Shown piece after piece: positions 1 through 64,000 of a stretch of DNA of 64,000 bases. The stretch comes from a virus. The notes beneath the pieces were generated by a model. That model saw nothing but the letters and a program-made list of their open reading frames with translations, did no database searches and was not told the origin of the DNA. Location: positions 1-64,000 of the IMG/VR virus record IMGVR_UViG_3300018080_000001, one strand, 5' to 3'. How positions within the stretch are numbered: the first letter of the stretch is position 1; the number at the start of each line of letters is the position of its first letter. The translations under genes were made by a program, and so were the position numbers.

Positions 1-265
1 CAGCAACTCCACCCACGGCTTCCAGATGTCCAACGATCTTGGACGGCACGTACTCATTTGCAGCACTTCCACCAATAGCTGTAGATTGCTCGTCATTCAG
101 GGTATCGATAGCAACGGCAGCGAATTTAACTCTTTCGCTCTGAGCTAATTCCGTGGTATTTGTAACGACGTCTGCATGGTCGGTACCGTTGCTTGTTCTA
201 TGTGTAGTTAGCGCCGTGGCTTCAACACCACTTAAAATTTTTGTGGTACTCAATCTAATAGTCAT
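1..265 (-). CDS. virion-like protein, N-terminal part (cut by left edge)
   Basis: The reading frame starts at an ATG (263-265) behind a good ribosome site (AAAGGAG, 6-7 nt upstream) and stays open to the left edge, so only the first 88 residues are seen. It begins MTIRLSTTKILSG and is rich in Thr, Ala, Asn and Gly with no cysteine, as in many phage structural proteins. I recognise no domain. It lies 35 nt downstream of a second protein of similar composition, so a decoration, tail or fibre-accessory role is an inference from composition and position only. Confidence 0.75.
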   Translation of the reverse strand, partial: MTIRLSTTKILSGVEATALTTHRTSNGTDHADVVTNTTELAQSERVKFAAVAIDTLNDEQSTAIGGSAANEYVPSKIVGHLEAVGGVA

Positions 266-300
266 CTGTTTCTCCTTTTATCTAAAAAAGCATATCGCCT

Positions 301-1002
301 TTAGACATATGTACCTTGAATAATAACATTGGCAGTACACGTGGTTAGCCCCGCACCGGTATCAGCGGTTGTCACACGAATATGCAACGTGGCATTAGCC
401 GCAATAAGAGGTAAATCACCGGTAATAGCAATTACATGCTTTGTACCCACCGCTGTTAAACCCGTGAGTGTTGTTGCCGGAAGAATCTGGGTTCCACCCG
501 CCGCAGTACCAATAGTAATGGCAGCATCACCGTTAGGAACACCACCGGCCACCGCAGTTGTATCCACAAGAATGCGTGTGGGAATAAAATCATCAGTCAC
601 AACCCCACCAAGAGCACTGCTCGTGTCCGAAGCCGCACTAATGAGGTCTACAGCCTGGGTGGTACTCAACTGCTGATATGCGGGCGTTTCCAAGGCATCT
701 ATGATACCATCATCATCCGCATCATAATCGTCCTTGGGCATATCCCCGCCAACTTTCCAAGCGGTCATCTGCGCAGCAGTCAAAGTAACAGATCCTCGTG
801 TAACTGCTACCTTAGCCGATGTAATCCAAGACGAAAGAGTATCACAGAGAAGTGTATTTCCCTCTACCTGGTTCAGATTGATGTTCTCGGAGTTAGCGCC
901 TGTTGTGTGCCCAATGTCTAGTCGGGGGACTCCTTCATCCCCGACTAACGATAGAACCGTAGAAGTCCTATTAGTCACAGTAATATACGTGGGTAATGCC
1001 AT
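301..1002 (-). CDS. putative virion structural protein
   Basis: 233 residues, Ala/Thr/Val/Gly-rich and cysteine-poor. Residues about 93-101 (DADDDGIID) look like a calcium-binding EF-hand or thrombospondin-type loop. The last 90 residues are a predicted all-beta Thr/Ala/Gly segment of the kind common in phage fibre and decoration proteins. The start MALPTYITVTN has an AAGGAAGG-type ribosome site. The gene follows a 300-nt non-coding leader, so it probably opens a late transcript that also carries the gene at the left edge. Function is not recognised; the structural role is inferred. Confidence 0.8.
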   Translation of the reverse strand: MALPTYITVTNRTSTVLSLVGDEGVPRLDIGHTTGANSENINLNQVEGNTLLCDTLSSWITSAKVAVTRGSVTLTAAQMTAWKVGGDMPKDDYDADDDGIIDALETPAYQQLSTTQAVDLISAASDTSSALGGVVTDDFIPTRILVDTTAVAGGVPNGDAAITIGTAAGGTQILPATTLTGLTAVGTKHVIAITGDLPLIAANATLHIRVTTADTGAGLTTCTANVIIQGTYV

Positions 1003-1141
1003 GCTAACCTTCCTTTATATTTTGAGTTGTTTACATTCTTTCCCACATCCAAATAAGCACATATTGTGTGCTCAATCCCTTAACACAAGGCTAACATAAA
1101 TGTATTAGATTTTTTAAAAGAAAAAACTATATAAATAAGAA

Positions 1142-1189
1142 GGAGGGGCTCCAACAAAGGGGAGCACAAAACCCAAGTGGAGCCCCTCC
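1142..1189. terminator. perfect 12-bp inverted repeat in leader
   Basis: GGAGGGGCTCCA (1142-1153) and its exact complement (1178-1189) enclose a 24-nt loop, very GC-rich in an AT-rich genome. On the minus strand it is followed by TTCTTATTT, an imperfect U-tract, so it may terminate transcription. It also lies in the leader of the 301-1002 gene and could be a structured 5' UTR element. The rest of 1003-1270 shows no gene. A TATTATAAT-like box on the minus strand near 1218 could be a -10 element, but I see no convincing -35. Confidence 0.5.
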
Positions 1190-1270
1190 CCACACAGAAA
1201 GGAGGTTGTCAGGTCTATTATAATATACGATTATAAAAATATAAAGCTTTTAGTTATATTTTAAATAAAA

Positions 1271-1306
1271 AGACCCGAGTAGAAAATAGTAGAAACTACT
1301 CAGGTC
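1271..1306 (-). terminator. rho-independent terminator
   Basis: On the minus strand AGACCTGAGTAG pairs with CTACTCGGGTCT (one mismatch) across a 12-nt loop and is followed by TTTTATTT. The TGA stop of the gene at 1300-1563 sits inside the 5' arm. This looks like the end of the transcript carrying the small-gene array. Confidence 0.75.
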
Positions 1307-1563
1307 TTAGAGGGTATTCCAGCTCTTCCGCCGAGAATACGTGTAACATACTTATAATCTAGAGAATGGTCAACAGAATTGCTTATAAATAGGGAATAAA
1401 AAGTATACATGATTGTCTTGGGTGGATGCTTCCATACTTCCTTAGTTATATAATCAGAGAGATATATTTTAGAAACTTTACACAAAGTATATAAACTAAT
1501 GTGTATAAGTTCATTAAAGTCTTTATTAAATTTGTATCTAGTGTTTTCTCCTACAGATTTCAT
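1300..1563 (-). CDS. MKxxG-family small protein
   Basis: 87 residues starting MKSVGENTRYKF. It is the most distal member of the array whose proteins begin M-K-x-x-G. The body has regularly spaced Ile/Leu/Val residues (for example HISLYTLCKVSKIYLSDYI), the degenerate tetrad pattern of the family. Its stop codon is built into the terminator stem. No known domain; function unknown. Confidence 0.6.
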   Translation of the reverse strand: MKSVGENTRYKFNKDFNELIHISLYTLCKVSKIYLSDYITKEVWKHPPKTIMYTFYSLFISNSVDHSLDYKYVTRILGGRAGIPSKT

Positions 1564-1580
1564 TTTTTATGGAAGTCCTG

Positions 1581-1745
1581 TTAAATTTTTGTACACCGTG
1601 TCATAAATCGTATCATAGAATTCATCGTCTCTAATTTCAAATAACGCATAAGATATGCAGTTATCTCAGGAGAAATAAAAAACTCAAGTGAAGTATCAAA
1701 ATAAAAGAAGTCTTCTCTATCTATAATTTCACCCAGTACTTTCAT
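1581..1745 (-). CDS. MKxxG-family small protein
   Basis: 54 codons, MKVLGEIIDREDFF at the start, ending TRCTKI. It sits 2 nt after the next gene upstream and 17 nt before the following one, so it fits the tightly packed array. Assignment rests on the N-terminal signature and position. It looks shortened relative to the 65-85-residue siblings. Function unknown. Confidence 0.5.
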   Translation of the reverse strand: MKVLGEIIDREDFFYFDTSLEFFISPEITAYLMRYLKLETMNSMIRFMTRCTKI

Positions 1746-1747
1746 AA

Positions 1748-1984
1748 CTACAAATCTATAGTATCCTCAAGCAAATTACGTCCTAAAGGATACCCTATAA
1801 TACTCCAGATAAAAGTATTAAGAGATTCATAAATAGATCTAGAAATGCTAGCATGACTATCAAAATCTATTAAGCTAACTACATGGCATACATCTTTTAT
1901 CCATTTTAAAGCATTCTTATCTTTGTATTTAGAGTCATATCTACCTATAAAATTGTATGCAACAGCTTTACCCAAGTATTTCAT
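1748..1984 (-). CDS. MKxxGK-family small protein
   Basis: 78 residues, MKYLGKAVAYNF at the start. The segment around residues 46-64 (ISRSIYESLNTFIWSII) has a hydrophobic residue every fourth position, the degenerate form of the S-V tetrad repeat seen in pure form at 3.5-4.4 kb. No enzymatic motif; function unknown. Confidence 0.6.
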   Translation of the reverse strand: MKYLGKAVAYNFIGRYDSKYKDKNALKWIKDVCHVVSLIDFDSHASISRSIYESLNTFIWSIIGYPLGRNLLEDTIDL

Positions 1985-1988
1985 ATTA

Positions 1989-2219
1989 TCACCCGATATA
2001 ATTATAAATATGGGATAAAGTAGATAGTCTTATAAAATATGTTATTTCATCAAAATACCAATGTTTACTTATGAAATAAATTCTTACACTTCTAAAAACA
2101 TCCTCCTGCATGGACACTAGTACTAACTTACCCGCGACATCTTCATCCCAGAAACATAGAAACCAAATATTCTGGTACCCATCGGGTAAGTCCCTAACCG
2201 TGTCGCCCAAAATTTTCAT
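1989..2219 (-). CDS. MKxxG-family small protein
   Basis: 76 residues from the start MKILGDTVRDL, chosen because it restores the family N-terminus; the frame stays open upstream with another ATG at 2237. Aromatic-rich body with a tetrad-like stretch (VFRSVRIYFISKH). Function unknown. Confidence 0.55.
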   Translation of the reverse strand: MKILGDTVRDLPDGYQNIWFLCFWDEDVAGKLVLVSMQEDVFRSVRIYFISKHWYFDEITYFIRLSTLSHIYNYIG

Positions 2220-2221
2220 TA

Positions 2222-2437
2222 CTAAAATTCCCACCATATTATAGAATTAATATTACGACCACAGCACTCATAAATTAAAAAATCAACGGATCTTACGGAT
2301 ATATCCAAAAATATGGGAAAAACACTAGATACTATATTTTCGGATACCAAATATCTTATAGACTTAGTTGAAACTCGTGAAAAAGAAACCGACCCATATT
2401 CTATTTGCATAGCAAGTTTTTTACCTAATAATCTCAT
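2222..2437 (-). CDS. MKxxGK-family small protein
   Basis: 71 residues from MRLLGKKLAMQI; an in-frame ATG four codons upstream is possible, but the internal start matches the family signature and overlaps the stop of the preceding gene by 4 nt. The body contains SVFPIFLDISVRSVDFLI, with hydrophobics at about every fourth position. Function unknown. Confidence 0.55.
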   Translation of the reverse strand: MRLLGKKLAMQIEYGSVSFSRVSTKSIRYLVSENIVSSVFPIFLDISVRSVDFLIYECCGRNINSIIWWEF

Positions 2438-2649
2438 TCTATAATACAACCATTTCCTACCTGCAATTCAATAATATTTTCTACCCAGAAAAAAATCAAA
2501 GCACCAACTGTTTTATCTACAAAGACTTTTATAAGATAATAATAAATAAATTTAGAAACTGAAATATCAAAATAAAAATCAAGTTCATTAGCAAGTACGG
2601 AATTTTCGTACTCTAACTGTAAATCAAGCTCTTTACCAATAACCTTCAT
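2434..2649 (-). CDS. MKxxGK-family small protein
   Basis: 71 residues, MKVIGKELDLQLEYEN at the start; residues 4-15 resemble the next gene downstream (LGKKLAMQIEYGS), suggesting recent duplication. The body has a tetrad-like hydrophobic pattern (DISVSKFIYYYLIKVFV). The start codon lies inside the recurring intercassette DNA element. Function unknown. Confidence 0.6.
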   Translation of the reverse strand: MKVIGKELDLQLEYENSVLANELDFYFDISVSKFIYYYLIKVFVDKTVGALIFFWVENIIELQVGNGCIIE

Positions 2650-2683
2650 ATTTTACACTGCCTATACTTTCAGTCTAATTTTT
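2647..2683 (-). repeat. intercassette repeat, copy 1 of 5
   Basis: On the minus strand this reads AAATTAGACTGAAAGTAT then AGGCAGTGTAAAATATG, ending in the start codon of the next gene. Near-complete copies lie at 5229-5266 and 5759-5793, with partial ones at 4671-4690 and 4978-4997. Here the upstream gene terminates inside the element (…IRLKV, stop). The other copies are read in other frames, so the conservation is at DNA level. Confidence 0.7.
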
Positions 2684-2862
2684 ATCGTGTATTTTAAATC
2701 ATAAAAAAGATATTCATTTATACTACCAACTATACTAGCAGCTATAACTTTGTAGTATATATTCCAACAAAGTTCGTCTTCTACTTTATTAATAATAGTA
2801 TTAAAAACATGTCCACGAATACTTTCAATATCATATTTAATCAAATTACCCGAAGTTTTCAC
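2662..2862 (-). CDS. MKxxG-family small protein
   Basis: 66 residues, MKTSGNLIKYDIES at the start. The middle (VIAASIVGSINEYLFYDL) shows the four-residue hydrophobic period. The last six residues are encoded by the recurring intercassette element. It overlaps the preceding gene by 17 nt. Function unknown. Confidence 0.6.
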   Translation of the reverse strand: MKTSGNLIKYDIESIRGHVFNTIINKVEDELCWNIYYKVIAASIVGSINEYLFYDLKYTIKIRLKV

Positions 2863-3064
2863 GACTCTCCATCCTATAGTATATAGTCTGATATGTAAAA
2901 TCTGATAACGTATTAAATATTAACTCAGATATTCTAAGTGTTCTCCATTCCACAGGAAATCGAATATTCCACATAAGAGAAGAAGAAACATTGTCAGAAA
3001 CATACTTTTTTATTTCATGAGTATAGAACATGTCCAAAGACTTAGATTTTCCCATGGTTTTCAT
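2846..3064 (-). CDS. MKxxGK-family small protein
   Basis: 72 residues, MKTMGKSKSLDMFYTHEI at the start, with a tetrad-like segment KKYVSDNVSSSLMWNIRFPV (about residues 19-38). Part of the packed array. Function unknown. Confidence 0.6.
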   Translation of the reverse strand: MKTMGKSKSLDMFYTHEIKKYVSDNVSSSLMWNIRFPVEWRTLRISELIFNTLSDFTYQTIYYRMESRENFG

Positions 3065-3073
3065 AGTATTAAA

Positions 3074-3286
3074 TTACTTATTCAAAATAGCCCTAAATAT
3101 TAATCTTTGATATGGTTTTATAGAGTCTGCCCCAAACATATTAATATTCCTCCAAATACGATTTACCCAGCCTATTTTATATTTCAGCCGGTAGCAATCA
3201 TTAGTATGTCTATTATCCTGAAGAAATTCTTCATATAAATCTCTTTGCTTAATATTATTATCACATATTTTGCCGATATAAAGCAT
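3074..3286 (-). CDS. MxxxGK-family small protein
   Basis: 70 residues, MLYIGKICDNNIKQRD at the start: a variant N-terminus, since the second residue is Leu. The IGKICD string recurs as SGKICD in the zinc-ribbon protein at 15191-15475. The body is basic and aromatic without an obvious tetrad repeat. Function unknown. Confidence 0.55.
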   Translation of the reverse strand: MLYIGKICDNNIKQRDLYEEFLQDNRHTNDCYRLKYKIGWVNRIWRNINMFGADSIKPYQRLIFRAILNK

Positions 3287-3290
3287 AATA

Positions 3291-3518
3291 TTAATCCTCA
3301 GAAACCACTATATCCTGCTGATACAAAGGAATACTGGCAACAGGTTTCTCCGGACTAAGAATTATGGTAGAACTCGTGGTGCTCCTATATTCTCTACCAT
3401 TTAAAAAACACTCACAAGTACAATATGTTGAAGGATTTTCCTTACCCTCTATGTCAGTATAAAATGGACTTCCACAATGAGGGCACTGACCAATTTCTAG
3501 GATTCTCGCAGTAATCAT
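3291..3518 (-). CDS. zinc-ribbon-like small protein
   Basis: 75 residues. CPHCGSPFY (residues 12-20) and YCTCECF (about 32-38) supply two cysteine pairs for a probable zinc ribbon; the rest is Ser/Thr-rich. It lacks the M-K-x-x-G-K start of its neighbours although it lies within their array. Substrate or partner unknown. Confidence 0.6.
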   Translation of the reverse strand: MITARILEIGQCPHCGSPFYTDIEGKENPSTYCTCECFLNGREYRSTTSSTIILSPEKPVASIPLYQQDIVVSED

Positions 3519-3542
3519 GTTTATACCTCAAAATACTGTGTT

Positions 3543-3752
3543 TTATCCAAATGGTGACCATAATAAATGGTGTAACGAAGTACTTATTACAGATCTTACA
3601 GAATTCTCTGAAAAATCTGTTGCGACTGAATTACTAACTAAATTCCTAGCTGAGTATCTAACTGAATATCTAGAATACCTAACTAAATCACTAACGGAAT
3701 GCTTAACTGAATAATAAACTGAATTCCTAACTTGTTTTCCTATATTTTTCAT
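3543..3752 (-). CDS. MKxxGK protein with S-V tetrapeptide repeats
   Basis: 69 residues: MKNIGKQVRNSV, then about nine four-residue units of the form x-S-V-x (YYSV, KHSV, SDLV, YSVR). Its first 36 nt are identical to those of the gene at 4227-4427, so the two are recent duplicates at their 5' ends. Its start overlaps the stop of the preceding gene (ATGA). A regular four-residue period predicts an amphipathic rod or helix with one hydrophobic stripe. Function unknown. Confidence 0.6.
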   Translation of the reverse strand: MKNIGKQVRNSVYYSVKHSVSDLVRYSRYSVRYSARNLVSNSVATDFSENSVRSVISTSLHHLLWSPFG

Positions 3753-3961
3753 TTTACTATTGCATCTTCAGCTAAAGTCCAAACTAAATAACTAACTGAA
3801 TCCCAAACTGAATACCTAACTAAATTAACAACTGAATCACTAACTGAATTACTAACTGAATTACTAACTGAATTACTAACCAAATTCATAACTGAATCAC
3901 TAACTGAATCCTTAACTGAATCCCTTACTAACTCTTTAACACTCTTACCCACGGCTTTCAT
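3749..3961 (-). CDS. MKxxGK protein with S-V tetrapeptide repeats
   Basis: 70 residues: MKAVGKSVKELV, then a nearly perfect run of tetrads (RDSV, KDSV, SDSV, SNSV, SNSV, SDSV). The C-terminal 20 residues drift to YSVWDSVSYLVW and then a short acidic end. Both ends overlap neighbouring genes by 4 nt. No catalytic residues. Structural, membrane-active or packaged-protein roles are all possible; none is shown. Confidence 0.6.
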   Translation of the reverse strand: MKAVGKSVKELVRDSVKDSVSDSVMNLVSNSVSNSVSNSVSDSVVNLVRYSVWDSVSYLVWTLAEDAIVK

Positions 3962-4230
3962 TTTTCTGTACTTTCTTTAATTGAATTATAAAATAAAGCC
4001 CTAGCTGAGTAGCTAACTGAATCACTAACTGAATCCCAAACTGAATCAAAAACGGAATCACTAACTGAATCCCAAACTGAATCAAAAACGGAATCAAAAA
4101 CGGAATCACTAACTGAATCCCAAACTGAATACCAAACTGAATCCCAAACTGAATCCCAAACTGAATCACTAACTGAAACCCTAGCCGAATCCCCAACTAA
4201 ACCCGCAACACTCTTACCTATAATTTTCAT
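3958..4230 (-). CDS. MKxxGK protein with S-V tetrapeptide repeats
   Basis: 90 residues, the longest of the four repeat genes: MKIIGKSVAGLVGDSA, then about 15 tetrads (VWDS, VSDS, VFDS), ending LFYNSIKESTEK. The Trp/Phe/Tyr position makes one face strongly aromatic. Another open frame overlaps it only because the 12-bp repeat lacks stops. Function unknown. Confidence 0.6.
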   Translation of the reverse strand: MKIIGKSVAGLVGDSARVSVSDSVWDSVWDSVWYSVWDSVSDSVFDSVFDSVWDSVSDSVFDSVWDSVSDSVSYSARALFYNSIKESTEK

Positions 4231-4427
4231 TGTTCTATATTTTCTTTAAATGAAGGACTAACTGAATACAAAACTGAATTCCTAACTGAATTCCTAACTG
4301 AAGACAAAACTGAATACCAAACTAAATTCCAAACTGAAACTCTAACTAAATTAACAACTGAATCAATAACTGAATTCCTAACTGAATACCTAACTGAATT
4401 CCTAACTTGTTTTCCTATATTTTTCAT
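4227..4427 (-). CDS. MKxxGK protein with S-V tetrapeptide repeats
   Basis: 66 residues: MKNIGKQVRNSVRYSV, then about 12 tetrads with Arg, Trp and Leu in the variable places. It opens the run of four repeat genes and shares its first 36 nt with the gene at 3543-3752. Function unknown. Confidence 0.6.
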   Translation of the reverse strand: MKNIGKQVRNSVRYSVRNSVIDSVVNLVRVSVWNLVWYSVLSSVRNSVRNSVLYSVSPSFKENIEQ

Positions 4428-4439
4428 TTTATTAAGACC

Positions 4440-4673
4440 TCATAAATTTTTATTAAAATATATATCGTGAAAGATATATTCGAAATGAGTACTACTGGGT
4501 ATAGCCCTTTCCACAAGACTCTTGATTTTATTATAAATATCTATATTTACCTTTAATATAGGATTGGTTATATAAAGTATACCCAGAGCACCAACTGTAT
4601 GAGTACTCTCATACGCAAAAATCTTAATAGCTTGATCGCAGACATTAATTTTTGTCAATCCTAAATCCTTCAT
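4440..4673 (-). CDS. small paralogue A (MKDLGL start)
   Basis: 77 residues, MKDLGLTKINVCDQAIKI. It is clearly paralogous to the gene at 4993-5232 along its whole length (MKDLGL; TxGxxxxxxxxLPLKIDIY-like; VS/IPSSTxxEYxxxDIxF), a pair that differs from the tetrad members. Its start lies in the intercassette DNA element. Function unknown. Confidence 0.6.
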   Translation of the reverse strand: MKDLGLTKINVCDQAIKIFAYESTHTVGALGILYITNPILKVNIDIYNKIKSLVERAIPSSTHFEYIFHDIYFNKNL

Positions 4674-4685
4674 ATTTTACACTGC

Positions 4686-4934
4686 CTATATTTCAAAATA
4701 AGCTACCCATGTATCAAGCACAATTTCCAAATTCATAAAAATAAAATCATTGATATTATTCCAGATAATTATTTCCAGGGGCTCTGTAAGAGCATATTCT
4801 ATAGCACAAACCAAAGTAGTCTTACCCGCCTCAACACACAATGCATCGACCATGCTCCAAATACCATGTTTATAGTCATTGGTTACAAAGTATGTATCTA
4901 TGTAATCTTTTCTATTTTTTCCTAAGTGTTTCAC
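4686..4934 (-). CDS. MKxxGK-family small protein
   Basis: 82 residues, MKHLGKNRKDYIDTYF at the start. The middle contains VEAGKTTLVCAIEYAL, which resembles but does not satisfy a P-loop (see rejected list). C-terminal half is hydrophobic (NDFIFMNLEIVLDTWVAYF). Flanked by paralogues A on both sides. Function unknown. Confidence 0.55.
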   Translation of the reverse strand: MKHLGKNRKDYIDTYFVTNDYKHGIWSMVDALCVEAGKTTLVCAIEYALTEPLEIIIWNNINDFIFMNLEIVLDTWVAYFEI

Positions 4935-4992
4935 GTTATATAATATACCGTATTAACTTTATCAAGTATTTTATACTCCACATATATTCAGT

Positions 4993-5232
4993 CTAATTTT
5001 TTTCATCAGTATATAAACTAAAAAATATATCATAAACTGTAGCCTCTAAATATGTAAAAGAACTAACACGCTCTTTTAATTTTTCTTCAACCTCTTCATA
5101 TATATCTATCTTCAAGGGCAAATAAGTATTGACTACAAACATAAAACCCAGAGTAGAATTATAGTTCCAATGCGGAACTATCTTAACACCATTATCATGA
5201 ATATACGTAGATACTAGTCCTAAATCCTTCAT
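4993..5232 (-). CDS. small paralogue A (MKDLGL start), second copy
   Basis: 79 residues, MKDLGLVSTYIHDNGVKI; paralogue of 4440-4673 with the same order of motifs. It ends DEKN, with the stop TAG inside a partial copy of the intercassette element. The duplicated pair flanks one unrelated cassette. Function unknown. Confidence 0.6.
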   Translation of the reverse strand: MKDLGLVSTYIHDNGVKIVPHWNYNSTLGFMFVVNTYLPLKIDIYEEVEEKLKERVSSFTYLEATVYDIFFSLYTDEKN

Positions 5233-5266
5233 ATTCTATACTGCCTATACTTTCAGTCTAATTTTT
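5229..5266 (-). repeat. intercassette repeat, copy at 5.2 kb
   Basis: Nearly identical to the copy at 2647-2683 (one C/T change near the start codon). Here it is read as LD then TGA for the gene at 5253-5417, a different frame from the first copy. It supplies the upstream region and ATG of the gene at 4993-5232. Confidence 0.7.
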
Positions 5267-5417
5267 CATATAAATCTTCAGTAATCAAAGTTGCTTCATA
5301 TAAACTACCGCCTTCTGAGATTGTAAATAGCATTATCCTTATTTCAACCCGAGTATTCATGTAATCTTCAGTACGAACATGATCAGTTATACTAATTCTG
5401 TTTCCTGGTTTTTTCAT
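5253..5417 (-). CDS. MKxxG-family small protein
   Basis: 54 codons, MKKPGNRISITDHVRTED, ending YEKLD inside the intercassette element. The K-x-P-G-N-x-x start is shared with the gene at 6425-6640 (KTPGNSV). Short but well placed between neighbours. Function unknown. Confidence 0.5.
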   Translation of the reverse strand: MKKPGNRISITDHVRTEDYMNTRVEIRIMLFTISEGGSLYEATLITEDLYEKLD

Positions 5418-5421
5418 TATA

Positions 5422-5613
5422 CTAAGACTGGTTTTTATCTTTATTCAAACCTGATAATTTACTATTAAAATTTTCAGTTTCTTTTTCAATTTCGTTTACA
5501 ATATTTTTTGTAATTATTCTATTTTTACGAATGCTAAAACCTAAAAAAATAACAACAAATATCTGAACAAATAAAAATAAAAAACTAAACAATTCTAAAT
5601 AGCTTCGCATCAC
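5422..5613 (-). CDS. single-pass membrane protein
   Basis: 62-63 residues; GTG (5613) or ATG (5610) start behind AGGAGG. Residues about 7-26 (LFSFLFLFVQIFVVIFLGFS) form one transmembrane helix, followed by a basic RKNR stop-transfer and a polar, probably coiled C-terminus with Glu/Lys/Asn. This topology fits a small holin- or spanin-like inner-membrane protein, but there is no sequence-level support for lysis. It directly follows a second, frame-interrupted membrane gene. Confidence 0.6.
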   Translation of the reverse strand: MMRSYLELFSFLFLFVQIFVVIFLGFSIRKNRIITKNIVNEIEKETENFNSKLSGLNKDKNQS

Positions 5614-5761
5614 TTAAAAACCTCCTAACAATTTTTTGTAATCCTTTTCACATTTTCTTCTAATAAATCTATACTCTTGGTAGAATCTTATAAATATATA
5701 CACAAGAGTACTATAAAAAAGAAAAATACAAATAAAAAAAAATAATTAAAAATAAATCCAT
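5614..5761 (-). pseudogene. membrane protein gene interrupted at a T9 run
   Basis: ATG at 5761 gives MDLFLIIFF and soon a stop. One base fewer in the run of nine T (minus strand) would join this to ICIFLFYSTLVYIFIRFY…, a 48-codon protein with one hydrophobic helix and a basic tail ending KLLGGF. That frame ends exactly at the start of the next gene, whose AGGAGG lies inside its last codons. Either a homopolymer sequencing error, a real pseudogene, or programmed slippage. Its start lies in the intercassette repeat. Confidence 0.5.
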
Positions 5762-5793
5762 ATTTTACACTGCCTATACTTTCAGTCTAATTT
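5759..5793 (-). repeat. intercassette repeat, copy at 5.8 kb
   Basis: Same sequence as the copy at 2647-2683 over about 33 nt. Here the upstream gene (5787-5945) ends EN then TAG in a third frame, and the ATG at the end starts the interrupted membrane gene. Confidence 0.7.
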
Positions 5794-5945
5794 TCCCAGA
5801 GATCTCTATACATTAAAGATTTGTTCCTTGCTATACTACACTTTAGTTCAATATGTATATGAATATATGCAGAAATTGAATTTGTTATATGCTTAGAAGT
5901 AGAAATATAAAAAGGAGGAGATACTTTTTTTCCCAGTGTTTTCAT
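5787..5945 (-). CDS. MKxxGK-family small protein
   Basis: 52 residues, MKTLGKKVSPPFYIST. Residues about 17-33 (SKHITNSISAYIHIHIE) have Ile every fourth position. It ends within the intercassette repeat. Function unknown. Confidence 0.5.
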   Translation of the reverse strand: MKTLGKKVSPPFYISTSKHITNSISAYIHIHIELKCSIARNKSLMYRDLWEN

Positions 5946-6054
5946 TTTTCAAGTTTGCTTTCAAATTCAAATAAAAAATCTCATGCCATTGTTCTGGTGA
6001 CAAAGCTCTGTTTTTATTTCTATGTTCTTCGTCATCAATTTTCCTCGTAGACAC
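5893..6054 (-). CDS. doubtful 53-codon frame overlapping its neighbour
   Basis: A GTG-started frame with protein-like composition (SPEQWHEIFYLNLKANLK) fills the gap 5946-6060 and runs into the next gene in another frame. It has no ribosome site and is in frame with the stop of the preceding gene, so it may be a decayed remnant. Confidence 0.22.
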   Translation of the reverse strand: MSTRKIDDEEHRNKNRALSPEQWHEIFYLNLKANLKNENTGKKSISSFLYFYF

Positions 6055-6060
6055 ACACTC

Positions 6061-6381
6061 TTAAAACCCTTCACGCTCTACAGTATAAGGGTACATACCC
6101 TCGTCAATAGTATCCTCTTTATCCTCTATCTTGTCCTCAGCTATTTCTCCTGCGTCTTCCATCACGGTAATGGGGTTAGCCGTCCAAGAGACGTTGGCTG
6201 AGTTAACCATTAACCCGGCATCCGCTTCCGCCAAGGACACCGCCTCATGGATGCCACTGGCTTCTATCTCATAGCTCGCCAGAGTCTCCTGAGTATCCTG
6301 GTCAATAGCATCTACCTTGTACTTCCGTAGCACCAAATCTTCACCTTTGATAATTTTTGATACTTTTCTGTAGTCTACCAT
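6061..6381 (-). CDS. acidic protein with KxxKIIKG N-terminus, probable virion-associated
   Basis: 106 residues from MVDYRKVSKIIKGEDL, selected because GGAGGG lies just upstream; the frame is open further. Residues 6-15 match the helix-plus-KGQE peptide of 8415-8858 (AKIIKGQE). A small alpha/beta segment (VDAIDQDTQETLASYEIEA) and a very acidic tail follow. Domain unknown; virion association is inferred from the shared N-terminal peptide. Confidence 0.65.
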   Translation of the reverse strand: MVDYRKVSKIIKGEDLVLRKYKVDAIDQDTQETLASYEIEASGIHEAVSLAEADAGLMVNSANVSWTANPITVMEDAGEIAEDKIEDKEDTIDEGMYPYTVEREGF

Positions 6382-6424
6382 TTCGTGTTGCCCTCCCTGT
6401 ATTTTACTTTTCCGTCTTTGATTA

Positions 6425-6640
6425 TCACAGTACATCCTCTATTAGTTTATTCTTAATTACAACGCCAATGCTTTCAACATGCCCCCAAACTGATCCCCAC
6501 GAAGAACTACTAACTGGTCTATAAACTACGCGCGAAACACAATCCTTAATTACAAAATTCAAATTCATTGGTCTGTAGTGCCCTATATGATGTATGATAT
6601 CTCGAACAGAATTACCCGGTGTTTTCAACTTAGCTTCCAT
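6425..6640 (-). CDS. MKxxG-family small protein
   Basis: 71 residues with ATG at 6640; a TTG at 6628 would give (M)KTPGNSVRDIIHHIG, restoring the family N-terminus, and may be the true start. The middle keeps spaced Val/Ile residues (DCVSRVVYRPVSSSSWGSVW). Separated from the main array by one gene. Function unknown. Confidence 0.5.
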   Translation of the reverse strand: MEAKLKTPGNSVRDIIHHIGHYRPMNLNFVIKDCVSRVVYRPVSSSSWGSVWGHVESIGVVIKNKLIEDVL

Positions 6641-6650
6641 GATATTAAAT

Positions 6651-6818
6651 TACGATGCTTTCCTGATGTTCTTCAATACTAAATTTTTATCCTTCATCTT
6701 ATCTAAGCTCTTCACTGCGTCTTCAAGTAAACTTCTAGATTTCTTAAATAAGTCTTTGGATTTTCTTAGTAGTTCTTCTGGGTTTATATCGTCTTCAATA
6801 ATATGTTGTTCACTCATA
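6651..6818 (-). CDS. small coiled-coil protein
   Basis: 55 codons, MSEQHIIEDDINPEELL. Leu/Lys/Asp-rich with a heptad-like run (LLRKSKDLFKKSRSLLEDAV) predicting one long helix. A GGGGAG ribosome site lies rather far (about 13 nt) from the ATG. No homology recognised. Confidence 0.5.
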
Positions 6819-6848
6819 ATTTAGTTTCCATATCTCCCCCGCCAAAAA

Positions 6849-7280
6849 TTACGTGGCATACAATGTATCCAGTCTCTCCATCATTAAGCTCTCATCCATT
6901 TGTGCAGCTTCTTCCTGCGTCATCTCTTCAGTTACCACGCGGTTAACCAATTCAAAGTCATTGGGATTCAAGTCTTGTCCAAATTCATCTTTTACCTCTA
7001 GATTATATAGAATATTGCCTTCTTCCGTCTCCAGTGCATGTACGTTAATCCATCTATCGCCCGGAGATGGTGGAAACTTCTCATTCTCAAAAGGTCCGTA
7101 TAACGAAACTTTTGCCGCTATATCTTCTAAGTATGCAGGTTCCGGGGTGGCCTCAACACCCACTTCTGTTCCTTCCGGAGTTTCAAGTTCATATTCAATT
7201 GAAACTAAAAAAGGAAGACCTTCAACTGGTTTGTCCAACGCTTGGGCTATCCTTTTCATTCCTTTGTCCGATATACTCAT
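6849..7280 (-). CDS. acidic protein with ISDxGxKRxA N-terminus, probable virion-associated
   Basis: 143 residues. MSISDKGMKRIAQAL matches the first 17 residues of 8415-8858 and 8919-9185 (GISDAGLKRVAKII). The remainder is acidic and proline-containing with a beta-rich centre (YNLEVKDEFGQDLN) and a helical Glu/Met-rich end. It lacks the A/G-Q-E that ends the peptide in its relatives. Function inferred as packaged or structural. Confidence 0.65.
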   Translation of the reverse strand: MSISDKGMKRIAQALDKPVEGLPFLVSIEYELETPEGTEVGVEATPEPAYLEDIAAKVSLYGPFENEKFPPSPGDRWINVHALETEEGNILYNLEVKDEFGQDLNPNDFELVNRVVTEEMTQEEAAQMDESLMMERLDTLYAT

Positions 7281-7285
7281 GGCTT

Positions 7286-7687
7286 TTAACTTTCTGCCGC
7301 CGCTAGTTCTAGCACGGACTCTATAGAAAAATAAAGAAGTGCACTAAATTTGTCCATAACCACATTTAATAAACCGCTATTATAATAAGTTTCTATAACA
7401 TCATTAGACAAACTTAAAAAATCTTGTGCCTCCGTATAAGACATATAAGATTGTTCCCATTCTTTCTTCCATAAACTCTCTATTTCAACTCTAACAAAAT
7501 TCCAAGCATCCAATATAGAAAACCAATAAATCCGTGTATGCTGTAAACCATTTATAATTGCGCTGTCATAAATAAATTTTAAAAAAACATTGCGGTCCAG
7601 AACCTTACGCCAAGAAGCATCCTTGTTATATAAGTCATCGCGCCAATCATTTACTAACTTGCTTACAGATTTACCCAGTTTCCTCAT
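7286..7687 (-). CDS. larger MKxxGK-type protein
   Basis: 133 residues, MRKLGKSVSKLVNDWRDDL. The first 15 residues carry the family signature and the start of an S-V tetrad, but the rest is a larger helical, Trp/Tyr-rich domain without repeats. This is the longest carrier of the signature and shows that the N-terminus can be attached to unrelated bodies. Function unknown. Confidence 0.6.
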   Translation of the reverse strand: MRKLGKSVSKLVNDWRDDLYNKDASWRKVLDRNVFLKFIYDSAIINGLQHTRIYWFSILDAWNFVRVEIESLWKKEWEQSYMSYTEAQDFLSLSNDVIETYYNSGLLNVVMDKFSALLYFSIESVLELAAAES

Positions 7688-7689
7688 CC

Positions 7690-7956
7690 CTAAATGTATC
7701 CTTCGGCTCTGGCATCTTCCAACACGGTAGTAACTAACTCGGCGTTATCATATTTCTCCCTGAGATATAATATGATGTCTACTATGGGTACACCCTCATC
7801 CACTAAATTTAGCATGTCATCAAATATCTGGCTATATCCGTCTTCACCCATTTTAAAACCATCGTGGTTAAAAAACTCATCATTATTTATAATAAAAAAA
7901 TCTATTGAATTTTCAAGGTCATTTTCAAGGTTAATTTCTTGTTGCGATGTTTTCAT
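7690..7956 (-). CDS. acidic small protein
   Basis: 88 residues, strongly acidic (many Asp/Glu, ends DARAEGYI), predicted helical. MKTSQQEINLENDLEN start has no G-K signature. Two nt separate it from the next gene. Unknown function. Confidence 0.55.
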   Translation of the reverse strand: MKTSQQEINLENDLENSIDFFIINNDEFFNHDGFKMGEDGYSQIFDDMLNLVDEGVPIVDIILYLREKYDNAELVTTVLEDARAEGYI

Positions 7957-7981
7957 TTAATATTTCTCGACTCGATGTAAT

Positions 7982-8028
7982 TTCAAGCTTGAATTAATTT
8001 TCAAGCCTATACCTTTAAAATTAAAGGT
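7982..8028. other. intergenic inverted repeats
   Basis: The gap 7957-8020 holds a 12-bp palindrome TTCAAGCTTGAA (7982-7993), an overlapping GCTTGAA/TTCAAGC hairpin (7987-8006) and ACCTTTAA/TTAAAGGT (8011-8028) at the stop codon of the next gene. They could be operator sites or weak terminators; there is no clear T-tract. Confidence 0.4.
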
Positions 8029-8398
8029 TGTCATCTTCCGATAGCCGAATAACGAGTTCCTTATTCAAATACTCTGTATAGTCCTCAATAAATTCCCGTA
8101 GTTCGCTTATCTTAAGTTTATCAAAAATGAGATACTTTATTTCTTGTTTCTTTTCATGGACAAAATCTGTAGCCACGTAATTCTCATTCTGTAGATCTTT
8201 ATAATGGGCTGCTAACCTGTCCACAAACATTCGGGTATTGTCCTCCAACTGAGGAACAAATAAATTATCAATTATATCGTTTAGCAAATCTTTTAAATGA
8301 CTTTCTAAACCGAAGATAAAATTGTTAGTCAATTCTTGGGTAACGGAATCGAAGCCTTCGTCCTGAAAGGCTCTATATATTTCTTGGGCTGTAGTCAT
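8021..8398 (-). CDS. helical acidic protein
   Basis: 125 residues, MTTAQEIYRAFQDEGF; mostly charged helix with regularly spaced Leu/Phe (LKDLLNDIIDNLFVPQLED). No known domain. It lies among probable virion-associated genes and shares their acidic composition. Confidence 0.55.
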   Translation of the reverse strand: MTTAQEIYRAFQDEGFDSVTQELTNNFIFGLESHLKDLLNDIIDNLFVPQLEDNTRMFVDRLAAHYKDLQNENYVATDFVHEKKQEIKYLIFDKLKISELREFIEDYTEYLNKELVIRLSEDDNL

Positions 8399-8414
8399 AA
8401 ATACCGGATGCTCA

Positions 8415-8858
8415 TTATTTCAAACCAAAATATTCCATGGGCTCCATACCAGAACCTTGTGCATCTTCGTACTCACTCATAAAATTATCGGCCATGACTT
8501 GTGCAGCTTCTTGACGAACAGGAACTGGAAATAATTTATGCCAAGGTAGATCGTAACCCTCTAATTGCTGTGCCCACATTTTTGCACCGGCTTCAGCCAA
8601 GTACATCCATATCCTTGGGGCCAGAGATGCATCATAAGTACCCTTCGTTAGTTTACGTATCAAATTCTTTTGTATAGATTTCTTCTGTCCATATAGCTCA
8701 TAGGTATTGTCAATATAGAGTACAAGGTCTTCTGCATCCGGCATATCCTCGGCTTCTTCTTCCATCGTCATTTCAGGTTCCGTAAGTTCTTCTTCCTGCC
8801 CTTTTATAATTTTTGCAACTCTTTTTAGACCTGCATCTGATATTCCTTTGGCTTTCAT
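8415..8858 (-). CDS. probable virion-associated protein with N-terminal targeting-like peptide
   Basis: 147 residues. MKAKGISDAGLKRVAKIIKG is almost identical to the N-terminus of 8919-9185, and KGQE at 19-22 fits a small-x-Glu prohead-protease site. After an acidic linker (EEELTEPEMTMEEEAED) comes a helical domain (residues 45-130). The leader before the ATG is shared with 8919-9185. The packaging role is inferred by analogy with T4 internal proteins; the body is not recognised. Confidence 0.65.
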   Translation of the reverse strand: MKAKGISDAGLKRVAKIIKGQEEELTEPEMTMEEEAEDMPDAEDLVLYIDNTYELYGQKKSIQKNLIRKLTKGTYDASLAPRIWMYLAEAGAKMWAQQLEGYDLPWHKLFPVPVRQEAAQVMADNFMSEYEDAQGSGMEPMEYFGLK

Positions 8859-8918
8859 TGCTTTACACTCCCTCTACAGTTAGAATTTTAATTATTAACG
8901 TATTCTTCTTAAAAATTT

Positions 8919-9185
8919 TTATAAATTCCTTCTATCTATTTCTTCCCACTTACCATAAGAGCTGCCACCATGATACCAAGCTTTTGCATTGTCATCGAAC
9001 AATTTTATATCTTCCCAAGAAGATATCGGTACCTCATAGAGCTGATTATCTTCTATCCACGTCATTTTTAATCTCGGTTTACGATATGATACATCTTCTT
9101 CTTGCATGGTATCATCAGCTTCTTGAGCTTTTACAACGTTTGCAACCCGTTTTAAACCCTCATCCGATATTCCCCTGGCTTTCAT
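8919..9185 (-). CDS. probable virion-associated protein, C-terminus frame-interrupted
   Basis: 88 residues. MKARGISDEGLKRVANVVKA then QEADD: the shared N-terminal peptide with KAQE at 19-22. The body (about 30-85) is short and Trp-rich. Just past the stop, another frame encodes EFIKIFKKNTLIIKIL, which resembles the C-terminal tails of 9201-9473 (EFLTYFHDTMLRT) and 9481-10311 (LEAFKKNSLRTRV). An indel near the 3' end may have cut off this tail. Confidence 0.6.
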   Translation of the reverse strand: MKARGISDEGLKRVANVVKAQEADDTMQEEDVSYRKPRLKMTWIEDNQLYEVPISSWEDIKLFDDNAKAWYHGGSSYGKWEEIDRRNL

Positions 9186-9200
9186 TGCTCTACACTCCTG

Positions 9201-9473
9201 CTACAGTGAAAATGTCCTCAACATTGTATCATGGAAATAAGTTAGAAATTCTTCTTTGTGTGCATTCCAATTTTCTATCAACTCTTGACCCAAGCCACCG
9301 GAAGGCTCAATACCGTACTCGGTAAAAAAAGCAAAAAGCGCGTCGTCTAACATGCTCCCCAATTCCTGAGTACGATAAACCGCGTCTTTGTCCTGCACAG
9401 CGGCATCTCCTTGCGCGGTAATAATTTTAGCTAATTTTTCAATTCCTTCGGTGGATAAACCTTTGAGTTTCAT
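9201..9473 (-). CDS. probable virion-associated small protein
   Basis: 90 residues. MKLKGLSTEGIEKLAKIIT then AQGDA: a diverged copy of the shared N-terminal peptide (A-Q-G instead of A-Q-E). C-terminal EFLTYFHDTMLRTFSL resembles the tails of neighbouring genes. A GGAG-containing leader precedes the next gene. Function unknown. Confidence 0.6.
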   Translation of the reverse strand: MKLKGLSTEGIEKLAKIITAQGDAAVQDKDAVYRTQELGSMLDDALFAFFTEYGIEPSGGLGQELIENWNAHKEEFLTYFHDTMLRTFSL

Positions 9474-9480
9474 TTTTCTC

Positions 9481-10311
9481 CTACTTTATATTTAGAACTC
9501 TAGTTCTTAACGAATTTTTCTTAAAAGCTTCGAGTGACACATTTTTCATTATATCATCATCGGATAATGATTCTCCAGTCAAAACACGAAATGCTAAGTC
9601 GTTTAATATATTAAGAAGATACAAAACGCTGTTTACATCTTTTTCTTTAATAGACGCCAGTAAATCCCTGGCTTCTATTTCTAAATCCTCCCACTCTTCA
9701 CCGGCTTGAAATTCTTGTGCTTTCCTAACTTTTATAAATTCCGGTAAAATATTCATCGCATTTCCCTGTTTGTTAACCTGTACTGCTTTCTCCTGCTCTT
9801 CTGCACTCTCGCGCGTAGGATGCCTTCCCAGCAGCTTCTTACCGTCATGGGTATACAAACCCCACAGCTGTTTATCCGCAGGCTTGTCAGGGTCCTTATC
9901 CTTCTCGTCAAGCTTCTTTATAACTGCTTGTCGACGGGCACTTACACCGCTCGTAGGCTGCACAGTAAATTGTCCAGAAAGTTCGTAATCCGGTATTGAC
10001 TTAATACCCGTAGGAATTTCGCCACCCATCTGCAAATCTTCCTTGGGCATCAACACCGTGTCGGGAGAAGCACTATCATTCTCTACCACTACATATTCAT
10101 TATCATAAGTATCGTAGATAGACTCACCGACTTGAACCTCTTGTGGATTAACCGATACATCAGTTTCATACAGAGCTTGCGCATACCTGGTGGCTAATTC
10201 CTCAAATACTGATAGATCCGACATCCTTACTCTCCTGGCAAGTTTTCTCCCGTTCCCCCCTGGTTTTGAAAATAACTCCATGAATTCCTCGTCATCGTTA
10301 TTATATACCAT
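9481..10311 (-). CDS. multidomain virion-associated protein
   Basis: 276 residues. Segments: acidic N-terminus; an SH3-like beta segment (about 60-95, VGESIYDTYDNEYVVVE); a basic linker with RRQAVIKKLDEK (126-136); a short WGLYTHDGKKLLGRHPTRE unit (150-168) followed by SAEEQEKAVQ, a small module I know from many large-phage structural proteins; RKAQE at 196-200, a possible protease site; and a helical C-terminus ending LRTRVLNIK, like neighbouring tails. Exact role unknown. Confidence 0.65.
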   Translation of the reverse strand: MVYNNDDEEFMELFSKPGGNGRKLARRVRMSDLSVFEELATRYAQALYETDVSVNPQEVQVGESIYDTYDNEYVVVENDSASPDTVLMPKEDLQMGGEIPTGIKSIPDYELSGQFTVQPTSGVSARRQAVIKKLDEKDKDPDKPADKQLWGLYTHDGKKLLGRHPTRESAEEQEKAVQVNKQGNAMNILPEFIKVRKAQEFQAGEEWEDLEIEARDLLASIKEKDVNSVLYLLNILNDLAFRVLTGESLSDDDIMKNVSLEAFKKNSLRTRVLNIK

Positions 10312-10352
10312 AGGAGATCTTATCCTCTTTCTAGTAGGATGCCTAAAGATAA

Positions 10353-10508
10353 TCAGCGTAGTAAATCAACCAAGTTCTTTACATAAAAATAAATTTTGTG
10401 TAAAATAGAAGGCTCGAATTCCTTAATCTCAGGCAGCGCTTTATCATAGTCTCCATGAACCAAATAGTATAGATGCCTTGCACTCATTTCAATACGTTTT
10501 GTTTTCAT
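10353..10508 (-). CDS. 51-residue protein
   Basis: MKTKRIEMSARHLYYLVHGD…, ending KNLVDLLR. A GGGAG ribosome site lies 8 nt before the ATG and a promoter (10544-10572) lies directly upstream. Helical and basic; no domain recognised. The 41-nt gap to 10311 holds nothing clear. Confidence 0.55.
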   Translation of the reverse strand: MKTKRIEMSARHLYYLVHGDYDKALPEIKEFEPSILHKIYFYVKNLVDLLR

Positions 10509-10543
10509 AACCACATTCTCCCTTCCATCCAACCGCCTTATAT

Positions 10544-10592
10544 AAGGATAATCATTTTATTTTATCTGTCAATATATTAAGATAAACTTTTA
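10544..10592 (-). promoter_or_regulatory. sigma70-type promoter, shared-box family
   Basis: Minus strand: A-tract, GTTTATCTTAATATATTGACA-like upstream box with -35 TTGACA at 10567-10572, 17-nt spacer and -10 ATCCTT at 10544-10549. The box upstream of -35 matches those at 14.3, 17.8, 48.7, 60.0 and 61.4 kb. It should drive the gene at 10353-10508 and perhaps the genes leftward. Confidence 0.6.
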
Positions 10593-10817
10593 TATCTCAG
10601 ATGGCTTTCCATATTGCATATACGCATATATTTTATCACTGACCTTTACTTCAATTATAGAAGGACAACCATCGGTTTCCAAATCAAAAATCTTGGCGTA
10701 AACAATTTCCAAGTCTTTTATACTGCCGTGCATTTTCTCGTGTTTTATGGCAGCACCTTCCGTCCAAAAACCTCGGCCGCAACCCTTACATTTCCAACAT
10801 TTCGTTTCTATAGGCAT
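10590..10817 (-). CDS. C2H2 zinc-finger protein
   Basis: 75 residues. Residues 11-31 form C-x2-C-x12-H-x3-H (CKGCGRGFWTEG…KHEKMH), a classical C2H2 finger, rare in phages and usually involved in nucleic-acid or protein contact. The C-terminal 45 residues are a small beta-rich segment. It overlaps the preceding gene by 10 nt. Confidence 0.7.
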   Translation of the reverse strand: MPIETKCWKCKGCGRGFWTEGAAIKHEKMHGSIKDLEIVYAKIFDLETDGCPSIIEVKVSDKIYAYMQYGKPSEI

Positions 10818-10996
10818 CTTGTATCCTCTTTTATTTTACGTTTTACTAAATTCCTAAGATCTATAAATAGATATTGTGGTTTTTCCATAGAAAAATAAAT
10901 ATAATTCCTTAAATTTTCCTGAACCTCTGTAGCAAGATAAGGATAATGTTCAAAAATAGCACCAAAAAACTTCTTTGACCTTCCCAAGATTTTCAT
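10808..10996 (-). CDS. MKxxG-family small protein (dispersed copy)
   Basis: 62 residues, MKILGRSKKFFGAIFEHY. Hydrophobics every fourth residue in ATEVQENLRNYIYFSM (about 22-37) place it in the tetrad family. It is away from the main array, between a zinc finger and an unknown gene. Function unknown. Confidence 0.55.
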   Translation of the reverse strand: MKILGRSKKFFGAIFEHYPYLATEVQENLRNYIYFSMEKPQYLFIDLRNLVKRKIKEDTRCL

Positions 10997-11011
10997 GTTA
11001 AATACACCGTG

Positions 11012-11467
11012 TTAAACTCCACTGCACATCCCATAATAAATATCAACCCCATATTTAGTAGTTGTATAATCCCACCCACTATCTTCTATGGACTTGCCCT
11101 CTAATACAGTACTACAGTGCGTGGACATCATACGCATACTACAAGACCACCACGGATAACCAGGAATTTCTTGTTCCCACGTGTTCAACCATTTTACACA
11201 GAACTCGATACAAGTATCTAAATCAGTAAACTGTGATCTTAAATACGTATAAAAATCGGTATCCCAACTAATAGACGCAATAACAGGATACTTTATATTA
11301 AGTCTTAATAATTCTAAAAGATCCTCTAAATATTCCTCGTGCAGAGTATCTAGAATATTATAACTCAAGACACTTCTAATATCGCTCCCAACACTATCGT
11401 CGATATCCCGAGCATTAAAACATTTGGCTAAAAGTACTGTGGACTTATCTGAATTTAACTTTTTCAT
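11012..11467 (-). CDS. hypothetical protein
   Basis: 151 residues, MKKLNSDKSTVLLAKCF. Contains several Trp, Cys and Met residues (WWSCSMRMMSTHCSTVLEGK, about 101-120). No recognised domain. Overlaps the next gene upstream by 4 nt. Confidence 0.6.
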   Translation of the reverse strand: MKKLNSDKSTVLLAKCFNARDIDDSVGSDIRSVLSYNILDTLHEEYLEDLLELLRLNIKYPVIASISWDTDFYTYLRSQFTDLDTCIEFCVKWLNTWEQEIPGYPWWSCSMRMMSTHCSTVLEGKSIEDSGWDYTTTKYGVDIYYGMCSGV

Positions 11468-11877
11468 TTTAAAAGTATATCCTTATCCAATAAACATCTT
11501 CGGTACTCCTCTAAAGAGAGTCCACTTTGTTCTCTTACAAAATTACGTACTGCTTTTTTCGTTATACTCCAAGTACCTGTTATTATATTCTGATGGCCTT
11601 TTAATCTTCTCTCACTTAAGTATCTTCTAACTGTTCTATCCGGAATATCCAGTATCTTGGCTACTTGCCCACTACTATAATATTCTTTCTCCTCACCTTT
11701 TAGCTCTAGTTCAAGTTTAGTGGCTCTTTTCTCTATATAATCAAGCTTCTTTAATAAGAATAAAGCCAAACACTTCCAACAATACCATTTGCCATCATAT
11801 ACTTGACCGGAAAATGCTTTGTACTTTTCTGAAGTAGTATTCTCGCACTTACAGCATCTAACTATTTGATCCACCAT
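11464..11877 (-). CDS. zinc-ribbon and MerR/excisionase-type HTH protein
   Basis: 137 residues. CCKCENT (8-14) and WYCWKCLA (about 31-38) form a zinc ribbon; a short coiled segment follows. Residues 66-112 (YYSSGQVAKILDIPDRTVRR…LSERRLKG) are a MerR/excisionase-like winged HTH (helix-turn-helix IPDRTVRRYL). Probably a DNA-binding regulator; the target is unknown. Confidence 0.7.
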   Translation of the reverse strand: MVDQIVRCCKCENTTSEKYKAFSGQVYDGKWYCWKCLALFLLKKLDYIEKRATKLELELKGEEKEYYSSGQVAKILDIPDRTVRRYLSERRLKGHQNIITGTWSITKKAVRNFVREQSGLSLEEYRRCLLDKDILLK

Positions 11878-12061
11878 ATAAATCCTCCAACAAAATACTT
11901 TTCAAAGAATTTTTTATCCCATTAGTATTACGCCACACAATATCATATACAAGATTCCCTATTTCGACTCGAATATGTCTTTCTACTTTATCCTGAAGAT
12001 TTAAAGAATGACATATATTAGTATCAACTTCATTATTAATCGTTTTTCCTATACATCTCAT
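11858..12061 (-). CDS. MKxxGK-family small protein (dispersed copy)
   Basis: 67 residues, MRCIGKTINNEVDTNICHSL. The stretch VERHIRVEIGNLVYDIVW has I/V every fourth residue, the family tetrad. Overlaps neighbours by 20-26 nt. Function unknown. Confidence 0.55.
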   Translation of the reverse strand: MRCIGKTINNEVDTNICHSLNLQDKVERHIRVEIGNLVYDIVWRNTNGIKNSLKSILLEDLYGGSNS

Positions 12062-12257
12062 GACGCACTTTCTCTATTTTATTTTTTAAACTATTATGCG
12101 CTAGTTCAAGAACTCTCTCGTTCTCCGATATTAATCTACTATTAGTATTAATAAGTTTTTCTTGTTTTTTTAAATATTCTTCTAAATTATTCAAACTTTT
12201 TTCTAATTTATCTATTTTTTTATTTATCTTATCAATCGCAGCAGCCTCAGTACTCAT
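12036..12257 (-). CDS. coiled-coil protein
   Basis: 73 residues, almost entirely heptad-like (IDKINKKIDKLEKSLNNLEE), Lys/Glu/Asn/Leu-rich, no cysteine. Probably an oligomerisation or adaptor protein. Located next to a membrane protein gene whose C-terminus is also helical. Confidence 0.6.
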   Translation of the reverse strand: MSTEAAAIDKINKKIDKLEKSLNNLEEYLKKQEKLINTNSRLISENERVLELAHNSLKNKIEKVRHEMYRKND

Positions 12258-12276
12258 TAGTTAATCCTTTGTCCAA

Positions 12277-12504
12277 CTACTTCATCTTACGTAATATACG
12301 TTCTAAGGTATCTGCCTGTCTTTTTTGTGATTGCTCTATACTCTCTAAACTCGATGCGATATTCAATTGATGTGTGTTATCGTACGTAGCTTGAGCTTCA
12401 GGAATTACGGAGCATCTGGTTATAAACAAAGATGCTAAGTACAGAACACAAATAAAAATCATGATCTTAAAAAATATATCCGTGTTTTTATATTTCTCTT
12501 GCAT
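12277..12504 (-). CDS. single-pass membrane protein
   Basis: 75 residues from MQEKYKNTDIFFK, chosen because GGAGG precedes that ATG; the frame is open upstream. One hydrophobic helix (about 9-27, FFKIMIFICVLYLASLFIT), then a polar helix rich in Gln/Glu/Arg. An i-spanin or holin-accessory topology is possible but unproven. Confidence 0.6.
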   Translation of the reverse strand: MQEKYKNTDIFFKIMIFICVLYLASLFITRCSVIPEAQATYDNTHQLNIASSLESIEQSQKRQADTLERILRKMK

Positions 12505-12505
12505 G

Positions 12506-12838
12506 CTAATCCTCCGTGTATCTTTTAGACAAAGCATTCCTCAATTCATCTACTATAGTCTTTCCCTGGGATTTTAAATAATCTTTACCGCTATAAGATT
12601 TCAGGTCCTGAGCTGGTATTAAAATTTGTGAGTAAAAAGAGTATCCACATCTTCGCAGAGTAGTACGTATAATAAAACCTTGCTGTTCATATAACGCACC
12701 AAAATCTCTTTTGTCTCTAAAATGAGATAATCTTTGAGTTATTTCTATAATAGCTTCGGGAAATACAGAAAGTACAGAGGCTATTATAGCACCTACATTA
12801 TTTGAAAAATCACTTAAAAGTTTATCTTCGTTTTCCAT
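12506..12838 (-). CDS. hypothetical protein
   Basis: 110 residues, MENEDKLLSDFSNNVGAII; an amphipathic helix at 11-35 (VGAIIASVLSVFPEAIIEI) and a mixed C-terminal half. No motif recognised. Its TAG stop carries the ribosome site of the next gene. Confidence 0.55.
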   Translation of the reverse strand: MENEDKLLSDFSNNVGAIIASVLSVFPEAIIEITQRLSHFRDKRDFGALYEQQGFIIRTTLRRCGYSFYSQILIPAQDLKSYSGKDYLKSQGKTIVDELRNALSKRYTED

Positions 12839-12897
12839 GTCAGTATCCTAATGTTTTTTACAAAAAACTTCTGTGCTTTTAATTAAAATCTAACACA

Positions 12898-12990
12898 TTA
12901 TTGTATCTTATTTATCTCCGCTGTGGCACCAGCCTCTAGTAGTTTATCTATAGTTCTTTTTAGCCTTTTTAATTTATCTACTGCTTCCAT
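12898..12990 (-). CDS. 30-residue helical peptide
   Basis: MEAVDKLKRLKRTIDKLLEA…: one amphipathic basic helix. Supported by the same AAGGAGCAAGAGTAAAATG leader that precedes the neighbouring genes at 13401, 13737 and 13993. The gap 12839-12897 shows nothing else. Confidence 0.5.
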   Translation of the reverse strand: MEAVDKLKRLKRTIDKLLEAGATAEINKIQ

Positions 12991-13010
12991 TTTACTCTTG
13001 CTCCTTTGTG

Positions 13011-13193
13011 CTAGCCATTACCGAGTAATCTATTCATTAAATCATGCCATTTTTGAGCACGAGCATAATGACGTTCTGCCAAATCTTTATCATTACGTTC
13101 CATAGCTCGATTGCCATAATACAGCCAGCGGGTAGCCATTAGTTCAGCTTCTCGAAGTTGTTTACATTTCTTTGATGGTGATTTCATTTTCAT
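13011..13193 (-). CDS. small basic helical protein
   Basis: 60 residues, MKMKSPSKKCKQLREAEL, Arg/Lys-rich with tetratricopeptide-like spacing (RAMERNDKDLAERHYARAQ). Possibly nucleic-acid or protein binding. Overlaps the next gene upstream by 32 nt. Confidence 0.55.
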   Translation of the reverse strand: MKMKSPSKKCKQLREAELMATRWLYYGNRAMERNDKDLAERHYARAQKWHDLMNRLLGNG

Positions 13194-13401
13194 TTAACCA
13201 CTCGCTTGCGTTTATGTATTTATTTGGTAAACAGTGAGTTAAATGGTCATCTATATACCAATGCTGACAATGATAACAGTATACCATTTCATAGCCTTCT
13301 AAAATTTCATCCGCATATAGCGCGGCGCATTTTTGGGAACAGAAAAAACTATTTTTTCGAGCCTTTTTACCTTGGCAATAATAGCATTTTGGTTTTTCCA
13401 T
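13162..13401 (-). CDS. zinc-ribbon protein
   Basis: 79 residues with CYYCQGKKARKNSFFCSQKC (6-25, MYND/TRASH-like pairs) and a second site CYHCQHW…HLTHC (42-57). Probably binds two zinc ions. It carries the recurring AAGGAGCAAGAGTAAA leader. Function unknown. Confidence 0.65.
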   Translation of the reverse strand: MEKPKCYYCQGKKARKNSFFCSQKCAALYADEILEGYEMVYCYHCQHWYIDDHLTHCLPNKYINASEWLNENEITIKEM

Positions 13402-13424
13402 TTTACTCTTGCTCCTTGTTTATA
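13399..13424 (-). repeat. recurring ribosome-binding leader
   Basis: AAACAAGGAGCAAGAGTAAAATG on the minus strand in two parts (AAACAAGGAGC, AAGAGTAAAATG). The same leader precedes genes starting at 12990, 13401 and 13993, with variants at 13737 and 14226. It gives five consecutive small genes one translation signal. Confidence 0.7.
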
Positions 13425-13737
13425 GCCCAAGATCTTTTTTCTTTTCTTCATACTCGTCTTTGGTGAACTGGACGTTTAGGATCATGTATTTCTTATTTTT
13501 TTGATTGGCACAAAATAAACAGTCATCACAGTGGGAGCACTCATAGCAGTATAGCAGGTTAAATCCGTAGGCACAGTGAAAGCATTTAAAGCATTTCAGG
13601 CTAAAGCAGTTAAAGCAATTAGAGAAATAAGAGCATCGAGAACATCGAGAGCGGGTGGAATCTGCACTAGAAGTTAGCTGTCTAAACTTCGTTTGTAAGT
13701 CCGATAGACTACTTGCTAAAATTGCTTTTTTATTCAT
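13420..13737 (-). CDS. cysteine-rich zinc-binding protein
   Basis: 105 residues. Residues 32-77 contain about 14 cysteines in a C-x2-C / C-x4-C rhythm (CSRCSYF, CFNCF, CFKCFHC, CYECSHC). NKKYMILNVQFTKDEYEEKK follows, resembling the NKxYCIxNxQYTKEEY end of Cys-rich repeat proteins I recall from candidate-phylum bacteria. A multi-zinc binding fold is likely; its role is unknown. Confidence 0.65.
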   Translation of the reverse strand: MNKKAILASSLSDLQTKFRQLTSSADSTRSRCSRCSYFSNCFNCFSLKCFKCFHCAYGFNLLYCYECSHCDDCLFCANQKNKKYMILNVQFTKDEYEEKKKDLGL

Positions 13738-13993
13738 TTGTCTTTTGCTCCTTGTTTATACCAAAAACTTCATCCATACGTTTTTGCGTTTTTGGATCTG
13801 AGCTTTTATAGTACTCTTCAAAACAATTCTCGCAGACCGGCATCCCGTATGGGGATGGATCTAGATCGTAGCCTTCATCCTCCAAGAAAATAGTGCCACA
13901 TCCACAACGCATTTTTCCGGGTGGTAGACCTTCAGTCATTTCATAATATCGACATTCTGCCGCATCTTCTAAACTCTCTAGAAAGTCTTTCAT
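13730..13993 (-). CDS. zinc-ribbon protein
   Basis: 87 residues. Cysteine pairs CGCG (30-33) and CENCFEEYY (about 53-61) make a ribbon of the DksA/TraR-like style (CxxC near GMPVCENCFEEYYK). N-terminus acidic helix. It could modulate host RNA polymerase as TraR-type proteins do, but the similarity is only local. Confidence 0.6.
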   Translation of the reverse strand: MKDFLESLEDAAECRYYEMTEGLPPGKMRCGCGTIFLEDEGYDLDPSPYGMPVCENCFEEYYKSSDPKTQKRMDEVFGINKEQKTNE

Positions 13994-14022
13994 TTTACTC
14001 TTGCTCCTTGTTTTTGCCTTGT

Positions 14023-14226
14023 TTATAGAAGCTCATAAATAGCATCAGCAACAGGTCTCCATAAAGTAGGAGTAATTACGCCTTGCTCTTGTTTAAGCAG
14101 ACGTTTTGCAGCTTTACGAGCACAGGCCCAATCAATATTGACTACTGATGATGAATAGTTTTTAGTCTCTTTAAATTGTTTCGCTAATTCTAAACCGGCA
14201 TTAACTGTTTGACTGAAAGTTCTCAT
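14023..14226 (-). CDS. small helical protein
   Basis: 67 residues from MRTFSQTVNAGLELAK, chosen by the AAGGAGCGAGGACA leader; an upstream in-frame ATG at 14268 is less likely. Basic, helical, no motif. First gene after the promoter at 14273-14301. Confidence 0.6.
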   Translation of the reverse strand: MRTFSQTVNAGLELAKQFKETKNYSSSVVNIDWACARKAAKRLLKQEQGVITPTLWRPVADAIYELL

Positions 14227-14272
14227 TGTCCTCGCTCCTTGTTTTTTGCCGCTACCCGCTAGCGACAATTAT

Positions 14273-14322
14273 AAGGTAACGCAGATTTCTGTATCTGTCA
14301 ATATACTGAGATAACTTTTTTT
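14273..14322 (-). promoter_or_regulatory. sigma70-type promoter, shared-box family
   Basis: Minus strand: A-rich tract, then GTTATCTCAGTATA and -35 TTGACA (14296-14301), 17-nt spacer, -10 TACCTT (14273-14278). It should transcribe the zinc-protein operon 14226 down to about 12898. Confidence 0.7.
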
Positions 14323-14338
14323 ATTTTTTTATTAGAAA

Positions 14339-15082
14339 CTAGATTTCTTCGGAAGTAGCGCCTAATTTACGAGCTAGCCGGGTAATCTTTGCATCGTACT
14401 TATCAGACCTTGGATGCTTTAAACCCTTACCCGGCCAGAGTCTCCAAGATCTCTTGGCCAATTCTGGAATTGTATTATTTTTGTAGAAATGCATAGATCT
14501 ACGATACATCTCTTTAACGCCGATATCCAACCCGGGATTTAAAGTCAGCATATCTTCAAGAGGTCCCTTCCACACTCTTTTCCAGAGCACCTGAAGGCCC
14601 CCAGCATCCACCCAGTTCCATTCTTTTTTCCACTCCTTAGTGCGCACTAGCCTTAAAATATCTTCCCGAGAATGGGAAATCCAAGTGCGTTTACGTGGTT
14701 TCAATAGACCTTTGTCATAGGCCCAAAATCTAGTATGTTTCCCAATCGCACATCTATCAAAAGATGATTCATTGGCCGCAGTTCCTGCAACGCCCCAAAC
14801 ATTTAGACGCCAACCATTTAAATTTTCATGCTTGTCAATAGATTCAATCAGACTGTCTGTCCACGCATATGCCACTTCTTTAACTTCTTCCTGCTTATAG
14901 CGCTTTCCACATTCATTCCAAACGACGACAGACCCTTTTGTCTTCCAACGAATAATACCTTGTGCAAGTCGTTGTCTTACCGATACATTGTCTATATCTT
15001 TTACTTCAGACGCACGGACTACCACGCCAGCAGCCAGTAAAACCAACAGGGTTAATACCATTAGAGTCACAGGCACTCTCAT
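14339..15082 (-). CDS. secreted lytic-transglycosylase-like lysin
   Basis: 247 residues. An N-terminal hydrophobic segment (5-23, VTLMVLTLLVLLAAGVVV) is a signal peptide or signal-anchor. ESSF at 105-108 supplies the catalytic Glu of the SLT/goose-lysozyme fold, GGLQV (about 161-165) matches the GLxQ motif, and NPGLDIGVKEM (about 186-196) matches the NP..NI..G motif. It probably cleaves peptidoglycan for host lysis as a SAR- or Sec-exported endolysin. Translation appears coupled to a 14-codon leader ORF. A host-like periplasmic transglycosylase is the alternative. Confidence 0.7.
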   Translation of the reverse strand: MRVPVTLMVLTLLVLLAAGVVVRASEVKDIDNVSVRQRLAQGIIRWKTKGSVVVWNECGKRYKQEEVKEVAYAWTDSLIESIDKHENLNGWRLNVWGVAGTAANESSFDRCAIGKHTRFWAYDKGLLKPRKRTWISHSREDILRLVRTKEWKKEWNWVDAGGLQVLWKRVWKGPLEDMLTLNPGLDIGVKEMYRRSMHFYKNNTIPELAKRSWRLWPGKGLKHPRSDKYDAKITRLARKLGATSEEI

Positions 15083-15123
15083 ACAGACCTCCTTCGTTGT
15101 AGGTTAAAATTTTGAATTTTCAT
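15079..15123 (-). CDS. 14-residue leader peptide upstream of the lysin
   Basis: MKIQNFNLQRRRSV with AGGAGG before its ATG. Its stop overlaps the lysin start (ATGA), and the lysin's own AAGGAGG lies within its Arg codons. This suits translational coupling. Confidence 0.45.
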   Translation of the reverse strand: MKIQNFNLQRRRSV

Positions 15124-15190
15124 AATAGAACCTCCTAATATAGTTCGTAGTATTTAAAGATCATATCAAAAATTTGTTGGAATTTTAAAC

Positions 15191-15475
15191 TTACTTGACA
15201 GCAACTAAATTACGGGACTTAATTTCTTTATAACGGCATTCCGAACAAAGATCATCCAAATCATGTACGGGATCAAATTTATCCCCGCATTTACAACAGT
15301 CGGCGCCCATATCGGTTTCCCACTTTATATTGACAACGCTATCTTCATATCTAGTATCATTACAATGTAAATCAGAGTGACCTTTTTGTAAAGTACACCT
15401 TACAGTACGTACACTTTCCTCAAAATCATCTGTTAAATACAATCTTGCATCACAGATTTTACCAGAATTTTCCAT
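15191..15475 (-). CDS. zinc-binding protein
   Basis: 94 residues. MENSGKICDARLYL start; CCKCGDKF and CSECRYKE (about 63-85) form a zinc ribbon, and CTLQKGHSDLHCNDTRY (27-43) is the C-x-L-x-x-G-H-x-x-x-H pattern seen in many phage and actinobacterial small proteins. Probably two metal sites. Function unknown. Confidence 0.65.
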   Translation of the reverse strand: MENSGKICDARLYLTDDFEESVRTVRCTLQKGHSDLHCNDTRYEDSVVNIKWETDMGADCCKCGDKFDPVHDLDDLCSECRYKEIKSRNLVAVK

Positions 15476-15569
15476 TTTTATTTTCTACCTTTTTTAATTC
15501 CCGGAAAAATATTTGCCGGAACTTTTTAATTTTGATCAAAGTTTCAATACTCTTCTTCCTTCTTTTCAT
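15459..15569 (-). CDS. 36-residue basic protein
   Basis: MKRRKKSIETLIKIKKFRQI…, ending NGKFW. Strong ribosome site (AAGGAGG, 7 nt). Very basic single helix; it overlaps the next gene's start by 17 nt. Fills the gap between the flanking genes. Confidence 0.5.
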   Translation of the reverse strand: MKRRKKSIETLIKIKKFRQIFFRELKKVENKNGKFW

Positions 15570-15581
15570 AATATACCTCCT

Positions 15582-16190
15582 TCAGCAGTCCAACATTTTG
15601 TATTTTCTGAGCAAAATATTTACTACATTATCCCATTCATTACTATAACAATCAGTATGTTTCATAAAATCAGACAAATTATACCAGTCTCTTCCATTAT
15701 TTTCTTCTTTTGAACACGGATAAACTTCTTCATCTTTATTTATCCGATCATCTTTGATAAGTGCTCTACAAATAGCAACCTCGTATTTAGGCATTCCGCC
15801 CGACATACAATCATAATAAGCATATGCCACATAATCACGCAAAATAGCAGAAGGATCTTTATCCATCAGTTCCTTCTTAAAACTTGCGTATTGCTTTATC
15901 CTAAAAAAAGCGTCCAAAAATAAAGTAAGTTCCGGAACATCTTCATCCAGTTTATCACCGAAATAATCAGTCTTAAGACCTTCTTCCAATTCAGAAGTCA
16001 AAACAGATCGAGAAAGAACAAGAGTGGGGCTAGCTAAAAATAAATCTTTTGGTCTTTGCATGTCCTTAGCATCTTCGTGCTGTACTTCGCTCTTAGTATA
16101 AAGAATACTCTCCATATTATTTATCATATGAGACCATTCAATAATAGTCCTCCAAATCCCTGTTTCTTCTATTTTATTTAATTTGTTCAT
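15582..16190 (-). CDS. hypothetical protein
   Basis: 202 residues, MNKLNKIEETGIWRTIIEWS. Mostly helical, acidic, with scattered Cys/Trp (YAYYDCMSGGMPKYEVAICR). Charged and soluble. No family recognised. Confidence 0.6.
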   Translation of the reverse strand: MNKLNKIEETGIWRTIIEWSHMINNMESILYTKSEVQHEDAKDMQRPKDLFLASPTLVLSRSVLTSELEEGLKTDYFGDKLDEDVPELTLFLDAFFRIKQYASFKKELMDKDPSAILRDYVAYAYYDCMSGGMPKYEVAICRALIKDDRINKDEEVYPCSKEENNGRDWYNLSDFMKHTDCYSNEWDNVVNILLRKYKMLDC

Positions 16191-16199
16191 TTTAAAGCC

Positions 16200-16394
16200 T
16201 CACAAATTTTCTCGTATTGTATAAAATATAATCCAACAAATTCTTAGTTTTATTATCGGTGTAACAACATTTAAAACACTATCGTTAAGAAAAAAATATA
16301 ATGATCTAGTAATATCAATTTTCAAATTAAATGGACTGAGATTGAAGCCCTCATAAAAAGAAAAATCTCTTAATTCTTTTCCCAAAGATTTCAT
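16200..16394 (-). CDS. MKxxGK-family small protein (dispersed copy)
   Basis: 64 residues from MKSLGKELRDFSFYEGF; start chosen for the family N-terminus and because the ATG overlaps the upstream stop. DITRSLYFFLNDSVLNVV has hydrophobics every fourth residue. Function unknown. Confidence 0.55.
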   Translation of the reverse strand: MKSLGKELRDFSFYEGFNLSPFNLKIDITRSLYFFLNDSVLNVVTPIIKLRICWIIFYTIRENL

Positions 16395-16831
16395 TAAGAG
16401 AATTCTCCTAAAATATAATCCCAAGTTCCTTCTCCATGTCCCACACAATGCTTGCCATCTATTTTAGAACGAACTAAACCGTTTGGTCCGCTAACCGAAT
16501 TATTCTCACGATGAAATTCTTTCCAAGAATCATATAAAGCCGGAGGAGGATTTTCGAAATCTCTTGTAAATTCTCTGTTTTTCACCACATTAATAAATTC
16601 AACCCAAGATATGATAGTTCTATATTCGTTTTTTATTATTACATTATCTGTTAACGTATAAAAACGTTCTAGATCATACAAATTATTTATTGACAATTCA
16701 GGATCAACGTGCAAAGCAAAACACCAACCGGCTAATGATTTTCCGAGGTGATATTCTTTTTGCTTTTCTCCCCGGCCACAATGTGGACAGACATCTCCTT
16801 CAGACCAATACATATAATAATTTGTTCCCAT
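16394..16831 (-). CDS. conserved phage protein with CPHCGRGE ribbon
   Basis: 145 residues from MGTNYYMYWSEGDVCPHCGR, behind AAAGGAGG. The order MGTNYY, CPHCGR, HLGKSLAGWCFALHV is characteristic of a widespread uncharacterised phage family. The CxxC together with later Cys/His may bind zinc. Biochemical function unknown. Confidence 0.75.
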   Translation of the reverse strand: MGTNYYMYWSEGDVCPHCGRGEKQKEYHLGKSLAGWCFALHVDPELSINNLYDLERFYTLTDNVIIKNEYRTIISWVEFINVVKNREFTRDFENPPPALYDSWKEFHRENNSVSGPNGLVRSKIDGKHCVGHGEGTWDYILGEFS

Positions 16832-16876
16832 GATTTTTCCTCCTTTATTTATTTTATATAACTTCCAAAATTCCAT

Positions 16877-17302
16877 TTATCTTTCATAATTGTATACTTT
16901 TTTATATAAAATACTTCGTGGATTTTTGCCGGTTAATTTACTACGTTTTCTTTTTGAGGGATTATTTTTTCTCCATTCTCTAAACTTTTCTAAATCTTCT
17001 TTAACTTCGCAGCAAGCTTCCTCCCACAACTTATATATTTCGACATTACTAATAAAAAATTTATCTTTAATAAACTTATCTAATTTCAAAAATATAAAAT
17101 CACTTTCGCACAAATCTTTAAAATACGAGCGTTTATAAGATTTAGTTCCATAAAAATTTCCACAATTAAAAGTAATTCTACCTATTTGACAACCAGTACT
17201 ATCTAATACAAATAAATAAACCCAACCTGCACCTCTTTTATGAAGTTTTGTTTGTCCCCCGCATTTTATAACTACATTTTTAGCTTGCTCTATTGTTAAC
17301 AT
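16877..17302 (-). CDS. hypothetical basic protein
   Basis: 141 residues, MLTIEQAKNVVIKCGGQTKL. An alpha/beta N-terminal half with three Cys, a lysine-rich C-terminus (RKNNPSKRKRSKLTGKNPRS) suggesting nucleic-acid contact. Unknown family. Confidence 0.6.
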   Translation of the reverse strand: MLTIEQAKNVVIKCGGQTKLHKRGAGWVYLFVLDSTGCQIGRITFNCGNFYGTKSYKRSYFKDLCESDFIFLKLDKFIKDKFFISNVEIYKLWEEACCEVKEDLEKFREWRKNNPSKRKRSKLTGKNPRSILYKKVYNYER

Positions 17303-17310
17303 AACAAAAC

Positions 17311-17715
17311 CTATTCCTTAAAAACAGCTTTTCCCAGCTTTCTAACCTTCTTTGCGCAATCAGGACCGTACGCAAAACACCCTTGACTCTCATATGTATT
17401 CGACCAATCAGGTGGATCATTTGAAGAATCGACTTCCCAAACTTCATGAGTAACCGAATGCATTTCGAACCAAACCGCATTTTTATTTTCTAAGGCTTTT
17501 CCGCAAAGTTCACAATAAGCTACTACAACTTTTCTACGTGAATCCAATCCTAATTGTATCGCTAATGAATTAAATTCTCTTGCATTCAAATTATTTAGAT
17601 CTGCATAAATATCAAGAGATCTATCACTATTATGTTCTTTTTTATCAACAGCCCAGTTCAAATATTTATTTAAAGAATTCTTAATGGGGTTTGGTATATT
17701 GGTTGCAGACTTCAT
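17311..17715 (-). CDS. zinc-binding protein
   Basis: 134 residues from MKSATNIPNPIKNSL, located by GGAGG 9 nt upstream. YCELCGKALENK (about 67-78) and CFAYGPDCAKKV (about 111-122) with intervening His give a four-ligand site resembling rubredoxin-like phage ribbons. First gene after the promoter at 17742-17770. Confidence 0.6.
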   Translation of the reverse strand: MKSATNIPNPIKNSLNKYLNWAVDKKEHNSDRSLDIYADLNNLNAREFNSLAIQLGLDSRRKVVVAYCELCGKALENKNAVWFEMHSVTHEVWEVDSSNDPPDWSNTYESQGCFAYGPDCAKKVRKLGKAVFKE

Positions 17716-17741
17716 TTTGTTTGCCTCCATGTGCTAAGGGA

Positions 17742-17795
17742 AACATAACTCATATTTTTAGGACTGTCAATATATTGAGATAATTTTTTTAATTT
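17742..17795 (-). promoter_or_regulatory. sigma70-type promoter, shared-box family
   Basis: Minus strand: A-rich tract, ATTATCTCAATATA, -35 TTGACA (17765-17770), 17-nt spacer, -10 TATGTT (17742-17747). It drives 17715 and the genes leftward. Confidence 0.75.
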
Positions 17796-17823
17796 TTTAT
17801 ATCGGTGACACAAAATATGGGAT

Positions 17824-17884
17824 GCTGACGTGATTGGGCTAATTAAAGGCGGGGGAACATTGGGGGCAGACCAATCACGCCAGC
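17824..17884 (-). terminator. 14-bp hairpin after the lipoprotein gene
   Basis: GCTGGCGTGATTGG and CCAATCACGTCAGC (minus strand, one G-U pair) flank a 33-nt loop with C-rich runs. It begins 9 nt after the stop at 17893 and precedes the next promoter, so it probably ends the 26.7-17.9 kb transcript. The T-tract is weak (ATATTTTG), so a structured RNA is an alternative. Confidence 0.55.
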
Positions 17885-17892
17885 GGAAGGAC

Positions 17893-18090
17893 TTACCTTT
17901 TGGCTATTTTTACAGCCTTCATTAAGTTACCGGAACAACTAAGGGTAGCTTTATAATATCTATAATTTAGTTTTTCTATTTTTACTATTTGACAATTTGG
18001 ATACTTATATCTTATAAGTCTTTCCAAATCTTTATCAACACACGATGTAAGTAGTACAATTAGAACAAGAATAAAAAGGATTAACTTCAT
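17893..18090 (-). CDS. small lipoprotein
   Basis: 65 residues. Hydrophobic signal (LILFILVLIVLL) followed by the lipobox LTSC, with lipidated Cys17, then a 48-residue exported domain with two more Cys. Small phage lipoproteins often act as o-spanins or in superinfection exclusion; neither is shown here. Overlaps the upstream gene by 4 nt. Confidence 0.7.
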   Translation of the reverse strand: MKLILFILVLIVLLTSCVDKDLERLIRYKYPNCQIVKIEKLNYRYYKATLSCSGNLMKAVKIAKR

Positions 18091-19235
18091 CCCTTTTTCA
18101 AGTCCTTTCTCCCCACGACAAACAAAGATCCATCTTCCGTACGAACATAATACTTGTCACCATGTCCATCAAAAAGTGAATCAATCCAACCCGCAGTACC
18201 CTTTTCCACTGTCTTCTTTATACCACCCCATAAAGGTACTACAATATCATTCTTCAACTTCACTGAATTTCCAGGTCCAAAAGTAAGTAATTCGTCCTGT
18301 GGTATTTCCGCTGGATCAAGACCATTATGCATTTGACCCAGTTCTTCCACTTCCCTTTCATATTCAAATTGATCCTCATCATCCTTATTCAGAGCAATAA
18401 GAGGTTCTAACGGCTCTTCAAAGCTTACACCTTCCATAAGCTCAGCAACATCCGCAGCCATCTCCGGAGCTATTTCAATACCAGTTTGAGGAAGACGCTC
18501 CTCTACCTCATTCTTCGTCTTTTGTAGAGTAAGATCAGCCATCGCATTTCTTATCTCTTCTTCCCTCTCCCACTTATCATCCTGGTTCGCATATGCATTA
18601 TGAATAAGTTCATCCACTTCCATCAATTCTTGAATTAACATAATCACTTGCGGTTCTAACCTATGATTTACAAACTTATCCAAAAATCCTTCTACCCAAT
18701 CATAGTTATTAAAACCTATTCTAGGCTTACTCGCCTGAATTATAATAATTTTTTCATTGCCTTTTGATGTTTTCATACGCTCAAAATTTAATTGATCCAA
18801 TTCACTTTCTACTTCTCTTTTCCTCGTATGTAAATCGTCTAATTCTTTATCATAGGATTTCGGTACCTGCAATTCGAGTAACTCTTCCAACAAGATGAGA
18901 GCTTGCTCCGCGTAAGGAGTTCCTCTTAACTGGGAAAACCACTCCTCATACTCAACGGAAGTAAACCAACAACAAGCTTTTTTACTTTTAGCTAGCATTT
19001 GCGCACCTTCTCCCAAAGTTCCACGGCTCGCTTCGAACAAATCAATAGCTGCCTGTGCTGCATAGTTCATTATATCTTCCAGGAGTAAGTCTTCACCCTC
19101 TATATTAATTGGTATATCTTCTTCATATACGACATTTCCGCCTTCCGACAGAATAACATGCATAATCGCAGGGTCTTCGGTCTCCCTCACGTCGATATCA
19201 AACCCGCCCAAAACTAAATCATAAGTATTATCCAC
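18087..19235 (-). CDS. acidic coiled-coil protein, probable virion-associated
   Basis: 382 residues. A beta-rich N-terminus (1-50); helical coiled-coil middle (about 115-245, DDLHTRKREVESELDQLNFE); acidic linker; and a C-terminal small beta domain (about 320-382, GNSVKLKNDIVVPLWGG) resembling SH3/KOW barrels. Unknown family. Its composition is like the structural genes next door. Confidence 0.6.
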   Translation of the reverse strand: MDNTYDLVLGGFDIDVRETEDPAIMHVILSEGGNVVYEEDIPINIEGEDLLLEDIMNYAAQAAIDLFEASRGTLGEGAQMLAKSKKACCWFTSVEYEEWFSQLRGTPYAEQALILLEELLELQVPKSYDKELDDLHTRKREVESELDQLNFERMKTSKGNEKIIIIQASKPRIGFNNYDWVEGFLDKFVNHRLEPQVIMLIQELMEVDELIHNAYANQDDKWEREEEIRNAMADLTLQKTKNEVEERLPQTGIEIAPEMAADVAELMEGVSFEEPLEPLIALNKDDEDQFEYEREVEELGQMHNGLDPAEIPQDELLTFGPGNSVKLKNDIVVPLWGGIKKTVEKGTAGWIDSLFDGHGDKYYVRTEDGSLFVVGRKDLKKG

Positions 19236-19239
19236 TTAT

Positions 19240-20667
19240 CTACTCCGCATCCAGATACATTTTCTTAAATGTTCCCGGCATAGGTTCAATGTCTTCTACA
19301 TGTACTTGATAACGCATACCCTTAGACTCTATAATCAAGTAATCATCTTCCGGATCTACGGTTATAATAGTACCCCGAATAGGTCCATCATTACCAAGAA
19401 ATTTAGCTTTATCCCCTAACTCCATTGGGGCTTTTGTCCCGGGCCACATTCTAGACACAGGTTCTATTGCTTCAGCGTCTTCTATCTCTTGAGCTTTTCT
19501 TCCAAACTTAGCCATAATACAATTTTTAAGATCTTCTTCCTCACTAGTATCTTCCGTACTCAGACAAACTTCAGTCTCCTGAATTTCGTAATTATCAGGA
19601 TCATCCATTTCAACCCATTCTATAACAACACTATCAGCAGGACACATAGAACGGACAAGATCTTCTACATCCATAATCTCGACGTCTGGTTCAACATCTT
19701 CTCCCAATTCTACATAAACATCATACATTTCCTGTGCTTGTACGGACTTCTTTTCATTTACAAAAGTATGGACCGGCCGTCCTCTGTTCTGGCCATAAGG
19801 ATTTAACACATAACCATCATTCATCAAGAATGATTCCCAGTCACTTTGATTCGCAGACCCAACTACCGGAATTATATAAGTCTCATACACGTGCTGCCAG
19901 GACCGGGGGAAATTGTCCTTATTATCCTCAATAGCTTTATCCATAAGGGATTTCACCTCAGAATAAGCACTGGGCAGACCCTTGTCCTTCATGGAACCTG
20001 ATCTATAATCATGAGGACCACTATCCTGATTACTAAAATTCTTATCCGAATCTAAATAGTTAATCATGCGCGGTTGATAACCTATGACATTCCTAGCATC
20101 AACAGCGATAGAAGTATCTTCAAAATCATTAAAAGGATCAAATTCACCGCGCAAAGGTTCCAAAGCATAAGATGTGTTGCGGTCTACAAGTTCATCTATC
20201 AAAGACTGCGAAATAATAGATTCTCTACCATCATGAATCATAATAGAAGGTACTATAATTTCACCCCGATCTATATGCACGGGAATATTTGTGTGAATAT
20301 CAACACCTGAAAAACTAGAAATTTTACAATTTAAATTAATAACACCGGACACGACTTCTTTATTATCGTGCGCAGCGTATCTAATGTTTCTAGGTCTTTC
20401 AGTACTTATTTTAGGGAAAATAGGAAAATTAAATTGAGCTAGTAAATCTGAAGTAACGCTAATAGCCTCTTTAATTAATCCCGGAAGTTTTTTATCTTTT
20501 GAATACTTTGATTGACTGATGGAGAACATGTCGCGCAAGTCACTAGAATCCAAGGCCTCTTTATGCGCTTTGAGTAATTCGCTATCAGCACGCGCTCTTT
20601 CCCTATAACTCGTGATAATAGGATTACATTTTACATGCTTTTTCTTATGCAAAGAATCAGGATTCAT
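19240..20667 (-). CDS. large acidic protein with KOW-like C-terminus, probable virion-associated
   Basis: 475 residues. An N-terminal basic helical region, a beta-rich section (about 95-165), VQAQEMYD (about 325) and RKAQEIED (about 405) resembling the A-Q-E sites of the 8-10 kb proteins, and a C-terminal KOW/SH3-like barrel (LGDKAKFLGNDGPIRGTIIT, about 425-445). Likely structural or scaffold-associated by context. No family recognised. Confidence 0.6.
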   Translation of the reverse strand: MNPDSLHKKKHVKCNPIITSYRERARADSELLKAHKEALDSSDLRDMFSISQSKYSKDKKLPGLIKEAISVTSDLLAQFNFPIFPKISTERPRNIRYAAHDNKEVVSGVINLNCKISSFSGVDIHTNIPVHIDRGEIIVPSIMIHDGRESIISQSLIDELVDRNTSYALEPLRGEFDPFNDFEDTSIAVDARNVIGYQPRMINYLDSDKNFSNQDSGPHDYRSGSMKDKGLPSAYSEVKSLMDKAIEDNKDNFPRSWQHVYETYIIPVVGSANQSDWESFLMNDGYVLNPYGQNRGRPVHTFVNEKKSVQAQEMYDVYVELGEDVEPDVEIMDVEDLVRSMCPADSVVIEWVEMDDPDNYEIQETEVCLSTEDTSEEEDLKNCIMAKFGRKAQEIEDAEAIEPVSRMWPGTKAPMELGDKAKFLGNDGPIRGTIITVDPEDDYLIIESKGMRYQVHVEDIEPMPGTFKKMYLDAE

Positions 20668-21044
20668 TTTATTCCCCTTCGTGGATCGTTATTCGATATT
20701 CTCTTAGCAACTTGCCCTATAGTTGCTTTTATACCATTTGTTTCTGTGTTCTTCCTAAGCTCTTCTTTACGTTTTCTTATGTCCGCTAATCGAAGTGGGG
20801 TTTTTCCATTAAGAGCGTCGATAGCTGCTATAGTTTTTATACGAATACCGATATCCATTACATTCTGTTTTTTATCCATTGAAATAAAATATTCAATATG
20901 ATCTTTATCGCTTTTTTCTGTACGTTGTAAATAATCAATAAGATCTTTAGTATCTGCATACGGAGTTAGTACAGAATACACATGATGGCCAATTAAACCT
21001 AACCGATAAGCAAATAATTCTTGATTTTCGTCGCTATAATCCAT
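20664..21044 (-). CDS. hypothetical protein
   Basis: 126 residues from MDYSDENQELFAYRLG; a TTG 7 codons earlier is also possible. Helical, basic C-terminus (LADIRKRKEELRKN). Overlaps genes on both sides. Unknown family. Confidence 0.55.
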   Translation of the reverse strand: MDYSDENQELFAYRLGLIGHHVYSVLTPYADTKDLIDYLQRTEKSDKDHIEYFISMDKKQNVMDIGIRIKTIAAIDALNGKTPLRLADIRKRKEELRKNTETNGIKATIGQVAKRISNNDPRRGIK

Positions 21045-21597
21045 CTTGAGCCATTTCTTCCGCAATCATAGCCAAAAAAGATCTTTCTTTTTCAAATTCT
21101 AATAAATCTCTTTTTGTAATGGAAAAAAATGCAAGCTTATCCTGAGTTTCAACTTTATTCTCTTCTATAAAACCAGCATTAAATTCTAAAACGCCATCAC
21201 AACCTGCGCAAGACCATTTATCAGTAGATCCTACTACAGTATTCTCCACCATGTCTATTACTTCGCTATTTCTTAAGAACAATATATCCAGGCTAAAAGG
21301 TACTGTTCCCTGATGAAAAGTTACGTCCGAATTGATATAGGGAAAATACATTCCCTCATTTTCATTCAAACTATTGTAACCTTGAAGACCTTCCCTTTTC
21401 TTTTGTGGTGTATCAGCAGGATAACATTTCGCCCTTACATCTTTTTTCGCCCAAAGAACATGTACATGTAAAATAGGATGCAATGAACCACAAGAAGATT
21501 TTTTAACCCAGCCATTTTCATGAAAAAAAATTTTATTGTCCGATGTTAATAGACCTATATCTTCTGAATATCTTTGTCTGTAAGATCGTACCAACAT
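21034..21597 (-). CDS. DUF192 family protein
   Basis: 187 residues. The C-terminal two thirds matches DUF192: FSLDILFLRNSEVIDM (about 101-116), then after an insert with CAGC, GVLEFNAGFIEEN (about 134-146), the family's LELNAG signature. DUF192 is a small conserved beta fold of unknown function in bacteria and archaea, often exported. Here there is no signal peptide, and a CxxC lies in the insert. The N-terminus (1-60) is unrecognised. Confidence 0.7.
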   Translation of the reverse strand: MLVRSYRQRYSEDIGLLTSDNKIFFHENGWVKKSSCGSLHPILHVHVLWAKKDVRAKCYPADTPQKKREGLQGYNSLNENEGMYFPYINSDVTFHQGTVPFSLDILFLRNSEVIDMVENTVVGSTDKWSCAGCDGVLEFNAGFIEENKVETQDKLAFFSITKRDLLEFEKERSFLAMIAEEMAQDGL

Positions 21598-21646
21598 CTG
21601 AAAATCACACGCCTCTTATGTCGTTCCCCCAGTTTCACGATATGAG

Positions 21647-22162
21647 CTATTCGTTTTTATCAACATTTTTAGGAGGTCTTCCACGCTTCTTTTTAGGTTT
21701 TTCCGTAACTTTAGTATCTGAAGCAGGAATTGACTTACGCTCTTCTTTAACTTCTGTTTCCGGTTCAACTTTTGTTTCAACTTCAGGTTCAATTTCTTTT
21801 TTTACTTCAACTTCAACAACAGGCTCTACTTTATCTTCTACTTTATCTTCTACTTTATCTTCTACTTTATCTTCTTTTATGTCAACTTTATCTTCTTTTT
21901 TATCATATTTTTCTATATAATAAATTATACCACGGTCCCTTAATGCTCTTACTTCAGGATTAACCCTTAACTCTTCAATAGACAAACCAGTTCTTTCAAC
22001 CAACTCAACATAATCAGATGGCGTTCTGAGTGTTATCTTGATTTGTGCGGTCTTCGCCGCTTTACGCCGTTTATGCGCAGGCATATCTTCTAGATTTACT
22101 GGGATAAACACTGTAAAAGAAAGTGCACCCTTTGTATTGTTGTGAACTTCGAAACTATCCAT
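21647..22162 (-). CDS. protein with EDKV repeats and AT-hook-like tail
   Basis: 171 residues from MDSFEVHNNTKGALSFTV (GGAGG 5 nt upstream). Residues 1-85 form a compact alpha/beta part; then tetrapeptide repeats EDKVEDKVEDKV from 12-bp DNA units (about 21832-21890), a Glu/Val/Pro stretch, and KKKRGRPPKN at the end, a canonical AT-hook (RGRP) for minor-groove DNA binding. May bind phage DNA or link it to the virion. Confidence 0.65.
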   Translation of the reverse strand: MDSFEVHNNTKGALSFTVFIPVNLEDMPAHKRRKAAKTAQIKITLRTPSDYVELVERTGLSIEELRVNPEVRALRDRGIIYYIEKYDKKEDKVDIKEDKVEDKVEDKVEDKVEPVVEVEVKKEIEPEVETKVEPETEVKEERKSIPASDTKVTEKPKKKRGRPPKNVDKNE

Positions 22163-22173
22163 AAATTCCTCCA

Positions 22174-24531
22174 TTACCTAAAAAGAGCGGTAAGACCTTT
22201 ATTCTTTACACCAAATAACTCTTCCGCCTCTGGAATAGTCATTCCCGCTTCTGCCACAAGTCTTCGAGTCAATTCTTCTGATTTTGCCGTCACTAATTGA
22301 TGCGTATTAGAAGCATTGATAGGCATCTGCTGCACTTCTTCCAATATTTTAAACGCCTTTGATTCTGGAGTTTCACCTTCCACATCCCCGACTTCCGGTA
22401 CAACCGGAGCGGCCTCAGCAACAGGATCAGCAACAGGATCAGCAACAGGTGCAGTCTGCTGCTCTACCATTTGAGCTTCTACAATTTTCAGCATCTTATC
22501 CATACTGGAAACTACGGGTGGAAGATTTTCTTCCGGAGCTGGAACCGGCTCTTTTGGAGTAGATACCGGTGTTTTCGGCTTCTCTATAGGTTTATCCCCC
22601 GCAGCAGGCATAGGCTTTTTTAGCTTAAGCTGAAGAATACCTTCCTTTTGCTTATCATCCATACCCTTAATATCTTCATCCGTCCACCCAAGGGCTTTAA
22701 CCCCCTCATTACCTGTACCAGGCTTCAAACCCTGTTGAGTAGGAGCAGCAGGGGCACCTGGCTGTGCCGTAGTGGGCGCAGCTGGTTCAGCGGGTGCTGG
22801 CGCAGCAGGAGCTGCTGCTGCGGGTTCTTGTGGCGCAGGAGCAGTCTGTGATGACTTAGAACCCATAATACCCTGCATAGGCGCAGCAAAAGGAATTTCA
22901 AACCACTGTGTGCCATCATGAGACGTAAAAGTACTTACGTTACCTTCGTATTCATATTGATCTATTAATTCTTTAGTTTCTGGTGTTACAGGAATATATA
23001 AATCTGATTCGTGGGTCTCCATGGGAATACCTAATTCCTGTACCACGTTATAAATATCAGATTGCGCTTTTTTTTCTTTGTCTTTTTTGTCTTTTTTGTC
23101 TTTTTTCTTGGGTGCTTTCTCTGTTACATCATCTTCCGTAAGTTCTTTACCATAATCACCGAAATACTTGGTATAGTAATCTTTTGCGTCGTCATCAACA
23201 GCTTCTATGTCACTCTCAGCTTCAGCACTGGCATCTTTTTCCGCTCTAAAAGCCGCTGTCCCATCATCTTCTTCTAAATACCCTACCCCTTGAGCTTCCA
23301 TCATGGGCTCTGCTTTAAAAGCAGACCAGTCTACGTCCTCTCCACCAAAAGCACGAGTCAAAGCGTGTAGTTCTTCTGCGGACTCAGCTTCGATATCTCT
23401 GTCATAAGCACCACCGTCATTCCACTTCTCGCGAAGACGCACAGATTGCTTACCCTTTTGTTCTTTTTTAATATCCCAGGCTGCCGCCCACGGGTTATCT
23501 ACGTTTGGATCTTCCTTTAACTCTTTAACAACATGCTCTAATCCCGGGGGTGAAACAGCCTCAACATTATTCCCGGCACACTCTTGCGCCGACTCTTTGT
23601 CATCATATTGTGCCAATACATTAAGAGCTTGTGTAGCACACCACTTATCCTCGTCCATAATATTTTCTAGTAATTCAGCAGAAGGTCTTTTTTTGTAGTA
23701 ATCTGCATATATTTCTTTAGCGGTAGGTTCTTTATCAATAAAAGTATCTATAATTTTACCCTTTATGTTATATTCTCTTTCGTTAAAATCTTCTGCACCG
23801 GATATTTCTTCTAGATATGACTTTGCTTCCTCTTCAGTATCAAAAATTTCCCAATCAGTTTGATCTAAATAACCCGGAGCTGACAACTGCGCACCATAGC
23901 CCTGCACCAGTTCGCTGACTTGACCCCCTGCAACTATCGCAGGATCACTTTTATACTCTCCCGGCACCCAATAAGATTCTCCATACTCGTCCTCTACTCG
24001 TGCCCATTCCCCATATACTATTTGTGGCTGCATGAATTGAGCTACCTTAGCACCTTCATCAATCTTCGAATCAACTGTACTAGAATCAGGACCTAAATTA
24101 GTATCCGTCATCTTTCCTTCAGGTGCTACATGTTGATTAATTTCTGGAGCTTTTAAGTGCTTATCCCTTGTTGTACTATCCGGTCCAAGAGGATTCTGTG
24201 GTACTGCTACATCATCTTTCGGTGCACTATAATCTTCGGGTGTAGAAATATCCTTTGAAGAACTATCAGGACCCAAAACATTTTTAGGAACCTTTACAGC
24301 ATCCGAAGGCGGTCCTTTAACTTCCGGAATCGGCATCTCTGACTTTTTACAGAAATCAGCTGTTATATGATCAATACTAGATAGTCCTGTAATATAGCCA
24401 TCACCTTCGGGTGGCCACATAACCACAGAATCATTAGCATCTATATAAATAGACCAACCATTTGAAGCCGTTACTGTCTTATCCGCTAAAATAGCAGCTT
24501 TAACCTCATCCATATTATATTGTCTGCTCAT
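22174..24531 (-). CDS. large multidomain structural-type protein
   Basis: 785 residues. N-terminal alpha/beta segment (1-60); three spaced linker repeats of LGPDSSx (about 86, 113 and 146); YGEWARVEDEYGESYWVPGE (about 172) and TDWEIFDTEEEAKSYLEE (about 226), modules typical of large-phage virion proteins; YYTKYFGDYGKELTED (about 451), shared in pattern with 25497-26321; lysine-rich KKDKKDKKDK; Pro/Ala-rich hinge; helical C-terminus. Probably a virion or prohead-core protein. No catalytic motif. Confidence 0.6.
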   Translation of the reverse strand: MSRQYNMDEVKAAILADKTVTASNGWSIYIDANDSVVMWPPEGDGYITGLSSIDHITADFCKKSEMPIPEVKGPPSDAVKVPKNVLGPDSSSKDISTPEDYSAPKDDVAVPQNPLGPDSTTRDKHLKAPEINQHVAPEGKMTDTNLGPDSSTVDSKIDEGAKVAQFMQPQIVYGEWARVEDEYGESYWVPGEYKSDPAIVAGGQVSELVQGYGAQLSAPGYLDQTDWEIFDTEEEAKSYLEEISGAEDFNEREYNIKGKIIDTFIDKEPTAKEIYADYYKKRPSAELLENIMDEDKWCATQALNVLAQYDDKESAQECAGNNVEAVSPPGLEHVVKELKEDPNVDNPWAAAWDIKKEQKGKQSVRLREKWNDGGAYDRDIEAESAEELHALTRAFGGEDVDWSAFKAEPMMEAQGVGYLEEDDGTAAFRAEKDASAEAESDIEAVDDDAKDYYTKYFGDYGKELTEDDVTEKAPKKKDKKDKKDKEKKAQSDIYNVVQELGIPMETHESDLYIPVTPETKELIDQYEYEGNVSTFTSHDGTQWFEIPFAAPMQGIMGSKSSQTAPAPQEPAAAAPAAPAPAEPAAPTTAQPGAPAAPTQQGLKPGTGNEGVKALGWTDEDIKGMDDKQKEGILQLKLKKPMPAAGDKPIEKPKTPVSTPKEPVPAPEENLPPVVSSMDKMLKIVEAQMVEQQTAPVADPVADPVAEAAPVVPEVGDVEGETPESKAFKILEEVQQMPINASNTHQLVTAKSEELTRRLVAEAGMTIPEAEELFGVKNKGLTALFR

Positions 24532-24564
24532 TGTCGTTTCCTTTTGTCTTGACAGTACAAGCTC

Positions 24565-25176
24565 TTAATCCCCATTAATCAAAGACAAAATAAAATTTCG
24601 CGCTTTTATACAATGGGGTTGATTTCGATCCAGACCATGATCAACAATTACTCTATTATAATCTTCTTGACTATTTATCTTAGAAGCAATCCGCATTAAA
24701 TCCGAAAGTGGTAAAGTTGAATAACCCTTTTTACCTATTTCATCTATAACTGAACCAACAATTGAACGGGGATAATTTCTAGTATAATAAGTTTTAATCT
24801 CTTCAAAAGCTCTTACATTTATATTCGACTCTCTATCTTTTTTCCATTTTTTCTCTAATAAACCTTGAAGAGCTTTTAAACCAATATCCTTTTTATTATC
24901 CGCCGCATTGGCCTTAACAATTTGCAATGCATTGAACACAGAATTAACGGGAAGACCTTCATTCGTAGGTTTATTTTCATTGTCAAGAACTTTAGATAAA
25001 ATAGATCGTACTTCATTCACTACAGCAGGATCTTCCCTATATTTACCCCCGTACTTTATATCATAGTCCTTCTTCTTAGCAGCTTTTTCCCCATAATCAT
25101 TATATAAACGACCTACGTTTATATCCGGAATAGATTTCTGAGAAAGATTTGCCAGATCTTGTTTGATATTTCGCAT
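24565..25176 (-). CDS. hypothetical helical protein
   Basis: 203 residues from MRNIKQDLANLSQKSI (AAGGAG 7 nt upstream). Lys/Asp/Asn-rich, helical, ends NFILSLINGD. No known domain; lies among probable structural genes. Confidence 0.55.
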   Translation of the reverse strand: MRNIKQDLANLSQKSIPDINVGRLYNDYGEKAAKKKDYDIKYGGKYREDPAVVNEVRSILSKVLDNENKPTNEGLPVNSVFNALQIVKANAADNKKDIGLKALQGLLEKKWKKDRESNINVRAFEEIKTYYTRNYPRSIVGSVIDEIGKKGYSTLPLSDLMRIASKINSQEDYNRVIVDHGLDRNQPHCIKARNFILSLINGD

Positions 25177-25245
25177 TTCAAATCTCCTTAACAAGTACTC
25201 AACAAATTCTAACACTAACGATTATGTAAAATCTAAAGACAAAAC

Positions 25246-25491
25246 CTAATCGTTTATTATATCTCTGAGAAAAAATTCTTCCGTGCACTTACTGCATTTC
25301 ACTACCAATGGAATTGAGCCGAATACTATGTTTAACATATTGGCACAAGCCGGACAAATAATTTCTTCGCAGTCTTCGTCCTTCCTGCAATCCTCGTCAA
25401 ACAGCATTTTTGTAAACTCTGAATTTTTTTGTCTCTGTAAATCAGTATGATTTATATCGCGGTATGCGCTATGTTCGAAATCGGACAACAT
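25246..25491 (-). CDS. zinc-ribbon protein
   Basis: 81 residues. CPACANML (about 46-53) and CSKCTEEF (about 67-74) make a C4 ribbon; the N-terminus is polar with Cys-Asp-Glu runs (DCRKDEDCEE). Function unknown. Confidence 0.6.
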   Translation of the reverse strand: MLSDFEHSAYRDINHTDLQRQKNSEFTKMLFDEDCRKDEDCEEIICPACANMLNIVFGSIPLVVKCSKCTEEFFLRDIIND

Positions 25492-25496
25492 TTAAA

Positions 25497-26321
25497 TCAA
25501 TCATTGGCAGGGGAAATCATCTTGGGAACAACACTAACCCAGTCCTCTCCGTACTTTCCGTAGTATGAGGACCAATACTCAGCAGCAGCCTCATCAACTC
25601 CGTGTTTCTTTAGCCACATTCGAGCCGCATCCGCACGTACACGTTTTTTAACTTCTCGGACAAGTTCCTTACCAAAAGGCCCTGCGTACATCTGCCAATA
25701 TTGTCTAGCTGCCTCGTCCACTGCCAATTTTCTGCTCTCAGGATCTCTGTACTCATCTATAATATTGGACAGGTCAATAGCAACTTTACCGTACTTAGTA
25801 AGAGCTTCTTTTTTATACCCGCGCTTAACTAAATCAAAAGCCGCTTTCATATTCGCATCAACAGTACCAAGATTGTATACTATCTCCGCTGCAACCAAGT
25901 ACGGAATATTAAGATACTTAGACGCAGTTCTCGTACGAACACCGTATGTGATATTCTTCCTAATATCATCTATGTATTCAGCACCAAATGCACGTCGTAG
26001 TTCATCCCAATTATAAATTTTTGGACAAGCCTTTAAATTAACTTTATTTGCTACAATATTAAATCTATTAGCGATAGAATTCGGAATAGAATTAGTTAAC
26101 GTAGCATCATCAACCAAAGATGCTCCGAATAAACCCCAATAGGCAGCGCTAATATTCTTTCGTTCTACACCATTAGACGATTTTTTAGACATAACATCAC
26201 CCTCAGATCTTTTACGTTTAATACGCAAATTACCCGACTCACCGTCCTTACTCATTTCCCAAAGATGGTGCGCTCTTGTTCGTCTCGCTTCTAGTTTTCT
26301 TTTTCTTTCTAAACTATTCAT
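25497..26321 (-). CDS. protein with YW-x3-Y-x-G-x-YG repeats, probable virion-associated
   Basis: 274 residues. Basic N-terminus (RKRKLEARRTRAHH); helical centre; two C-terminal copies of a motif, DEAARQYWQMYAGPFGKELV (about 207) and DEAAAEYWSSYYGKYGEDWV (about 247), separated by a basic helix. A third copy occurs in 22174-24531, pointing to a common binding partner. A second ATG at codon 43 (MSKKSSNG) is possible. Confidence 0.6.
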   Translation of the reverse strand: MNSLERKRKLEARRTRAHHLWEMSKDGESGNLRIKRKRSEGDVMSKKSSNGVERKNISAAYWGLFGASLVDDATLTNSIPNSIANRFNIVANKVNLKACPKIYNWDELRRAFGAEYIDDIRKNITYGVRTRTASKYLNIPYLVAAEIVYNLGTVDANMKAAFDLVKRGYKKEALTKYGKVAIDLSNIIDEYRDPESRKLAVDEAARQYWQMYAGPFGKELVREVKKRVRADAARMWLKKHGVDEAAAEYWSSYYGKYGEDWVSVVPKMISPAND

Positions 26322-26344
26322 TTTTTTACCCGTTTCCCCCTATC

Positions 26345-26659
26345 CTAATAATAGTAAGGATTTTCTGTATTATAAGTATCCCCGTATCCATATTCTGTTT
26401 TCTGCTGTTGCTGCGCTTTTTCCTCACGCTTATCTTTCAACCAACTTTGCAATAGCTTTACTATAGTAGTCAATTTCCAGTCCAACGTCAACAAAGCAAC
26501 AGTCTCAAGACTCTTTAACGCCCCGTCAAGCATATTCTCCCACATAGAATTATCTAAAGGATTCTGTTGGGATTTTTTCCGTTTCAAAGATCTAAGAAGA
26601 CTTGGAACACCTATCCCTTTAGCCAATTTTTTAAGGTATTCTGTTTCTTCTCTCGTCAT
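26345..26659 (-). CDS. hypothetical protein
   Basis: 104 residues, MTREETEYLKKLAKGIG. Basic N-terminal helix, an amphipathic helix (LETVALLTLDWKLTTIVKLL) and a Gln/Tyr-rich tail (QQQQKTEYGYG, ending NPYYY). Possibly peripheral or structural; no family recognised. The gap 26660-26740 is AT-rich without a clear signal. Confidence 0.5.
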   Translation of the reverse strand: MTREETEYLKKLAKGIGVPSLLRSLKRKKSQQNPLDNSMWENMLDGALKSLETVALLTLDWKLTTIVKLLQSWLKDKREEKAQQQQKTEYGYGDTYNTENPYYY

Positions 26660-26740
26660 TAAACAACACTATAATACATATAAATTTGGAAATTTAAATT
26701 TTGTATAAAAATATCAATTAACAAAATTTTTATTAAAATA

Positions 26741-27346
26741 CTAGGTAATATCAAAATAAATAGGCTTTACATCAATTTTATATAAAACACCTTCAAAATA
26801 AATAGGTTTCCAAAAATATATAGGATCAACTTTCTCTGATTTCTTATATAAAATAGTTTTATTGTATATAGTCTTATTTAATATTTTAGATACTAATTTA
26901 ATAGGAGCATTTGTCATCATATAGTCTTTACCCAGCTCATTTATACACGCGCAGTACCTTTTATCTTTTACCTTTTTAAGTATATAATCAGGTCTACTGT
27001 ATGGAGCACCTTTTATATTAACTAAGTAGCATCTTTCAGATCTGCATATATAGTCCCTCCTAAATTCTTGAAATGAAACTCCAAAATATTTTTTTATCCA
27101 ATGGTAGACTGTTACGAAAGAAACCCCTATATAATCCGCCATATTATTTGCGGAATTAAATAAACGTGCATCCATTATAATATCTTTTATAGGTTTTTCG
27201 TGATCTACTTGAGTATTTAGCACATAACTAGAATGTTCTTTTCGGCATTCTCTGCAAAATACATAATTAAGGTCCTCTTCATCTTCAACAACTATAAAAA
27301 AGCAATTACTACAATAAGGCGTACGGCATTCAACAAAAGACCTCAT
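26741..27346 (-). CDS. zinc-ribbon HTH protein with PIYF motifs
   Basis: 201 residues. CSNCFFIVVEDEE (12-24) and CRECRKEH (31-38) form a ribbon; residues 62-95 (FNSANNMADYIGVSFVTVYH) are an HTH of the AraC/homeodomain-like type. The C-terminus carries three P-I-Y-F motifs (DPIYFWK, KPIYFEG, KPIYFDI), also present in 28497-28976 and 46541-47572. Probably a DNA-binding regulator. Confidence 0.6.
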   Translation of the reverse strand: MRSFVECRTPYCSNCFFIVVEDEEDLNYVFCRECRKEHSSYVLNTQVDHEKPIKDIIMDARLFNSANNMADYIGVSFVTVYHWIKKYFGVSFQEFRRDYICRSERCYLVNIKGAPYSRPDYILKKVKDKRYCACINELGKDYMMTNAPIKLVSKILNKTIYNKTILYKKSEKVDPIYFWKPIYFEGVLYKIDVKPIYFDIT

Positions 27347-27355
27347 TTTTTAACC

Positions 27356-28564
27356 TTAAATCCAATTTACATGTTCTACCATACTCTCATAAATTTTATC
27401 ACTGTCTTCAAGACCAATATCAAAAAAATCTACATAGGATTTAACCAAAGTCTTCTGCAACGCATCTTGGAATATATGGCCCTTTAGTTTATCTAGAGCT
27501 TCCTCTTCATTTTGTGCGCCTAATGAATTAAATGCTTTTTTCCTATCACCTTCCGTAGACTTTATCTGATCCTCTAGTGCACGGATAGCAGCATTATCTA
27601 ACCATTTTTGCGGGAATAAAGGCACTCTTACATTCTGTGCTATCTTATCCAAGATGTGATCTGCTGCCATTCTCTTTTTTAAATCTTCCATACCTTTCTT
27701 ATGCTTCGTAACAAAGTCTTCTCGCATTGCAGCTAAACTATCAAAATTAGCGTCTTTTGCTAGATCATCATTTAATTCTGGATAGTTTATAAACTTTACT
27801 CCGTGTATCTTTACTTGGGCGTCCACTGTTCTATCCGCGTCCACATAAGAAATCTCAAACAGATCTCCCTTTTTCTTCCCCACAATAGAAGAAACAAACT
27901 CTGCAATTTCATATTCCCGTAGATTTATCCATTGCATCCTAACAGATGCCGGAGTATAAGGATTTCCATCTACTGTAGCAGTTATATCAACCTGTACATG
28001 ATGATCATCTCTAATTTCAGTGTCTTCGTCGCAGTCTTTAGTAGTAGCGTGCGCTGATTTAATACTCTTACAATATTTCTCCCACTCCATTTCCAATATA
28101 TTTCCTTGCGTAGGATCTTTAAGTTCCCAATTTTTATCTATATCAGATATATCAACTTTTGGCACATTATAATAGATGACTACGAGTACAGGATTCTTAT
28201 CCGGTTCAAAATTATAAAGGTCAAAACCTTCTATAAACATAACGTTATCCATTTTATCTAAAAACCATTCAACAATCACATCACCATATAATTTCTTCAG
28301 ACCTATATTATTCTCAGCAATCTTCTTAGCACTAGACGCTTTACCTCCTTTAGACTTTTTACCCTTTATCTTAAACTTATGCGCAATAGCAAAACCATGC
28401 TCATCCCAAAAAGTATCAAACATCTCCCGAAATTCTTGGTACGATAAATTTTCGAATACAGCTCTAAATGGCTGCGCCATTGGATCTACAGTAAGTCTAT
28501 AATCTCCACCACGCATATCTTCGGATTGAGAATTCAGTTCTTGGTTCTCCGCTGTAGTTGACAT
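27356..28564 (-). CDS. trigger-factor-like chaperone
   Basis: 402 residues, close to the length of bacterial trigger factor. Residues 40-150 resemble the ribosome-binding domain (a helix, a basic K-rich loop at 64-80 where the GFRxGKxP signature would be, then VPKVDISDID). Residues 185-257 resemble the FKBP-type insert, probably inactive. Residues 257-402 match the C-terminal chaperone arms best (NYPELNDDLAKD, then FDSLAAMREDF, ILDKIAQNVRVPLFPQKWLD). It would fold phage or host proteins. The 5' end overlaps the RusA gene by 68 nt, and AAGGAG abuts the ATG, so a later start is possible. Confidence 0.7.
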   Translation of the reverse strand: MSTTAENQELNSQSEDMRGGDYRLTVDPMAQPFRAVFENLSYQEFREMFDTFWDEHGFAIAHKFKIKGKKSKGGKASSAKKIAENNIGLKKLYGDVIVEWFLDKMDNVMFIEGFDLYNFEPDKNPVLVVIYYNVPKVDISDIDKNWELKDPTQGNILEMEWEKYCKSIKSAHATTKDCDEDTEIRDDHHVQVDITATVDGNPYTPASVRMQWINLREYEIAEFVSSIVGKKKGDLFEISYVDADRTVDAQVKIHGVKFINYPELNDDLAKDANFDSLAAMREDFVTKHKKGMEDLKKRMAADHILDKIAQNVRVPLFPQKWLDNAAIRALEDQIKSTEGDRKKAFNSLGAQNEEEALDKLKGHIFQDALQKTLVKSYVDFFDIGLEDSDKIYESMVEHVNWI

Positions 28565-28976
28565 CTCCTTTTATAACCTTTCTACTAGTCTCTTTCCTCA
28601 CTAGTTTGTCATCTTTTAAAATGCTAGCAATACGTCTTTTACTTTTTTTATCTATTATCCCCTGTGCTGCATCCAGAACAATAGCCGGAAGATTATCTAA
28701 ATCTGGTTCATGTTGTTTCTCTAAATAAAAAATGAAATTAACCTCTATAAAATAATCTATAGGCTTATATAAACCAATTTTCTTATATTGTCTATATAGT
28801 TCTATAGAAATTCTATTTCTTTCTTGATCCATTTTTTTAGTATGACCTATAAAACTTATATACTTATTGCCTCTCTTTTTCTTATATATATTTAAGTTAT
28901 TTTTCTGCACTATAGGTTTACCGTATATAATAAAATTTAAGTAATTATCAAAATAAATAGGCTCTACAGATCCCAT
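28497..28976 (-). CDS. RusA-like Holliday junction resolvase
   Basis: 159 residues. EPDLDNLPAIVLDAAQGI (about 95-112) with the two acidic residues of the RusA active site (D-x-D/N, followed by DAAQG) and IASILKDDKLV (about 121-131) match the RusA fold, which cleaves four-way junctions. The N-terminus carries EPIYF. Length fits the family (about 120-160). It sits between an exonuclease and a chaperone gene. Confidence 0.7.
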   Translation of the reverse strand: MGSVEPIYFDNYLNFIIYGKPIVQKNNLNIYKKKRGNKYISFIGHTKKMDQERNRISIELYRQYKKIGLYKPIDYFIEVNFIFYLEKQHEPDLDNLPAIVLDAAQGIIDKKSKRRIASILKDDKLVRKETSRKVIKGDVNYSGEPRTEFSIRRYAWWRL

Positions 28977-29488
28977 TGCTCCACTTTTCTTAAATAATCA
29001 TAGGTTTCTTTCACCCATCGTGCATCTTCCAAAGCATTGTGCTGGCCTGACTTTTGATCAGGAACTGAGATATTTTCCATATGGTATATTAGTTGCCTTA
29101 CATCCAACGTGTACATCGGCATTCCTTTTGGAAGATCTACCATGCGACCAAATAACCAACTCATAAGCACATGATCATAGTCACAGTAATAACCCCATAA
29201 CTCAACAGGATCGTCTTCAGAAGGATTTAAAAAAGAAAATATCTCATTTCTTATAGTATCTTCTTTCTTCCAAATATTGTTTGAACTTTTATCGGGCAAA
29301 ATAGGAATAACATTACCCTTTACCCAAGAATTTGCCTTTCTCAAATCAGCATCAGAATTACAAGCATAGAATTCTCTACCCTCTTCGCTTATGACACCAA
29401 TACTAATAAGCTGTAAAAATCCAGGTTTCTCCATGAATTCACAATCATAGAAAAACTTCCTTTTGTTTGAAAAATTTATGTTTTTCAT
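28964..29488 (-). CDS. DEDDh 3'-5' exonuclease
   Basis: 174 residues. FYDCEF (13-18) gives Asp15 and Glu17; GYYCDYDHVLMSW (about 108-120) gives the third acidic site; HNALEDARW (about 154-162) gives the His and last Asp of the DEDDh family (oligoribonuclease / RNase T-like, or phage polyadenylate-specific exoribonuclease AS type). It could degrade RNA or process DNA ends. Overlaps the resolvase by 13 nt. Confidence 0.75.
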   Translation of the reverse strand: MKNINFSNKRKFFYDCEFMEKPGFLQLISIGVISEEGREFYACNSDADLRKANSWVKGNVIPILPDKSSNNIWKKEDTIRNEIFSFLNPSEDDPVELWGYYCDYDHVLMSWLFGRMVDLPKGMPMYTLDVRQLIYHMENISVPDQKSGQHNALEDARWVKETYDYLRKVEQWDL

Positions 29489-29518
29489 TTTATTTCTCCT
29501 AATTTAAAAAAATAGATT

Positions 29519-29911
29519 TTACTGTACTTCTCTATATCTATCACCTTCTATCACTCTGTATATAGTTTCACGAGAAACACCATATAATGTAGCAAGTTTT
29601 CTCATATCTACATGAAAACACCCGCAACTTTCTTCAGCTTTCTTTGCAATAGCTCTTATAGCTTTAATATCGTCTTCCGTCAATTTAGATTTATAATGAT
29701 TTGTACCTCTAGAACTATTTGATATTCTTTTATCTTTTATATTTTTTTCTAAAAACTTATTTGTTATTTTTTTATGAGTGCGCCCACTCTTAATATAAGA
29801 TATAGCATTTAAACTTACACCATAGTATAAAGCTAAATCTTTTAACTTAGATCCTTTATTCAAAGACTTACAAATATTTATTACATCTTCATCAGTTAAT
29901 TTACGCGACAT
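29519..29911 (-). CDS. double-HTH DNA-binding protein, copy 1
   Basis: 130 residues. Two HTH units: LKDLALYYGVSLNAISYI (about 22-39) and RKLATLYGVSRETIYRVI (about 105-122), each preceded by an L-[TS]-E-[DE] helix. The halves resemble the HTH modules attached to homing endonucleases, but there is no nuclease domain. Tandem paralogue of 29933-30313. Probable regulator. Confidence 0.65.
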   Translation of the reverse strand: MSRKLTDEDVINICKSLNKGSKLKDLALYYGVSLNAISYIKSGRTHKKITNKFLEKNIKDKRISNSSRGTNHYKSKLTEDDIKAIRAIAKKAEESCGCFHVDMRKLATLYGVSRETIYRVIEGDRYREVQ

Positions 29912-29932
29912 AGCTTTAACCTACTATTCCCA

Positions 29933-30313
29933 TTATAATAAGTCTTTATAAGATTTATTATGTTTTAAATTAGTTATAACAGAAGAAGAAACACCGTATT
30001 GCTCTGCTATACAAGATAAATTCACCAAATATAACCCACCATCTTCTATTTCTTTAATTTTATTACGTATATGTTTTACTTCCTCTTCCGATAATTTAGA
30101 ATTGTGGTGTCTTTCACCTCTAGTATTTTTTATCCTTTCCTTCAAATATTTTTCTCCAATATCTTTATACATCTTTTTTGTTGCTATAAGAGAGATGGTC
30201 GTCATAGTCACACCATAATACAAAGCTAAATCCTTTAATTTAGCTCCTTTATTTAAAGCTTTACAAATAGCTATCACATCTTCTTCCGACAATTTTTTAT
30301 TACATTTCGACAT
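29933..30313 (-). CDS. double-HTH DNA-binding protein, copy 2
   Basis: 126 residues, paralogous to 29519-29911 along its length: KLSEEDVIAICKALNKGAKL, LKDLALYYGVTMTTISLI (about 23-40) and IAEQYGVSSSVITNL (about 104-118). A local tandem duplication. Target unknown. Confidence 0.65.
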   Translation of the reverse strand: MSKCNKKLSEEDVIAICKALNKGAKLKDLALYYGVTMTTISLIATKKMYKDIGEKYLKERIKNTRGERHHNSKLSEEEVKHIRNKIKEIEDGGLYLVNLSCIAEQYGVSSSVITNLKHNKSYKDLL

Positions 30314-30315
30314 TT

Positions 30316-30576
30316 TTACTTACATGTCATGCTATTTATTATAGCGCACACAGCTTCATCACCTTTCATCCAAAGTTTATCCATTATATAGTCTCTCTCA
30401 ATAGGACCTCTACTAAACAAATCCCTTACATAACAATTAGAATACTTTCCACTCAACAATATAATGTCATTGTCCCGTACTTCATACTTTACCTTGTCGG
30501 GTTTATAATGTATGCGCTGCGCTTCTTCAGATGCTTTCTCTTTCTTAAGCATCATCTTTTGTTGTTTATTTGGCAC
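30316..30576 (-). CDS. hypothetical protein (GTG start)
   Basis: 86 residues; GTG start with AAAGGT upstream. Lys/Glu-rich N-terminus, then a small alpha/beta region. It overlaps the upstream gene by 11 nt and lies between recombination genes and HTH genes. No family recognised. Confidence 0.5.
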   Translation of the reverse strand: MPNKQQKMMLKKEKASEEAQRIHYKPDKVKYEVRDNDIILLSGKYSNCYVRDLFSRGPIERDYIMDKLWMKGDEAVCAIINSMTCK

Positions 30577-30967
30577 TGTTTACCTTTATTAGGTCTTCAT
30601 GACTGGGGATAGCTATACCCGCATCCTGTGCATTACAGTACTCTAGCATCTTCTTATATTTATCTAAAATGGGATTTTCTTCCTCTAAAATACAAAACAT
30701 ACTAGACTTAACCATTAATTCATCTAAAATGGATACAGACATAAGAATCTTCCTAAACATAAGATCCATTGAACTTATCTCTCCCGTACGTGGATCTTGA
30801 TTAATTGATTCTCCCAATAACAAAGGTTTTTCCAAAATAAAATCAAAACCCTTTTTAGATAAAACTTTTCCAACTAATAGCTTACCTTCAACAGAAACTA
30901 AAAGAAATTGTCCGGGATATGCATTTCTTTCTAACTCCACCTCAAGGCATTCTCGCGATTTATTCAT
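30566..30967 (-). CDS. hypothetical protein near SbcC
   Basis: 133 residues. Residues 16-60 (YPGQFLLVSVEGKLLVGKVL) look like a small beta-barrel, followed by helices. It starts 1 nt after the SbcC gene. Unknown family; could assist the SbcCD complex by position. Confidence 0.55.
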   Translation of the reverse strand: MNKSRECLEVELERNAYPGQFLLVSVEGKLLVGKVLSKKGFDFILEKPLLLGESINQDPRTGEISSMDLMFRKILMSVSILDELMVKSSMFCILEEENPILDKYKKMLEYCNAQDAGIAIPSHEDLIKVNSAK

Positions 30968-30968
30968 T

Positions 30969-33026
30969 TTATACCTCCAAAGTTGTATTTCCTTCTCTTT
31001 TTCTTGCTATCCATGTTTCATCAAAATTTATGAGATTACTAGCTTTGCCCGAATTATCGGTTATTATTATAGTACCTTGGCAACTCATGTTATTAAAATT
31101 ACCTGCTAATTTTTGACTATTTTCCTCATCCATATAAGAAAATATTTCATCCAATATTTGTATATTACAACCGCACCCATATTCTCCAGCTATATCATGT
31201 ATAGCTCTATTAATAGCATTAGAAAACCTACCCACTTCTCCCTCAGAGCACAATTTAGGGTCTATGACTTTACCCCCATCTATAATAGATACAGCAATAT
31301 CACTTTTCAAAATATCAGATAAAAAGGCTTTATCCTTCTTGTTCTTTTTCTCTTCGAATGCCTTTATATCTATTAACGCCGTATCACCCGCGCTATTTAA
31401 ATAACCATTTACATAATTTACCAGATTAATAATAGAAGCCGATAGCTTATGTAATTTAATAAAGGGAATATTACCTATAACCCATTCATATATATAGATA
31501 TCATCACTTATTTTATTTTTGTCTTCATTTAATAAACTTAATTCCTTTTTCCTTTTATTCAGGTCTTCTTTTAAATTTTCCAATTTTGATATATTGGATT
31601 TAGCTGCTTCAATAGCATTATTACTCAAATCTATTTGACCTTTATAATCTCTAAAACTATCCTCCAATACTTTAATGTCTTTACTTAGTTCATCAATTTT
31701 ACTTCTATTTTTATGTATGAGTTTAGAAGTTTTCTCATGCTGCTTAGTAAAAGTCTCTATCTCACCATTAATCAAATTTATCTTTTTATCATTATCTTTC
31801 ACAACTTTCTTAGATAAATTATCTAGTCTAAGTTTTTCTTCTTTTAGAGACTCATTTTTTTTATTATATTTTTCTGTTATATCCTTTAGATCTTTTTTCA
31901 AATTTATAATACGCGAATGAAGCTCTTCTTTCTTTTCCTTTGTTATTTCGGACTCGCACATCGGGCATATGTCCAAATCCTTTACTTTTCCAATTCCGCT
32001 ATTAAAGGCTTCTAACTTACCTTTTATAATATTACATTCAGAGGATAAAGATTCTAACTTTTTATTTATAGCATTCAATTTTTTATCATCCACGTTTATC
32101 CTACAATTATAAACAGCGGATAGCTCTAATTTCAACCTATTTATTTCCTTATTCACATTTATAAATTCTGAGGAATTAGAAAGAGTCTGAAGATCCTTTT
32201 CTAAAATTTCTACCTCTTTACAAAGAAGATCCCTGTTATTAATTTCCTTATCCAAATCTTTGCTCAAACTCGCTATTCTCGACTCATGCTTTACAATAGA
32301 TTCATGCCAATTGACAGAATCTAACTCTTTAAAATTATTTAAAATAACATTCAATTCGCCTTCCTTAAAGGAAATTGATTTATCTTTACTCTCTATATCC
32401 GATTTTAAATAATTCCTTTTCTTCCTAAAAATATCTAATACTTTATCCCACTTATCGACTCCAGTTATACCCGATAAAATATCGATCTTATCTTTATTTG
32501 TACCGCGCAAAAATTTATTAGAAACTCTTGGAGACATATAAGATAAAGCTAGAAATCTTTCATATGTAATACCTAATATATCAATTACTTTAGTTCTAGT
32601 ATCCTTTATACTGGATTCTCTCTCATCTATCCAGCCTCCATCATATCTATCTAAAAATAAAGCAGGCCCTTTACTCTTATAAGAAATATTATTATTGTTA
32701 TCCACTGGATAATATTCCTCATTCCAACCGCGAACATAAGTAATACGGTAATGAATATTAGATATTATAAATTCTACACGAGCGCAACATCCATTACCCC
32801 AAACTACGTTTAAAGCACCGGAACCATTCGCACCCGAAGGATTCTCTCCGAATAAAACTTCACAAAGAGCGTTAAATAAAGAAGATTTTCCCGCAGCATT
32901 GGAACAACCATCTTTATCTTCGTTTATCCCAACTAAATGAACAATTTTATTATCGGGGAATACTATATTATTTGTTCTAGAATAAGAAAATAAACCAGTA
33001 GGGTTTATGTACTTTATATAAAGCAC
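30969..33026 (-). CDS. sbcC: SbcC/Rad50-type ATPase (T4 gp46-like)
   Basis: 685 residues. Walker A GCSNAAGKSS (40-49); long coiled coils on both sides of the zinc hook CPMC (354-357); ABC signature CSEGEVGRF (about 590-600) and Walker B IQILDEIF (about 632). It forms the ATPase half of the SbcCD nuclease that processes DNA ends and hairpins; in T4, gp46/47 starts recombination-dependent replication. Shorter than cellular SbcC (about 1,000), as for phage forms. Its partner gene is two genes upstream. Confidence 0.9.
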   Translation of the reverse strand: MLYIKYINPTGLFSYSRTNNIVFPDNKIVHLVGINEDKDGCSNAAGKSSLFNALCEVLFGENPSGANGSGALNVVWGNGCCARVEFIISNIHYRITYVRGWNEEYYPVDNNNNISYKSKGPALFLDRYDGGWIDERESSIKDTRTKVIDILGITYERFLALSYMSPRVSNKFLRGTNKDKIDILSGITGVDKWDKVLDIFRKKRNYLKSDIESKDKSISFKEGELNVILNNFKELDSVNWHESIVKHESRIASLSKDLDKEINNRDLLCKEVEILEKDLQTLSNSSEFINVNKEINRLKLELSAVYNCRINVDDKKLNAINKKLESLSSECNIIKGKLEAFNSGIGKVKDLDICPMCESEITKEKKEELHSRIINLKKDLKDITEKYNKKNESLKEEKLRLDNLSKKVVKDNDKKINLINGEIETFTKQHEKTSKLIHKNRSKIDELSKDIKVLEDSFRDYKGQIDLSNNAIEAAKSNISKLENLKEDLNKRKKELSLLNEDKNKISDDIYIYEWVIGNIPFIKLHKLSASIINLVNYVNGYLNSAGDTALIDIKAFEEKKNKKDKAFLSDILKSDIAVSIIDGGKVIDPKLCSEGEVGRFSNAINRAIHDIAGEYGCGCNIQILDEIFSYMDEENSQKLAGNFNNMSCQGTIIITDNSGKASNLINFDETWIARKREGNTTLEV

Positions 33027-33211
33027 TAAAAACCCTCTCTATCTAAATAATTCCATCTATGATTATTATCTTTCCTGTCATTCTTTACTAAATTTCCTCC
33101 ACAGATACACTTCCTATCCAATGTTTCAGGCTTTACTTCGGTATCACTAGTAAAAAGTTCTTCATCCTTTGTGCCGCATTTATCGCAGACATAACCTACC
33201 ATTCTAGCCAT
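33026..33211 (-). CDS. zinc-ribbon protein between sbcC and sbcD
   Basis: 61 residues. CDKCGTKDEE (9-18) and CICGG (about 35-39) form a rubredoxin-like ribbon similar to the regulatory-protein (FmdB/Zn-ribbon) type. Wedged between sbcD (8-nt overlap) and sbcC (1-nt overlap), so it may be a complex subunit. Confidence 0.6.
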   Translation of the reverse strand: MARMVGYVCDKCGTKDEELFTSDTEVKPETLDRKCICGGNLVKNDRKDNNHRWNYLDREGF

Positions 33212-34319
33212 TTTCTAACTCCTTTACTACCCCCACTACTTTTTCTTTTACTTTACCCTTCATTTCCTCTGTGATATTAGAAAAACCGCTTTCCAAATAC
33301 AAATGAAGGTCTTCAATAAAATTAGAAGATTCACCTATATTAATAACAACAGCATCTTGTTCAACTTTATATTTTTTAGCTATATTTATTTTGCGTGCAT
33401 TATAAAAAGTTTCATAATTCAACCATCTTTTATCCGCTGCAATTCTATCTACATCACTTTTAGACCCCACTAAAGCAATCTCCACATACTGATCAGTTAT
33501 TAAGGATTCGTCCAAATGTAAACCTTCAAATCTTGAAGTTGCGTCTACTTCAAATTCTATCTTAGAAAAAAAGTTACGAGTTGGTACAAATTTTTTATCT
33601 ATGTGCCATTGTCCATTTACTAAAGTAGCCTCTATATCCAACCAACCACGGGCATCATTAGCATCTGCCATAGTACGTTGAATAACAGATCCTACATAGC
33701 CGCCTTGAGTATTTTTAAAAGATATCATTTGCGGAATGTGAATATCACCACCAAAAACCATATTAAATTCAGGAATATCAATAGAACTTCTCTCCATTCC
33801 GAAATCTGCTGTATAAGAACCACCATCAAGATAAGACCCATACAAAATATCGTGGAATATAAATATCTCAAACTTACCTGTATTCCACCCATACCCTTCT
33901 GGGTCAAAATAACAACCCGCTGGCAAAGCTTGTATAATCATATATTCTGAGGGATAAGATCCTGGCTTATCCATAATAATAATATTAGGAATTCCTAATA
34001 AAGATTCTGAAGTATGCCAGCTTTTATTATTCTTTGTCCAATCATGATTACCAATCAATCTATAATTAGGGCAATTCTCAAGTAGTCCCTCACCCCATGC
34101 ACGTAGTAGTACTCTGTCCGCCCTTGTTTTTATTTCATCTTCTGGATCTCTTTTCAAAAATCTATCACCACAAAAAATAGTAAAATCCATATTATTTTCT
34201 ACAGCATGGGATAAAACTCTAGACTCCGCACTCTCGCAATCTTCTGTAGTAATACAACCAGCACCCAATCTGTCATAGTGTATATCAGAATACACAAGAA
34301 ATTTTATGCGGTCTTTCAT
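33204..34319 (-). CDS. sbcD: SbcD/Mre11-type nuclease (T4 gp47-like)
   Basis: 371 residues. Calcineurin-like motifs in order: YSDIHYDRLG (9-18), FCGDRFLKRD (about 49-58), GNHDW (about 95-99), FHDILYGS (about 154-161) and GGDIHIPQ (about 190-197). This is the Mn-dependent nuclease subunit that works with SbcC. C-terminal helical region would contact SbcC. Normal family length. Confidence 0.85.
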   Translation of the reverse strand: MKDRIKFLVYSDIHYDRLGAGCITTEDCESAESRVLSHAVENNMDFTIFCGDRFLKRDPEDEIKTRADRVLLRAWGEGLLENCPNYRLIGNHDWTKNNKSWHTSESLLGIPNIIIMDKPGSYPSEYMIIQALPAGCYFDPEGYGWNTGKFEIFIFHDILYGSYLDGGSYTADFGMERSSIDIPEFNMVFGGDIHIPQMISFKNTQGGYVGSVIQRTMADANDARGWLDIEATLVNGQWHIDKKFVPTRNFFSKIEFEVDATSRFEGLHLDESLITDQYVEIALVGSKSDVDRIAADKRWLNYETFYNARKINIAKKYKVEQDAVVINIGESSNFIEDLHLYLESGFSNITEEMKGKVKEKVVGVVKELENG

Positions 34320-34588
34320 GCTTCAATATCCGTATTCACAGATTCAGAATTTATTACGGAAATAAACGTAACAATAAAAGAAAATCTATCGTTTATAAAT
34401 TTTTTCAAACCTTTTATCATAGTAAGCTCTGATACACCCTCAATAGCAAGGGGAGAAGTTTTCAAATACCGTATAACTATATATTCTGCTAAAATATTTA
34501 AATCTTCGGCCAAAAATTTATCATCTATTTTACCTGTAAAACTATCTATAATAATGGCTAATAATTTTTGCTCCAGTTTAAGATCCAT
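34316..34588 (-). CDS. hypothetical protein downstream of recA
   Basis: 90 residues from MDLKLEQKLLAIIIDSF, whose ATG overlaps the recA stop; an earlier in-frame ATG at 34633 would overlap recA by 56 nt. Helical N-terminus, beta C-terminus. Position between recA and sbcD suggests a recombination accessory; no family match. Confidence 0.5.
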   Translation of the reverse strand: MDLKLEQKLLAIIIDSFTGKIDDKFLAEDLNILAEYIVIRYLKTSPLAIEGVSELTMIKGLKKFINDRFSFIVTFISVINSESVNTDIEA

Positions 34589-35573
34589 AAGCGTCAATAA
34601 CCTCTTTTTCCAAGGCTGACAAGCATTCTTCATTAGAATTAAAATAAGCCCACGTATTATTCATCCCCTGTCCTATCTTTTCATCCCTCCAAGAAAACCA
34701 AGATCCTGATTTCTTTACTATGTCCTTACCCAAAGCTAATTTTATTAAGTCTAAAGATCTGGGAACACCTAAACCAAATCTAAGCTCTGTTTTCCTCTTT
34801 CTGAATGGGGGAAATATTTTATTCTTAGTAACATGGTACTCTACTTCATTACCAACAATTTGATCTTCCCCGTCAATCTTCGCCTTTATCTTCAGTACTC
34901 TCTTAACCTCCACCCGCTGTGTAGCGTAGAATTTTAGAGCCTTTCCCCCTGTCGTAGTCTTAGCCCCCATTATTTGATTTCTTTCCTGATTCACAAATAT
35001 AAGTATCACACCGCTCTTGCTTATAGCTCCAGCCAACTTACGCATAGCCTTACTCATCATACGAGCATGCTCTGCTACTTTCTGGTCAGATATTTCTCCA
35101 TCCAGTTCCGATTGCGGTATTAGAGCAGCTACACTATCAACTACAATTATATCACCGGCATTCATTACAGAAGACAGGTCTATAACGGTGTCTAAACCAT
35201 TTTCCCCGCTATCAGGTTGCTGAATTAAAAGATTATCAATATCTACACCAATATTTTTAGCATATACAACGTCCAAAGCATGTTCTGCATCCACAAATGC
35301 CGCAATACCACCATTTTGTTGAGCCGCGATTATGGCGTGAAGGGTTGTAGTTGTCTTACCACCCCCTTCAGCACCATAAATCTCAATTATCCTCCCATGA
35401 GGATAACCTTTTCCAATTACCCCTGTAAGGACTAAGTCCAAAGACGATATTCCACTTGATATCGTTGGTACTTCATGCACAGAAGTACCAGACATCAACA
35501 TTATATTATCAACACCCTTCTTCTGAAGCTCTTTTAATACTTCAGTAGCCCTTATTTTTCTTTCTTCTGACAA
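34578..35573 (-). CDS. recA: RecA recombinase
   Basis: 331 residues. Walker A GAEGGGKT (67-74), catalytic Glu region FVDAEHAL (93-100), Walker B IIVVDS (142-147) and the loop MGAKTTTGGKALKFYATQR (202-220). It resembles bacterial-type RecA more than T4 UvsX and catalyses strand exchange on ssDNA. The acidic C-terminal tail of cellular RecA is short here. It stands between the putative ssDNA-binding protein and SbcCD genes. Confidence 0.92.
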   Translation of the reverse strand: MSEERKIRATEVLKELQKKGVDNIMLMSGTSVHEVPTISSGISSLDLVLTGVIGKGYPHGRIIEIYGAEGGGKTTTTLHAIIAAQQNGGIAAFVDAEHALDVVYAKNIGVDIDNLLIQQPDSGENGLDTVIDLSSVMNAGDIIVVDSVAALIPQSELDGEISDQKVAEHARMMSKAMRKLAGAISKSGVILIFVNQERNQIMGAKTTTGGKALKFYATQRVEVKRVLKIKAKIDGEDQIVGNEVEYHVTKNKIFPPFRKRKTELRFGLGVPRSLDLIKLALGKDIVKKSGSWFSWRDEKIGQGMNNTWAYFNSNEECLSALEKEVIDAYGS

Positions 35574-35586
35574 TGTAGACTCCTAA

Positions 35587-36903
35587 TTAATCCCAAGATC
35601 GTCTTCCTTGTACCGGAGAATTATCAGGAGGATTTCTATCTGGTGTAGGGGGTACGGACGCTGCTTCTGTCTGCGGTTGCGGCGGCACAGGCTTTGGTAC
35701 GTCTCCACCAATAGGAGCAGGCATAGGTGCATTCTGCGTAGTCTGAGGAACAAAATTCGTGGGTGGAGCAGGAACAGGGGCAGAAGCTGCCGGATTAGTG
35801 GGTACAGAACCCTGTACAGGATCAGGCGCTGGAGAACTATTTGAAGCAGAAGATTGAGCAGGCGGCATATTCATTGAAGGAGCCGGTTGACTAGACGGTT
35901 GAGTTGTAGACTGCGGAGTGTTAGAATGTGTGGTCTTTTCTTCACTAACGCCTAAATAATATTGCATCTCAGACTTACTGGCCAACTGGATAAACTTAGA
36001 CGGATCTGACATAGCTTCTACATTGCTAATATAATCCAGCCATTGCTTATCAATACTAACCTTATTCCCGGATACTACAGTATACGCAGTTTTAATCATA
36101 TCATTACCAACACACTTTGTAGTATCTTTCTTAATCGTGACAATCATTACTTCCGGGTTTTCTGTATCATAGAACTCAACCCCATTCTCATGTATTGCAT
36201 ATAAACCATCAAAAACAGACTTAGGCGCAATCCAAAACTGATGTTGAACAAATTCCTGACCATCATCCATTTTTCTATTTCCGATCATCTTATCATAATC
36301 AAAAATAGGTATAATATAACGTTCAGTAGCTTTATAATCACGTGCAGTTTTTCTCGTGGTCTTTAGCAACTTATCACCGTCTACAAGAGCCCGATAAGAT
36401 TCCGTGTCCAAAGACTTTTTCCTATCTTCATCATATCCCAACTCTTCAAGTCGAGAATTAAATACGTCCCAAAGCTCTTGTTCCCTATTACAAAATTCGC
36501 AATGATCCGTTTCAAACAATTTATCATATTCAAGAACACCTCTAAGATAATAATTCATCTTATTGGGACAAAATACGTACGAAAATCCGATTGTTCCATC
36601 AGCACGCTGAAAATTAGGAACTCTGTGTACAATAACCTTAAAATAAAAAGTGTATAAATCCTCGGGTATCGCTATGAGACCACCATTATTATCCACTAAA
36701 CCGTAACGCTGTACCATTTCCTGATCAGGATTAAATAACTTCCAATTTGCAGGACGCAACAAGGGTATAATAACTTTGTTACTATGTACTGCACCAGCTT
36801 TATCCGGCAAAGGTCTCCAAATCTCGGGAACAGCATCAAAAGAAGATCCGCCCCCCTTTTCTTTACTCTTCTCTTTCTTTATTGGCATATTAAACTTTGA
36901 CAT
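35587..36903 (-). CDS. putative single-stranded DNA-binding protein (gp32-like)
   Basis: 438 residues. Residues 25-320 look like a phage OB-fold ssDNA-binding core with a CEFC (about 136-139) half zinc site, as in gp32-like proteins. The last 110 residues are a Pro/Ala/Ser/Gln-rich disordered linker ending GRRSWD, the short tip typical of SSB-type interaction tails. Position next to recA fits. Assignment is by layout and composition; no single invariant motif proves it. Confidence 0.6.
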   Translation of the reverse strand: MSKFNMPIKKEKSKEKGGGSSFDAVPEIWRPLPDKAGAVHSNKVIIPLLRPANWKLFNPDQEMVQRYGLVDNNGGLIAIPEDLYTFYFKVIVHRVPNFQRADGTIGFSYVFCPNKMNYYLRGVLEYDKLFETDHCEFCNREQELWDVFNSRLEELGYDEDRKKSLDTESYRALVDGDKLLKTTRKTARDYKATERYIIPIFDYDKMIGNRKMDDGQEFVQHQFWIAPKSVFDGLYAIHENGVEFYDTENPEVMIVTIKKDTTKCVGNDMIKTAYTVVSGNKVSIDKQWLDYISNVEAMSDPSKFIQLASKSEMQYYLGVSEEKTTHSNTPQSTTQPSSQPAPSMNMPPAQSSASNSSPAPDPVQGSVPTNPAASAPVPAPPTNFVPQTTQNAPMPAPIGGDVPKPVPPQPQTEAASVPPTPDRNPPDNSPVQGRRSWD

Positions 36904-36905
36904 TT

Positions 36906-37553
36906 CTAACCCTTTCCTGAGAGTCTATCCATCAGCTCTCGTTCACTTTTTGGTTCGATGTTATATTTCTTAGCCTTAATTAAATCCAAATATTCTTTCA
37001 TATGAAAAGACCGTGAATTTAATCTATCTGCAAAAACCTGTACTAACTTAGAGTCTTCTTCCAATTTATTTTGTGTCCGCACTACGTATTCAAAATACCA
37101 AATTGGATCTAAAGAGATCCATAGCATCATATCTTTTTTAAATTGGTCTTTACTAACTTCTATATTCTTTCCTTTTTTATATGCTTCCCACGCTAAATCT
37201 ACATAACTAATTATTTTTTCTTTAGCATCTTCAGAATAAACTAACACCGTCATGTCGTTTATAGCATTTACAGTAGGGCTTTTTTCTCCCTGTGCTTTCA
37301 AAATTAATTTTGCGTAAATCCTATTATGCGCCCACCACTTTTTTACTATCTCAGCTTCAAAAGCTTCGGATTTCTTCTTCAACTTAATAGCGAGTGCTTC
37401 CCAATAAGCCTGATGTCCTGCATGGGTTTGTAAAAGTTCCTCTATCATAGTTTCATTAAAACTCAAATGTTTTAATACATCCGTTTCCTCTACAAACTCA
37501 TCCAACTTTATAGAAACATTATTCGGGGATACCGATATTCTAAAATCTGGCAT
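36906..37553 (-). CDS. hypothetical protein in recombination cluster
   Basis: 215 residues, MPDFRISVSPNNVSIKLDEF. A beta-rich first 20 residues and a helical body with Trp-containing segments (KKWWAHNRIYAKLILK; SLDPIWYFEYVV). Its place directly beside the ssDNA-binding candidate suggests a recombination mediator, but I recognise no family. Confidence 0.55.
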   Translation of the reverse strand: MPDFRISVSPNNVSIKLDEFVEETDVLKHLSFNETMIEELLQTHAGHQAYWEALAIKLKKKSEAFEAEIVKKWWAHNRIYAKLILKAQGEKSPTVNAINDMTVLVYSEDAKEKIISYVDLAWEAYKKGKNIEVSKDQFKKDMMLWISLDPIWYFEYVVRTQNKLEEDSKLVQVFADRLNSRSFHMKEYLDLIKAKKYNIEPKSERELMDRLSGKG

Positions 37554-38056
37554 TAATCACTTGATTCATCTAGTATTTCTGAAGAAAAAGAACCACTTGC
37601 CCACCTAATACCATAAATAGAAAGAATTGGGGCAAAGTCTTTTATATTATGACGCTCGATTCCCTCCATATTCTGCTTTATATGCATTAATTCATGATGT
37701 ATAATACCCCGCTCTAACATTTTTATATCACCACCAGTTAATTGCAAATTATCTTCATGTATCGCAATTATATAAGATACATCTAAAAATTTAGTGTATT
37801 CAACATCCGTATCCGCTGGAATATAGTCTTTCAAATAATCAAATACAAAATGAGAAATAATAGTATAAGGGTCTTTTACATAATAGCACTTACCCAACCA
37901 ATCAGCTTTTCTTCCTCCTACGGTCCTTACGAATATAACGTGCCGCAGGTCTATGTGACCCAGGCTTTCCGTATATTCTGTCACCAACTCCGCTGCCACC
38001 TCTTTCAGACTTTCGTCTAGCTCCCAAACTGATCCGTTCTGTCCTGAAATTTCCAT
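37553..38056 (-). CDS. putative phage metallopeptidase
   Basis: 167 residues. IIHHELMHI (118-126) is an HExxH zinc site, followed by a third-ligand candidate in HNIKDFAP (136-143). Order and spacing match the PhageMetallopep family (short, about 150 residues, with a W-G-K strand: DWLGKCYYV, 52-60). Substrate unknown. Starts with TTGGAG, 6 nt upstream. Confidence 0.65.
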   Translation of the reverse strand: MEISGQNGSVWELDESLKEVAAELVTEYTESLGHIDLRHVIFVRTVGGRKADWLGKCYYVKDPYTIISHFVFDYLKDYIPADTDVEYTKFLDVSYIIAIHEDNLQLTGGDIKMLERGIIHHELMHIKQNMEGIERHNIKDFAPILSIYGIRWASGSFSSEILDESSD

Positions 38057-38339
38057 CTACAACTCCAATAGTTTCTAAACCTTCTGGTTTTATTATCTTC
38101 TTTTTAGGTTTATATATAGATATCTCTTCTACCTTAATATGTTCTTCCCACCCAGGTTCATCCCAAAATGGGGTAAATATATTAATGGATAAAGCACTAC
38201 CCTTTTTGTAACCGCCGCACCAACCACAGTATAATTCATAGTAATGCTTATATTCATTTACCCAAATAATCTTTCTAGGTCGTAAATACTTACCGCAAAG
38301 ATCGCATTTAACCTTACTATCCCATGGATTTAAACACAT
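37902..38339 (-). CDS. zinc-ribbon protein with basic tail, overlapping the peptidase gene
   Basis: 145 residues. CDLCGKYLRP (12-21) and YCGWCGGYKKG (about 38-48) make a C4 ribbon. The last 50 residues are Arg/Gly/Ser-rich (ARRKSERGGSG; RKDRRRKKS) and overlap the metallopeptidase gene by 155 nt in another frame. The ribbon part is well supported; the tail may be a readthrough extension. Confidence 0.55.
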   Translation of the reverse strand: MCLNPWDSKVKCDLCGKYLRPRKIIWVNEYKHYYELYCGWCGGYKKGSALSINIFTPFWDEPGWEEHIKVEEISIYKPKKKIIKPEGLETIGVVDGNFRTERISLGARRKSERGGSGVGDRIYGKPGSHRPAARYIRKDRRRKKS

Positions 38340-39396
38340 TTATGAAATAAACTTCCCACATAATCTTACTATTAGAAGATTCCCGCATCATGTGCTCTAT
38401 ATTCTCCCATTCATTTGAGAATAAAGATACATCCTCTAAGTTAGAAGTTAAATTACGTTTTAAGGAATCGTGACTTATTCCACTTTTATAATATATAGAC
38501 TTAGAATAAGCCCCACTTAAATAAACTGCAAAATCCCTTAATAAATTAGGAATACCTTCTAAAAATAAATATTGAAGATCTACCCCCTCCCTATACCAGC
38601 GTTCTACTTCCTCCAATGAAAACTTTAAATCTTTAGCACATAAAACGGCGGCTAAATCTTTATATCGGTCTACTGATATAATTCCTACAGATTCTTCTAA
38701 ATACGATATATCAAGGTCAGAATTATGTGAAGCAATAATCAACTGTTCTAAAATTTGATAGGTATCCCTTAGAGACCCATCACATCTCGCTGCCAAAGAA
38801 TCCACGAAGGGTGCAGTAAAGTCTTTCTCTTCCCCATCTAGTACACGACGCACACCAATACCTACGTCAACAGGAGAAAGAGCCCTGAGTGGCATAGAGA
38901 GACAGCGAGAACGTACAGTAGCTATAAGTTTATCAGGGTTTGTAGTTACTAGTAAAAATATAGTACTCCGATTAGGCTCTTCTAACGCCTTGAGCAAAGC
39001 ATTTTGCGCGGATTTAGAAAGCATATGACATTCATCCAATATCACCACATTATATTTATATATCGGAACTTGGTTTATAAGAGACTCAATTTTCCTTATA
39101 TCATCCACACTATTATTAGAAGCAGCATCGTATTCCATCACAGATTGATGTTTTTTACTAAAATTAACACACGAAGTACACCCGTTACAAATATCTCCTA
39201 ACTGCATAAAATTATCACAGTTCAGAGCTTTACCATATAATCGGGCTAGAGTGGTTTTTCCAACTCCGCGCATACCGGATAAAAGCATTGATTGAACTCT
39301 ACACATTAAAATAGAATTAATCATTATACGAACAGAAATATTCTGCCCGATAACTTCAGAAAATTTACTTGGGCGATATTTATTTGCGATAGACAC
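38317..39396 (-). CDS. dnaX: DnaX-like clamp-loader ATPase
   Basis: 359 residues. KYRPSKFSEVIGQ (6-18), Walker A GMRGVGKT (41-48), four zinc Cys (60, 70, 73, 76), DECH box (121-124), ALLKALEEP (133-141), and the SRC trans-acting motif (163-165). This is the gamma/tau motor that loads the sliding clamp. It lacks tau's extra C-terminal domains. No separate delta subunit is visible, so other subunits may come from the host or elsewhere in the genome. Confidence 0.9.
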   Translation of the reverse strand: MSIANKYRPSKFSEVIGQNISVRIMINSILMCRVQSMLLSGMRGVGKTTLARLYGKALNCDNFMQLGDICNGCTSCVNFSKKHQSVMEYDAASNNSVDDIRKIESLINQVPIYKYNVVILDECHMLSKSAQNALLKALEEPNRSTIFLLVTTNPDKLIATVRSRCLSMPLRALSPVDVGIGVRRVLDGEEKDFTAPFVDSLAARCDGSLRDTYQILEQLIIASHNSDLDISYLEESVGIISVDRYKDLAAVLCAKDLKFSLEEVERWYREGVDLQYLFLEGIPNLLRDFAVYLSGAYSKSIYYKSGISHDSLKRNLTSNLEDVSLFSNEWENIEHMMRESSNSKIMWEVYFINVFKSMG

Positions 39397-39689
39397 TAAA
39401 TTGCCGATATTTTTCTACAAAAAACTTCTTTCTCATCATTAAAATAATAAAAAATAAAGTCTTCAAATCTAAAATTGGAGTTAATAACCTTTATTTTTAT
39501 TTTTTTATCGCCAATTGTTAAAATTCCAATGTTTCCTTTTCGTACTTCTTCAATACTGGTTACTGGATCAATCTCAGGAATAGGAGTCTTTAACAAACTG
39601 GACAACATTTTAGCTTCTATATGTATAACCTCCAATTTATTATTATCTTTAATAATTTTTTTAAAAAAATCCATATCCAACTTTGACAT
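39396..39689 (-). CDS. hypothetical protein
   Basis: 97 residues, MSKLDMDFFKKIIKDNNKLE. Lys/Ile-rich alpha/beta. Ends exactly at the clamp-loader start. Unknown family. Confidence 0.5.
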   Translation of the reverse strand: MSKLDMDFFKKIIKDNNKLEVIHIEAKMLSSLLKTPIPEIDPVTSIEEVRKGNIGILTIGDKKIKIKVINSNFRFEDFIFYYFNDEKEVFCRKISAI

Positions 39690-39691
39690 TA

Positions 39692-39979
39692 CTACTTCTC
39701 CTTTTTACTTTCTTTTTGCAACTTCCTCATTCTATCCGCTAAAATTTTCCTTTGTTCCTCTGACGGACCACACTCGGACAACAACTGTTCACCCACCCGC
39801 TTAGGGTGATATTTTATCCATTCCAAATCAGGTTGGTTTTCCTCCAACCTAAAAGGCATCCATGTATAAAACGGACAACGACTATTTAAGCAATCCTGCC
39901 TTCCATCAAGATAATAACCCATGCACCTATGACAATGAGCTAAAATTGCATTTTTATAAGTAACTTTTAAATCTTTCAT
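39692..39979 (-). CDS. conserved phage zinc protein (CMGYYLDG type)
   Basis: 95 residues. CHRCMGYYLDGRQDCLNSRC then PFYTWMPFR (15-43): the C-x2-C-M-G-x-Y-x-D-G-x-x-D-C-x4-C-P arrangement is a widespread uncharacterised phage family, probably zinc binding. Charged helical C-terminus. Confidence 0.65.
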   Translation of the reverse strand: MKDLKVTYKNAILAHCHRCMGYYLDGRQDCLNSRCPFYTWMPFRLEENQPDLEWIKYHPKRVGEQLLSECGPSEEQRKILADRMRKLQKESKKEK

Positions 39980-39994
39980 AAATACAAATCTCCT

Positions 39995-40357
39995 TCAAAA
40001 AGGGATGTCATCTTTATTAGTAGAAACCCCAGGATCTTCACCACACACATTTTCCCAGTCCTTATCAGAAAACGGAAGAGTTTTCCTACAATTTGGAAAA
40101 TCAGTGCAACCCCAAAAAAGATTTCCATTTTCTCTATTAGACAACTTCCTCATGCTACTACCGCATTTAGGACATTTAGGTTCAGATCCATCTGATTTTC
40201 TAGTAATGAACTTAGACGGAGAATAAAAAACGATAACTTGTGCCGATCCTGCTACGCATTTATTAATATAAATATTACCCGCTATATTAAGCCAAGAATT
40301 AAGTTCCGCTTCTAATACTTCAGGTCTAAGAGATAGATTAAAAACTTTAGCTTTCAT
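39995..40357 (-). CDS. protein with topoisomerase-type zinc finger
   Basis: 120 residues. CPKCGSSMRKLSNRENG (about 62-78) with WGCTDFPNC (about 82-90) is the type IA topoisomerase C4 zinc ribbon, which binds ssDNA. The N-terminal 55 residues are a small alpha/beta unit. Likely an ssDNA or RNA-polymerase contact protein. Confidence 0.7.
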   Translation of the reverse strand: MKAKVFNLSLRPEVLEAELNSWLNIAGNIYINKCVAGSAQVIVFYSPSKFITRKSDGSEPKCPKCGSSMRKLSNRENGNLFWGCTDFPNCRKTLPFSDKDWENVCGEDPGVSTNKDDIPF

Positions 40358-40379
40358 ATCTTATCCTCCCAGCAACCTA

Positions 40380-41357
40380 TTATTTATAGTACTTCAAGTC
40401 TATACCCTCTAAATCCACACCATAGAATTCTTTAATAGCTGGTTTAATTCTTGTAATACGGGGTTTACCTTTTCCCGCTTTGTACCTTCTAGAATTCCAA
40501 CCCCAATTAGCATATGCCGTTTTATTTAACCGCCTCCAAACTATATCAAAAAAATCCCAAGGATCGGTAGAAATATTACAAATTCCATTATTAAAATCTT
40601 TGGCAGAAGCCACACCCTTTATCGTAGCTGTACGCCAAGATCCTAAAAATAATTTATAAGCTCCAGCAGGAGAATTCTGCCACAAATTAAAAAATATTCC
40701 GGGCACTGGAGTTTCCCATAAAATCTCTGGTAACAAATTATCTATGGTCTTCACTTTACCCAAAGGTTTTCTCTTATAACCTAGAGACCTTTTAAATTCA
40801 TGCTTCGCAAATTGTATTTGAGCCGCCGCTGCTTCCGGAGAATCCATATCAGCAAATAACTGAGCAAGTCTCATGGCAAACATTTTTTGATCTTTAAAAG
40901 TATTAAAAGATTTACCCAAACAAATATCGTTAATTCTTTTTTTATTTTTAGCAGGGTCCAAAACCGTTGCTCTAGACACATCCACAAACCTACCTGTTCT
41001 AATTTCAAACCCAAATTTTTTAAATAACTGAGTACCACCATTATAACAACAAAGATCATCAAACAGTGTACAAACAGAATCTTCCTTTTCACTTGTAAAA
41101 TCATAATGTGGAATTGATTTAAAAGACTCTAGCATTTTTTGAAGTCTACCGCTAGTAAATGTCCACTGAAGAAAACCCCACGTCACCCCAGTCCCATCAT
41201 ACATAACCACAGTATCATGATTACCTTCGCATCGTGCAACAACACCCATTACTTTAGTCCAAGGACCCCAAGGTTTAGGAGGGTCATATTTATGTTTACC
41301 TCTATATCTAGGACCTTGGTGCTTATCGTTATACTTTACCCATTTTATATTTCCCAT
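40380..41357 (-). CDS. hypothetical protein, possible peptidoglycan-hydrolase-like fold
   Basis: 325 residues. The N-terminal half contains ARCEGNHDTVVMYDGTGVTW then GFLQWTF (about 41-67): an early Glu, then G-V-x-W-G-x-x-Q, reminiscent of lysozyme/chitosanase-like muralytic domains. The rest has many Trp and Lys and a helical end. It lacks a signal peptide. A virion-borne or cytoplasmic hydrolase is an inference. Confidence 0.5.
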   Translation of the reverse strand: MGNIKWVKYNDKHQGPRYRGKHKYDPPKPWGPWTKVMGVVARCEGNHDTVVMYDGTGVTWGFLQWTFTSGRLQKMLESFKSIPHYDFTSEKEDSVCTLFDDLCCYNGGTQLFKKFGFEIRTGRFVDVSRATVLDPAKNKKRINDICLGKSFNTFKDQKMFAMRLAQLFADMDSPEAAAAQIQFAKHEFKRSLGYKRKPLGKVKTIDNLLPEILWETPVPGIFFNLWQNSPAGAYKLFLGSWRTATIKGVASAKDFNNGICNISTDPWDFFDIVWRRLNKTAYANWGWNSRRYKAGKGKPRITRIKPAIKEFYGVDLEGIDLKYYK

Positions 41358-41395
41358 TTTAATTCTCCTTTTAATGAAATTACTTTCAAAAAATA

Positions 41396-43597
41396 TTAAT
41401 CTTCTTTTTCATGTTTATCTATCCAGCGCTGCACTATTTCAGTATCGACCACTAGAGGTACACTAAAATTCATAAATTGTTTCATATAGTCACTCATATA
41501 ATAATCCATTATGTTATTAGCTTGATCCACACAAGAATCTTGGGCCAAAACTGCAATCTCGTCATGAGTATTCATGAAAACTGCCGCATCCATTTGCTGT
41601 TTCCTAAATTCCCTACCTATATAATACATAGCAAGAGAAGTTGCATGCGCTCCAGTTCCTTGGACCGGAGCATTAACCGCTCGTCTTTTTGCGCTATTAA
41701 CGCGGCCACTAATATACTTCACGTATCCGTTTATTATACATGACCTCATGTGCACACAATCAGCGCATCTATACACATTTTTTTTACCAATTTTTCTTAC
41801 TCTTATTTTAAGATCCGCTTCATTAATATAATGGACATCTTCAAAATCTATATTCAAATCTTTTAAAATCGGCCCTTTTCTATAGCACTCAGGACGATCA
41901 AATTTTTTAGGCCAAAAAGTTCCTTCAGGTATCATTATCTGAGCATCAGGCAAGTGCCTCCGTCTTCCGAATAAATCGCAGACATATCCTTCCGCAATGA
42001 CAAATTGGTGCATATCCTCAATCCATTGCTTAAGCACAGGAGCCGCACCAAAATAATCTTCGTACACTAACTTTTCGGCTTCTTCCAAAGTTATTCCTAA
42101 AGATACCGAAAGAGCAAATGGAGATCTGCCGTATGCTATACCAAAATTAACGGCTTTTGCCTTACTACGAGATTCTTTAAAGTGTTTCTTAACATAACTT
42201 ACATCACAATCTGGATGCCAAATCCTTTGAGCCATTGCAGCATGCATATCATGGCCATTCAGGAAACCTTCGATCCATACAGGTTCTTGAGAAAAATGTG
42301 CAATAATTCGCAATTCAACTTGAGAAAAATCTTTAAATATAAACTTATATCCAGGAGGTGCCACATACATAGATTTAACAATATCACCACCATTTTCTGG
42401 TCTTGGCAACGTATTAAGCGTAGGATCACTCATACCTAATCGTGGTGTGACATTCATCATAAAATAAGTAGGGTGAACCCACCCTATTGTACCTTCATTA
42501 GTAACTTCTTTAATATTAATTAAAGAGGGTACAGCATAAGTACCTCTTATTTTATCAGCCCTTTTATATTTTGATAAAACAGATACTACGGGATGATCCA
42601 AATCTTTTAATGCGTCTGCATCCGTTATCCACCTACCGTGTTCATTACGCGTACCTTTTAATCCCATTTCCTCGAATAAAACTGCACCCAATTGCTTAGA
42701 AGATCCTACATCAAATACCTTATTACATAGCCTATGTACTTCTTTAGCCGACTCCTGCATTATTCTTTCTTGATCTTCTTTAACTTTTGTAGCAACATTT
42801 ATATCAACAGGAACTCCATGTAATTCCATCATAGTTAATTCATGCTGAATAGGCATCACTACATTAGAAAACATCCATGACATTTCTTCTTCTTCAAGCT
42901 TTTTCTCAAAAATATGTTTTAAAGCCAATGTGTAATCGGAATCACTACAACCATAGGGATACAGGGTATTCAAAGGAACTTTAGAATATCTCTTATATAC
43001 GGGATCATAAAAATTCAACTCTTCATCCATATCCTCTTTAAACTGTGAGGCAGACGTATCCAAATAAGCGTCAGACATTCCCAATTTAACTATATTACCG
43101 GTTGACTGAGAAAACTCAGATTTTAATTTATGTGAAGAAACTAAGTTTTCTTCATCTAACATAACATGTGCGAGCATAGTATCAAAAGTAAAATTTTTGA
43201 CCCTAATATCCTCCAATTCGCATAACTTTCTAACATCAAATTTTCCATTTTGAGCTATTTTGTCCGCAGGGGAAGATAGTATTTCGGATAACCTATTTAA
43301 TACAATATCATGCCGGGATAACCAAAAAGAAGAATCGTCTGCTTTACGTATAGGAAGATACGCCGCTGTACCCGGTTGCCAAATATCAAAGTGTTTGTGA
43401 TTCCAGGCAAAAGATATACCCGTTAATTTCTCTACAAAACCGTCTGGTATTTTCTTGCTCTTAGATGTTGGATGGTTAGTCTCTATATCAAACGCAAACT
43501 CACACGTATTCATAAGCTCGTTACAAAGCCACGATAACTTTTTAGGGTTATTTATTAAATAATATGTGGAGGGTATTTTCTTATCAGAAAAGAACAT
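41396..43597 (-). CDS. polA: family A DNA polymerase with 3'-5' exonuclease
   Basis: 733 residues. Proofreading domain: DIET (37-40), NGKFD (117-121), YGCSDSDYT (215-223). Polymerase: motif A DFSQVELR (423-430), motif B RSKAKAVNFGIAYG (477-490), motif C NTHDEI (676-681). No 5'-3' exonuclease domain. Between motifs B and C an insertion (about 560-630) has YRCADCVHMRSC (609-620), a possible metal site unusual for this family. The replicative polymerase of this phage. Confidence 0.93.
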   Translation of the reverse strand: MFFSDKKIPSTYYLINNPKKLSWLCNELMNTCEFAFDIETNHPTSKSKKIPDGFVEKLTGISFAWNHKHFDIWQPGTAAYLPIRKADDSSFWLSRHDIVLNRLSEILSSPADKIAQNGKFDVRKLCELEDIRVKNFTFDTMLAHVMLDEENLVSSHKLKSEFSQSTGNIVKLGMSDAYLDTSASQFKEDMDEELNFYDPVYKRYSKVPLNTLYPYGCSDSDYTLALKHIFEKKLEEEEMSWMFSNVVMPIQHELTMMELHGVPVDINVATKVKEDQERIMQESAKEVHRLCNKVFDVGSSKQLGAVLFEEMGLKGTRNEHGRWITDADALKDLDHPVVSVLSKYKRADKIRGTYAVPSLINIKEVTNEGTIGWVHPTYFMMNVTPRLGMSDPTLNTLPRPENGGDIVKSMYVAPPGYKFIFKDFSQVELRIIAHFSQEPVWIEGFLNGHDMHAAMAQRIWHPDCDVSYVKKHFKESRSKAKAVNFGIAYGRSPFALSVSLGITLEEAEKLVYEDYFGAAPVLKQWIEDMHQFVIAEGYVCDLFGRRRHLPDAQIMIPEGTFWPKKFDRPECYRKGPILKDLNIDFEDVHYINEADLKIRVRKIGKKNVYRCADCVHMRSCIINGYVKYISGRVNSAKRRAVNAPVQGTGAHATSLAMYYIGREFRKQQMDAAVFMNTHDEIAVLAQDSCVDQANNIMDYYMSDYMKQFMNFSVPLVVDTEIVQRWIDKHEKED

Positions 43598-43881
43598 TAT
43601 CCGGCATAATTACTTTCTTCCCTCTCCATTCTTCTATTATGTCGGATCTTATCCCCGATATAACCTTTAGCCATCAAAATTGCTCTCAAGGCATCATCCA
43701 TATCACGTTGCTGTAGCATAGGAGATCTTTTTACTTCCTCAGAATTCCAATCCCGAAATTCACGACAAAGCTTTATATCATAGTATATTCGTTCTCCCTG
43801 CATATCCTTTTCAAAAATTTCAACTACTACAGATCCCTCTTGAACTTCATGAATCTTCACCTTAGATCTCTCCTCTTGCAT
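43597..43881 (-). CDS. hypothetical protein before polA
   Basis: 94 residues, charged (ERSKVKIHEVQEGSVVVEIF at the start), beta then helix. The stop overlaps the polymerase start. Family unknown. Confidence 0.55.
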   Translation of the reverse strand: MQEERSKVKIHEVQEGSVVVEIFEKDMQGERIYYDIKLCREFRDWNSEEVKRSPMLQQRDMDDALRAILMAKGYIGDKIRHNRRMEREESNYAG

Positions 43882-43924
43882 TTAAACACAGCTCCTTTCA
43901 ATTTTTTTAATAACACAGATTATA

Positions 43925-45457
43925 TTATTCTGCACTACTTTCAACAGAGGTATTATCCGCGCCAAAACTATTTTCTGCCAAGGATTCATCTGAGGACGTG
44001 CCGTCTCTTTCTTCTATAGGCTCTATAGTAACAGGTTCAGAAACAGTAGGTTCTGAAGTAACCTCAATCGATGGTTCTACGACACTCTTCTTTCTTCCGT
44101 GAGTTTCTTTCAACTTCAAGATATCATCTTCCCTGAGATATTTTTTACCATCTCTTTCAGTATTTTGAACATTGTTATTCTTAACATGAGCATACATATT
44201 ATAATAAGAACAACCGTAAAAACCAGCTGCTTCAGTTACTGTGTATAAACGCACACCATCTTCATCAAACAAAGGACCCTTTTCCTTCTTCTTCCTCTCT
44301 ACCTTTCTCTGACTGCCGGATATTTTCTTTTCTTTCCTAGCTAAGACTTCGTCACGATGTACATAGATTCTACTACCAACTTGAGTCTTCTTCAAGTTAC
44401 CTTTGTTTATATGTACGTGTATATTAGGAGCGGAACACCCATAAAGTTCCGCCGCCTCTTTAACTGTAATCAAGTCCTGATCAGCAAGAGGAATCTCTGT
44501 CATTAAACTAGACTTCTCCTCATTTAGATCCGCTTCTACAGGAGGAGCTACAGGAGGAGCTACAGGAGGAGCTACAGGAGGAGCTACAGGAGGAGCTACA
44601 GGAGGAGCTACAGGAGCTTCAGTACTACGAGGAGCATCTATAACAAGAGGCTTTGCAGGAGGAGGAGCAGCTGGTGTAGTAGCCGCTACAGTAGTCTCCA
44701 CATTTGAATCGTCAGATGACGATACAACAGGCTGAGAAACCTCTACCTCATTATTCTCTTGTTGAGAAACAGTACCATTTTCCACATTTTCATTAACATC
44801 TTTGTTAAGATCCTCAGTAGAAGATCCTCCCCCCGGGGGTTTTACTTCACACATTTTTCTTCCTTTCTTTAATTTCAAATCCAAAACATCGGATTTCTTT
44901 ACATACATTTTTCTATTTAGCTCCACTTTAGACAATTTGCCGTTAGTCACTTTAGAATGCATATTACAATATGAGCACTCATATAATCTCGCCGCCTCCG
45001 TAATAGAAATCAGCTCTTCTTCCTTTTCTTCATCAACAGCATATAAATTAGTTTCTTTATCAGATTTCTCAGATTTATTATCTTCTTCCACAACAGATCT
45101 GTTTATAAGCGTACCAACTTGTTGGATCAGACTTTTATATCCAATTTTTAAATTTTTATCCACAGCCGTGTTTAAATTTTCCCCGCCTATCCCCAAACGA
45201 TAGGCAAAAACAGCTAAACAAAACTTACTAACATGACACGTAACCTTACAAATATTCAAAGGACTATTATTACAATACCTACATTTAACACCCCCCGCGC
45301 TCAAAGCCAAAGGGTTGCATTGATGCTTATCCAAATTCGGGTGTGAAAAACACTCCCAGTACAAATACTTACTATTTAGATCCCAATTGTAATTGGCATT
45401 AATCTTCTCGTATATAGCTTTATCCAAACTAACTTTTGGTTTAATCTTATATAACAT
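43925..45457 (-). CDS. triple HTH DNA-binding protein with APPV linker
   Basis: 510 residues. A Cys/His-rich N-terminus (about 33-75, YWECFSHP…CRYC…CKVTCHV). Then three MerR/excisionase-like HTH domains: TEAARLYECSYCNMHSKV (about 150), KEAAELYGCSAPNIHVHI (about 325) and TEAAGFYGCSYYNMYAHV (about 405). A Ser/Pro/Ala-rich linker includes 12-bp-encoded APPV repeats (44,537-44,610 region), and the tail is acidic. A multivalent DNA-binding protein next to the clamp; perhaps an origin binder. Confidence 0.65.
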   Translation of the reverse strand: MLYKIKPKVSLDKAIYEKINANYNWDLNSKYLYWECFSHPNLDKHQCNPLALSAGGVKCRYCNNSPLNICKVTCHVSKFCLAVFAYRLGIGGENLNTAVDKNLKIGYKSLIQQVGTLINRSVVEEDNKSEKSDKETNLYAVDEEKEEELISITEAARLYECSYCNMHSKVTNGKLSKVELNRKMYVKKSDVLDLKLKKGRKMCEVKPPGGGSSTEDLNKDVNENVENGTVSQQENNEVEVSQPVVSSSDDSNVETTVAATTPAAPPPAKPLVIDAPRSTEAPVAPPVAPPVAPPVAPPVAPPVAPPVEADLNEEKSSLMTEIPLADQDLITVKEAAELYGCSAPNIHVHINKGNLKKTQVGSRIYVHRDEVLARKEKKISGSQRKVERKKKEKGPLFDEDGVRLYTVTEAAGFYGCSYYNMYAHVKNNNVQNTERDGKKYLREDDILKLKETHGRKKSVVEPSIEVTSEPTVSEPVTIEPIEERDGTSSDESLAENSFGADNTSVESSAE

Positions 45458-46548
45458 TAAACACTCACCTTTACTAAGAGCGAAACGTCATCCCGCTCTT
45501 GATTAGAAATTACCAAAGGCTTTTCGTCTAGATTATGTAATATAACTTCACCTTTATATGTTTTAATTATATTCAAACAATCTTTTTTATTTATGATTAT
45601 AGCTTCATTATCCACCACCCCTTTTTCTGTACACGATATTATTTCTCTCGCAAATCTACCATTCAAAGAACTTCCCTCTACAGACCATATAGGTATATCA
45701 TCACTAACTCCTACACATCTTAGATTTACGAACAAGCCGTCCTCACCCAGCACAGAAGACACAGTCTCTACTGCATTTAAAAGATCCTCGCAATTAAATT
45801 TATAATTATTATATATATCTGTATTAACTACAAATTCTTCATTCTTAAGTCCTAGTACAGATAAGTATTCTTCTGGATACGAATCATATATCAAGGATAA
45901 ACGTACTATAATATCGCCTTTCATATATAAATAAACACTATTAGAGTTAAAAGCTATTGTATTTATATTATTTTTCATCAGACTTAATAGACCAACTGTT
46001 TCTTTACCCAACGCAAAGCGGTACTTATAATCAGAATCGGATATAGATGTAAATATTTTAATTGAACTAGAATTTATCTTACAAACACGCAAAAATTCAT
46101 TATTGTCAATTAGCAATCCATCATATCCAGATTTAACAGATGTGAAATAATTACACTTACTTGACGAATCTACAATAAATTTTTTATCCGCAGTACTTAA
46201 AAACTTATCAGGTTCTACCCAAGAAAGAGGCTCATAATCACATATAGGTATTTCTATATTTATATTGTCCTTTTCCAAAAAAAGTTTATTCTCTGATACA
46301 TTAAAAATAACTTCATCATACAGTTTTTTAAAAGAAGTATAAAAAATATCAAAAGGAATTCCCAAATTAAATTCTTCATCGCATGCAACAGGATGGCTTA
46401 ATACACAAGTAACATAAGATGATTGCACATGTAAATAAAAAATCTTATCAGAAATATACATAAATATATTTCTAATATCCTTATCAGCCTTTTCCACACA
46501 TCTACAAAAATCTAAAATAGATTCTTGATCCATTAAAAAATTAATCAT
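45457..46548 (-). CDS. dnaN: sliding clamp (DNA polymerase processivity factor)
   Basis: 363 residues, the length of bacterial beta clamps. Weak but ordered DnaN-type features: three repeats of a beta-alpha-beta unit; NTIAFNSNSVYLYMKGDIIV and RLSLIYDSYPEEYLSVL (about 195-230), which match the DnaN central segment (…SRLIEGxYPDY). The gene sits directly before the sigma-like factor and near the clamp loader. The C-terminus is not diagnostic. Confidence 0.75.
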   Translation of the reverse strand: MINFLMDQESILDFCRCVEKADKDIRNIFMYISDKIFYLHVQSSYVTCVLSHPVACDEEFNLGIPFDIFYTSFKKLYDEVIFNVSENKLFLEKDNINIEIPICDYEPLSWVEPDKFLSTADKKFIVDSSSKCNYFTSVKSGYDGLLIDNNEFLRVCKINSSSIKIFTSISDSDYKYRFALGKETVGLLSLMKNNINTIAFNSNSVYLYMKGDIIVRLSLIYDSYPEEYLSVLGLKNEEFVVNTDIYNNYKFNCEDLLNAVETVSSVLGEDGLFVNLRCVGVSDDIPIWSVEGSSLNGRFAREIISCTEKGVVDNEAIIINKKDCLNIIKTYKGEVILHNLDEKPLVISNQERDDVSLLVKVSV

Positions 46549-47572
46549 CCCAACTCCATAAATACATCGGTTTCGGTTCTACCGTATCCATCTTAATCAA
46601 TTCCGACAAAACAGGTCTTTCTTCTTTAACATACGCACCATTAAAATAAATAGGAACTGGTTCTACCATACCCTTTTTTATAACTTCTAGCTTGTCCTTA
46701 TCCAAGATTTCATTGGCCTTCACATATATAGGGTCAATCCCAGGGATCTTTTCTTCCTGCAAAAAAGGAATTGCTCGTTCTATTTCGCACTTAGCATATT
46801 TAACTTTTCGCACAAATAAATTTAGCTCTCTGGCCAGAGCATTAACGCTAATACCTGGATTTTCCATCATACATTTTAAAACTATAGACCCTTCTTCAGA
46901 TATTTTATCAGCAATTTCATTTACATACTGCAAAAAGATTACATTATCTTCCGCACTAGAAAAATCACAAACAGGTGAGCATTCTTCACCATCCAAGCTC
47001 ATAACATCTACAAACTTCTCTACTTTATTTATATCCCTACGTTCTTGCTTAACCCCGTCTGATGCACTACTTACCTTTACCAATTGATTCTTTTCAACAA
47101 CCTTTTTGAAGCCATTCTTTTTTGTAAAATAGCTATTTATAATATCACAGGAACATTGTTGAATTTCTCTATATATTGCAGATCGGAATTTACCCTTCTC
47201 AACGGTTAATACAAGATTCTTGTCAACTCGTATTTCTTTTTTCTCTCTCTTATTAAAACGTGGTGTACGCAGTACTACTTCATTCCCCGCCTCTTCTACA
47301 AATTCGTAGACAGAACCTTGGTATCTATAGAGATCAACGTCATACATACTCTCCACTTCCGAAACAACCGTCAAAATCTCTTGCAAAACATCATCAGGAT
47401 TCTTTTTGGTAACATAACAAATTTTTCCCACAGTACTAGTTAATAAAGGCCTCCATTTCTTCAAACTATCGGACAAACGAGGATTACTTACGGATAAACC
47501 CTTTATGATCCTAGACAGCTTTGGAGAAATTACTTCAGCCATATACGACATCAGTTTCACCGATCCTTCCAT
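46541..47572 (-). CDS. putative sigma-like factor (late-transcription candidate)
   Basis: 343 residues. Residues about 40-85 (WRPLLTSTVGKICYVTKKNP then DDVLQEI) resemble sigma region 2, and about 225-265 (VLKCMMENPGISVNALAREL) resemble region 4. The C-terminus carries P-x-Y-F/L motifs (DPIYV, VPIYF, KPMYLWSWDD), an acidic-hydrophobic tail. It overlaps the sliding-clamp gene, recalling T4 gp55 with gp45. Start at 47572 lacks a clear ribosome site; later ATGs exist. Divergent; the sigma call is moderate. Confidence 0.55.
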   Translation of the reverse strand: MEGSVKLMSYMAEVISPKLSRIIKGLSVSNPRLSDSLKKWRPLLTSTVGKICYVTKKNPDDVLQEILTVVSEVESMYDVDLYRYQGSVYEFVEEAGNEVVLRTPRFNKREKKEIRVDKNLVLTVEKGKFRSAIYREIQQCSCDIINSYFTKKNGFKKVVEKNQLVKVSSASDGVKQERRDINKVEKFVDVMSLDGEECSPVCDFSSAEDNVIFLQYVNEIADKISEEGSIVLKCMMENPGISVNALARELNLFVRKVKYAKCEIERAIPFLQEEKIPGIDPIYVKANEILDKDKLEVIKKGMVEPVPIYFNGAYVKEERPVLSELIKMDTVEPKPMYLWSWDD

Positions 47573-48491
47573 TCAAATAGAAAAACAAATCCTGATCTAT
47601 CTCACCGGGGTCCATATCCTCTTTCAAATAAATAATTTTAGAATACAAATCCATAGAATATAACTCATTAAAAATATCTAGAGAACAATCAAAAGTCTCA
47701 CCTCTAGCATCACCGTCCAAACATAGTACTGGAGTTAAATTATATGATTTACAAAGAAAATTTATTGTACTAAGTTGTCTATCCGTAGCATTTTTCGTAA
47801 ATAATCCTACAGCCTGCTCCCCCAAACGATATAAATTCCATACATCACTAGCACCCTCTACAATCCACAAATAAGGTGTTCTATTATTTACAAGCCAACC
47901 TCCGTACAAAAGCCTTTGAATACAACTATCTTTAGGATTATTCCACCTGAGTTTAGATACACCAAGATACCTAACTTGAAACGTAAAATAAGTACCATCA
48001 TAATCAAATATAGGTATAACCAAGCTATTTCTAATATTTACTCCATCAAACTCCGCATCAACACCGTAAACAATACCAAAATAGTCTAGTACATCTGAAT
48101 TCAATGATCTTTCTTTTAAATAAGGAAGATCTAAATTTATATTACGAATAAAAGGTGTTATTGGAAAATCGTTTATCCTAAAATAATTATTTTTCTTAGT
48201 CTTCTTATTACCAAGTATTTGCTCCAAATTTGCAGATACTCTAGTTTCCTTACCCCCTAACCTCGCATATACATCTTTCCAACTGGAAAGATTTTCCATC
48301 ATCTTATAGAACTTGAAAAAATTACCCGTTACCCCGCATCTAGCTGACCGACAAATAAATAATCCGTCTTCCGATATATCGAAACTTGGACTTTTATCGT
48401 CGTGAAAGGGACAGCAAACATGCAGCTCGCCCTTAGAACTAAAATCGTCACCAGAAAACTTAGAAAGTATATAGGATCTCTTATCAATCAT
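47535..48491 (-). CDS. dnaG: DnaG-type primase
   Basis: 318 residues from MIDKRSYILSKF; upstream in-frame starts exist. Zinc-binding CHC2 domain: Cys27, His30, Cys48 and Cys52 (CCPFHDD; FICRSARCG). TOPRIM: IVEGASD (about 205-211) and LDGDARG (about 257-263). It makes RNA primers for replication. It lacks the C-terminal helicase-binding domain of cellular DnaG. Confidence 0.88.
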   Translation of the reverse strand: MIDKRSYILSKFSGDDFSSKGELHVCCPFHDDKSPSFDISEDGLFICRSARCGVTGNFFKFYKMMENLSSWKDVYARLGGKETRVSANLEQILGNKKTKKNNYFRINDFPITPFIRNINLDLPYLKERSLNSDVLDYFGIVYGVDAEFDGVNIRNSLVIPIFDYDGTYFTFQVRYLGVSKLRWNNPKDSCIQRLLYGGWLVNNRTPYLWIVEGASDVWNLYRLGEQAVGLFTKNATDRQLSTINFLCKSYNLTPVLCLDGDARGETFDCSLDIFNELYSMDLYSKIIYLKEDMDPGEIDQDLFFYLNGRIGETDVVYG

Positions 48492-48518
48492 AAATCGAAC
48501 CCAAAAAATCACCACAAA

Positions 48519-48542
48519 ATTTTGGACTTTTTAGTCCAAAAT
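48519..48542 (-). promoter_or_regulatory. hairpin in primase leader
   Basis: Perfect 10-bp stem ATTTTGGACT / AGTCCAAAAT with a 4-nt loop, followed on the minus strand by TTTTG, 28 nt before the primase ATG. Terminator-like or attenuating; AT-rich. It lies downstream of two promoters. Confidence 0.5.
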
Positions 48543-48601
48543 CCACTTAGTAACCCCCACAATGTATGCTAAGATATGATCTAGCTCAATATATCACCAT
48601 A

Positions 48602-48630
48602 TACATACATTCTCTTCATTACGCTGTCAA
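48602..48630 (-). promoter_or_regulatory. second primase promoter
   Basis: -35 TTGACA (48625-48630), 17-nt spacer, -10 TATGTA (48602-48607), about 30 nt downstream of the first promoter. No A-tract box. Both drive the primase-led operon. Confidence 0.65.
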
Positions 48631-48658
48631 TACCATATTTCTCTGCCAGCCCAAGAAA

Positions 48659-48712
48659 ATAATAACTACAAAATAAGTAGCTGTCAATACTTTAAGGTAA
48701 TTTTTTCTTCTT
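48659..48712 (-). promoter_or_regulatory. sigma70-type promoter, shared-box family
   Basis: A-tract, ATTACCTTAAAGTA, -35 TTGACA (48682-48687), 17-nt spacer, -10 TATTAT (48659-48664): a near-consensus promoter. It transcribes toward primase, sigma-like factor and clamp. The remainder of 48492-48735 is non-coding leader. Confidence 0.8.
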
Positions 48713-48735
48713 ATTCTGCGATATACTAGAATGAA

Positions 48736-50079
48736 CTACTTTTTAATATAGGGATTTACTCTTTGAGCATGCTCCCACAAACGGTACATGGAAGGATCTA
48801 TCTGCATACGAGGTATATCAGTATCCAAAACCACGTGCGGTATCTTTATCTCACCACTACGAACAAACTGGGGTGATAAAACCAAAATACCTTCCTGCTT
48901 CTCCTGCTTTGTCTGATCTATAGCTATAGAAATATCCAAACCCTGCGATATATCAATGGCCTTACCCCTGTGCTCCAATTCCAACCGGTCTGCGCTAACA
49001 CCACCCATATTTGTCTGACCCGCCGTAAAAATAGCTACATTATATTTATCTGCATGACCTTTTAGATCCCACACTGCTTGCGCTTGGTCATGACGCTCTT
49101 CTCTATACCGCTTAGACGGCGCTATAATATTGAGATAATCCCATATCTCGAAATCTGGAGAGAAATTATTAGTGTCTTCCAATCTTTTTATTCGATCTTC
49201 TACTTCTTTTACCGTTGTTTCCCTGGATTTACATTTTATAATTTTTAGCCGGTTGCTCCAAGATTTAATCCATTCAAACATCCTATCTAAATTATCTTTT
49301 TCTTCCTGGGTAATAATCATATTAGAAATTCGATTAAAATTTAGACCAGAAAACATAGAATCGTACCTATCTGAAGTCAAACCGTAAGAATTTTCATAAG
49401 TAACATGTACACAATTAAAACCTTGTAACGAACCCGCATAACCCAAAGCGTTCAAGATAATTGATTTAAATCTTTTAAAAGGTGCTATGAACTCGACAAG
49501 CATTGGAGCTTTTATTATAAATTGTTCATCTAAACCCCTTATACCTGTTAATACTCTTGGATTTAAACTAGGATTATCTCTAATAGAACGCCGCATTTCT
49601 TGACGAGCATCGTAATCATCCGCAAAATCATGTACCTCTAATTCAGATTCAGATATAATACTCTTAGCTTCTACCGCACTAGACTCTAGCTCATCTGTGA
49701 GTAAATCAATACGACCTGTTCTGTTATAACCTTCGAAAGAAGCCGTTACCGCAGCATTTACTTTGCGATAAGCAACAAAAGCTCTAAACTTCTTATGCGC
49801 GTCTTTTTGAAATGTTATTTCTCTATCGTATAAACTACTTATTTGAATCTTATATTTAGAACGGGAATCTTCATCAGTAATGGAAGAAAGTTCCTGGTCA
49901 ACTAACCCTTTTGGTACAGGTTCCCAATCCCTTTCAATAAGAAGCTTTACAAACCATTTATAGGAATCTACAGAAAAATAATCAGGTTCTACTGATTTTA
50001 ATAAAGAATTATCAATATACGAATATTTTTTTAAAACAGAAGCTAGAAACTCTGCTTCAACTTCAATGTCTAAATGCAT
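48736..50079 (-). CDS. DnaB-like replicative helicase (divergent P-loop)
   Basis: 447 residues. RecA-like domain: P-loop APFKRFKS (199-206), in which Phe replaces the usual Gly before Lys; Walker B IWDYLNII (312-319); FTAGQTN (351-357), matching the DnaB motif asQxxR region; a beta strand with Glu (VTYENS, 226-231). The N-terminal 150 residues correspond to the helicase N-domain. It unwinds the fork with the DnaC-like loader encoded next to it. Confidence 0.75.
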   Translation of the reverse strand: MHLDIEVEAEFLASVLKKYSYIDNSLLKSVEPDYFSVDSYKWFVKLLIERDWEPVPKGLVDQELSSITDEDSRSKYKIQISSLYDREITFQKDAHKKFRAFVAYRKVNAAVTASFEGYNRTGRIDLLTDELESSAVEAKSIISESELEVHDFADDYDARQEMRRSIRDNPSLNPRVLTGIRGLDEQFIIKAPMLVEFIAPFKRFKSIILNALGYAGSLQGFNCVHVTYENSYGLTSDRYDSMFSGLNFNRISNMIITQEEKDNLDRMFEWIKSWSNRLKIIKCKSRETTVKEVEDRIKRLEDTNNFSPDFEIWDYLNIIAPSKRYREERHDQAQAVWDLKGHADKYNVAIFTAGQTNMGGVSADRLELEHRGKAIDISQGLDISIAIDQTKQEKQEGILVLSPQFVRSGEIKIPHVVLDTDIPRMQIDPSMYRLWEHAQRVNPYIKK

Positions 50080-50795
50080 TATACAGGCCAGCTGCTATCA
50101 GAAAGCCTTAGATCTTCCCCTCCACCCAATTCTACTTGTCTATATAGTTTTCCTCCTATATTTCCATCAGGCCCTATCTCTAATAATGAATCAACCAAAC
50201 CATTATAAATAGAAGATATATCCGAAGGATGATAGTTAGAAGTTATTATAGTAGGCAATTTATTATCCCTTCTGTAGTGCAAGAGTTGCTGGAGTGAAGA
50301 TAAAAATAAATCAAACTTCCAAGGTGCTGATCTATCTTCACTACCTAAATCATCCAATACGTAATAAGTAGATTTCCAGTTATCCTCAGAAAATTTTGCA
50401 TTTTCCAAGAACTTATCTACACGCTCAAAGCACCAATCTCTGTTACGATCATAATGATCAGTCCTCATAAAGTAACAAGCAATATTATATAGAAGAGAAT
50501 GTGCCAACGTAGTTTTACCCCGACCTTTTTCACGAGAAAATATGTATAAAGATAATCCTTCGTTCTCTATTAAAGCTGGACTATTCATGTATAAGTCTAT
50601 GCATTCACTACCGGAAAGGACAAAAGGTATTTCATAAAAATCAGAAACCAAATATAAATTATTTAGATTAAAACCACCGAAAATTAATCTATTAAAAGCT
50701 CTGAATTTTAAAATACAAGGACATACTCTACCCTCATAAACTCCCGTCCGATTACACAGATTGCAGCTATCTATAATGTCATCCTTAAGTGTCAT
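50079..50795 (-). CDS. DnaC-like helicase loader ATPase
   Basis: 238 residues. Zinc-binding N-terminus (Cys11, Cys14, Cys25, Cys27); Walker A GRGKTT (91-96); Walker B VLDDLG (146-151); SNYHP (about 199) as sensor. AAA+ protein of the DnaC/IstB type that places the helicase on DNA. The stop overlaps the helicase start. Confidence 0.8.
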   Translation of the reverse strand: MTLKDDIIDSCNLCNRTGVYEGRVCPCILKFRAFNRLIFGGFNLNNLYLVSDFYEIPFVLSGSECIDLYMNSPALIENEGLSLYIFSREKGRGKTTLAHSLLYNIACYFMRTDHYDRNRDWCFERVDKFLENAKFSEDNWKSTYYVLDDLGSEDRSAPWKFDLFLSSLQQLLHYRRDNKLPTIITSNYHPSDISSIYNGLVDSLLEIGPDGNIGGKLYRQVELGGGEDLRLSDSSWPV

Positions 50796-51190
50796 TTTCC
50801 TTCTAAAATATTCCGTTCTCTATCCAAATCTCTATTCAAAGCATCTTCCTCAGTAAATTTATCCCCGTATCTACTTCTAAGCTTTTTTACATTCTTATCC
50901 CATACAGACTCCCAACTCGTAAAATGTCCTTTCACGCGCATAGCTTGAATAGCTAATGATTGATACCAATTACTATCCCCTAACTCTTCTTCCGCATTAA
51001 CAAAATCTAGGTCTTTACCATAGAATATATGTTTCTTTAGCATATCCAAAAGCTCTGTCGATTCTGTAACCATTCCCATAGCAGCATGCAAAAGATCAAT
51101 CGTTGATCTATTGTCCAACCTTTTTCCAATGGCCTCATAGTCGCCTGAAGCGGTCTTTAAAACATTTTTGATATATTCCTCTGATTTCAT
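50792..51190 (-). CDS. MazG-like nucleotide pyrophosphohydrolase
   Basis: 132 residues. GMVTESTELLDML (39-51) and NAEEELGDSNWYQ (65-77) supply the E-x2-E and E-x2-D metal sites of all-alpha NTP pyrophosphohydrolases. Such phage enzymes trim non-canonical NTPs or (p)ppGpp-related nucleotides. ATGA overlap with the DnaC gene. Confidence 0.8.
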   Translation of the reverse strand: MKSEEYIKNVLKTASGDYEAIGKRLDNRSTIDLLHAAMGMVTESTELLDMLKKHIFYGKDLDFVNAEEELGDSNWYQSLAIQAMRVKGHFTSWESVWDKNVKKLRSRYGDKFTEEDALNRDLDRERNILEGK

Positions 51191-51423
51191 TTTTCAACCT
51201 TTCCAATTGCTATATTTGAATTTTCAGATAAAGGCAAAAACATAGAATTTATTTTAAAATAAACGGAGTAATAAACATCCAAAGGATCTCCAAAACTCAT
51301 TTTAGGATACGCCCATCGTTCAGACGGCATATTATACTTTTTCTTTACGTCAACGATTAACTGCATCGCCGCTAAAAAATGAGTTTTTGTCTTTGACGTG
51401 GTATTATTATAAATAATACTCAT
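51187..51423 (-). CDS. hypothetical protein
   Basis: 78 residues from MSIIYNNTTSKTKTHFL (GGAGGAAAAG directly upstream). Mixed alpha/beta, aromatic; no motif. ATGA overlaps both sides. Confidence 0.5.
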   Translation of the reverse strand: MSIIYNNTTSKTKTHFLAAMQLIVDVKKKYNMPSERWAYPKMSFGDPLDVYYSVYFKINSMFLPLSENSNIAIGKVEK

Positions 51424-52532
51424 CTTTTCCTCCATTTAACTGATTTCATCCTACCGTTTGTACTATTTCCGTCTTCATCCCACATATCATTATGAATCGC
51501 GTACTTGCTATATTCTTCCCATGTGGGCTTAGCCATTAGCATTCTCTTATCACGCCACCGATCCTTAAACATTAAAAAATTATCGGGATTACACTTTATA
51601 CCCAAATAAGTATTTGAGGCATAGTGTCTCTTCCCCCTTCTTTGCTCGCCCGTAGGGTAGTAATAAAACCCATCGCCCCGCACTCTTACAATATCTTCAG
51701 ACTTAGAAAAATCTCCATTAGATGGATACCAGCCCTTTGGGATATAGCCATCAGGAAACTCGCACTTACTCGATAAACTAAGGAACATTCGTATTTCACG
51801 CCAGGGATCGTTGGTTAGTTCTTTCAATTCGTCTAATTTAGGGTCTAATCCATTCGTATTAGAAATAGTACGCAATAAAACTATGTCATCAGGTTTAAAA
51901 TCAATACAATTCTTAAATTTTAGTTCTAGCCATAGAATAGGATCAATTTCTTTTTCCCCCAAATCTTTAATCCTATCAAAAATGCTATTATAAGTTCCAA
52001 AATTTTTTGTTCTATTACTATCGTGCACCCTACTAATAATATTCCTACGCGCTATAAACGCGTGCCCCATATGCTCAATTTGCAATTCCATAAAACGAAC
52101 TAAAAAATCACGTACGGCTCTTACCGAATCTCTACTACCTGCGTACTGTCGAAATCTCTTTAACATAGCAACCAAAGATTTATTGATACCGAATAAAGAA
52201 GACGGTCGCACGTACTTATCGTAATCATGTAAAACACCGAGCAATATACAATAAGATTTAAGATCTATATCTACATCTGTAATAAATTTTATCACAGATA
52301 AAAATGACTTCTGATACACATTAAACTCTTTCCTACTATCTTTATTGTGCCACGGAGTTGTATAACCTGTATAATTAAAATAAGTCCAAAGCATGGTTGA
52401 CACTTCATACATAATCTTGTAGCAGCGCTCCATACTCTCTCTATCTAAACTATAATAATATATAGGCCTCCTTCCGTCATCTTCAGGAGCATCTACCTTC
52501 AACATTTTCCGCATATGAATTAAATTACTCAT
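51420..52532 (-). CDS. hypothetical protein with HD-like motif
   Basis: 370 residues. LLGVLHDYDKY (about 97-107) is an HD pair and IEHMGHAFIARR (about 148-159) supplies more His, suggesting a metal-dependent HD-type phosphohydrolase, though spacing is unusual. RRPIYYYS occurs near the N-terminus. Basic C-terminus. Lies between helicase and nucleotide enzyme genes. Confidence 0.5.
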   Translation of the reverse strand: MSNLIHMRKMLKVDAPEDDGRRPIYYYSLDRESMERCYKIMYEVSTMLWTYFNYTGYTTPWHNKDSRKEFNVYQKSFLSVIKFITDVDIDLKSYCILLGVLHDYDKYVRPSSLFGINKSLVAMLKRFRQYAGSRDSVRAVRDFLVRFMELQIEHMGHAFIARRNIISRVHDSNRTKNFGTYNSIFDRIKDLGEKEIDPILWLELKFKNCIDFKPDDIVLLRTISNTNGLDPKLDELKELTNDPWREIRMFLSLSSKCEFPDGYIPKGWYPSNGDFSKSEDIVRVRGDGFYYYPTGEQRRGKRHYASNTYLGIKCNPDNFLMFKDRWRDKRMLMAKPTWEEYSKYAIHNDMWDEDGNSTNGRMKSVKWRKR

Positions 52533-54373
52533 GATGCCATCTTCAAATAGTCGATTAAATCTTTTCTCCCAATCTCTATCAATTTTTCATCACTGGTAGT
52601 TATTGCATCAGACATATCCGTCTTACCCAACAAGATGTCTCTTATTAAAACATCTATAGTACCTACCGCATCCAAAAAAATAAGAGATGCGGGTTGAGAT
52701 CTAATTCGATCCAACTTAGATAAATTACCTACAGTTTTTACACGTCTATGTATTCTATCCATAGACTGTTTATATAAAGTAAAAGAGTAGGGACGATCTA
52801 CGTATATGGCAGTTCTAGCCCGAGCAAGAAAATCAGTGCCTGTTCCTGCTTTCTCCGCTGTACATACAGCAATTCTAGGATAATCCTCGTTCTCAAATAT
52901 TGGAGCTACACGCGACATTTCGTCACGAGGCGAATCCCCATATATTTTTACAGCTCCGTACTTCTTATTAAATAAGTCATAAATATTTTTAACAGATTTC
53001 CTAAAAGCAGTCCAAATCACGACTTTTTGTTCTGGATCTACAAAAAGCTCTTCCAATATCTTATCAATTTCTTCATATTTAACAGAATTCCCTTCAGACT
53101 CTATAAGATTAGGATGATTCAATAATTGTCTTAGCTTTAAAGCCGTGGCATTCTTCTTTAAAAAATTTCTTAAATTTATTTTAGCCCCTTTAGGTATCTC
53201 TGATATAAATCTATCGCACAAAGACTTATATAACTTAAGTTGCTTTCCTTTCAGCACAACATCTCTAATACTAGATGTCTTATCCGGAAATCCTTTCATT
53301 TCATCTTTTGTTCTTCTAATAGATACGTGCTCAATCCGAGTTTTCAATTCATCCAAATGTCTATAACCCGCAACCTTTTCTATCCGCCTCTTTATAGCAT
53401 TTCCCTTTCTATCCTTAGTCCAAATTTCGACTTCTTCCTTCCTACAAAAATAGTTTTCAAAAACAAAAGGGTTATATAAAAAATCAAAGCCTAGTGCCTT
53501 CAAAACACTATAAGAATTTACAGGAGATTCTGAAACAGGAGTACCTGTCATTATAAGTAGCCTTGGATATTTTCCCTCAGAATTTCTGGCTTCTTTCAAT
53601 ATCTTAAATACACATGCGGATCTTTTCTTATTAACATTTTTATACATATGCCATTCATCAACAATAATCATATCCCAAGGTCTGGTAATCAAAAAATTTG
53701 TATTATCCCCGTCTACCCTTTTACCTTTCCTATTTATAAGATTTTCTGGATGTATAAGTTGAATATCCCACGGAGATTCACAAGTATCTTTCAAAAATTC
53801 TAAAGATTTTTTAGTTCCTGAAGGAACAGCTACTCCCTTTAAATACGTATGTTTTTCTATTTCACGCATATAACCAAAAACAACGTTATTCGGACATATA
53901 ACCAAAGTCCTTTTTACTTCGTTCCCTAGCGCAACTATAGAAGCTAAAGAAATTAAGCTTTTTCCCGATCCCATGTCATCAAATAACCCAGCTCTAGGAT
54001 TATTAACAATATAAGATATAGCTGAATACTGATCTTCGTAGGGAATAGTCTTCAGCTTATCTTTCAATAATAATTTTATAGTATCATTATAGATACCCTT
54101 CTTCACAGATTCGTTTTTAACATGTTTTCCGTCCAACCAATCCAAAAAATTATATGCCCCATCACTAATAGTGCAATAAGGTAATAAATTCAACTTTCGC
54201 AACTTATCTTTTAAAAAGGTAACATCTTCATACCCAATGGAAAAAACATTACCTCGGGATAATTCTACAGTCGTTAATAAGGATTTAACCACAGGAAAAA
54301 CTGTAGAAAAATAAGAGTGCTGAGGGTCCAAAGCCACATAGAACCGTTTCTTTTCCATATAAACATCAAGCAT
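52529..54373 (-). CDS. SNF2-type DNA helicase/ATPase
   Basis: 614 residues. Walker A FDDMGSGKS (131-139), DEWH box (239-242), MTGTPVSESP (about 275-284); C-terminal helicase motifs VIWTAF, YGDS, AEKAGTGTDFL and QSMDRIHRR (about 535-545). Swi2/Snf2-like double-stranded DNA translocase, as in phage recombination-repair (T4 UvsW-like role) or anti-roadblock function. Confidence 0.85.
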   Translation of the reverse strand: MLDVYMEKKRFYVALDPQHSYFSTVFPVVKSLLTTVELSRGNVFSIGYEDVTFLKDKLRKLNLLPYCTISDGAYNFLDWLDGKHVKNESVKKGIYNDTIKLLLKDKLKTIPYEDQYSAISYIVNNPRAGLFDDMGSGKSLISLASIVALGNEVKRTLVICPNNVVFGYMREIEKHTYLKGVAVPSGTKKSLEFLKDTCESPWDIQLIHPENLINRKGKRVDGDNTNFLITRPWDMIIVDEWHMYKNVNKKRSACVFKILKEARNSEGKYPRLLIMTGTPVSESPVNSYSVLKALGFDFLYNPFVFENYFCRKEEVEIWTKDRKGNAIKRRIEKVAGYRHLDELKTRIEHVSIRRTKDEMKGFPDKTSSIRDVVLKGKQLKLYKSLCDRFISEIPKGAKINLRNFLKKNATALKLRQLLNHPNLIESEGNSVKYEEIDKILEELFVDPEQKVVIWTAFRKSVKNIYDLFNKKYGAVKIYGDSPRDEMSRVAPIFENEDYPRIAVCTAEKAGTGTDFLARARTAIYVDRPYSFTLYKQSMDRIHRRVKTVGNLSKLDRIRSQPASLIFLDAVGTIDVLIRDILLGKTDMSDAITTSDEKLIEIGRKDLIDYLKMAS

Positions 54374-55007
54374 CCAAACTCTTCCAATTAAGCCAATCTA
54401 AAATTGTGGGAATATTAGAGGTAATTCTTCTTTCTTCCATCTCTTCTCCATACCAAAAAGCAACGCAGTACTCTTGAGCAATATCAGTCTTTCCATCTCC
54501 TGTGAAAGAAGGTCTAGGATAAAGAATAGTAACTTTTGCCGGAGGTCTATAATCCCAGATCTTTGAACGATTCTTAGTCGCAACCATCGATAGTTTTCCC
54601 AACAATGCAAAAACACCATTACTAGTCAAAATATCGATGCCTTTACGCCAAAAAGATATTAACTGAGAAAATGGCGGATTAGTTGCTATGATATTAAATT
54701 TTTCATCATAAAAATCATGAGTAAGGAAATCAGTATTACTATGAATAAAAATATTTTCCCCATGCATAACAGAATCTCTAATATCTATACCTCTAACACT
54801 ACCTATACCATAGCCCTTAGCCGCTATAGCAAAAGGAAAGTAATCACCGCATCCAGGTTCTATAAAACGGTATTTATCAATACCTCGTACCCTATCTCCT
54901 ATATCACTAAGACCAATACACCGTTCTACAATCCACTTAGCAATAGACGGTGGTGTTTGATAAAAATCCTTTTCTTTTCTTTCACCTTTTCTTTTCAATA
55001 ATTCCAT
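54366..55007 (-). CDS. adenine-specific DNA methyltransferase-like protein
   Basis: 213 residues. FIEPGCGDYFPFAIAA (about 48-63) is motif I (SAM binding), and NIIATNPPFSQ (about 105-115) is the catalytic motif IV N-P-P-F of amino-methyltransferases. It may modify phage DNA against host restriction. It is small, with no obvious target-recognition domain. Confidence 0.75.
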   Translation of the reverse strand: MELLKRKGERKEKDFYQTPPSIAKWIVERCIGLSDIGDRVRGIDKYRFIEPGCGDYFPFAIAAKGYGIGSVRGIDIRDSVMHGENIFIHSNTDFLTHDFYDEKFNIIATNPPFSQLISFWRKGIDILTSNGVFALLGKLSMVATKNRSKIWDYRPPAKVTILYPRPSFTGDGKTDIAQEYCVAFWYGEEMEERRITSNIPTILDWLNWKSLDA

Positions 55008-55018
55008 AACAGCTCCTT

Positions 55019-55447
55019 CTAAAACTTATCATCGTTAAGAAAATCAGAAAGCTTCTGATTTCTCTTATCCATCTCAGAAACAGATCCCAATTCTAGTACT
55101 CTCCCTTTTATTAAAGGATAACCTCGTTTTCCCACGCCAGTCATTAGTATTTCTCTTACAGGTATTTCTTCCTCTACATAATAAATAGATTCAAAAGTGC
55201 GATTTTCATCAACACCAATATTCCTCATATATGTTTTTGCTTCAATCCTTATTATATCGTCTTCATTAATGTCTGTTTCCCATAAATACCAGAGGATTCC
55301 TTTGGATGACTCAACCTTAGACGTTATATATTCTCCACAATCGTCATTCCAGCTACACTCTTCATCGTTTATATACGCCTTAACTGTTTGTCCGTACTTT
55401 CTATATCCCATAGATTTTTGATAACCTATTTGTATAACTACACGCAT
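55019..55447 (-). CDS. hypothetical protein
   Basis: 142 residues, MRVVIQIGYQKSMGYRKYGQ. Acidic, beta-rich, with Asn/Asp/Cys-containing loops (INDEECSWNDDCGEYIT). No family recognised. Confidence 0.5.
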   Translation of the reverse strand: MRVVIQIGYQKSMGYRKYGQTVKAYINDEECSWNDDCGEYITSKVESSKGILWYLWETDINEDDIIRIEAKTYMRNIGVDENRTFESIYYVEEEIPVREILMTGVGKRGYPLIKGRVLELGSVSEMDKRNQKLSDFLNDDKF

Positions 55448-55450
55448 TAA

Positions 55451-56017
55451 TCAATCAGAAGAAACAGCTATCTCTAAAGATTCTTCGTAATCCGTTGATC
55501 CTTCAGAATTTTTAGATAATTTAGCTGTAGGCAAAAAATTCAACTCCATATACTTCATCACCATATCAATAATTGACTTACAAAAAGGCACGCCTTTTAC
55601 ACTGGTAATCCCGCGTGGATCAAATTGCCAGGCTTTAAATTTTTCATAAATCTTTTTTGGATCTACGCCGTATTGCAAAAGCATGCTTATAGCTTCAGCC
55701 CATGCATTTGCAAAACCGTGTAACTCAGTTCCCATTTTATCCAAAAATAATCTAACTTCTCCGGGATAGCCATCTTCATAAAAATCTATAATAAAATATC
55801 CTTTTATTTGCGATACTTTATTAAAACCTTTATCATCCAACTCGGGAAGAGCCGCTGTAACCGTAAATTTTACGGTTCTACTTTTAACATCTTCATTTAA
55901 ACTATATTTTACAGGATGTGAATCTTCCAACGGAGATCTATAGACTACTTTATTTCTCTCCTCCAAAGGGCATTCTTTATTGCACAACTTTCCTATAACT
56001 TCGGATTTCCCACTCAT
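55451..56017 (-). CDS. stand-alone TSCPD-domain protein
   Basis: 188 residues. Residues 90-165 match the TSCPD region normally found at the C-terminus of B12-dependent ribonucleotide reductase: GTELHGFANAWAEAISMLLQ (about 93-112), then YGVDPKKI, then FDPRGIT and PFCKSIIDMVMKYM. The N-terminus (CNKECPLEERNK, 12-23) has extra Cys. It lacks the reductase barrel, so it may regulate nucleotide metabolism or an associated reductase. Overlaps the glycosylase by 4 nt. Confidence 0.7.
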   Translation of the reverse strand: MSGKSEVIGKLCNKECPLEERNKVVYRSPLEDSHPVKYSLNEDVKSRTVKFTVTAALPELDDKGFNKVSQIKGYFIIDFYEDGYPGEVRLFLDKMGTELHGFANAWAEAISMLLQYGVDPKKIYEKFKAWQFDPRGITSVKGVPFCKSIIDMVMKYMELNFLPTAKLSKNSEGSTDYEESLEIAVSSD

Positions 56018-56616
56018 TTTTTCTCCGTTTCAACTAAAAAGTCCTTCACATTTCTGATTGCGTGGTTCCACTCGGCATCACAACGATTACTGCGCAACAC
56101 AGCAGAGGGGTGAACGCAAATAGCCACTCTAGCATCAATTTTTATTCCTAGCCTGCTACTCTTTGGTTTATTCAACAGTTCTCCGCAATGTCTCATAATT
56201 CTACCAGTATAAGGCGTAACCATAGACATCGCTTCGGCACCAAAAGATATTATAAATTTAGGCTTTATAATTTCTAGTTCCGCTTTAAAATAATCAGAAC
56301 ACGATACTATTTCTTCATACATAGGCGGTCTGTTATTCGATGAATAGCACTTACAAGTATTGGTTATCCAGCAATCTCTCCTAGAAAGCCCTACAGCGAA
56401 CAGGAACGTGTCCATCTTCTGTCCCGCTCTACCTATAAAGGGTCTTCCCCCAACAAGCTCATCATACCCTGGGTTTCTTCCTAGAACCATAATCTCTACG
56501 TCGTTATAACCTTCAGGAAGAGTAGGTCCATAAGAACCGCAGTCTTTATATAGCAAACACCTTTTACAAGATTTTATAGCGAGATCTAAACTTTTTAACG
56601 AATTAAAATTCTGCAT
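56014..56616 (-). CDS. uracil-DNA glycosylase, Fe-S type (family 4/5-like)
   Basis: 200 residues. Cluster cysteines Cys17, Cys20, Cys88 and Cys90 (SCKRC; NTCKC); LGRNPGYDE (45-53) is motif 1; HPSAVLR (about 173-179) is the catalytic-loop motif. Removes uracil from DNA, or could act on other damage. Unusual for a phage; consistent with a thymine-containing genome under repair. Confidence 0.82.
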   Translation of the reverse strand: MQNFNSLKSLDLAIKSCKRCLLYKDCGSYGPTLPEGYNDVEIMVLGRNPGYDELVGGRPFIGRAGQKMDTFLFAVGLSRRDCWITNTCKCYSSNNRPPMYEEIVSCSDYFKAELEIIKPKFIISFGAEAMSMVTPYTGRIMRHCGELLNKPKSSRLGIKIDARVAICVHPSAVLRSNRCDAEWNHAIRNVKDFLVETEKK

Positions 56617-56626
56617 TCAACAGCTC

Positions 56627-56650
56627 TTCTCGTACAATCCTATACGAGAA
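56627..56650 (-). promoter_or_regulatory. hairpin just upstream of the glycosylase start
   Basis: TTCTCGTA/TACGAGAA, 8-bp stem with 8-nt loop, ending 11 nt before the ATG. The GAGAAGAG ribosome-site candidate lies partly in its 3' arm, so it may modulate translation. Confidence 0.4.
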
Positions 56651-56675
56651 TATACCGTTTCAAAAAAATATAGAT

Positions 56676-56807
56676 TCAAACATTATTAAAGATAAGACAA
56701 ATCACAAAGAATAAAATAACTAGTAAAGGTACAACAGATCTTTTAAGTAAAAAATATCGTTCTACCGATTTAATTTCTTTATCCAATTTTTCACTAAATA
56801 TTATCAT
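56676..56807 (-). CDS. 43-residue membrane peptide
   Basis: MIIFSEKLDKEIKSVERYFL…, then a hydrophobic helix (VVPLLVILFFVICLIF) to the end. Its start overlaps the stop of the next gene by 14 nt. Weak ribosome site. Tail-anchored topology. Confidence 0.45.
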   Translation of the reverse strand: MIIFSEKLDKEIKSVERYFLLKRSVVPLLVILFFVICLIFNNV

Positions 56808-57633
56808 CTCTCGTAATATTAAGACTGAATCTATCCTTGGTCATTTTCTCTACTTCAACAGACGATGAAAATTCTACAGGAACCTGACCCGATTTCTTAA
56901 GCTCTTCCCATAAATCTACGTTTAACATTTGACGAACACAATTAGCATGGCCATTGTCCAAACACCACTGGACGATTTTATTATCCTCACGCTCCAGATA
57001 CGGCTTTCCGGGCGTTCTTTTCATCAACCCTATGAAACCATAGTCCTCTAATTTAGCGTCCCCCTTACCCTCTTCTGACTCCTTACCCCGTTTAAAAATG
57101 AAGGACTCTATGATAGGTCGACACTCTTTGGATACTTTCCGAAGTTCCTTTTCAATGTCCAACTTCTTATCCCGTATTTCTACATACTTATTAGCAGCAT
57201 CTTTATAAAGTTGGATCTCTTCAGCATCAACAGTTTCTCTTCGTCCAGCCTTCGGCTTACCTCCTACAGGGGCGAGATACTTTATCTCCATTTCCCCGGA
57301 GAGTACTCTACCTTCCTCAACAGCCCATACGCAGTCTCCATTCCTGTTCACAGAAACACAAATAAGATTGACACCCTCTTGAGCCTTTACCTCTACCTCC
57401 TCATTAACTACGTGCATTCCCTTCCAAGCATATGTCTTAGGATCTTGGGACCACACATGTCCGTTTAGCATGATAGTGGAACCAACTGTAATGTGCAAAG
57501 TCTGATCAACAACAGTAGTTTCTGAATTTTTTTCCACACCAGAGTCTGCATTCACATTCGGTGTACAAACTTTCCTATGACGATCCAACCAACCTTCTCT
57601 TTTAAATTCTTTTCCACATTCACAGATAAACAT
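56794..57633 (-). CDS. zinc-finger protein with unknown body
   Basis: 279 residues. MFICECGKEFKREGWLDRHR, C-x-C…H-x3-C zinc finger at the N-terminus (CECGKEF…HRKVC). The middle is beta-rich, then a helical segment (VEIRDKKLDIEKELRKVSKE, about 163-182) and a C-terminal domain. Lys/Glu-rich. Probably nucleic-acid binding; unrecognised. Confidence 0.55.
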   Translation of the reverse strand: MFICECGKEFKREGWLDRHRKVCTPNVNADSGVEKNSETTVVDQTLHITVGSTIMLNGHVWSQDPKTYAWKGMHVVNEEVEVKAQEGVNLICVSVNRNGDCVWAVEEGRVLSGEMEIKYLAPVGGKPKAGRRETVDAEEIQLYKDAANKYVEIRDKKLDIEKELRKVSKECRPIIESFIFKRGKESEEGKGDAKLEDYGFIGLMKRTPGKPYLEREDNKIVQWCLDNGHANCVRQMLNVDLWEELKKSGQVPVEFSSSVEVEKMTKDRFSLNITRDDNI

Positions 57634-57651
57634 TTCTCTCTCCTTTTTTAT

Positions 57652-58050
57652 TTACTCTTCCTCAAAAATGGACTTGTCTACATACTTCATAGCGTCTTTA
57701 TTCTGTTTCACAGCTTCTATACAAATCTCAGGAATTTTATTTTTTACGTGTATACGTGCACGACCATCCTTCTTTACAGCTTCCATACAAATCTCTGGTG
57801 TTTGGTTTTGTACGTATTTAAGTGCCCAACCATCCTTCTTTACAGCTTCCATACAAATCTCTGGTGTTTGGTTTTGTACGTATTTAAGTGCCCAACCATT
57901 TTGTTCTACAGCAGCCATACAAATCTCTGGTGTTTGGTTTTGTATATACCTAAGCGCACAGCCATCCGCTCTCACAGCTTTTAAATCTTTCTCCTCTTGA
58001 GTTTCAGTTTCAAGAACTCCTACCTTCTTACAAAATTCACTAAACTTCAT
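57652..58050 (-). CDS. 22-residue repeat protein (DUF4116-like), 4 repeats
   Basis: 132 residues. N-terminal MKFSEFCKKVGVLETE…EEKDLKAV, then four 22-residue units with the core QNQTPEICM, and a divergent last unit ending SIFEEE. Predicted pairs of short helices, as in the DUF4116 family. One of three paralogues here; the third unit pair is almost identical at DNA level. Likely a protein-binding solenoid. Confidence 0.7.
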   Translation of the reverse strand: MKFSEFCKKVGVLETETQEEKDLKAVRADGCALRYIQNQTPEICMAAVEQNGWALKYVQNQTPEICMEAVKKDGWALKYVQNQTPEICMEAVKKDGRARIHVKNKIPEICIEAVKQNKDAMKYVDKSIFEEE

Positions 58051-58064
58051 TTTTTACTCCAGTA

Positions 58065-58463
58065 TTATTCTTCCTCAAAAATGGACTTGTCTACATATCT
58101 CGTAACATCTTTATTCTGTTTCACAGCTGCTATACAAATCTCTGGAGTTTGGTTTTGTATATATTGAAGCGCCCAACCATTCTGTTTCACAGCAGCCATA
58201 CAAATCTCTGGAGTTTGGTTTTGTACATATTGAAGTGCATGACCATTCTGTTTCACAGCAGCCATACAAATCTCTGGAGTTTGGTTTTGTATATATTGAA
58301 GTGCATGACCATCCTTCTTTACAGCAGCCATACAAATCTCTGGTGTTTGATTTTGTACGTATTCAAGTGCCCAACCATCCTGTTTTACAGCTTTTAAATC
58401 TTTCTCCTCTTGAGTCCCAGTATCAGGAGCTTCTACCATTTTACAAAATTCGCTAAATTTCAT
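58065..58463 (-). CDS. 22-residue repeat protein (DUF4116-like), 4 repeats
   Basis: 132 residues from MKFSEFCKMVEAPDTG (GGAGGAAGAA before it; an earlier ATG at 58475 is less likely). Four complete QNQTPEIC units and the same SIFEEE end as its siblings. Confidence 0.7.
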   Translation of the reverse strand: MKFSEFCKMVEAPDTGTQEEKDLKAVKQDGWALEYVQNQTPEICMAAVKKDGHALQYIQNQTPEICMAAVKQNGHALQYVQNQTPEICMAAVKQNGWALQYIQNQTPEICIAAVKQNKDVTRYVDKSIFEEE

Positions 58464-58477
58464 TTCTTCCTCCAAAA

Positions 58478-58762
58478 TTATTCTTTGTAACCATAAGGAT
58501 CTACGATCACTTCCTCTGAATCATTCTCGTCCAATATTTTTTCCATACGATTAAGTAAGCTACGAGAAATATAAATACGGTGCAAACCCACTTCAAAGCT
58601 CAACAATACCCCTTCCTCCGGAGCCGGTTTACCAAACCCAGCTCCAGCACCTCTGATAGGACATACTAAAGTATCAGATTTATCTACTCTCTTCACCGTT
58701 ATTAGAGGTGATTTTGATTTCCTTATATTTAGATCTTCGTATTTTGTTCTTTCGTAACCCAT
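58478..58762 (-). CDS. hypothetical protein between repeat genes
   Basis: 94 residues, MGYERTKYEDLNIRKSK. Contains Pro/Gly loop (RGAGAGFGKPAPEEG) and a helix. Sits between two repeat genes, so it may work with them. No family recognised. Confidence 0.5.
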   Translation of the reverse strand: MGYERTKYEDLNIRKSKSPLITVKRVDKSDTLVCPIRGAGAGFGKPAPEEGVLLSFEVGLHRIYISRSLLNRMEKILDENDSEEVIVDPYGYKE

Positions 58763-58781
58763 TTTATCTCTCCTTTTTTAT

Positions 58782-59972
58782 TTACTCTTCTTCAAAAATA
58801 GACTTATACACGTACTTCATAGCACCTTTATTCTGTTTCACAGCTTCTATACAAATCTCTGTAGTTTGGTTTTGTACGTATTTAAGTACGTAACCATTTT
58901 GTTTTACAGCTGCCATACAAATCTCTGGTGTTTGGTTTTGTACAAATTCAAGTGCCCAACCATCCTGCTTTACAGCTGCCATACAAATCTCTGGAGTTTG
59001 GTTTTGTACAAATTCAAGTACCCAACCATTTTGTTTTACAGCTTCTATACAAATCTCTGGTGTTTGGTTTTGTACGTACTTAAGTACCATACCATCCTGC
59101 TTTACAGCTGCTATACAAATCTCTGGTGTTTGATTTTGTACGTATTTAAGTGCGTAACCATTTTGTTTTACAGCTGCCATACAAATCTCTGGAGTTTGGT
59201 TTTGTACGTATTTAAGTGCGTAACCATTTTGTTTTACAGCTGCTATACAAATCTCTGGTGTTTGGTTTTGTACGTATTTAAGTGCCCAACCATCCCGCTT
59301 TACAGCTTCTATACAAATCTCTGGTGTTTGGTTATGTACGTATTGGAGTACGTAACCATTCTGCCTTACAGCTTCCATACAAATCTCTGGTGTTTGGTTT
59401 TGTATATATTCAAGTACCATACCATCCTGCTTTACAGCTGCCATACAAATCTCTGGAGTTTGGTTTTGTACAAATTCAAGTACCCAACCATTTTGTTTTA
59501 CAGCTGCCATACAAATCTCTGGAGTTTGGTTTTGTATATGTCGAAGTGCATAACCATTCTGTTTTACAGCTTCTATACGAATCTCTGGAGTTTGATTTTG
59601 TACATATACAAGTGCATAACCATCCTGCTTTACAGCTGCCATACAAATCTCTGGTGTTTGGTTTTGTATATATTCAAGTACCATACCATCCTGCTTTACA
59701 GCTGCCATACAAATCTCTGGAGTTTGATTTTGTACATATACAAGTACCCAACCATTTTGTTTTACAGCTGCCATACAAATCTCTGGTGTTTGGTTTTGTA
59801 TATATTCAAGTGCGTAACCATTTTGTTTTACAGCTTCTATACAAATCTCTGGTGTTTGATTTTGTACGTATTGGAGTGCCCAACCATTTTGTTTTACAGC
59901 TTTTAAATCTTTCTCCTCTTGAGTTTCAGTCTCAGGAGCTTCCACCTTCTTACAAAATTCACTAAATTTCAT
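58782..59972 (-). CDS. long 22-residue repeat protein (DUF4116-like), 16 repeats
   Basis: 396 residues from MKFSEFCKKVEAPETE (GGGAGGAAAAA leader; the frame is open to 60020). Sixteen 22-residue units of G-[WYM]-x-L-x-[YF]-[VI]-Q-N-Q-T-P-E-I-C-[MI]-x-A-V-[KR]-x-[ND], then a divergent unit ending SIFEEE. Almost all variation is at five exposed positions. It forms a long helical solenoid and would bind a ligand or protein. The 346-codon frame on the other strand is a shadow. Confidence 0.75.
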   Translation of the reverse strand: MKFSEFCKKVEAPETETQEEKDLKAVKQNGWALQYVQNQTPEICIEAVKQNGYALEYIQNQTPEICMAAVKQNGWVLVYVQNQTPEICMAAVKQDGMVLEYIQNQTPEICMAAVKQDGYALVYVQNQTPEIRIEAVKQNGYALRHIQNQTPEICMAAVKQNGWVLEFVQNQTPEICMAAVKQDGMVLEYIQNQTPEICMEAVRQNGYVLQYVHNQTPEICIEAVKRDGWALKYVQNQTPEICIAAVKQNGYALKYVQNQTPEICMAAVKQNGYALKYVQNQTPEICIAAVKQDGMVLKYVQNQTPEICIEAVKQNGWVLEFVQNQTPEICMAAVKQDGWALEFVQNQTPEICMAAVKQNGYVLKYVQNQTTEICIEAVKQNKGAMKYVYKSIFEEE

Positions 59973-60025
59973 TTTTTCCTCCCAATTTTCCAACATTTCA
60001 TCAACTCTCATACTGTTCATAAATC

Positions 60026-60085
60026 AATATAAACCTCTTACAGCAGCTGTCAATATACTGAACCAACTTTTTTTATTTTTTTTAT
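60026..60085 (-). promoter_or_regulatory. sigma70-type promoter, shared-box family
   Basis: A-tract, GTTGGTTCAGTATA, -35 TTGACA (60048-60053), 16-nt spacer, -10 TATATT (60026-60031). Transcribes the repeat-protein genes (59972 leftward). Confidence 0.75.
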
Positions 60086-60102
60086 ATTAGGTAGACGATA
60101 AA

Positions 60103-60495
60103 CTAAGCAGACAAACTGGCTTCCACAGATTCAACAATTAACTCGGTCTTAGTTATATTTCTTTTCGATGAAGCCTCGGACAAAGCTGTATGTACATCTT
60201 TGGGAAATGCTACTACCATCTTCACTGAAGGTTGTGGCTGATAAGACGTATCCAAAAGAATCCATACGCCTTTACCTCGTTGATACTGAGAATCAACTAC
60301 GTGCATGCCCTTCAAAATACGAAGATTATTTCCTATTTTTTCTGCTGTAATACTATTACCTGCAATATCGTACAGATTATCATTATTATTTATATAATTT
60401 AATATGTCATCTGATGACACCCACTCATCCATACTTTTCATAGATTCAATAATACAAAATCTAAGATTAGCAATAAAATTATCTTTTTCTGTCAT
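60103..60495 (-). CDS. winged-helix plus ribbon-helix-helix-like regulator
   Basis: 130 residues. Residues 10-75 resemble a winged helix (VSSDDILNYIN…GKGVWILL); residues 90-128 (VKMVVAFPKDVHTALSEASS) a MetJ/Arc-type RHH segment. Likely an autoregulated transcription factor, since its promoter at 60536-60563 stands alone. Confidence 0.6.
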   Translation of the reverse strand: MTEKDNFIANLRFCIIESMKSMDEWVSSDDILNYINNNDNLYDIAGNSITAEKIGNNLRILKGMHVVDSQYQRGKGVWILLDTSYQPQPSVKMVVAFPKDVHTALSEASSKRNITKTELIVESVEASLSA

Positions 60496-60535
60496 TTTAC
60501 TTCAATTCCCCTTTCAATATTTCAAACTACATCTA

Positions 60536-60563
60536 AATATATCAAGATGCAAAAATAAGTCAA
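60536..60563 (-). promoter_or_regulatory. promoter of the regulator gene
   Basis: -35 TTGACT (60558-60563), 16-nt spacer, -10 TATATT (60536-60541), 40 nt before the ATG. It lacks the shared A-tract box. Confidence 0.5.
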
Positions 60564-60569
60564 CAAAAA

Positions 60570-61364
60570 TCATTCACCCCAAATATGAACATTATCAATT
60601 GACCAATCATAATTATCATTCCCTGTGTATTGAAAAATAATTCTGAATATATTTTTATCTAACCAAAGATACCGATCTAAATCGTGTACTTGATCTTCTC
60701 CATTACTAAAGGTAAAACTCTGTCTAATAACCCAATTGGGCTCTAATCCGGAGAATTGAACACCCACATTAGCAATATCATCAGAAGATTCTGGATCATC
60801 ATCATAATCATGTTCATACTCCAGTATTACCTTGTCGCAACCTGTCGCATCCAACCATGGAGATGCTAGTCTTACAGAAATTTTAGTACCAGATTCTTCT
60901 GAAGAAACTTCCATATAATACTCAGAAAAAATATTCAAACATTCCCAATTCCCCGTAGTATCCCATCCTGAAGAAAAACAATTACTAAAATTATCAAAAA
61001 ACTCTAAATTACAAATATCTCCTGTATCACTGTCTGTATCAGAATCTACGTCACTATCAGTATCACTGTCTGTATCACTGTCTGTATCACTGTCTGTATC
61101 ACTGTCTGTATCACTGTCTGTATCACTGTCTGTATCACTGTCAGTATCACTGTCTGTATCACTGTCTGTATCACTGTCTGTATCACTGTCTGTATCACTG
61201 TCTGTATCAGAATCTACGTCACTATCTGTATCGCTATCCGAATCTCCGTCTACATCAGAATCAACATCAGCATCAGAATCTCCCCCATCTTCCACAATAA
61301 AAGAAGAAGCCTCTTCTCCGCAGCCAAAAACCATAAAAACACAAAAAATAGTTATATAACGCAT
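60570..61364 (-). CDS. surface lipoprotein with (SD/DT) repeats
   Basis: 264 residues. Signal [15 protein letters not shown] with lipobox VFGC, Cys15. Residues about 27-117 are Asp/Ser/Asp-Thr repeats (DSDT) from 12-bp DNA units. The C-terminal domain (about 118-264) begins [13 protein letters not shown] and is a beta-sandwich of the MAM/CUB-like type with two Cys. Reads like a host cell-surface protein and unlike a replication gene. Own promoter at 61408-61435. Confidence 0.7.
61020..61215 (-). repeat. 12-bp coding tandem repeat (DSDT)
   Basis: Units of plus-strand TGTATCACTGTC repeat nearly perfectly over about 190 bp, in frame in the lipoprotein gene. Copy number is likely variable by slippage. 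Confidence 0.85.
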
Positions 61365-61407
61365 AGATCCCCTCCTTTAGCAGGACTTTTTAATAACTCC
61401 TAACTAA

Positions 61408-61455
61408 AAAATAACAATAAAAAATAATCTGTCAATATGTAAAGCTAACTTTTTA
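61408..61455 (-). promoter_or_regulatory. sigma70-type promoter, shared-box family
   Basis: GTTAGCTTTACATA, -35 TTGACA (61430-61435), 16-nt spacer, -10 TATTTT (61408-61413). The upstream box overlaps the end of the tail-spike gene. Drives the lipoprotein, AAAGGAGGGG ribosome site. Confidence 0.7.
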
Positions 61456-64000
61456 GAAAAATACAGGCGTCCACGAACCAAACGCATCCCAACTATCTAC
61501 TAAATTGTTATCATTACCACCAGCAGTAGAATAACTGGTAATACCAGGTATAGTATAAAGAACAGCAAAATTAACAGTATAAGACGCAACCAAAGCGTTA
61601 TTATTCGCGGTAATCCAACTAGCTCCAGTAGGAGTAGCTACACTAAAAGCTTGTGCGCTACCCGTATCATTATGAACAGTATTATCTCTAATATGTCCTC
61701 TAACATTTACCGGAGCAGCGCTCACATCAACATATAAGCCTACCCCATTACCCGAAGGGGCTATATTCCAAATTTCATTATCACCCACAGTCCATTGACC
61801 GGAATGATCATCATCTATAAAGATGTGTGTTATAAGTCCAACCCCGGATATTCCGGTATTTAACTGTCTTGTTGTATTTCCTATTATAGAAAAATCACTA
61901 CAATTTATACTTACAAAAATGTTAACACTACCGGCATAAATATTAGCACCAGCATATCCTTTCAATACCACACTATTATTTGTAATATCAAAAGAATCAC
62001 CGCTAACCCAAATACCATAACAAGCAGCCGTATTATCTACAGGATCAATCGTTACATCGTTCTCACAAATACTTTCATGTTCAACACCCGCCGTATAAAT
62101 ACCAAATCTCCCAGCTATAATCTTATTATTTCTAATAACTCCGTAATCCACTCTTCCAAAAACACCATAATGTGTGGAACCAATAGTATTACCACTAATA
62201 TCTAAATTAGTTGGACTATTTATAACAGTCTGTATGCCGTACGCTGTATTAGCAGCCGGATTAACATCTATATAAACAGTATTCTCATGAATACTTACTT
62301 CACCAACATTTAAATCCCCAGTAACAGACCTTGCATCGTAAACAATACCGTGTGTATTACTAGCCACATTTTTAGCACAAGAAACGTTATTATTGCAAAT
62401 ACGTACGCCGTTAACACTTGGTGTAGAAGTATCAGGATCATCAGGATATAGTTTCAGATATATTCCATATAAATCATTCCCCGCTTTGCTTATCTCACTA
62501 ATAGTATTATTATCTATGGATAATCCATGTATCTCCGCATCATCACCCGCCCCACTTCCAGAAATATCTACATGAATACCGTAACAATCGTTTAAACTAT
62601 ACAAATCAGTTAATTTACTTATATTATTATTATTAACAATAACACCACGAATCTCATCTAAAGTTGCACTAACCGTTACAGCAATATCAATCGCTTCAAG
62701 ATTAAGATAAGAACCACTCGCAGAATTATCCTTATACCCATCGTATATATTATTATCACAAACTTCGAAACCTGATAAAACTGTAGCCCCGCCATAGGAT
62801 GCACTAATATCTGCACGAATACCCCGTTCGTAACAACCAAATATATTATTGTTCTTTACCGAAATATAATCAGCACTTTCCAAATAAATGCCGGTACCAT
62901 TATAAATGGAATAGTTATTATCTAATGATCCATTTGTACTTTGTCTAATAACATAACCAGAAGTATTATTTCCGCTGATAAAAACTGGAGCATAAGTAAT
63001 ACCACCAATAACAGTATTGCCTGATATATTGAAATAATTACAGGCAAATAATTGTATTCCCCAATTTGTAAAACCAGAATCATACTCTACAAACACAACA
63101 TTATCTTTGATATTCACATTATCAACACCAGACAATGTAACAGCAACAACATAACTAAGCGCATCTGTTTTAGCGATAATAATATTATCCCTTATCCAGA
63201 AAAAATAGTTATTTGCAGAAGTGCTACCGATGTCTAAAAAACTTTGTGCACTCGTTTGTCCACCACCCTCAAAAATATTTCCCACAATATATACACTGTT
63301 AACATCAGTAACAGCATCAAAATTCTCAAAAATATCACCCGTACTATCTACATAATTATCAGAAATATAAACATTAGAAAGAGTGCCACCACCTAATCTA
63401 AAATTAAATATCCTATAACCATTGGAAATACCCGCAGATAAAGCAGAATATATAAACTTGCAATTATCTACTTTAGTATCATTCGCCATCAAGAAAACAT
63501 TTCCGCTATTATTAACATCGGTAATAGCCGCATTAAAACGTAAACCAGATACTCTACAACCCTCTGATAAAACCCATGCGGCAGAGCTATCTACAGCATA
63601 ATCCCACGTGATAACATCAGAATCCTTAGAAATTCCCACGACATCAACGTGTGTCGGCTGTGTTATAGGATAACCCTCATAAATAAAATTATCTCCCGTA
63701 ACCTTTATTTCAACTCGTTCCACCTGCTCACGATCCATAGTCTTGTGAACACGTGCATGTAGAAATGCAGCCCATAAATTATCAAATGCCGCTAACTTAG
63801 TTGGCGCAAGCAAAGTAGCTTTATGCCACCGTCTGTCCGCGACAGACCAATCATCTACAGGACCATTAATATTACGAGAAACATCAAGCCAACCAGTTAT
63901 AACCCCGGCAGATGCTTGCACGTAGTAAAGAGGCACACCCTTTTCCGCAAAATCCCAATCCCCACTAATATAAGGACTGTCTATATCCGCGTTCCTATTA
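61453..64000 (-). CDS. beta-helix tail-spike/fibre protein (start beyond right edge)
   Basis: At least 848 residues; the frame runs open to the right edge, so the start lies outside. The N-terminal visible part (NADIDSPYISGDWDFAEKGV) is followed by a long right-handed parallel beta-helix: many coils with N-x-N/I-x-x-N ladders and turn repeats (GVRICNNNVS, ISVKNNNIFG, VIRNNKIIAG). Pectate-lyase/NosD-like coil pattern; no obvious catalytic triad. It is probably a tail spike that binds or degrades a host surface polysaccharide. It ends SWTPVFF. Confidence 0.8.
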   Translation of the reverse strand, partial: NRNADIDSPYISGDWDFAEKGVPLYYVQASAGVITGWLDVSRNINGPVDDWSVADRRWHKATLLAPTKLAAFDNLWAAFLHARVHKTMDREQVERVEIKVTGDNFIYEGYPITQPTHVDVVGISKDSDVITWDYAVDSSAAWVLSEGCRVSGLRFNAAITDVNNSGNVFLMANDTKVDNCKFIYSALSAGISNGYRIFNFRLGGGTLSNVYISDNYVDSTGDIFENFDAVTDVNSVYIVGNIFEGGGQTSAQSFLDIGSTSANNYFFWIRDNIIIAKTDALSYVVAVTLSGVDNVNIKDNVVFVEYDSGFTNWGIQLFACNYFNISGNTVIGGITYAPVFISGNNTSGYVIRQSTNGSLDNNYSIYNGTGIYLESADYISVKNNNIFGCYERGIRADISASYGGATVLSGFEVCDNNIYDGYKDNSASGSYLNLEAIDIAVTVSATLDEIRGVIVNNNNISKLTDLYSLNDCYGIHVDISGSGAGDDAEIHGLSIDNNTISEISKAGNDLYGIYLKLYPDDPDTSTPSVNGVRICNNNVSCAKNVASNTHGIVYDARSVTGDLNVGEVSIHENTVYIDVNPAANTAYGIQTVINSPTNLDISGNTIGSTHYGVFGRVDYGVIRNNKIIAGRFGIYTAGVEHESICENDVTIDPVDNTAACYGIWVSGDSFDITNNSVVLKGYAGANIYAGSVNIFVSINCSDFSIIGNTTRQLNTGISGVGLITHIFIDDDHSGQWTVGDNEIWNIAPSGNGVGLYVDVSAAPVNVRGHIRDNTVHNDTGSAQAFSVATPTGASWITANNNALVASYTVNFAVLYTIPGITSYSTAGGNDNNLVDSWDAFGSWTPVFF

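Follow-up and report, generated by a model that had tools for sequence, protein, structure and literature searches.

A packed array of small paralogous genes in a large virus and its genomic linkage to a DUF6745/RQGD module

Gene content, extent and relatives of the array

The window considered here is a stretch of 64,000 nucleotides from the start of a virus record of 170,099 bp (IMGVR_UViG_3300018080_000001; G000). An earlier note, made from the sequence alone, had described about 17 packed genes with a common start at 1.3–5.9 kb. The ORFs lie where that note placed them, on the minus strand, and M[KR]xxG is found within the first six start codons of 17 of the 21 minus-strand ORFs of 50–150 aa between 1290 and 5960. 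Elsewhere on the minus strand the motif occurs in 13 of 69 ORFs, dispersed members counted in, and on the plus strand in none of 104.

In order of coordinate, and all on the minus strand, the block begins with MKSVGENTRYKF (1300–1563, 87 aa), MKVLGEIIDRED (1581–1745, 54 aa), MKYLGKAVAYNF (1748–1984, 78 aa; p = 0.033 for a period of four residues, as for the p-values below), MKILGDTVRDLP (1989–2219, 76 aa), MRLLGKKLAMQI (2222–2437, 71 aa; p = 0.041) and MKVIGKELDLQL (2434–2649, 71 aa), which overlaps the next gene by 4 nt. It continues with the diverged MKTSGNLIKYDI (2662–2862, 66 aa, GTG start), having V/I/L at every fourth residue (permutation p < 0.001), MKTMGKSKSLDM (2846–3064, 72 aa; p = 0.011) and MLYIGKICDNNI (3074–3286, 70 aa), the sole copy without K/R at position 2. 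The four genes described as almost pure tetrads were found at 3543–4427 and are built from near-identical 12-bp units: MKNIGKQVRNSVYYSV (3543–3752, 69 aa), MKAVGKSVKELVRDSV (3749–3961, 70 aa; 4-nt ATGA overlap), MKIIGKSVAGLVGDSA (3958–4230, 90 aa), which consists nearly purely of SVxD tetrads, and MKNIGKQVRNSVRYSV (4227–4427, 66 aa). Beyond them lie MKDLGLTKINVC (4440–4673, 77 aa), similar to MKDLGLVSTYIH (4993–5232, 79 aa), as well as MKHLGKNRKDYI (4686–4934, 82 aa, GTG start; p < 0.001), MKKPGNRISITD (5253–5417, 54 aa) and MKTLGKKVSPPF (5787–5945, 52 aa). Two genes within this range are non-members, one cysteine-rich (3291–3518) and one membrane-like (5422–5613). The dispersed relatives that had been reported were all recovered, again on the minus strand: MKTPGNSVRDII (6425–6628, 67 aa, TTG start; p = 0.001), MRKLGKSVSKLV (7286–7687, 133 aa), which joins an LGKSV start to a longer body without period 4, MKILGRSKKFFG (10808–10996, 62 aa), MRCIGKTINNEV (11858–12061, 67 aa; p = 0.044) and MKSLGKELRDFS (16200–16394, 64 aa; p < 0.001).

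While the members at 1.3–5.9 kb are real, their number was under-counted, as approximately 36 further copies lie at 153.6–169.0 kb of the record. The first 123 bases of the record are identical to its last 123, and on account of this terminal repeat the two blocks join into a single region once the map is drawn as a circle. The array thus totals approximately 60 small paralogous genes arranged end to end, with a 4-nt ATGA overlap at 19 junctions and a 1-nt overlap at four. A gene at 159352–160086 of the record, not a member of the array, matches methyltransferase models.

In a genome-wide collection of 59 copies, 54 have K as codon 2, 50 have L/I/V as codon 4 and 39 have K as codon 6. Gly5 does not vary, having been the criterion by which copies were selected; however, its codons are GGA (35), GGT (19), GGC (4) and GGG (1), and this free wobble base points to conservation at the protein rather than the DNA level. 

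No credible match was obtained for the array proteins tested in Pfam, PHROGs, NCBIfam or PADLOC, including models for anti-phage and anti-defence proteins, in agreement with the earlier statement that no described family has this layout. The same note had held that the family would be refuted by a lack, in other genomes, of relatives sharing the start and of synteny, together with codon statistics showing no coding signal. A 282-kb phage (G001) does contain relatives that begin and are arranged alike, so that this refutation does not apply: approximately 40 such genes are present there, with starts MKTKIKLGK[SP]V and MKNLGNSI and 4-nt overlaps at 24 of 39 junctions, although the G001 proteins otherwise hardly match those of G000. 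The head-to-tail layout with 4-nt stop/start overlaps is therefore found in both genomes. Close DNA relatives were not detected among GenBank phages, nor DNA-polymerase relatives in IMG/VR, and tblastn with a tetrad protein against phages gave no matches. A tandem MKxxGK pattern matched nine times in IMG/VR, and these were judged to be chance matches, some lying within one long gene. A stricter pattern of start plus tetrads matched 12 times, none of them an array; one of the 12 (L268) carries DUF6745 with internal tetrads.

Four-residue periodicity of the bodies and predicted structure

When 40 non-tetrad bodies were pooled, V/I/L residues showed a clear periodicity (z = 10.3 at lag 4, 7.8 at lag 8, 6.0 at lag 12 and 3.7 at lag 16), whereas Ser/Thr showed none in the same bodies. 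Control genes lacked a four-residue hydrophobic periodicity. The hydrophobic period of 4.0 is a property of the group; taken one by one, diverged members often fall short of significance, and only 12 of 41 non-tetrad members reach p < 0.05. Thus, the group has kept period-4 hydrophobics after losing most other sequence. The start itself, MKTL-GKPV-RNSV, falls in the register of the tetrads; tetrad members follow the form MK-x(0-7)-[LI]-G-[KNE]-[SP]-V in register and diverged members do so loosely. Consequently, the earlier picture of a mobile N-terminal module on different bodies is not supported, as these bodies are for the most part related.

Nor does the proposed one-sided hydrophobic helix follow from the tetrads. 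In an alpha helix, four residues advance by 400 degrees, so that a hydrophobic stripe would drift by 40 degrees per tetrad. AlphaFold2 (AF2) predicted one long helix for the tetrad protein MKNIGKQVRNSVRYSV (pLDDT 87, pTM 0.46) from an alignment of 18 repetitive sequences, but a single helix may be a default output for repeats. No viral fold match to this model was found.

The shared register also bears on the idea that the proteins are packaged and injected, the constant N-terminus being a capsid-targeting tag and the bodies acting in the new host. T4 internal proteins (IPI-III) are several small variable proteins with a short constant N-terminus, a targeting peptide whose protease site ends in Glu, and the many small variable array proteins with one short constant start would fit this logic. 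However, the G000 proteins differ in having repeat bodies, far more copies and no visible cleavage motif, a conserved Glu after the start included. A start in repeat register, on bodies that as a group share period 4, is something other than a tag for unrelated cargo, and packaging leaves the linkage to the DUF6745/RQGD module described below unexplained. We therefore regard it as quite unlikely.

Alternatively, slippage of 12-bp units and unequal crossing over could have multiplied mini-genes of little selected function. The near identity of the 12-bp units and the recurrence of starts and ends are in line with such an expansion at the DNA level, which would make the long overlapping ORFs in other frames by-products, and tetrapeptide-repeat copy number is known to vary among related mycobacteriophages (PMC2884959). 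Nevertheless, approximately 60 genes are open, many with overlapping ends, the start is conserved as protein while its Gly wobble is free, and the V/I/L period was retained while the Ser period was lost. As the same layout and a specific partner module recur in several largely unrelated phages, this explanation appears unlikely.

Linkage to the DUF6745/RQGD module

A two-gene module, which also occurs in actinobacteria, consists of DUF6745 (PF20530) and, mostly directly adjacent, a partner protein of approximately 105 aa with four invariant histidines (HxH...HxxH), for which the name RQGD is used here. G000 itself has two DUF6745 copies, one of them at 157960–158892 of the record, and its RQGD gene lies at 154100–154411. 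In a tetrad scan made blind to DUF6745, this protein was present in five of the six other records with at least five stand-alone tetrad genes (G001–G005), compared to none of 40 viral records that had neither tetrad arrays nor a DUF6745 with tetrads. Many matches of the scan were discarded as simple low-complexity frames of the SVSV type. By tblastn, DUF6745 occurs in 11 of 50,697 GenBank phage records. An RQGD profile matched in exactly the 12 DUF6745 records and in none of 21 records without DUF6745. Near-identical DUF6745 genes place G002, G004 and G005 in one lineage, leaving about four independent lineages including G000. The module was not detected in G006 (five tetrad genes on a 48-kb record) or G007 (two genes), and in G001 it lies 10–37 kb away from the arrays. 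Overall, we consider the genomic linkage of the arrays with the DUF6745/RQGD module to be well supported. The link to DUF6745 had not been visible in the reading on which the earlier note was based.

The distribution of the tetrads differs between genomes. Array phages have DUF6745 without tetrads; tetrads (DSV, SSL, DQL) are found inside DUF6745 where the fetched flanks show no stand-alone tetrad ORF. The array tetrad proteins do not match the Pfam domain PF20530 itself, their counterpart being an insert upstream of the conserved YGQH core. This is the arrangement in prophiGD102-1 gp38 and MW202476 UOF77368.1, which share with G000 the xx[SQ][VL] kind of tetrad and the partner gene; there the repeat is a segment of one protein, whereas G000 has dozens of separate genes and a DUF6745 without tetrads. 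Since tetrads also occur inside two DUF6745-free protein types (L032-like and L093-like), they are not exclusive to DUF6745. An AF2 model of DUF6745 (pLDDT 83, pTM 0.72) gave no fold match in PDB at E ≤ 0.001, RQGD has no relative in PDB and no Pfam or NCBIfam match, and the literature searched gave nothing on DUF6745.

RQGD is possibly a metal protein. One might thus think of precursor peptides, in which an MKxLGK leader precedes a variable core that RQGD, as a metal enzyme, modifies; the constant start with its variable remainder, the four histidines and the position of bacterial DUF6745/RQGD beside STM4012–4015, including a radical-SAM and a weakly RimK-like protein, would suit such a role. 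Yet, the repeat spans both leader and core, neither a core nor a cleavage motif was seen, and phage modules show no modifying enzyme apart from RQGD, which makes this very improbable.

A packed array together with the module also occurs in Ma-LMM01, where approximately 21 small paralogues with constant ends (gp137–gp157) accompany RQGD (gp175) and a tetrad-less DUF6745 (gp174). However, these paralogues are not SV tetrads, their sequence (MKIINSNxWAPR...FYYRL...YFxED) differs from the G000 array and period 4 is only weak; they may be analogous rather than homologous. The early class of Ma-LMM01 is gp054–gp063 (PMC5780444), so gp137–gp157 falls outside it. This speaks against a further alternative, namely stand-alone peptides for counter-defence or host takeover, each with its own target and merely near DUF6745 in an accessory region. 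In its favor are the clustering of small unknown genes with diversified sequences, the low G+C (29–30% at 2–6 kb) and the DNA methylase found among the arrays in G000 and, in G001, at approximately 4 kb from one of the arrays. Still, the fused form in other phages and the common period 4 would go unexplained, and we hold it to be not very likely.

A tentative model and its significance

From the occurrence of fused and split forms, we infer that the small proteins correspond to the repeat segment carried inside DUF6745 elsewhere. Our preferred explanation, to which we give a little less than an even chance, is that the array is a diversified stand-alone tetrad-repeat family supplying in trans the repeat component of the DUF6745/RQGD module, in G000 as many variants. 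The array proteins would interact physically with the module, their constant ends docking on the tetrad-less DUF6745/RQGD pair so that interchangeable variable surfaces are displayed. Speculatively, the complex could target rapidly changing factors of the host during infection, in host interaction or counter-defence; such targets would account for the multiplied variants. It is possible, though rather doubtful, that this amounts to a three-part system, in which RQGD and DUF6745 are the fixed core and a library of up to approximately 60 tetrad subunits provides exchangeable recognition surfaces, with a fused single-repeat version in other phages.

No described family or system matches this architecture. 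Its pieces, DUF6745 and tetrapeptide repeats, are already known as uncharacterized. Tetrapeptide-repeat proteins of mycobacteriophages were reported in 2007 without a function. Tweety gp54, Che8 gp57 and PMC gp51 contain tandem tetrapeptides encoded by 12-bp units varying in number, those of Tweety gp54 being AA[GWQ][SY] within one long gene, to which no function was assigned (PMC2884959). G000 shares the 12-bp units with this type, but neither the AA tetrads nor the single long gene. 

With the present results, these mycobacteriophage proteins gain a wider context, and a class of "hypothetical" phage mini-genes is for the first time placed, in a testable way, with a partner module that is common to actinobacteria and large phages and occurs naturally both fused and split. 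Should the split version operate as proposed, phages would maintain a permanent set of exchangeable protein subunits and with it a further route to diversify a host-facing complex.

Extent of the array and its constant start

The window covers bases 1-64000 of a 170,099-bp virus record. The first and last 123 bases of this record are identical, and it was therefore treated as circular (about 169,976 bp); among its replication genes, those for DNA polymerase, recombinase and DnaB-like helicase match phage families. The M-[KR]-x-x-G start that the earlier note had ascribed to minus-strand genes at 1300-5945 was borne out, with both ORFs and starts present there: 17 of the 21 small minus-strand ORFs offer it, compared with 0 of 104 plus-strand ORFs. 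About 36 further copies lie at record 153.6-169.0 kb, and the 59 members collected form a single region on the circular map, which begins at 153.6 kb, crosses the join and ends at 16.4 kb. Repeated paralogues with common DAxITxGTxAGGTQILPAT stretches (window 301-1002, record 169122-170025) flank the join, between the two array blocks.

Codon 5 is Gly in 59 of 59 copies, which is no evidence in itself as the copies were selected by this residue, but its wobble position is free (GGA 35, GGT 19, GGC 4, GGG 1), supporting the conclusion that the start is conserved at the protein level. Lys occupies codon 2 in 54 copies and codon 6 in 39, and codon 4 encodes Leu, Ile or Val in 50. Stop and start codons overlap at 23 junctions (19 by 4 nt, four by 1 nt), a layout which suggests translational coupling. 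In the tetrad genes, built of four-residue SVxx-type repeats, a C-terminal RGIK recurs and stops exactly at the ATGA overlap with the following gene.

A second protein set starts with ISDxGxxRIAK (e.g., MKAKGISDAGLKRVAKIIKGQE, MSISDKGMKRIAQAL; window 6849-7280, 8415-8858, 8919-9185, 9201-9473; record 89587-90039, 91693-92130), some near virion-type genes; compared with MKxxGK, this start has more the look of a genuine N-terminal tag carried by unrelated bodies. Elsewhere, three genes of tandem DUF4116-like repeats (Pfam PF13475; window 57652-60020, the longest with 16 stretches), a lipoprotein-like ORF with a long DSDT repeat (window 60570-61364) and five mostly tandem paralogues of approx. 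525 aa, starting MKTVTLTNKSSNTLSFPNFYI or similar (locus L012, record 130249-139501), were observed.

Periodicity of the array bodies

Tetrad proteins account for 18 members (alignment A2). In 40 non-tetrad members, a set omitting 7286-7687, V/I/L autocorrelation against shuffles gave z = 10.3, 7.8, 6.0 and 3.7 at lags 4, 8, 12 and 16, respectively; Ser/Thr gave no signal in these 40, nor did chopped control proteins show period 4. Mean spectral power of the non-tetrad bodies was raised at periods of approx. 3.9-4.2 and the harmonic 2.0, and was at control level at 3.6. Taken singly, 12 of 41 showed period 4 at p < 0.05. The start MKTL-GKPV-RNSV shares the tetrad register. The proposal of one mobile start on different bodies is therefore not upheld: the bodies are mostly one family and, as a group, look like decayed tetrad repeats, their hydrophobic position apparently kept by selection. 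A one-sided hydrophobic helix, also proposed, does not fit an exact period of 4, as the stripe would drift 40 degrees per tetrad in an alpha helix; AF2 did predict one helix for a tetrad protein, but from repetitive input, which may by itself favour such a model.

Related arrays and their link to DUF6745 and RQGD

An IMG/VR scan with tetrad DNA yielded, among the matches listed, at least the following arrays. With a strict motif, 40 array genes were counted in G001 (282 kb, locus L131); they are grouped into three arrays, at 133.8-136.0, 148.2-150.5 and 155.6-159.7 kb, starting MKTKIKLGK[SP]V or MKEVITPRIRLGKSV (MKNLGNSI in one), with 24 four-nt overlaps. Tetrad genes start MTLKDSVYNSV in G003 (L082) and MNNSxIxKAVxDSV or MNKINDSV in G002, G004 and G005 (L132, L086, L080). 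Beyond DUF6745 (Pfam PF20530) and one unknown protein, our record shares almost no proteins with G001-G005, except for two helicase-type proteins and a DNA methylase that also occur in G001; DUF6745 is the sole protein common to G003 and G002 among the fetched parts, G002, G003 and G005 being compared on partly fetched records. Approximately four independent lineages, ours included, are represented.

Two DUF6745 proteins, both free of tetrads, are encoded inside our array region (record 157960-158892, 160601-161311). Between them lies the methylase (PF01555; L014:5353-6087, record 159352-160086), 41% identical to that at 143.7 kb of G001, near its arrays; it may belong to one shared type of region. 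All of G001-G005 carry DUF6745, which in G003 is under the Pfam cut-off, yet 50% identical to the G002 protein. It was absent (0/40) from viral records that had neither tetrad arrays nor a DUF6745 with tetrads; compared with 5 of 6 other array records, Fisher's exact test, by hand, gave about 4e-6, the 40 being non-random matches to other repeat or start patterns. Pooling relatives into three clades, with G006 assigned to the G002 group by its starts, gave about 8e-5. By tblastn, DUF6745 occurs in 11 of 50,697 GenBank phage records. The apparent exceptions, G014 and G042, have tetrads inside DUF6745; fused and split forms both exist. In phages of the fused form, the repeat follows the N-terminal region and precedes the YGQH core, and the fetched flanks showed no stand-alone tetrad ORF. 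DUF6745-free phage proteins with internal SVxx tetrads also occur (L032, L048, L079, L093, L108, L126, L127; types MCKFFSF... and YKLAHPDGWDF...); homologs of the L032 or L093 types were not found in array phages as fetched.

A second partner of approx. 105 aa, here called RQGD, was recognised by synteny with DUF6745 (RQGDVLI...GEVTGHxHxV...HEEHxxIxLPxGxYxVxRQREY...VAD; Q, G, D and four His invariant in alignment A4) and has no match in Pfam, NCBIfam or PDB. It adjoins DUF6745 in G001, G002, G003, G005, Ma-LMM01, two phages with tetrads inside DUF6745 (MW202476, prophiGD102-1) and two actinobacteria, and lies about 3.5 kb from it in our record (154100-154411); it was likewise found in 11 phage loci of the tetrad-inside form and in additional loci of actinobacteria. 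The actinobacterial pair adjoins STM4015, STM4014, STM4013 and STM4012. Searching whole records, RQGD was found in exactly the 12 that carry DUF6745 and in 0 of 21 without. The DUF6745/RQGD module was not detected in two small array records, G006 and G007, and in G001 it lies 10-37 kb from the arrays.

Ma-LMM01 and a possible role of the array

Ma-LMM01 was reached solely via DUF6745 (gp174, without tetrads), next to which gp175 is RQGD. Its gp137-gp157 form an array of about 21 small paralogues with constant ends, mostly abutting or overlapping, which fits the layout prediction. Unlike our array, this one does not consist of SV tetrads (z = 3.9 at lag 4, none at lag 8); the agreement is therefore one of layout and does not show homology. 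In the Ma-LMM01 transcriptome, gp054-gp063 form the early class and five genes, head proteins and sheath among them, are late (PMC5780444). By exclusion from both classes, the genes of the array and of the module probably belong to the middle class.

Judging by the fused and split forms, the small array proteins may represent the repeat part of a DUF6745/RQGD machine, supplied in trans, a reading we hold tentatively, at somewhat less than even confidence. They would dock through their constant ends, and the many variants might, speculatively, serve a changing host target; such a full library of subunits we consider less likely still.
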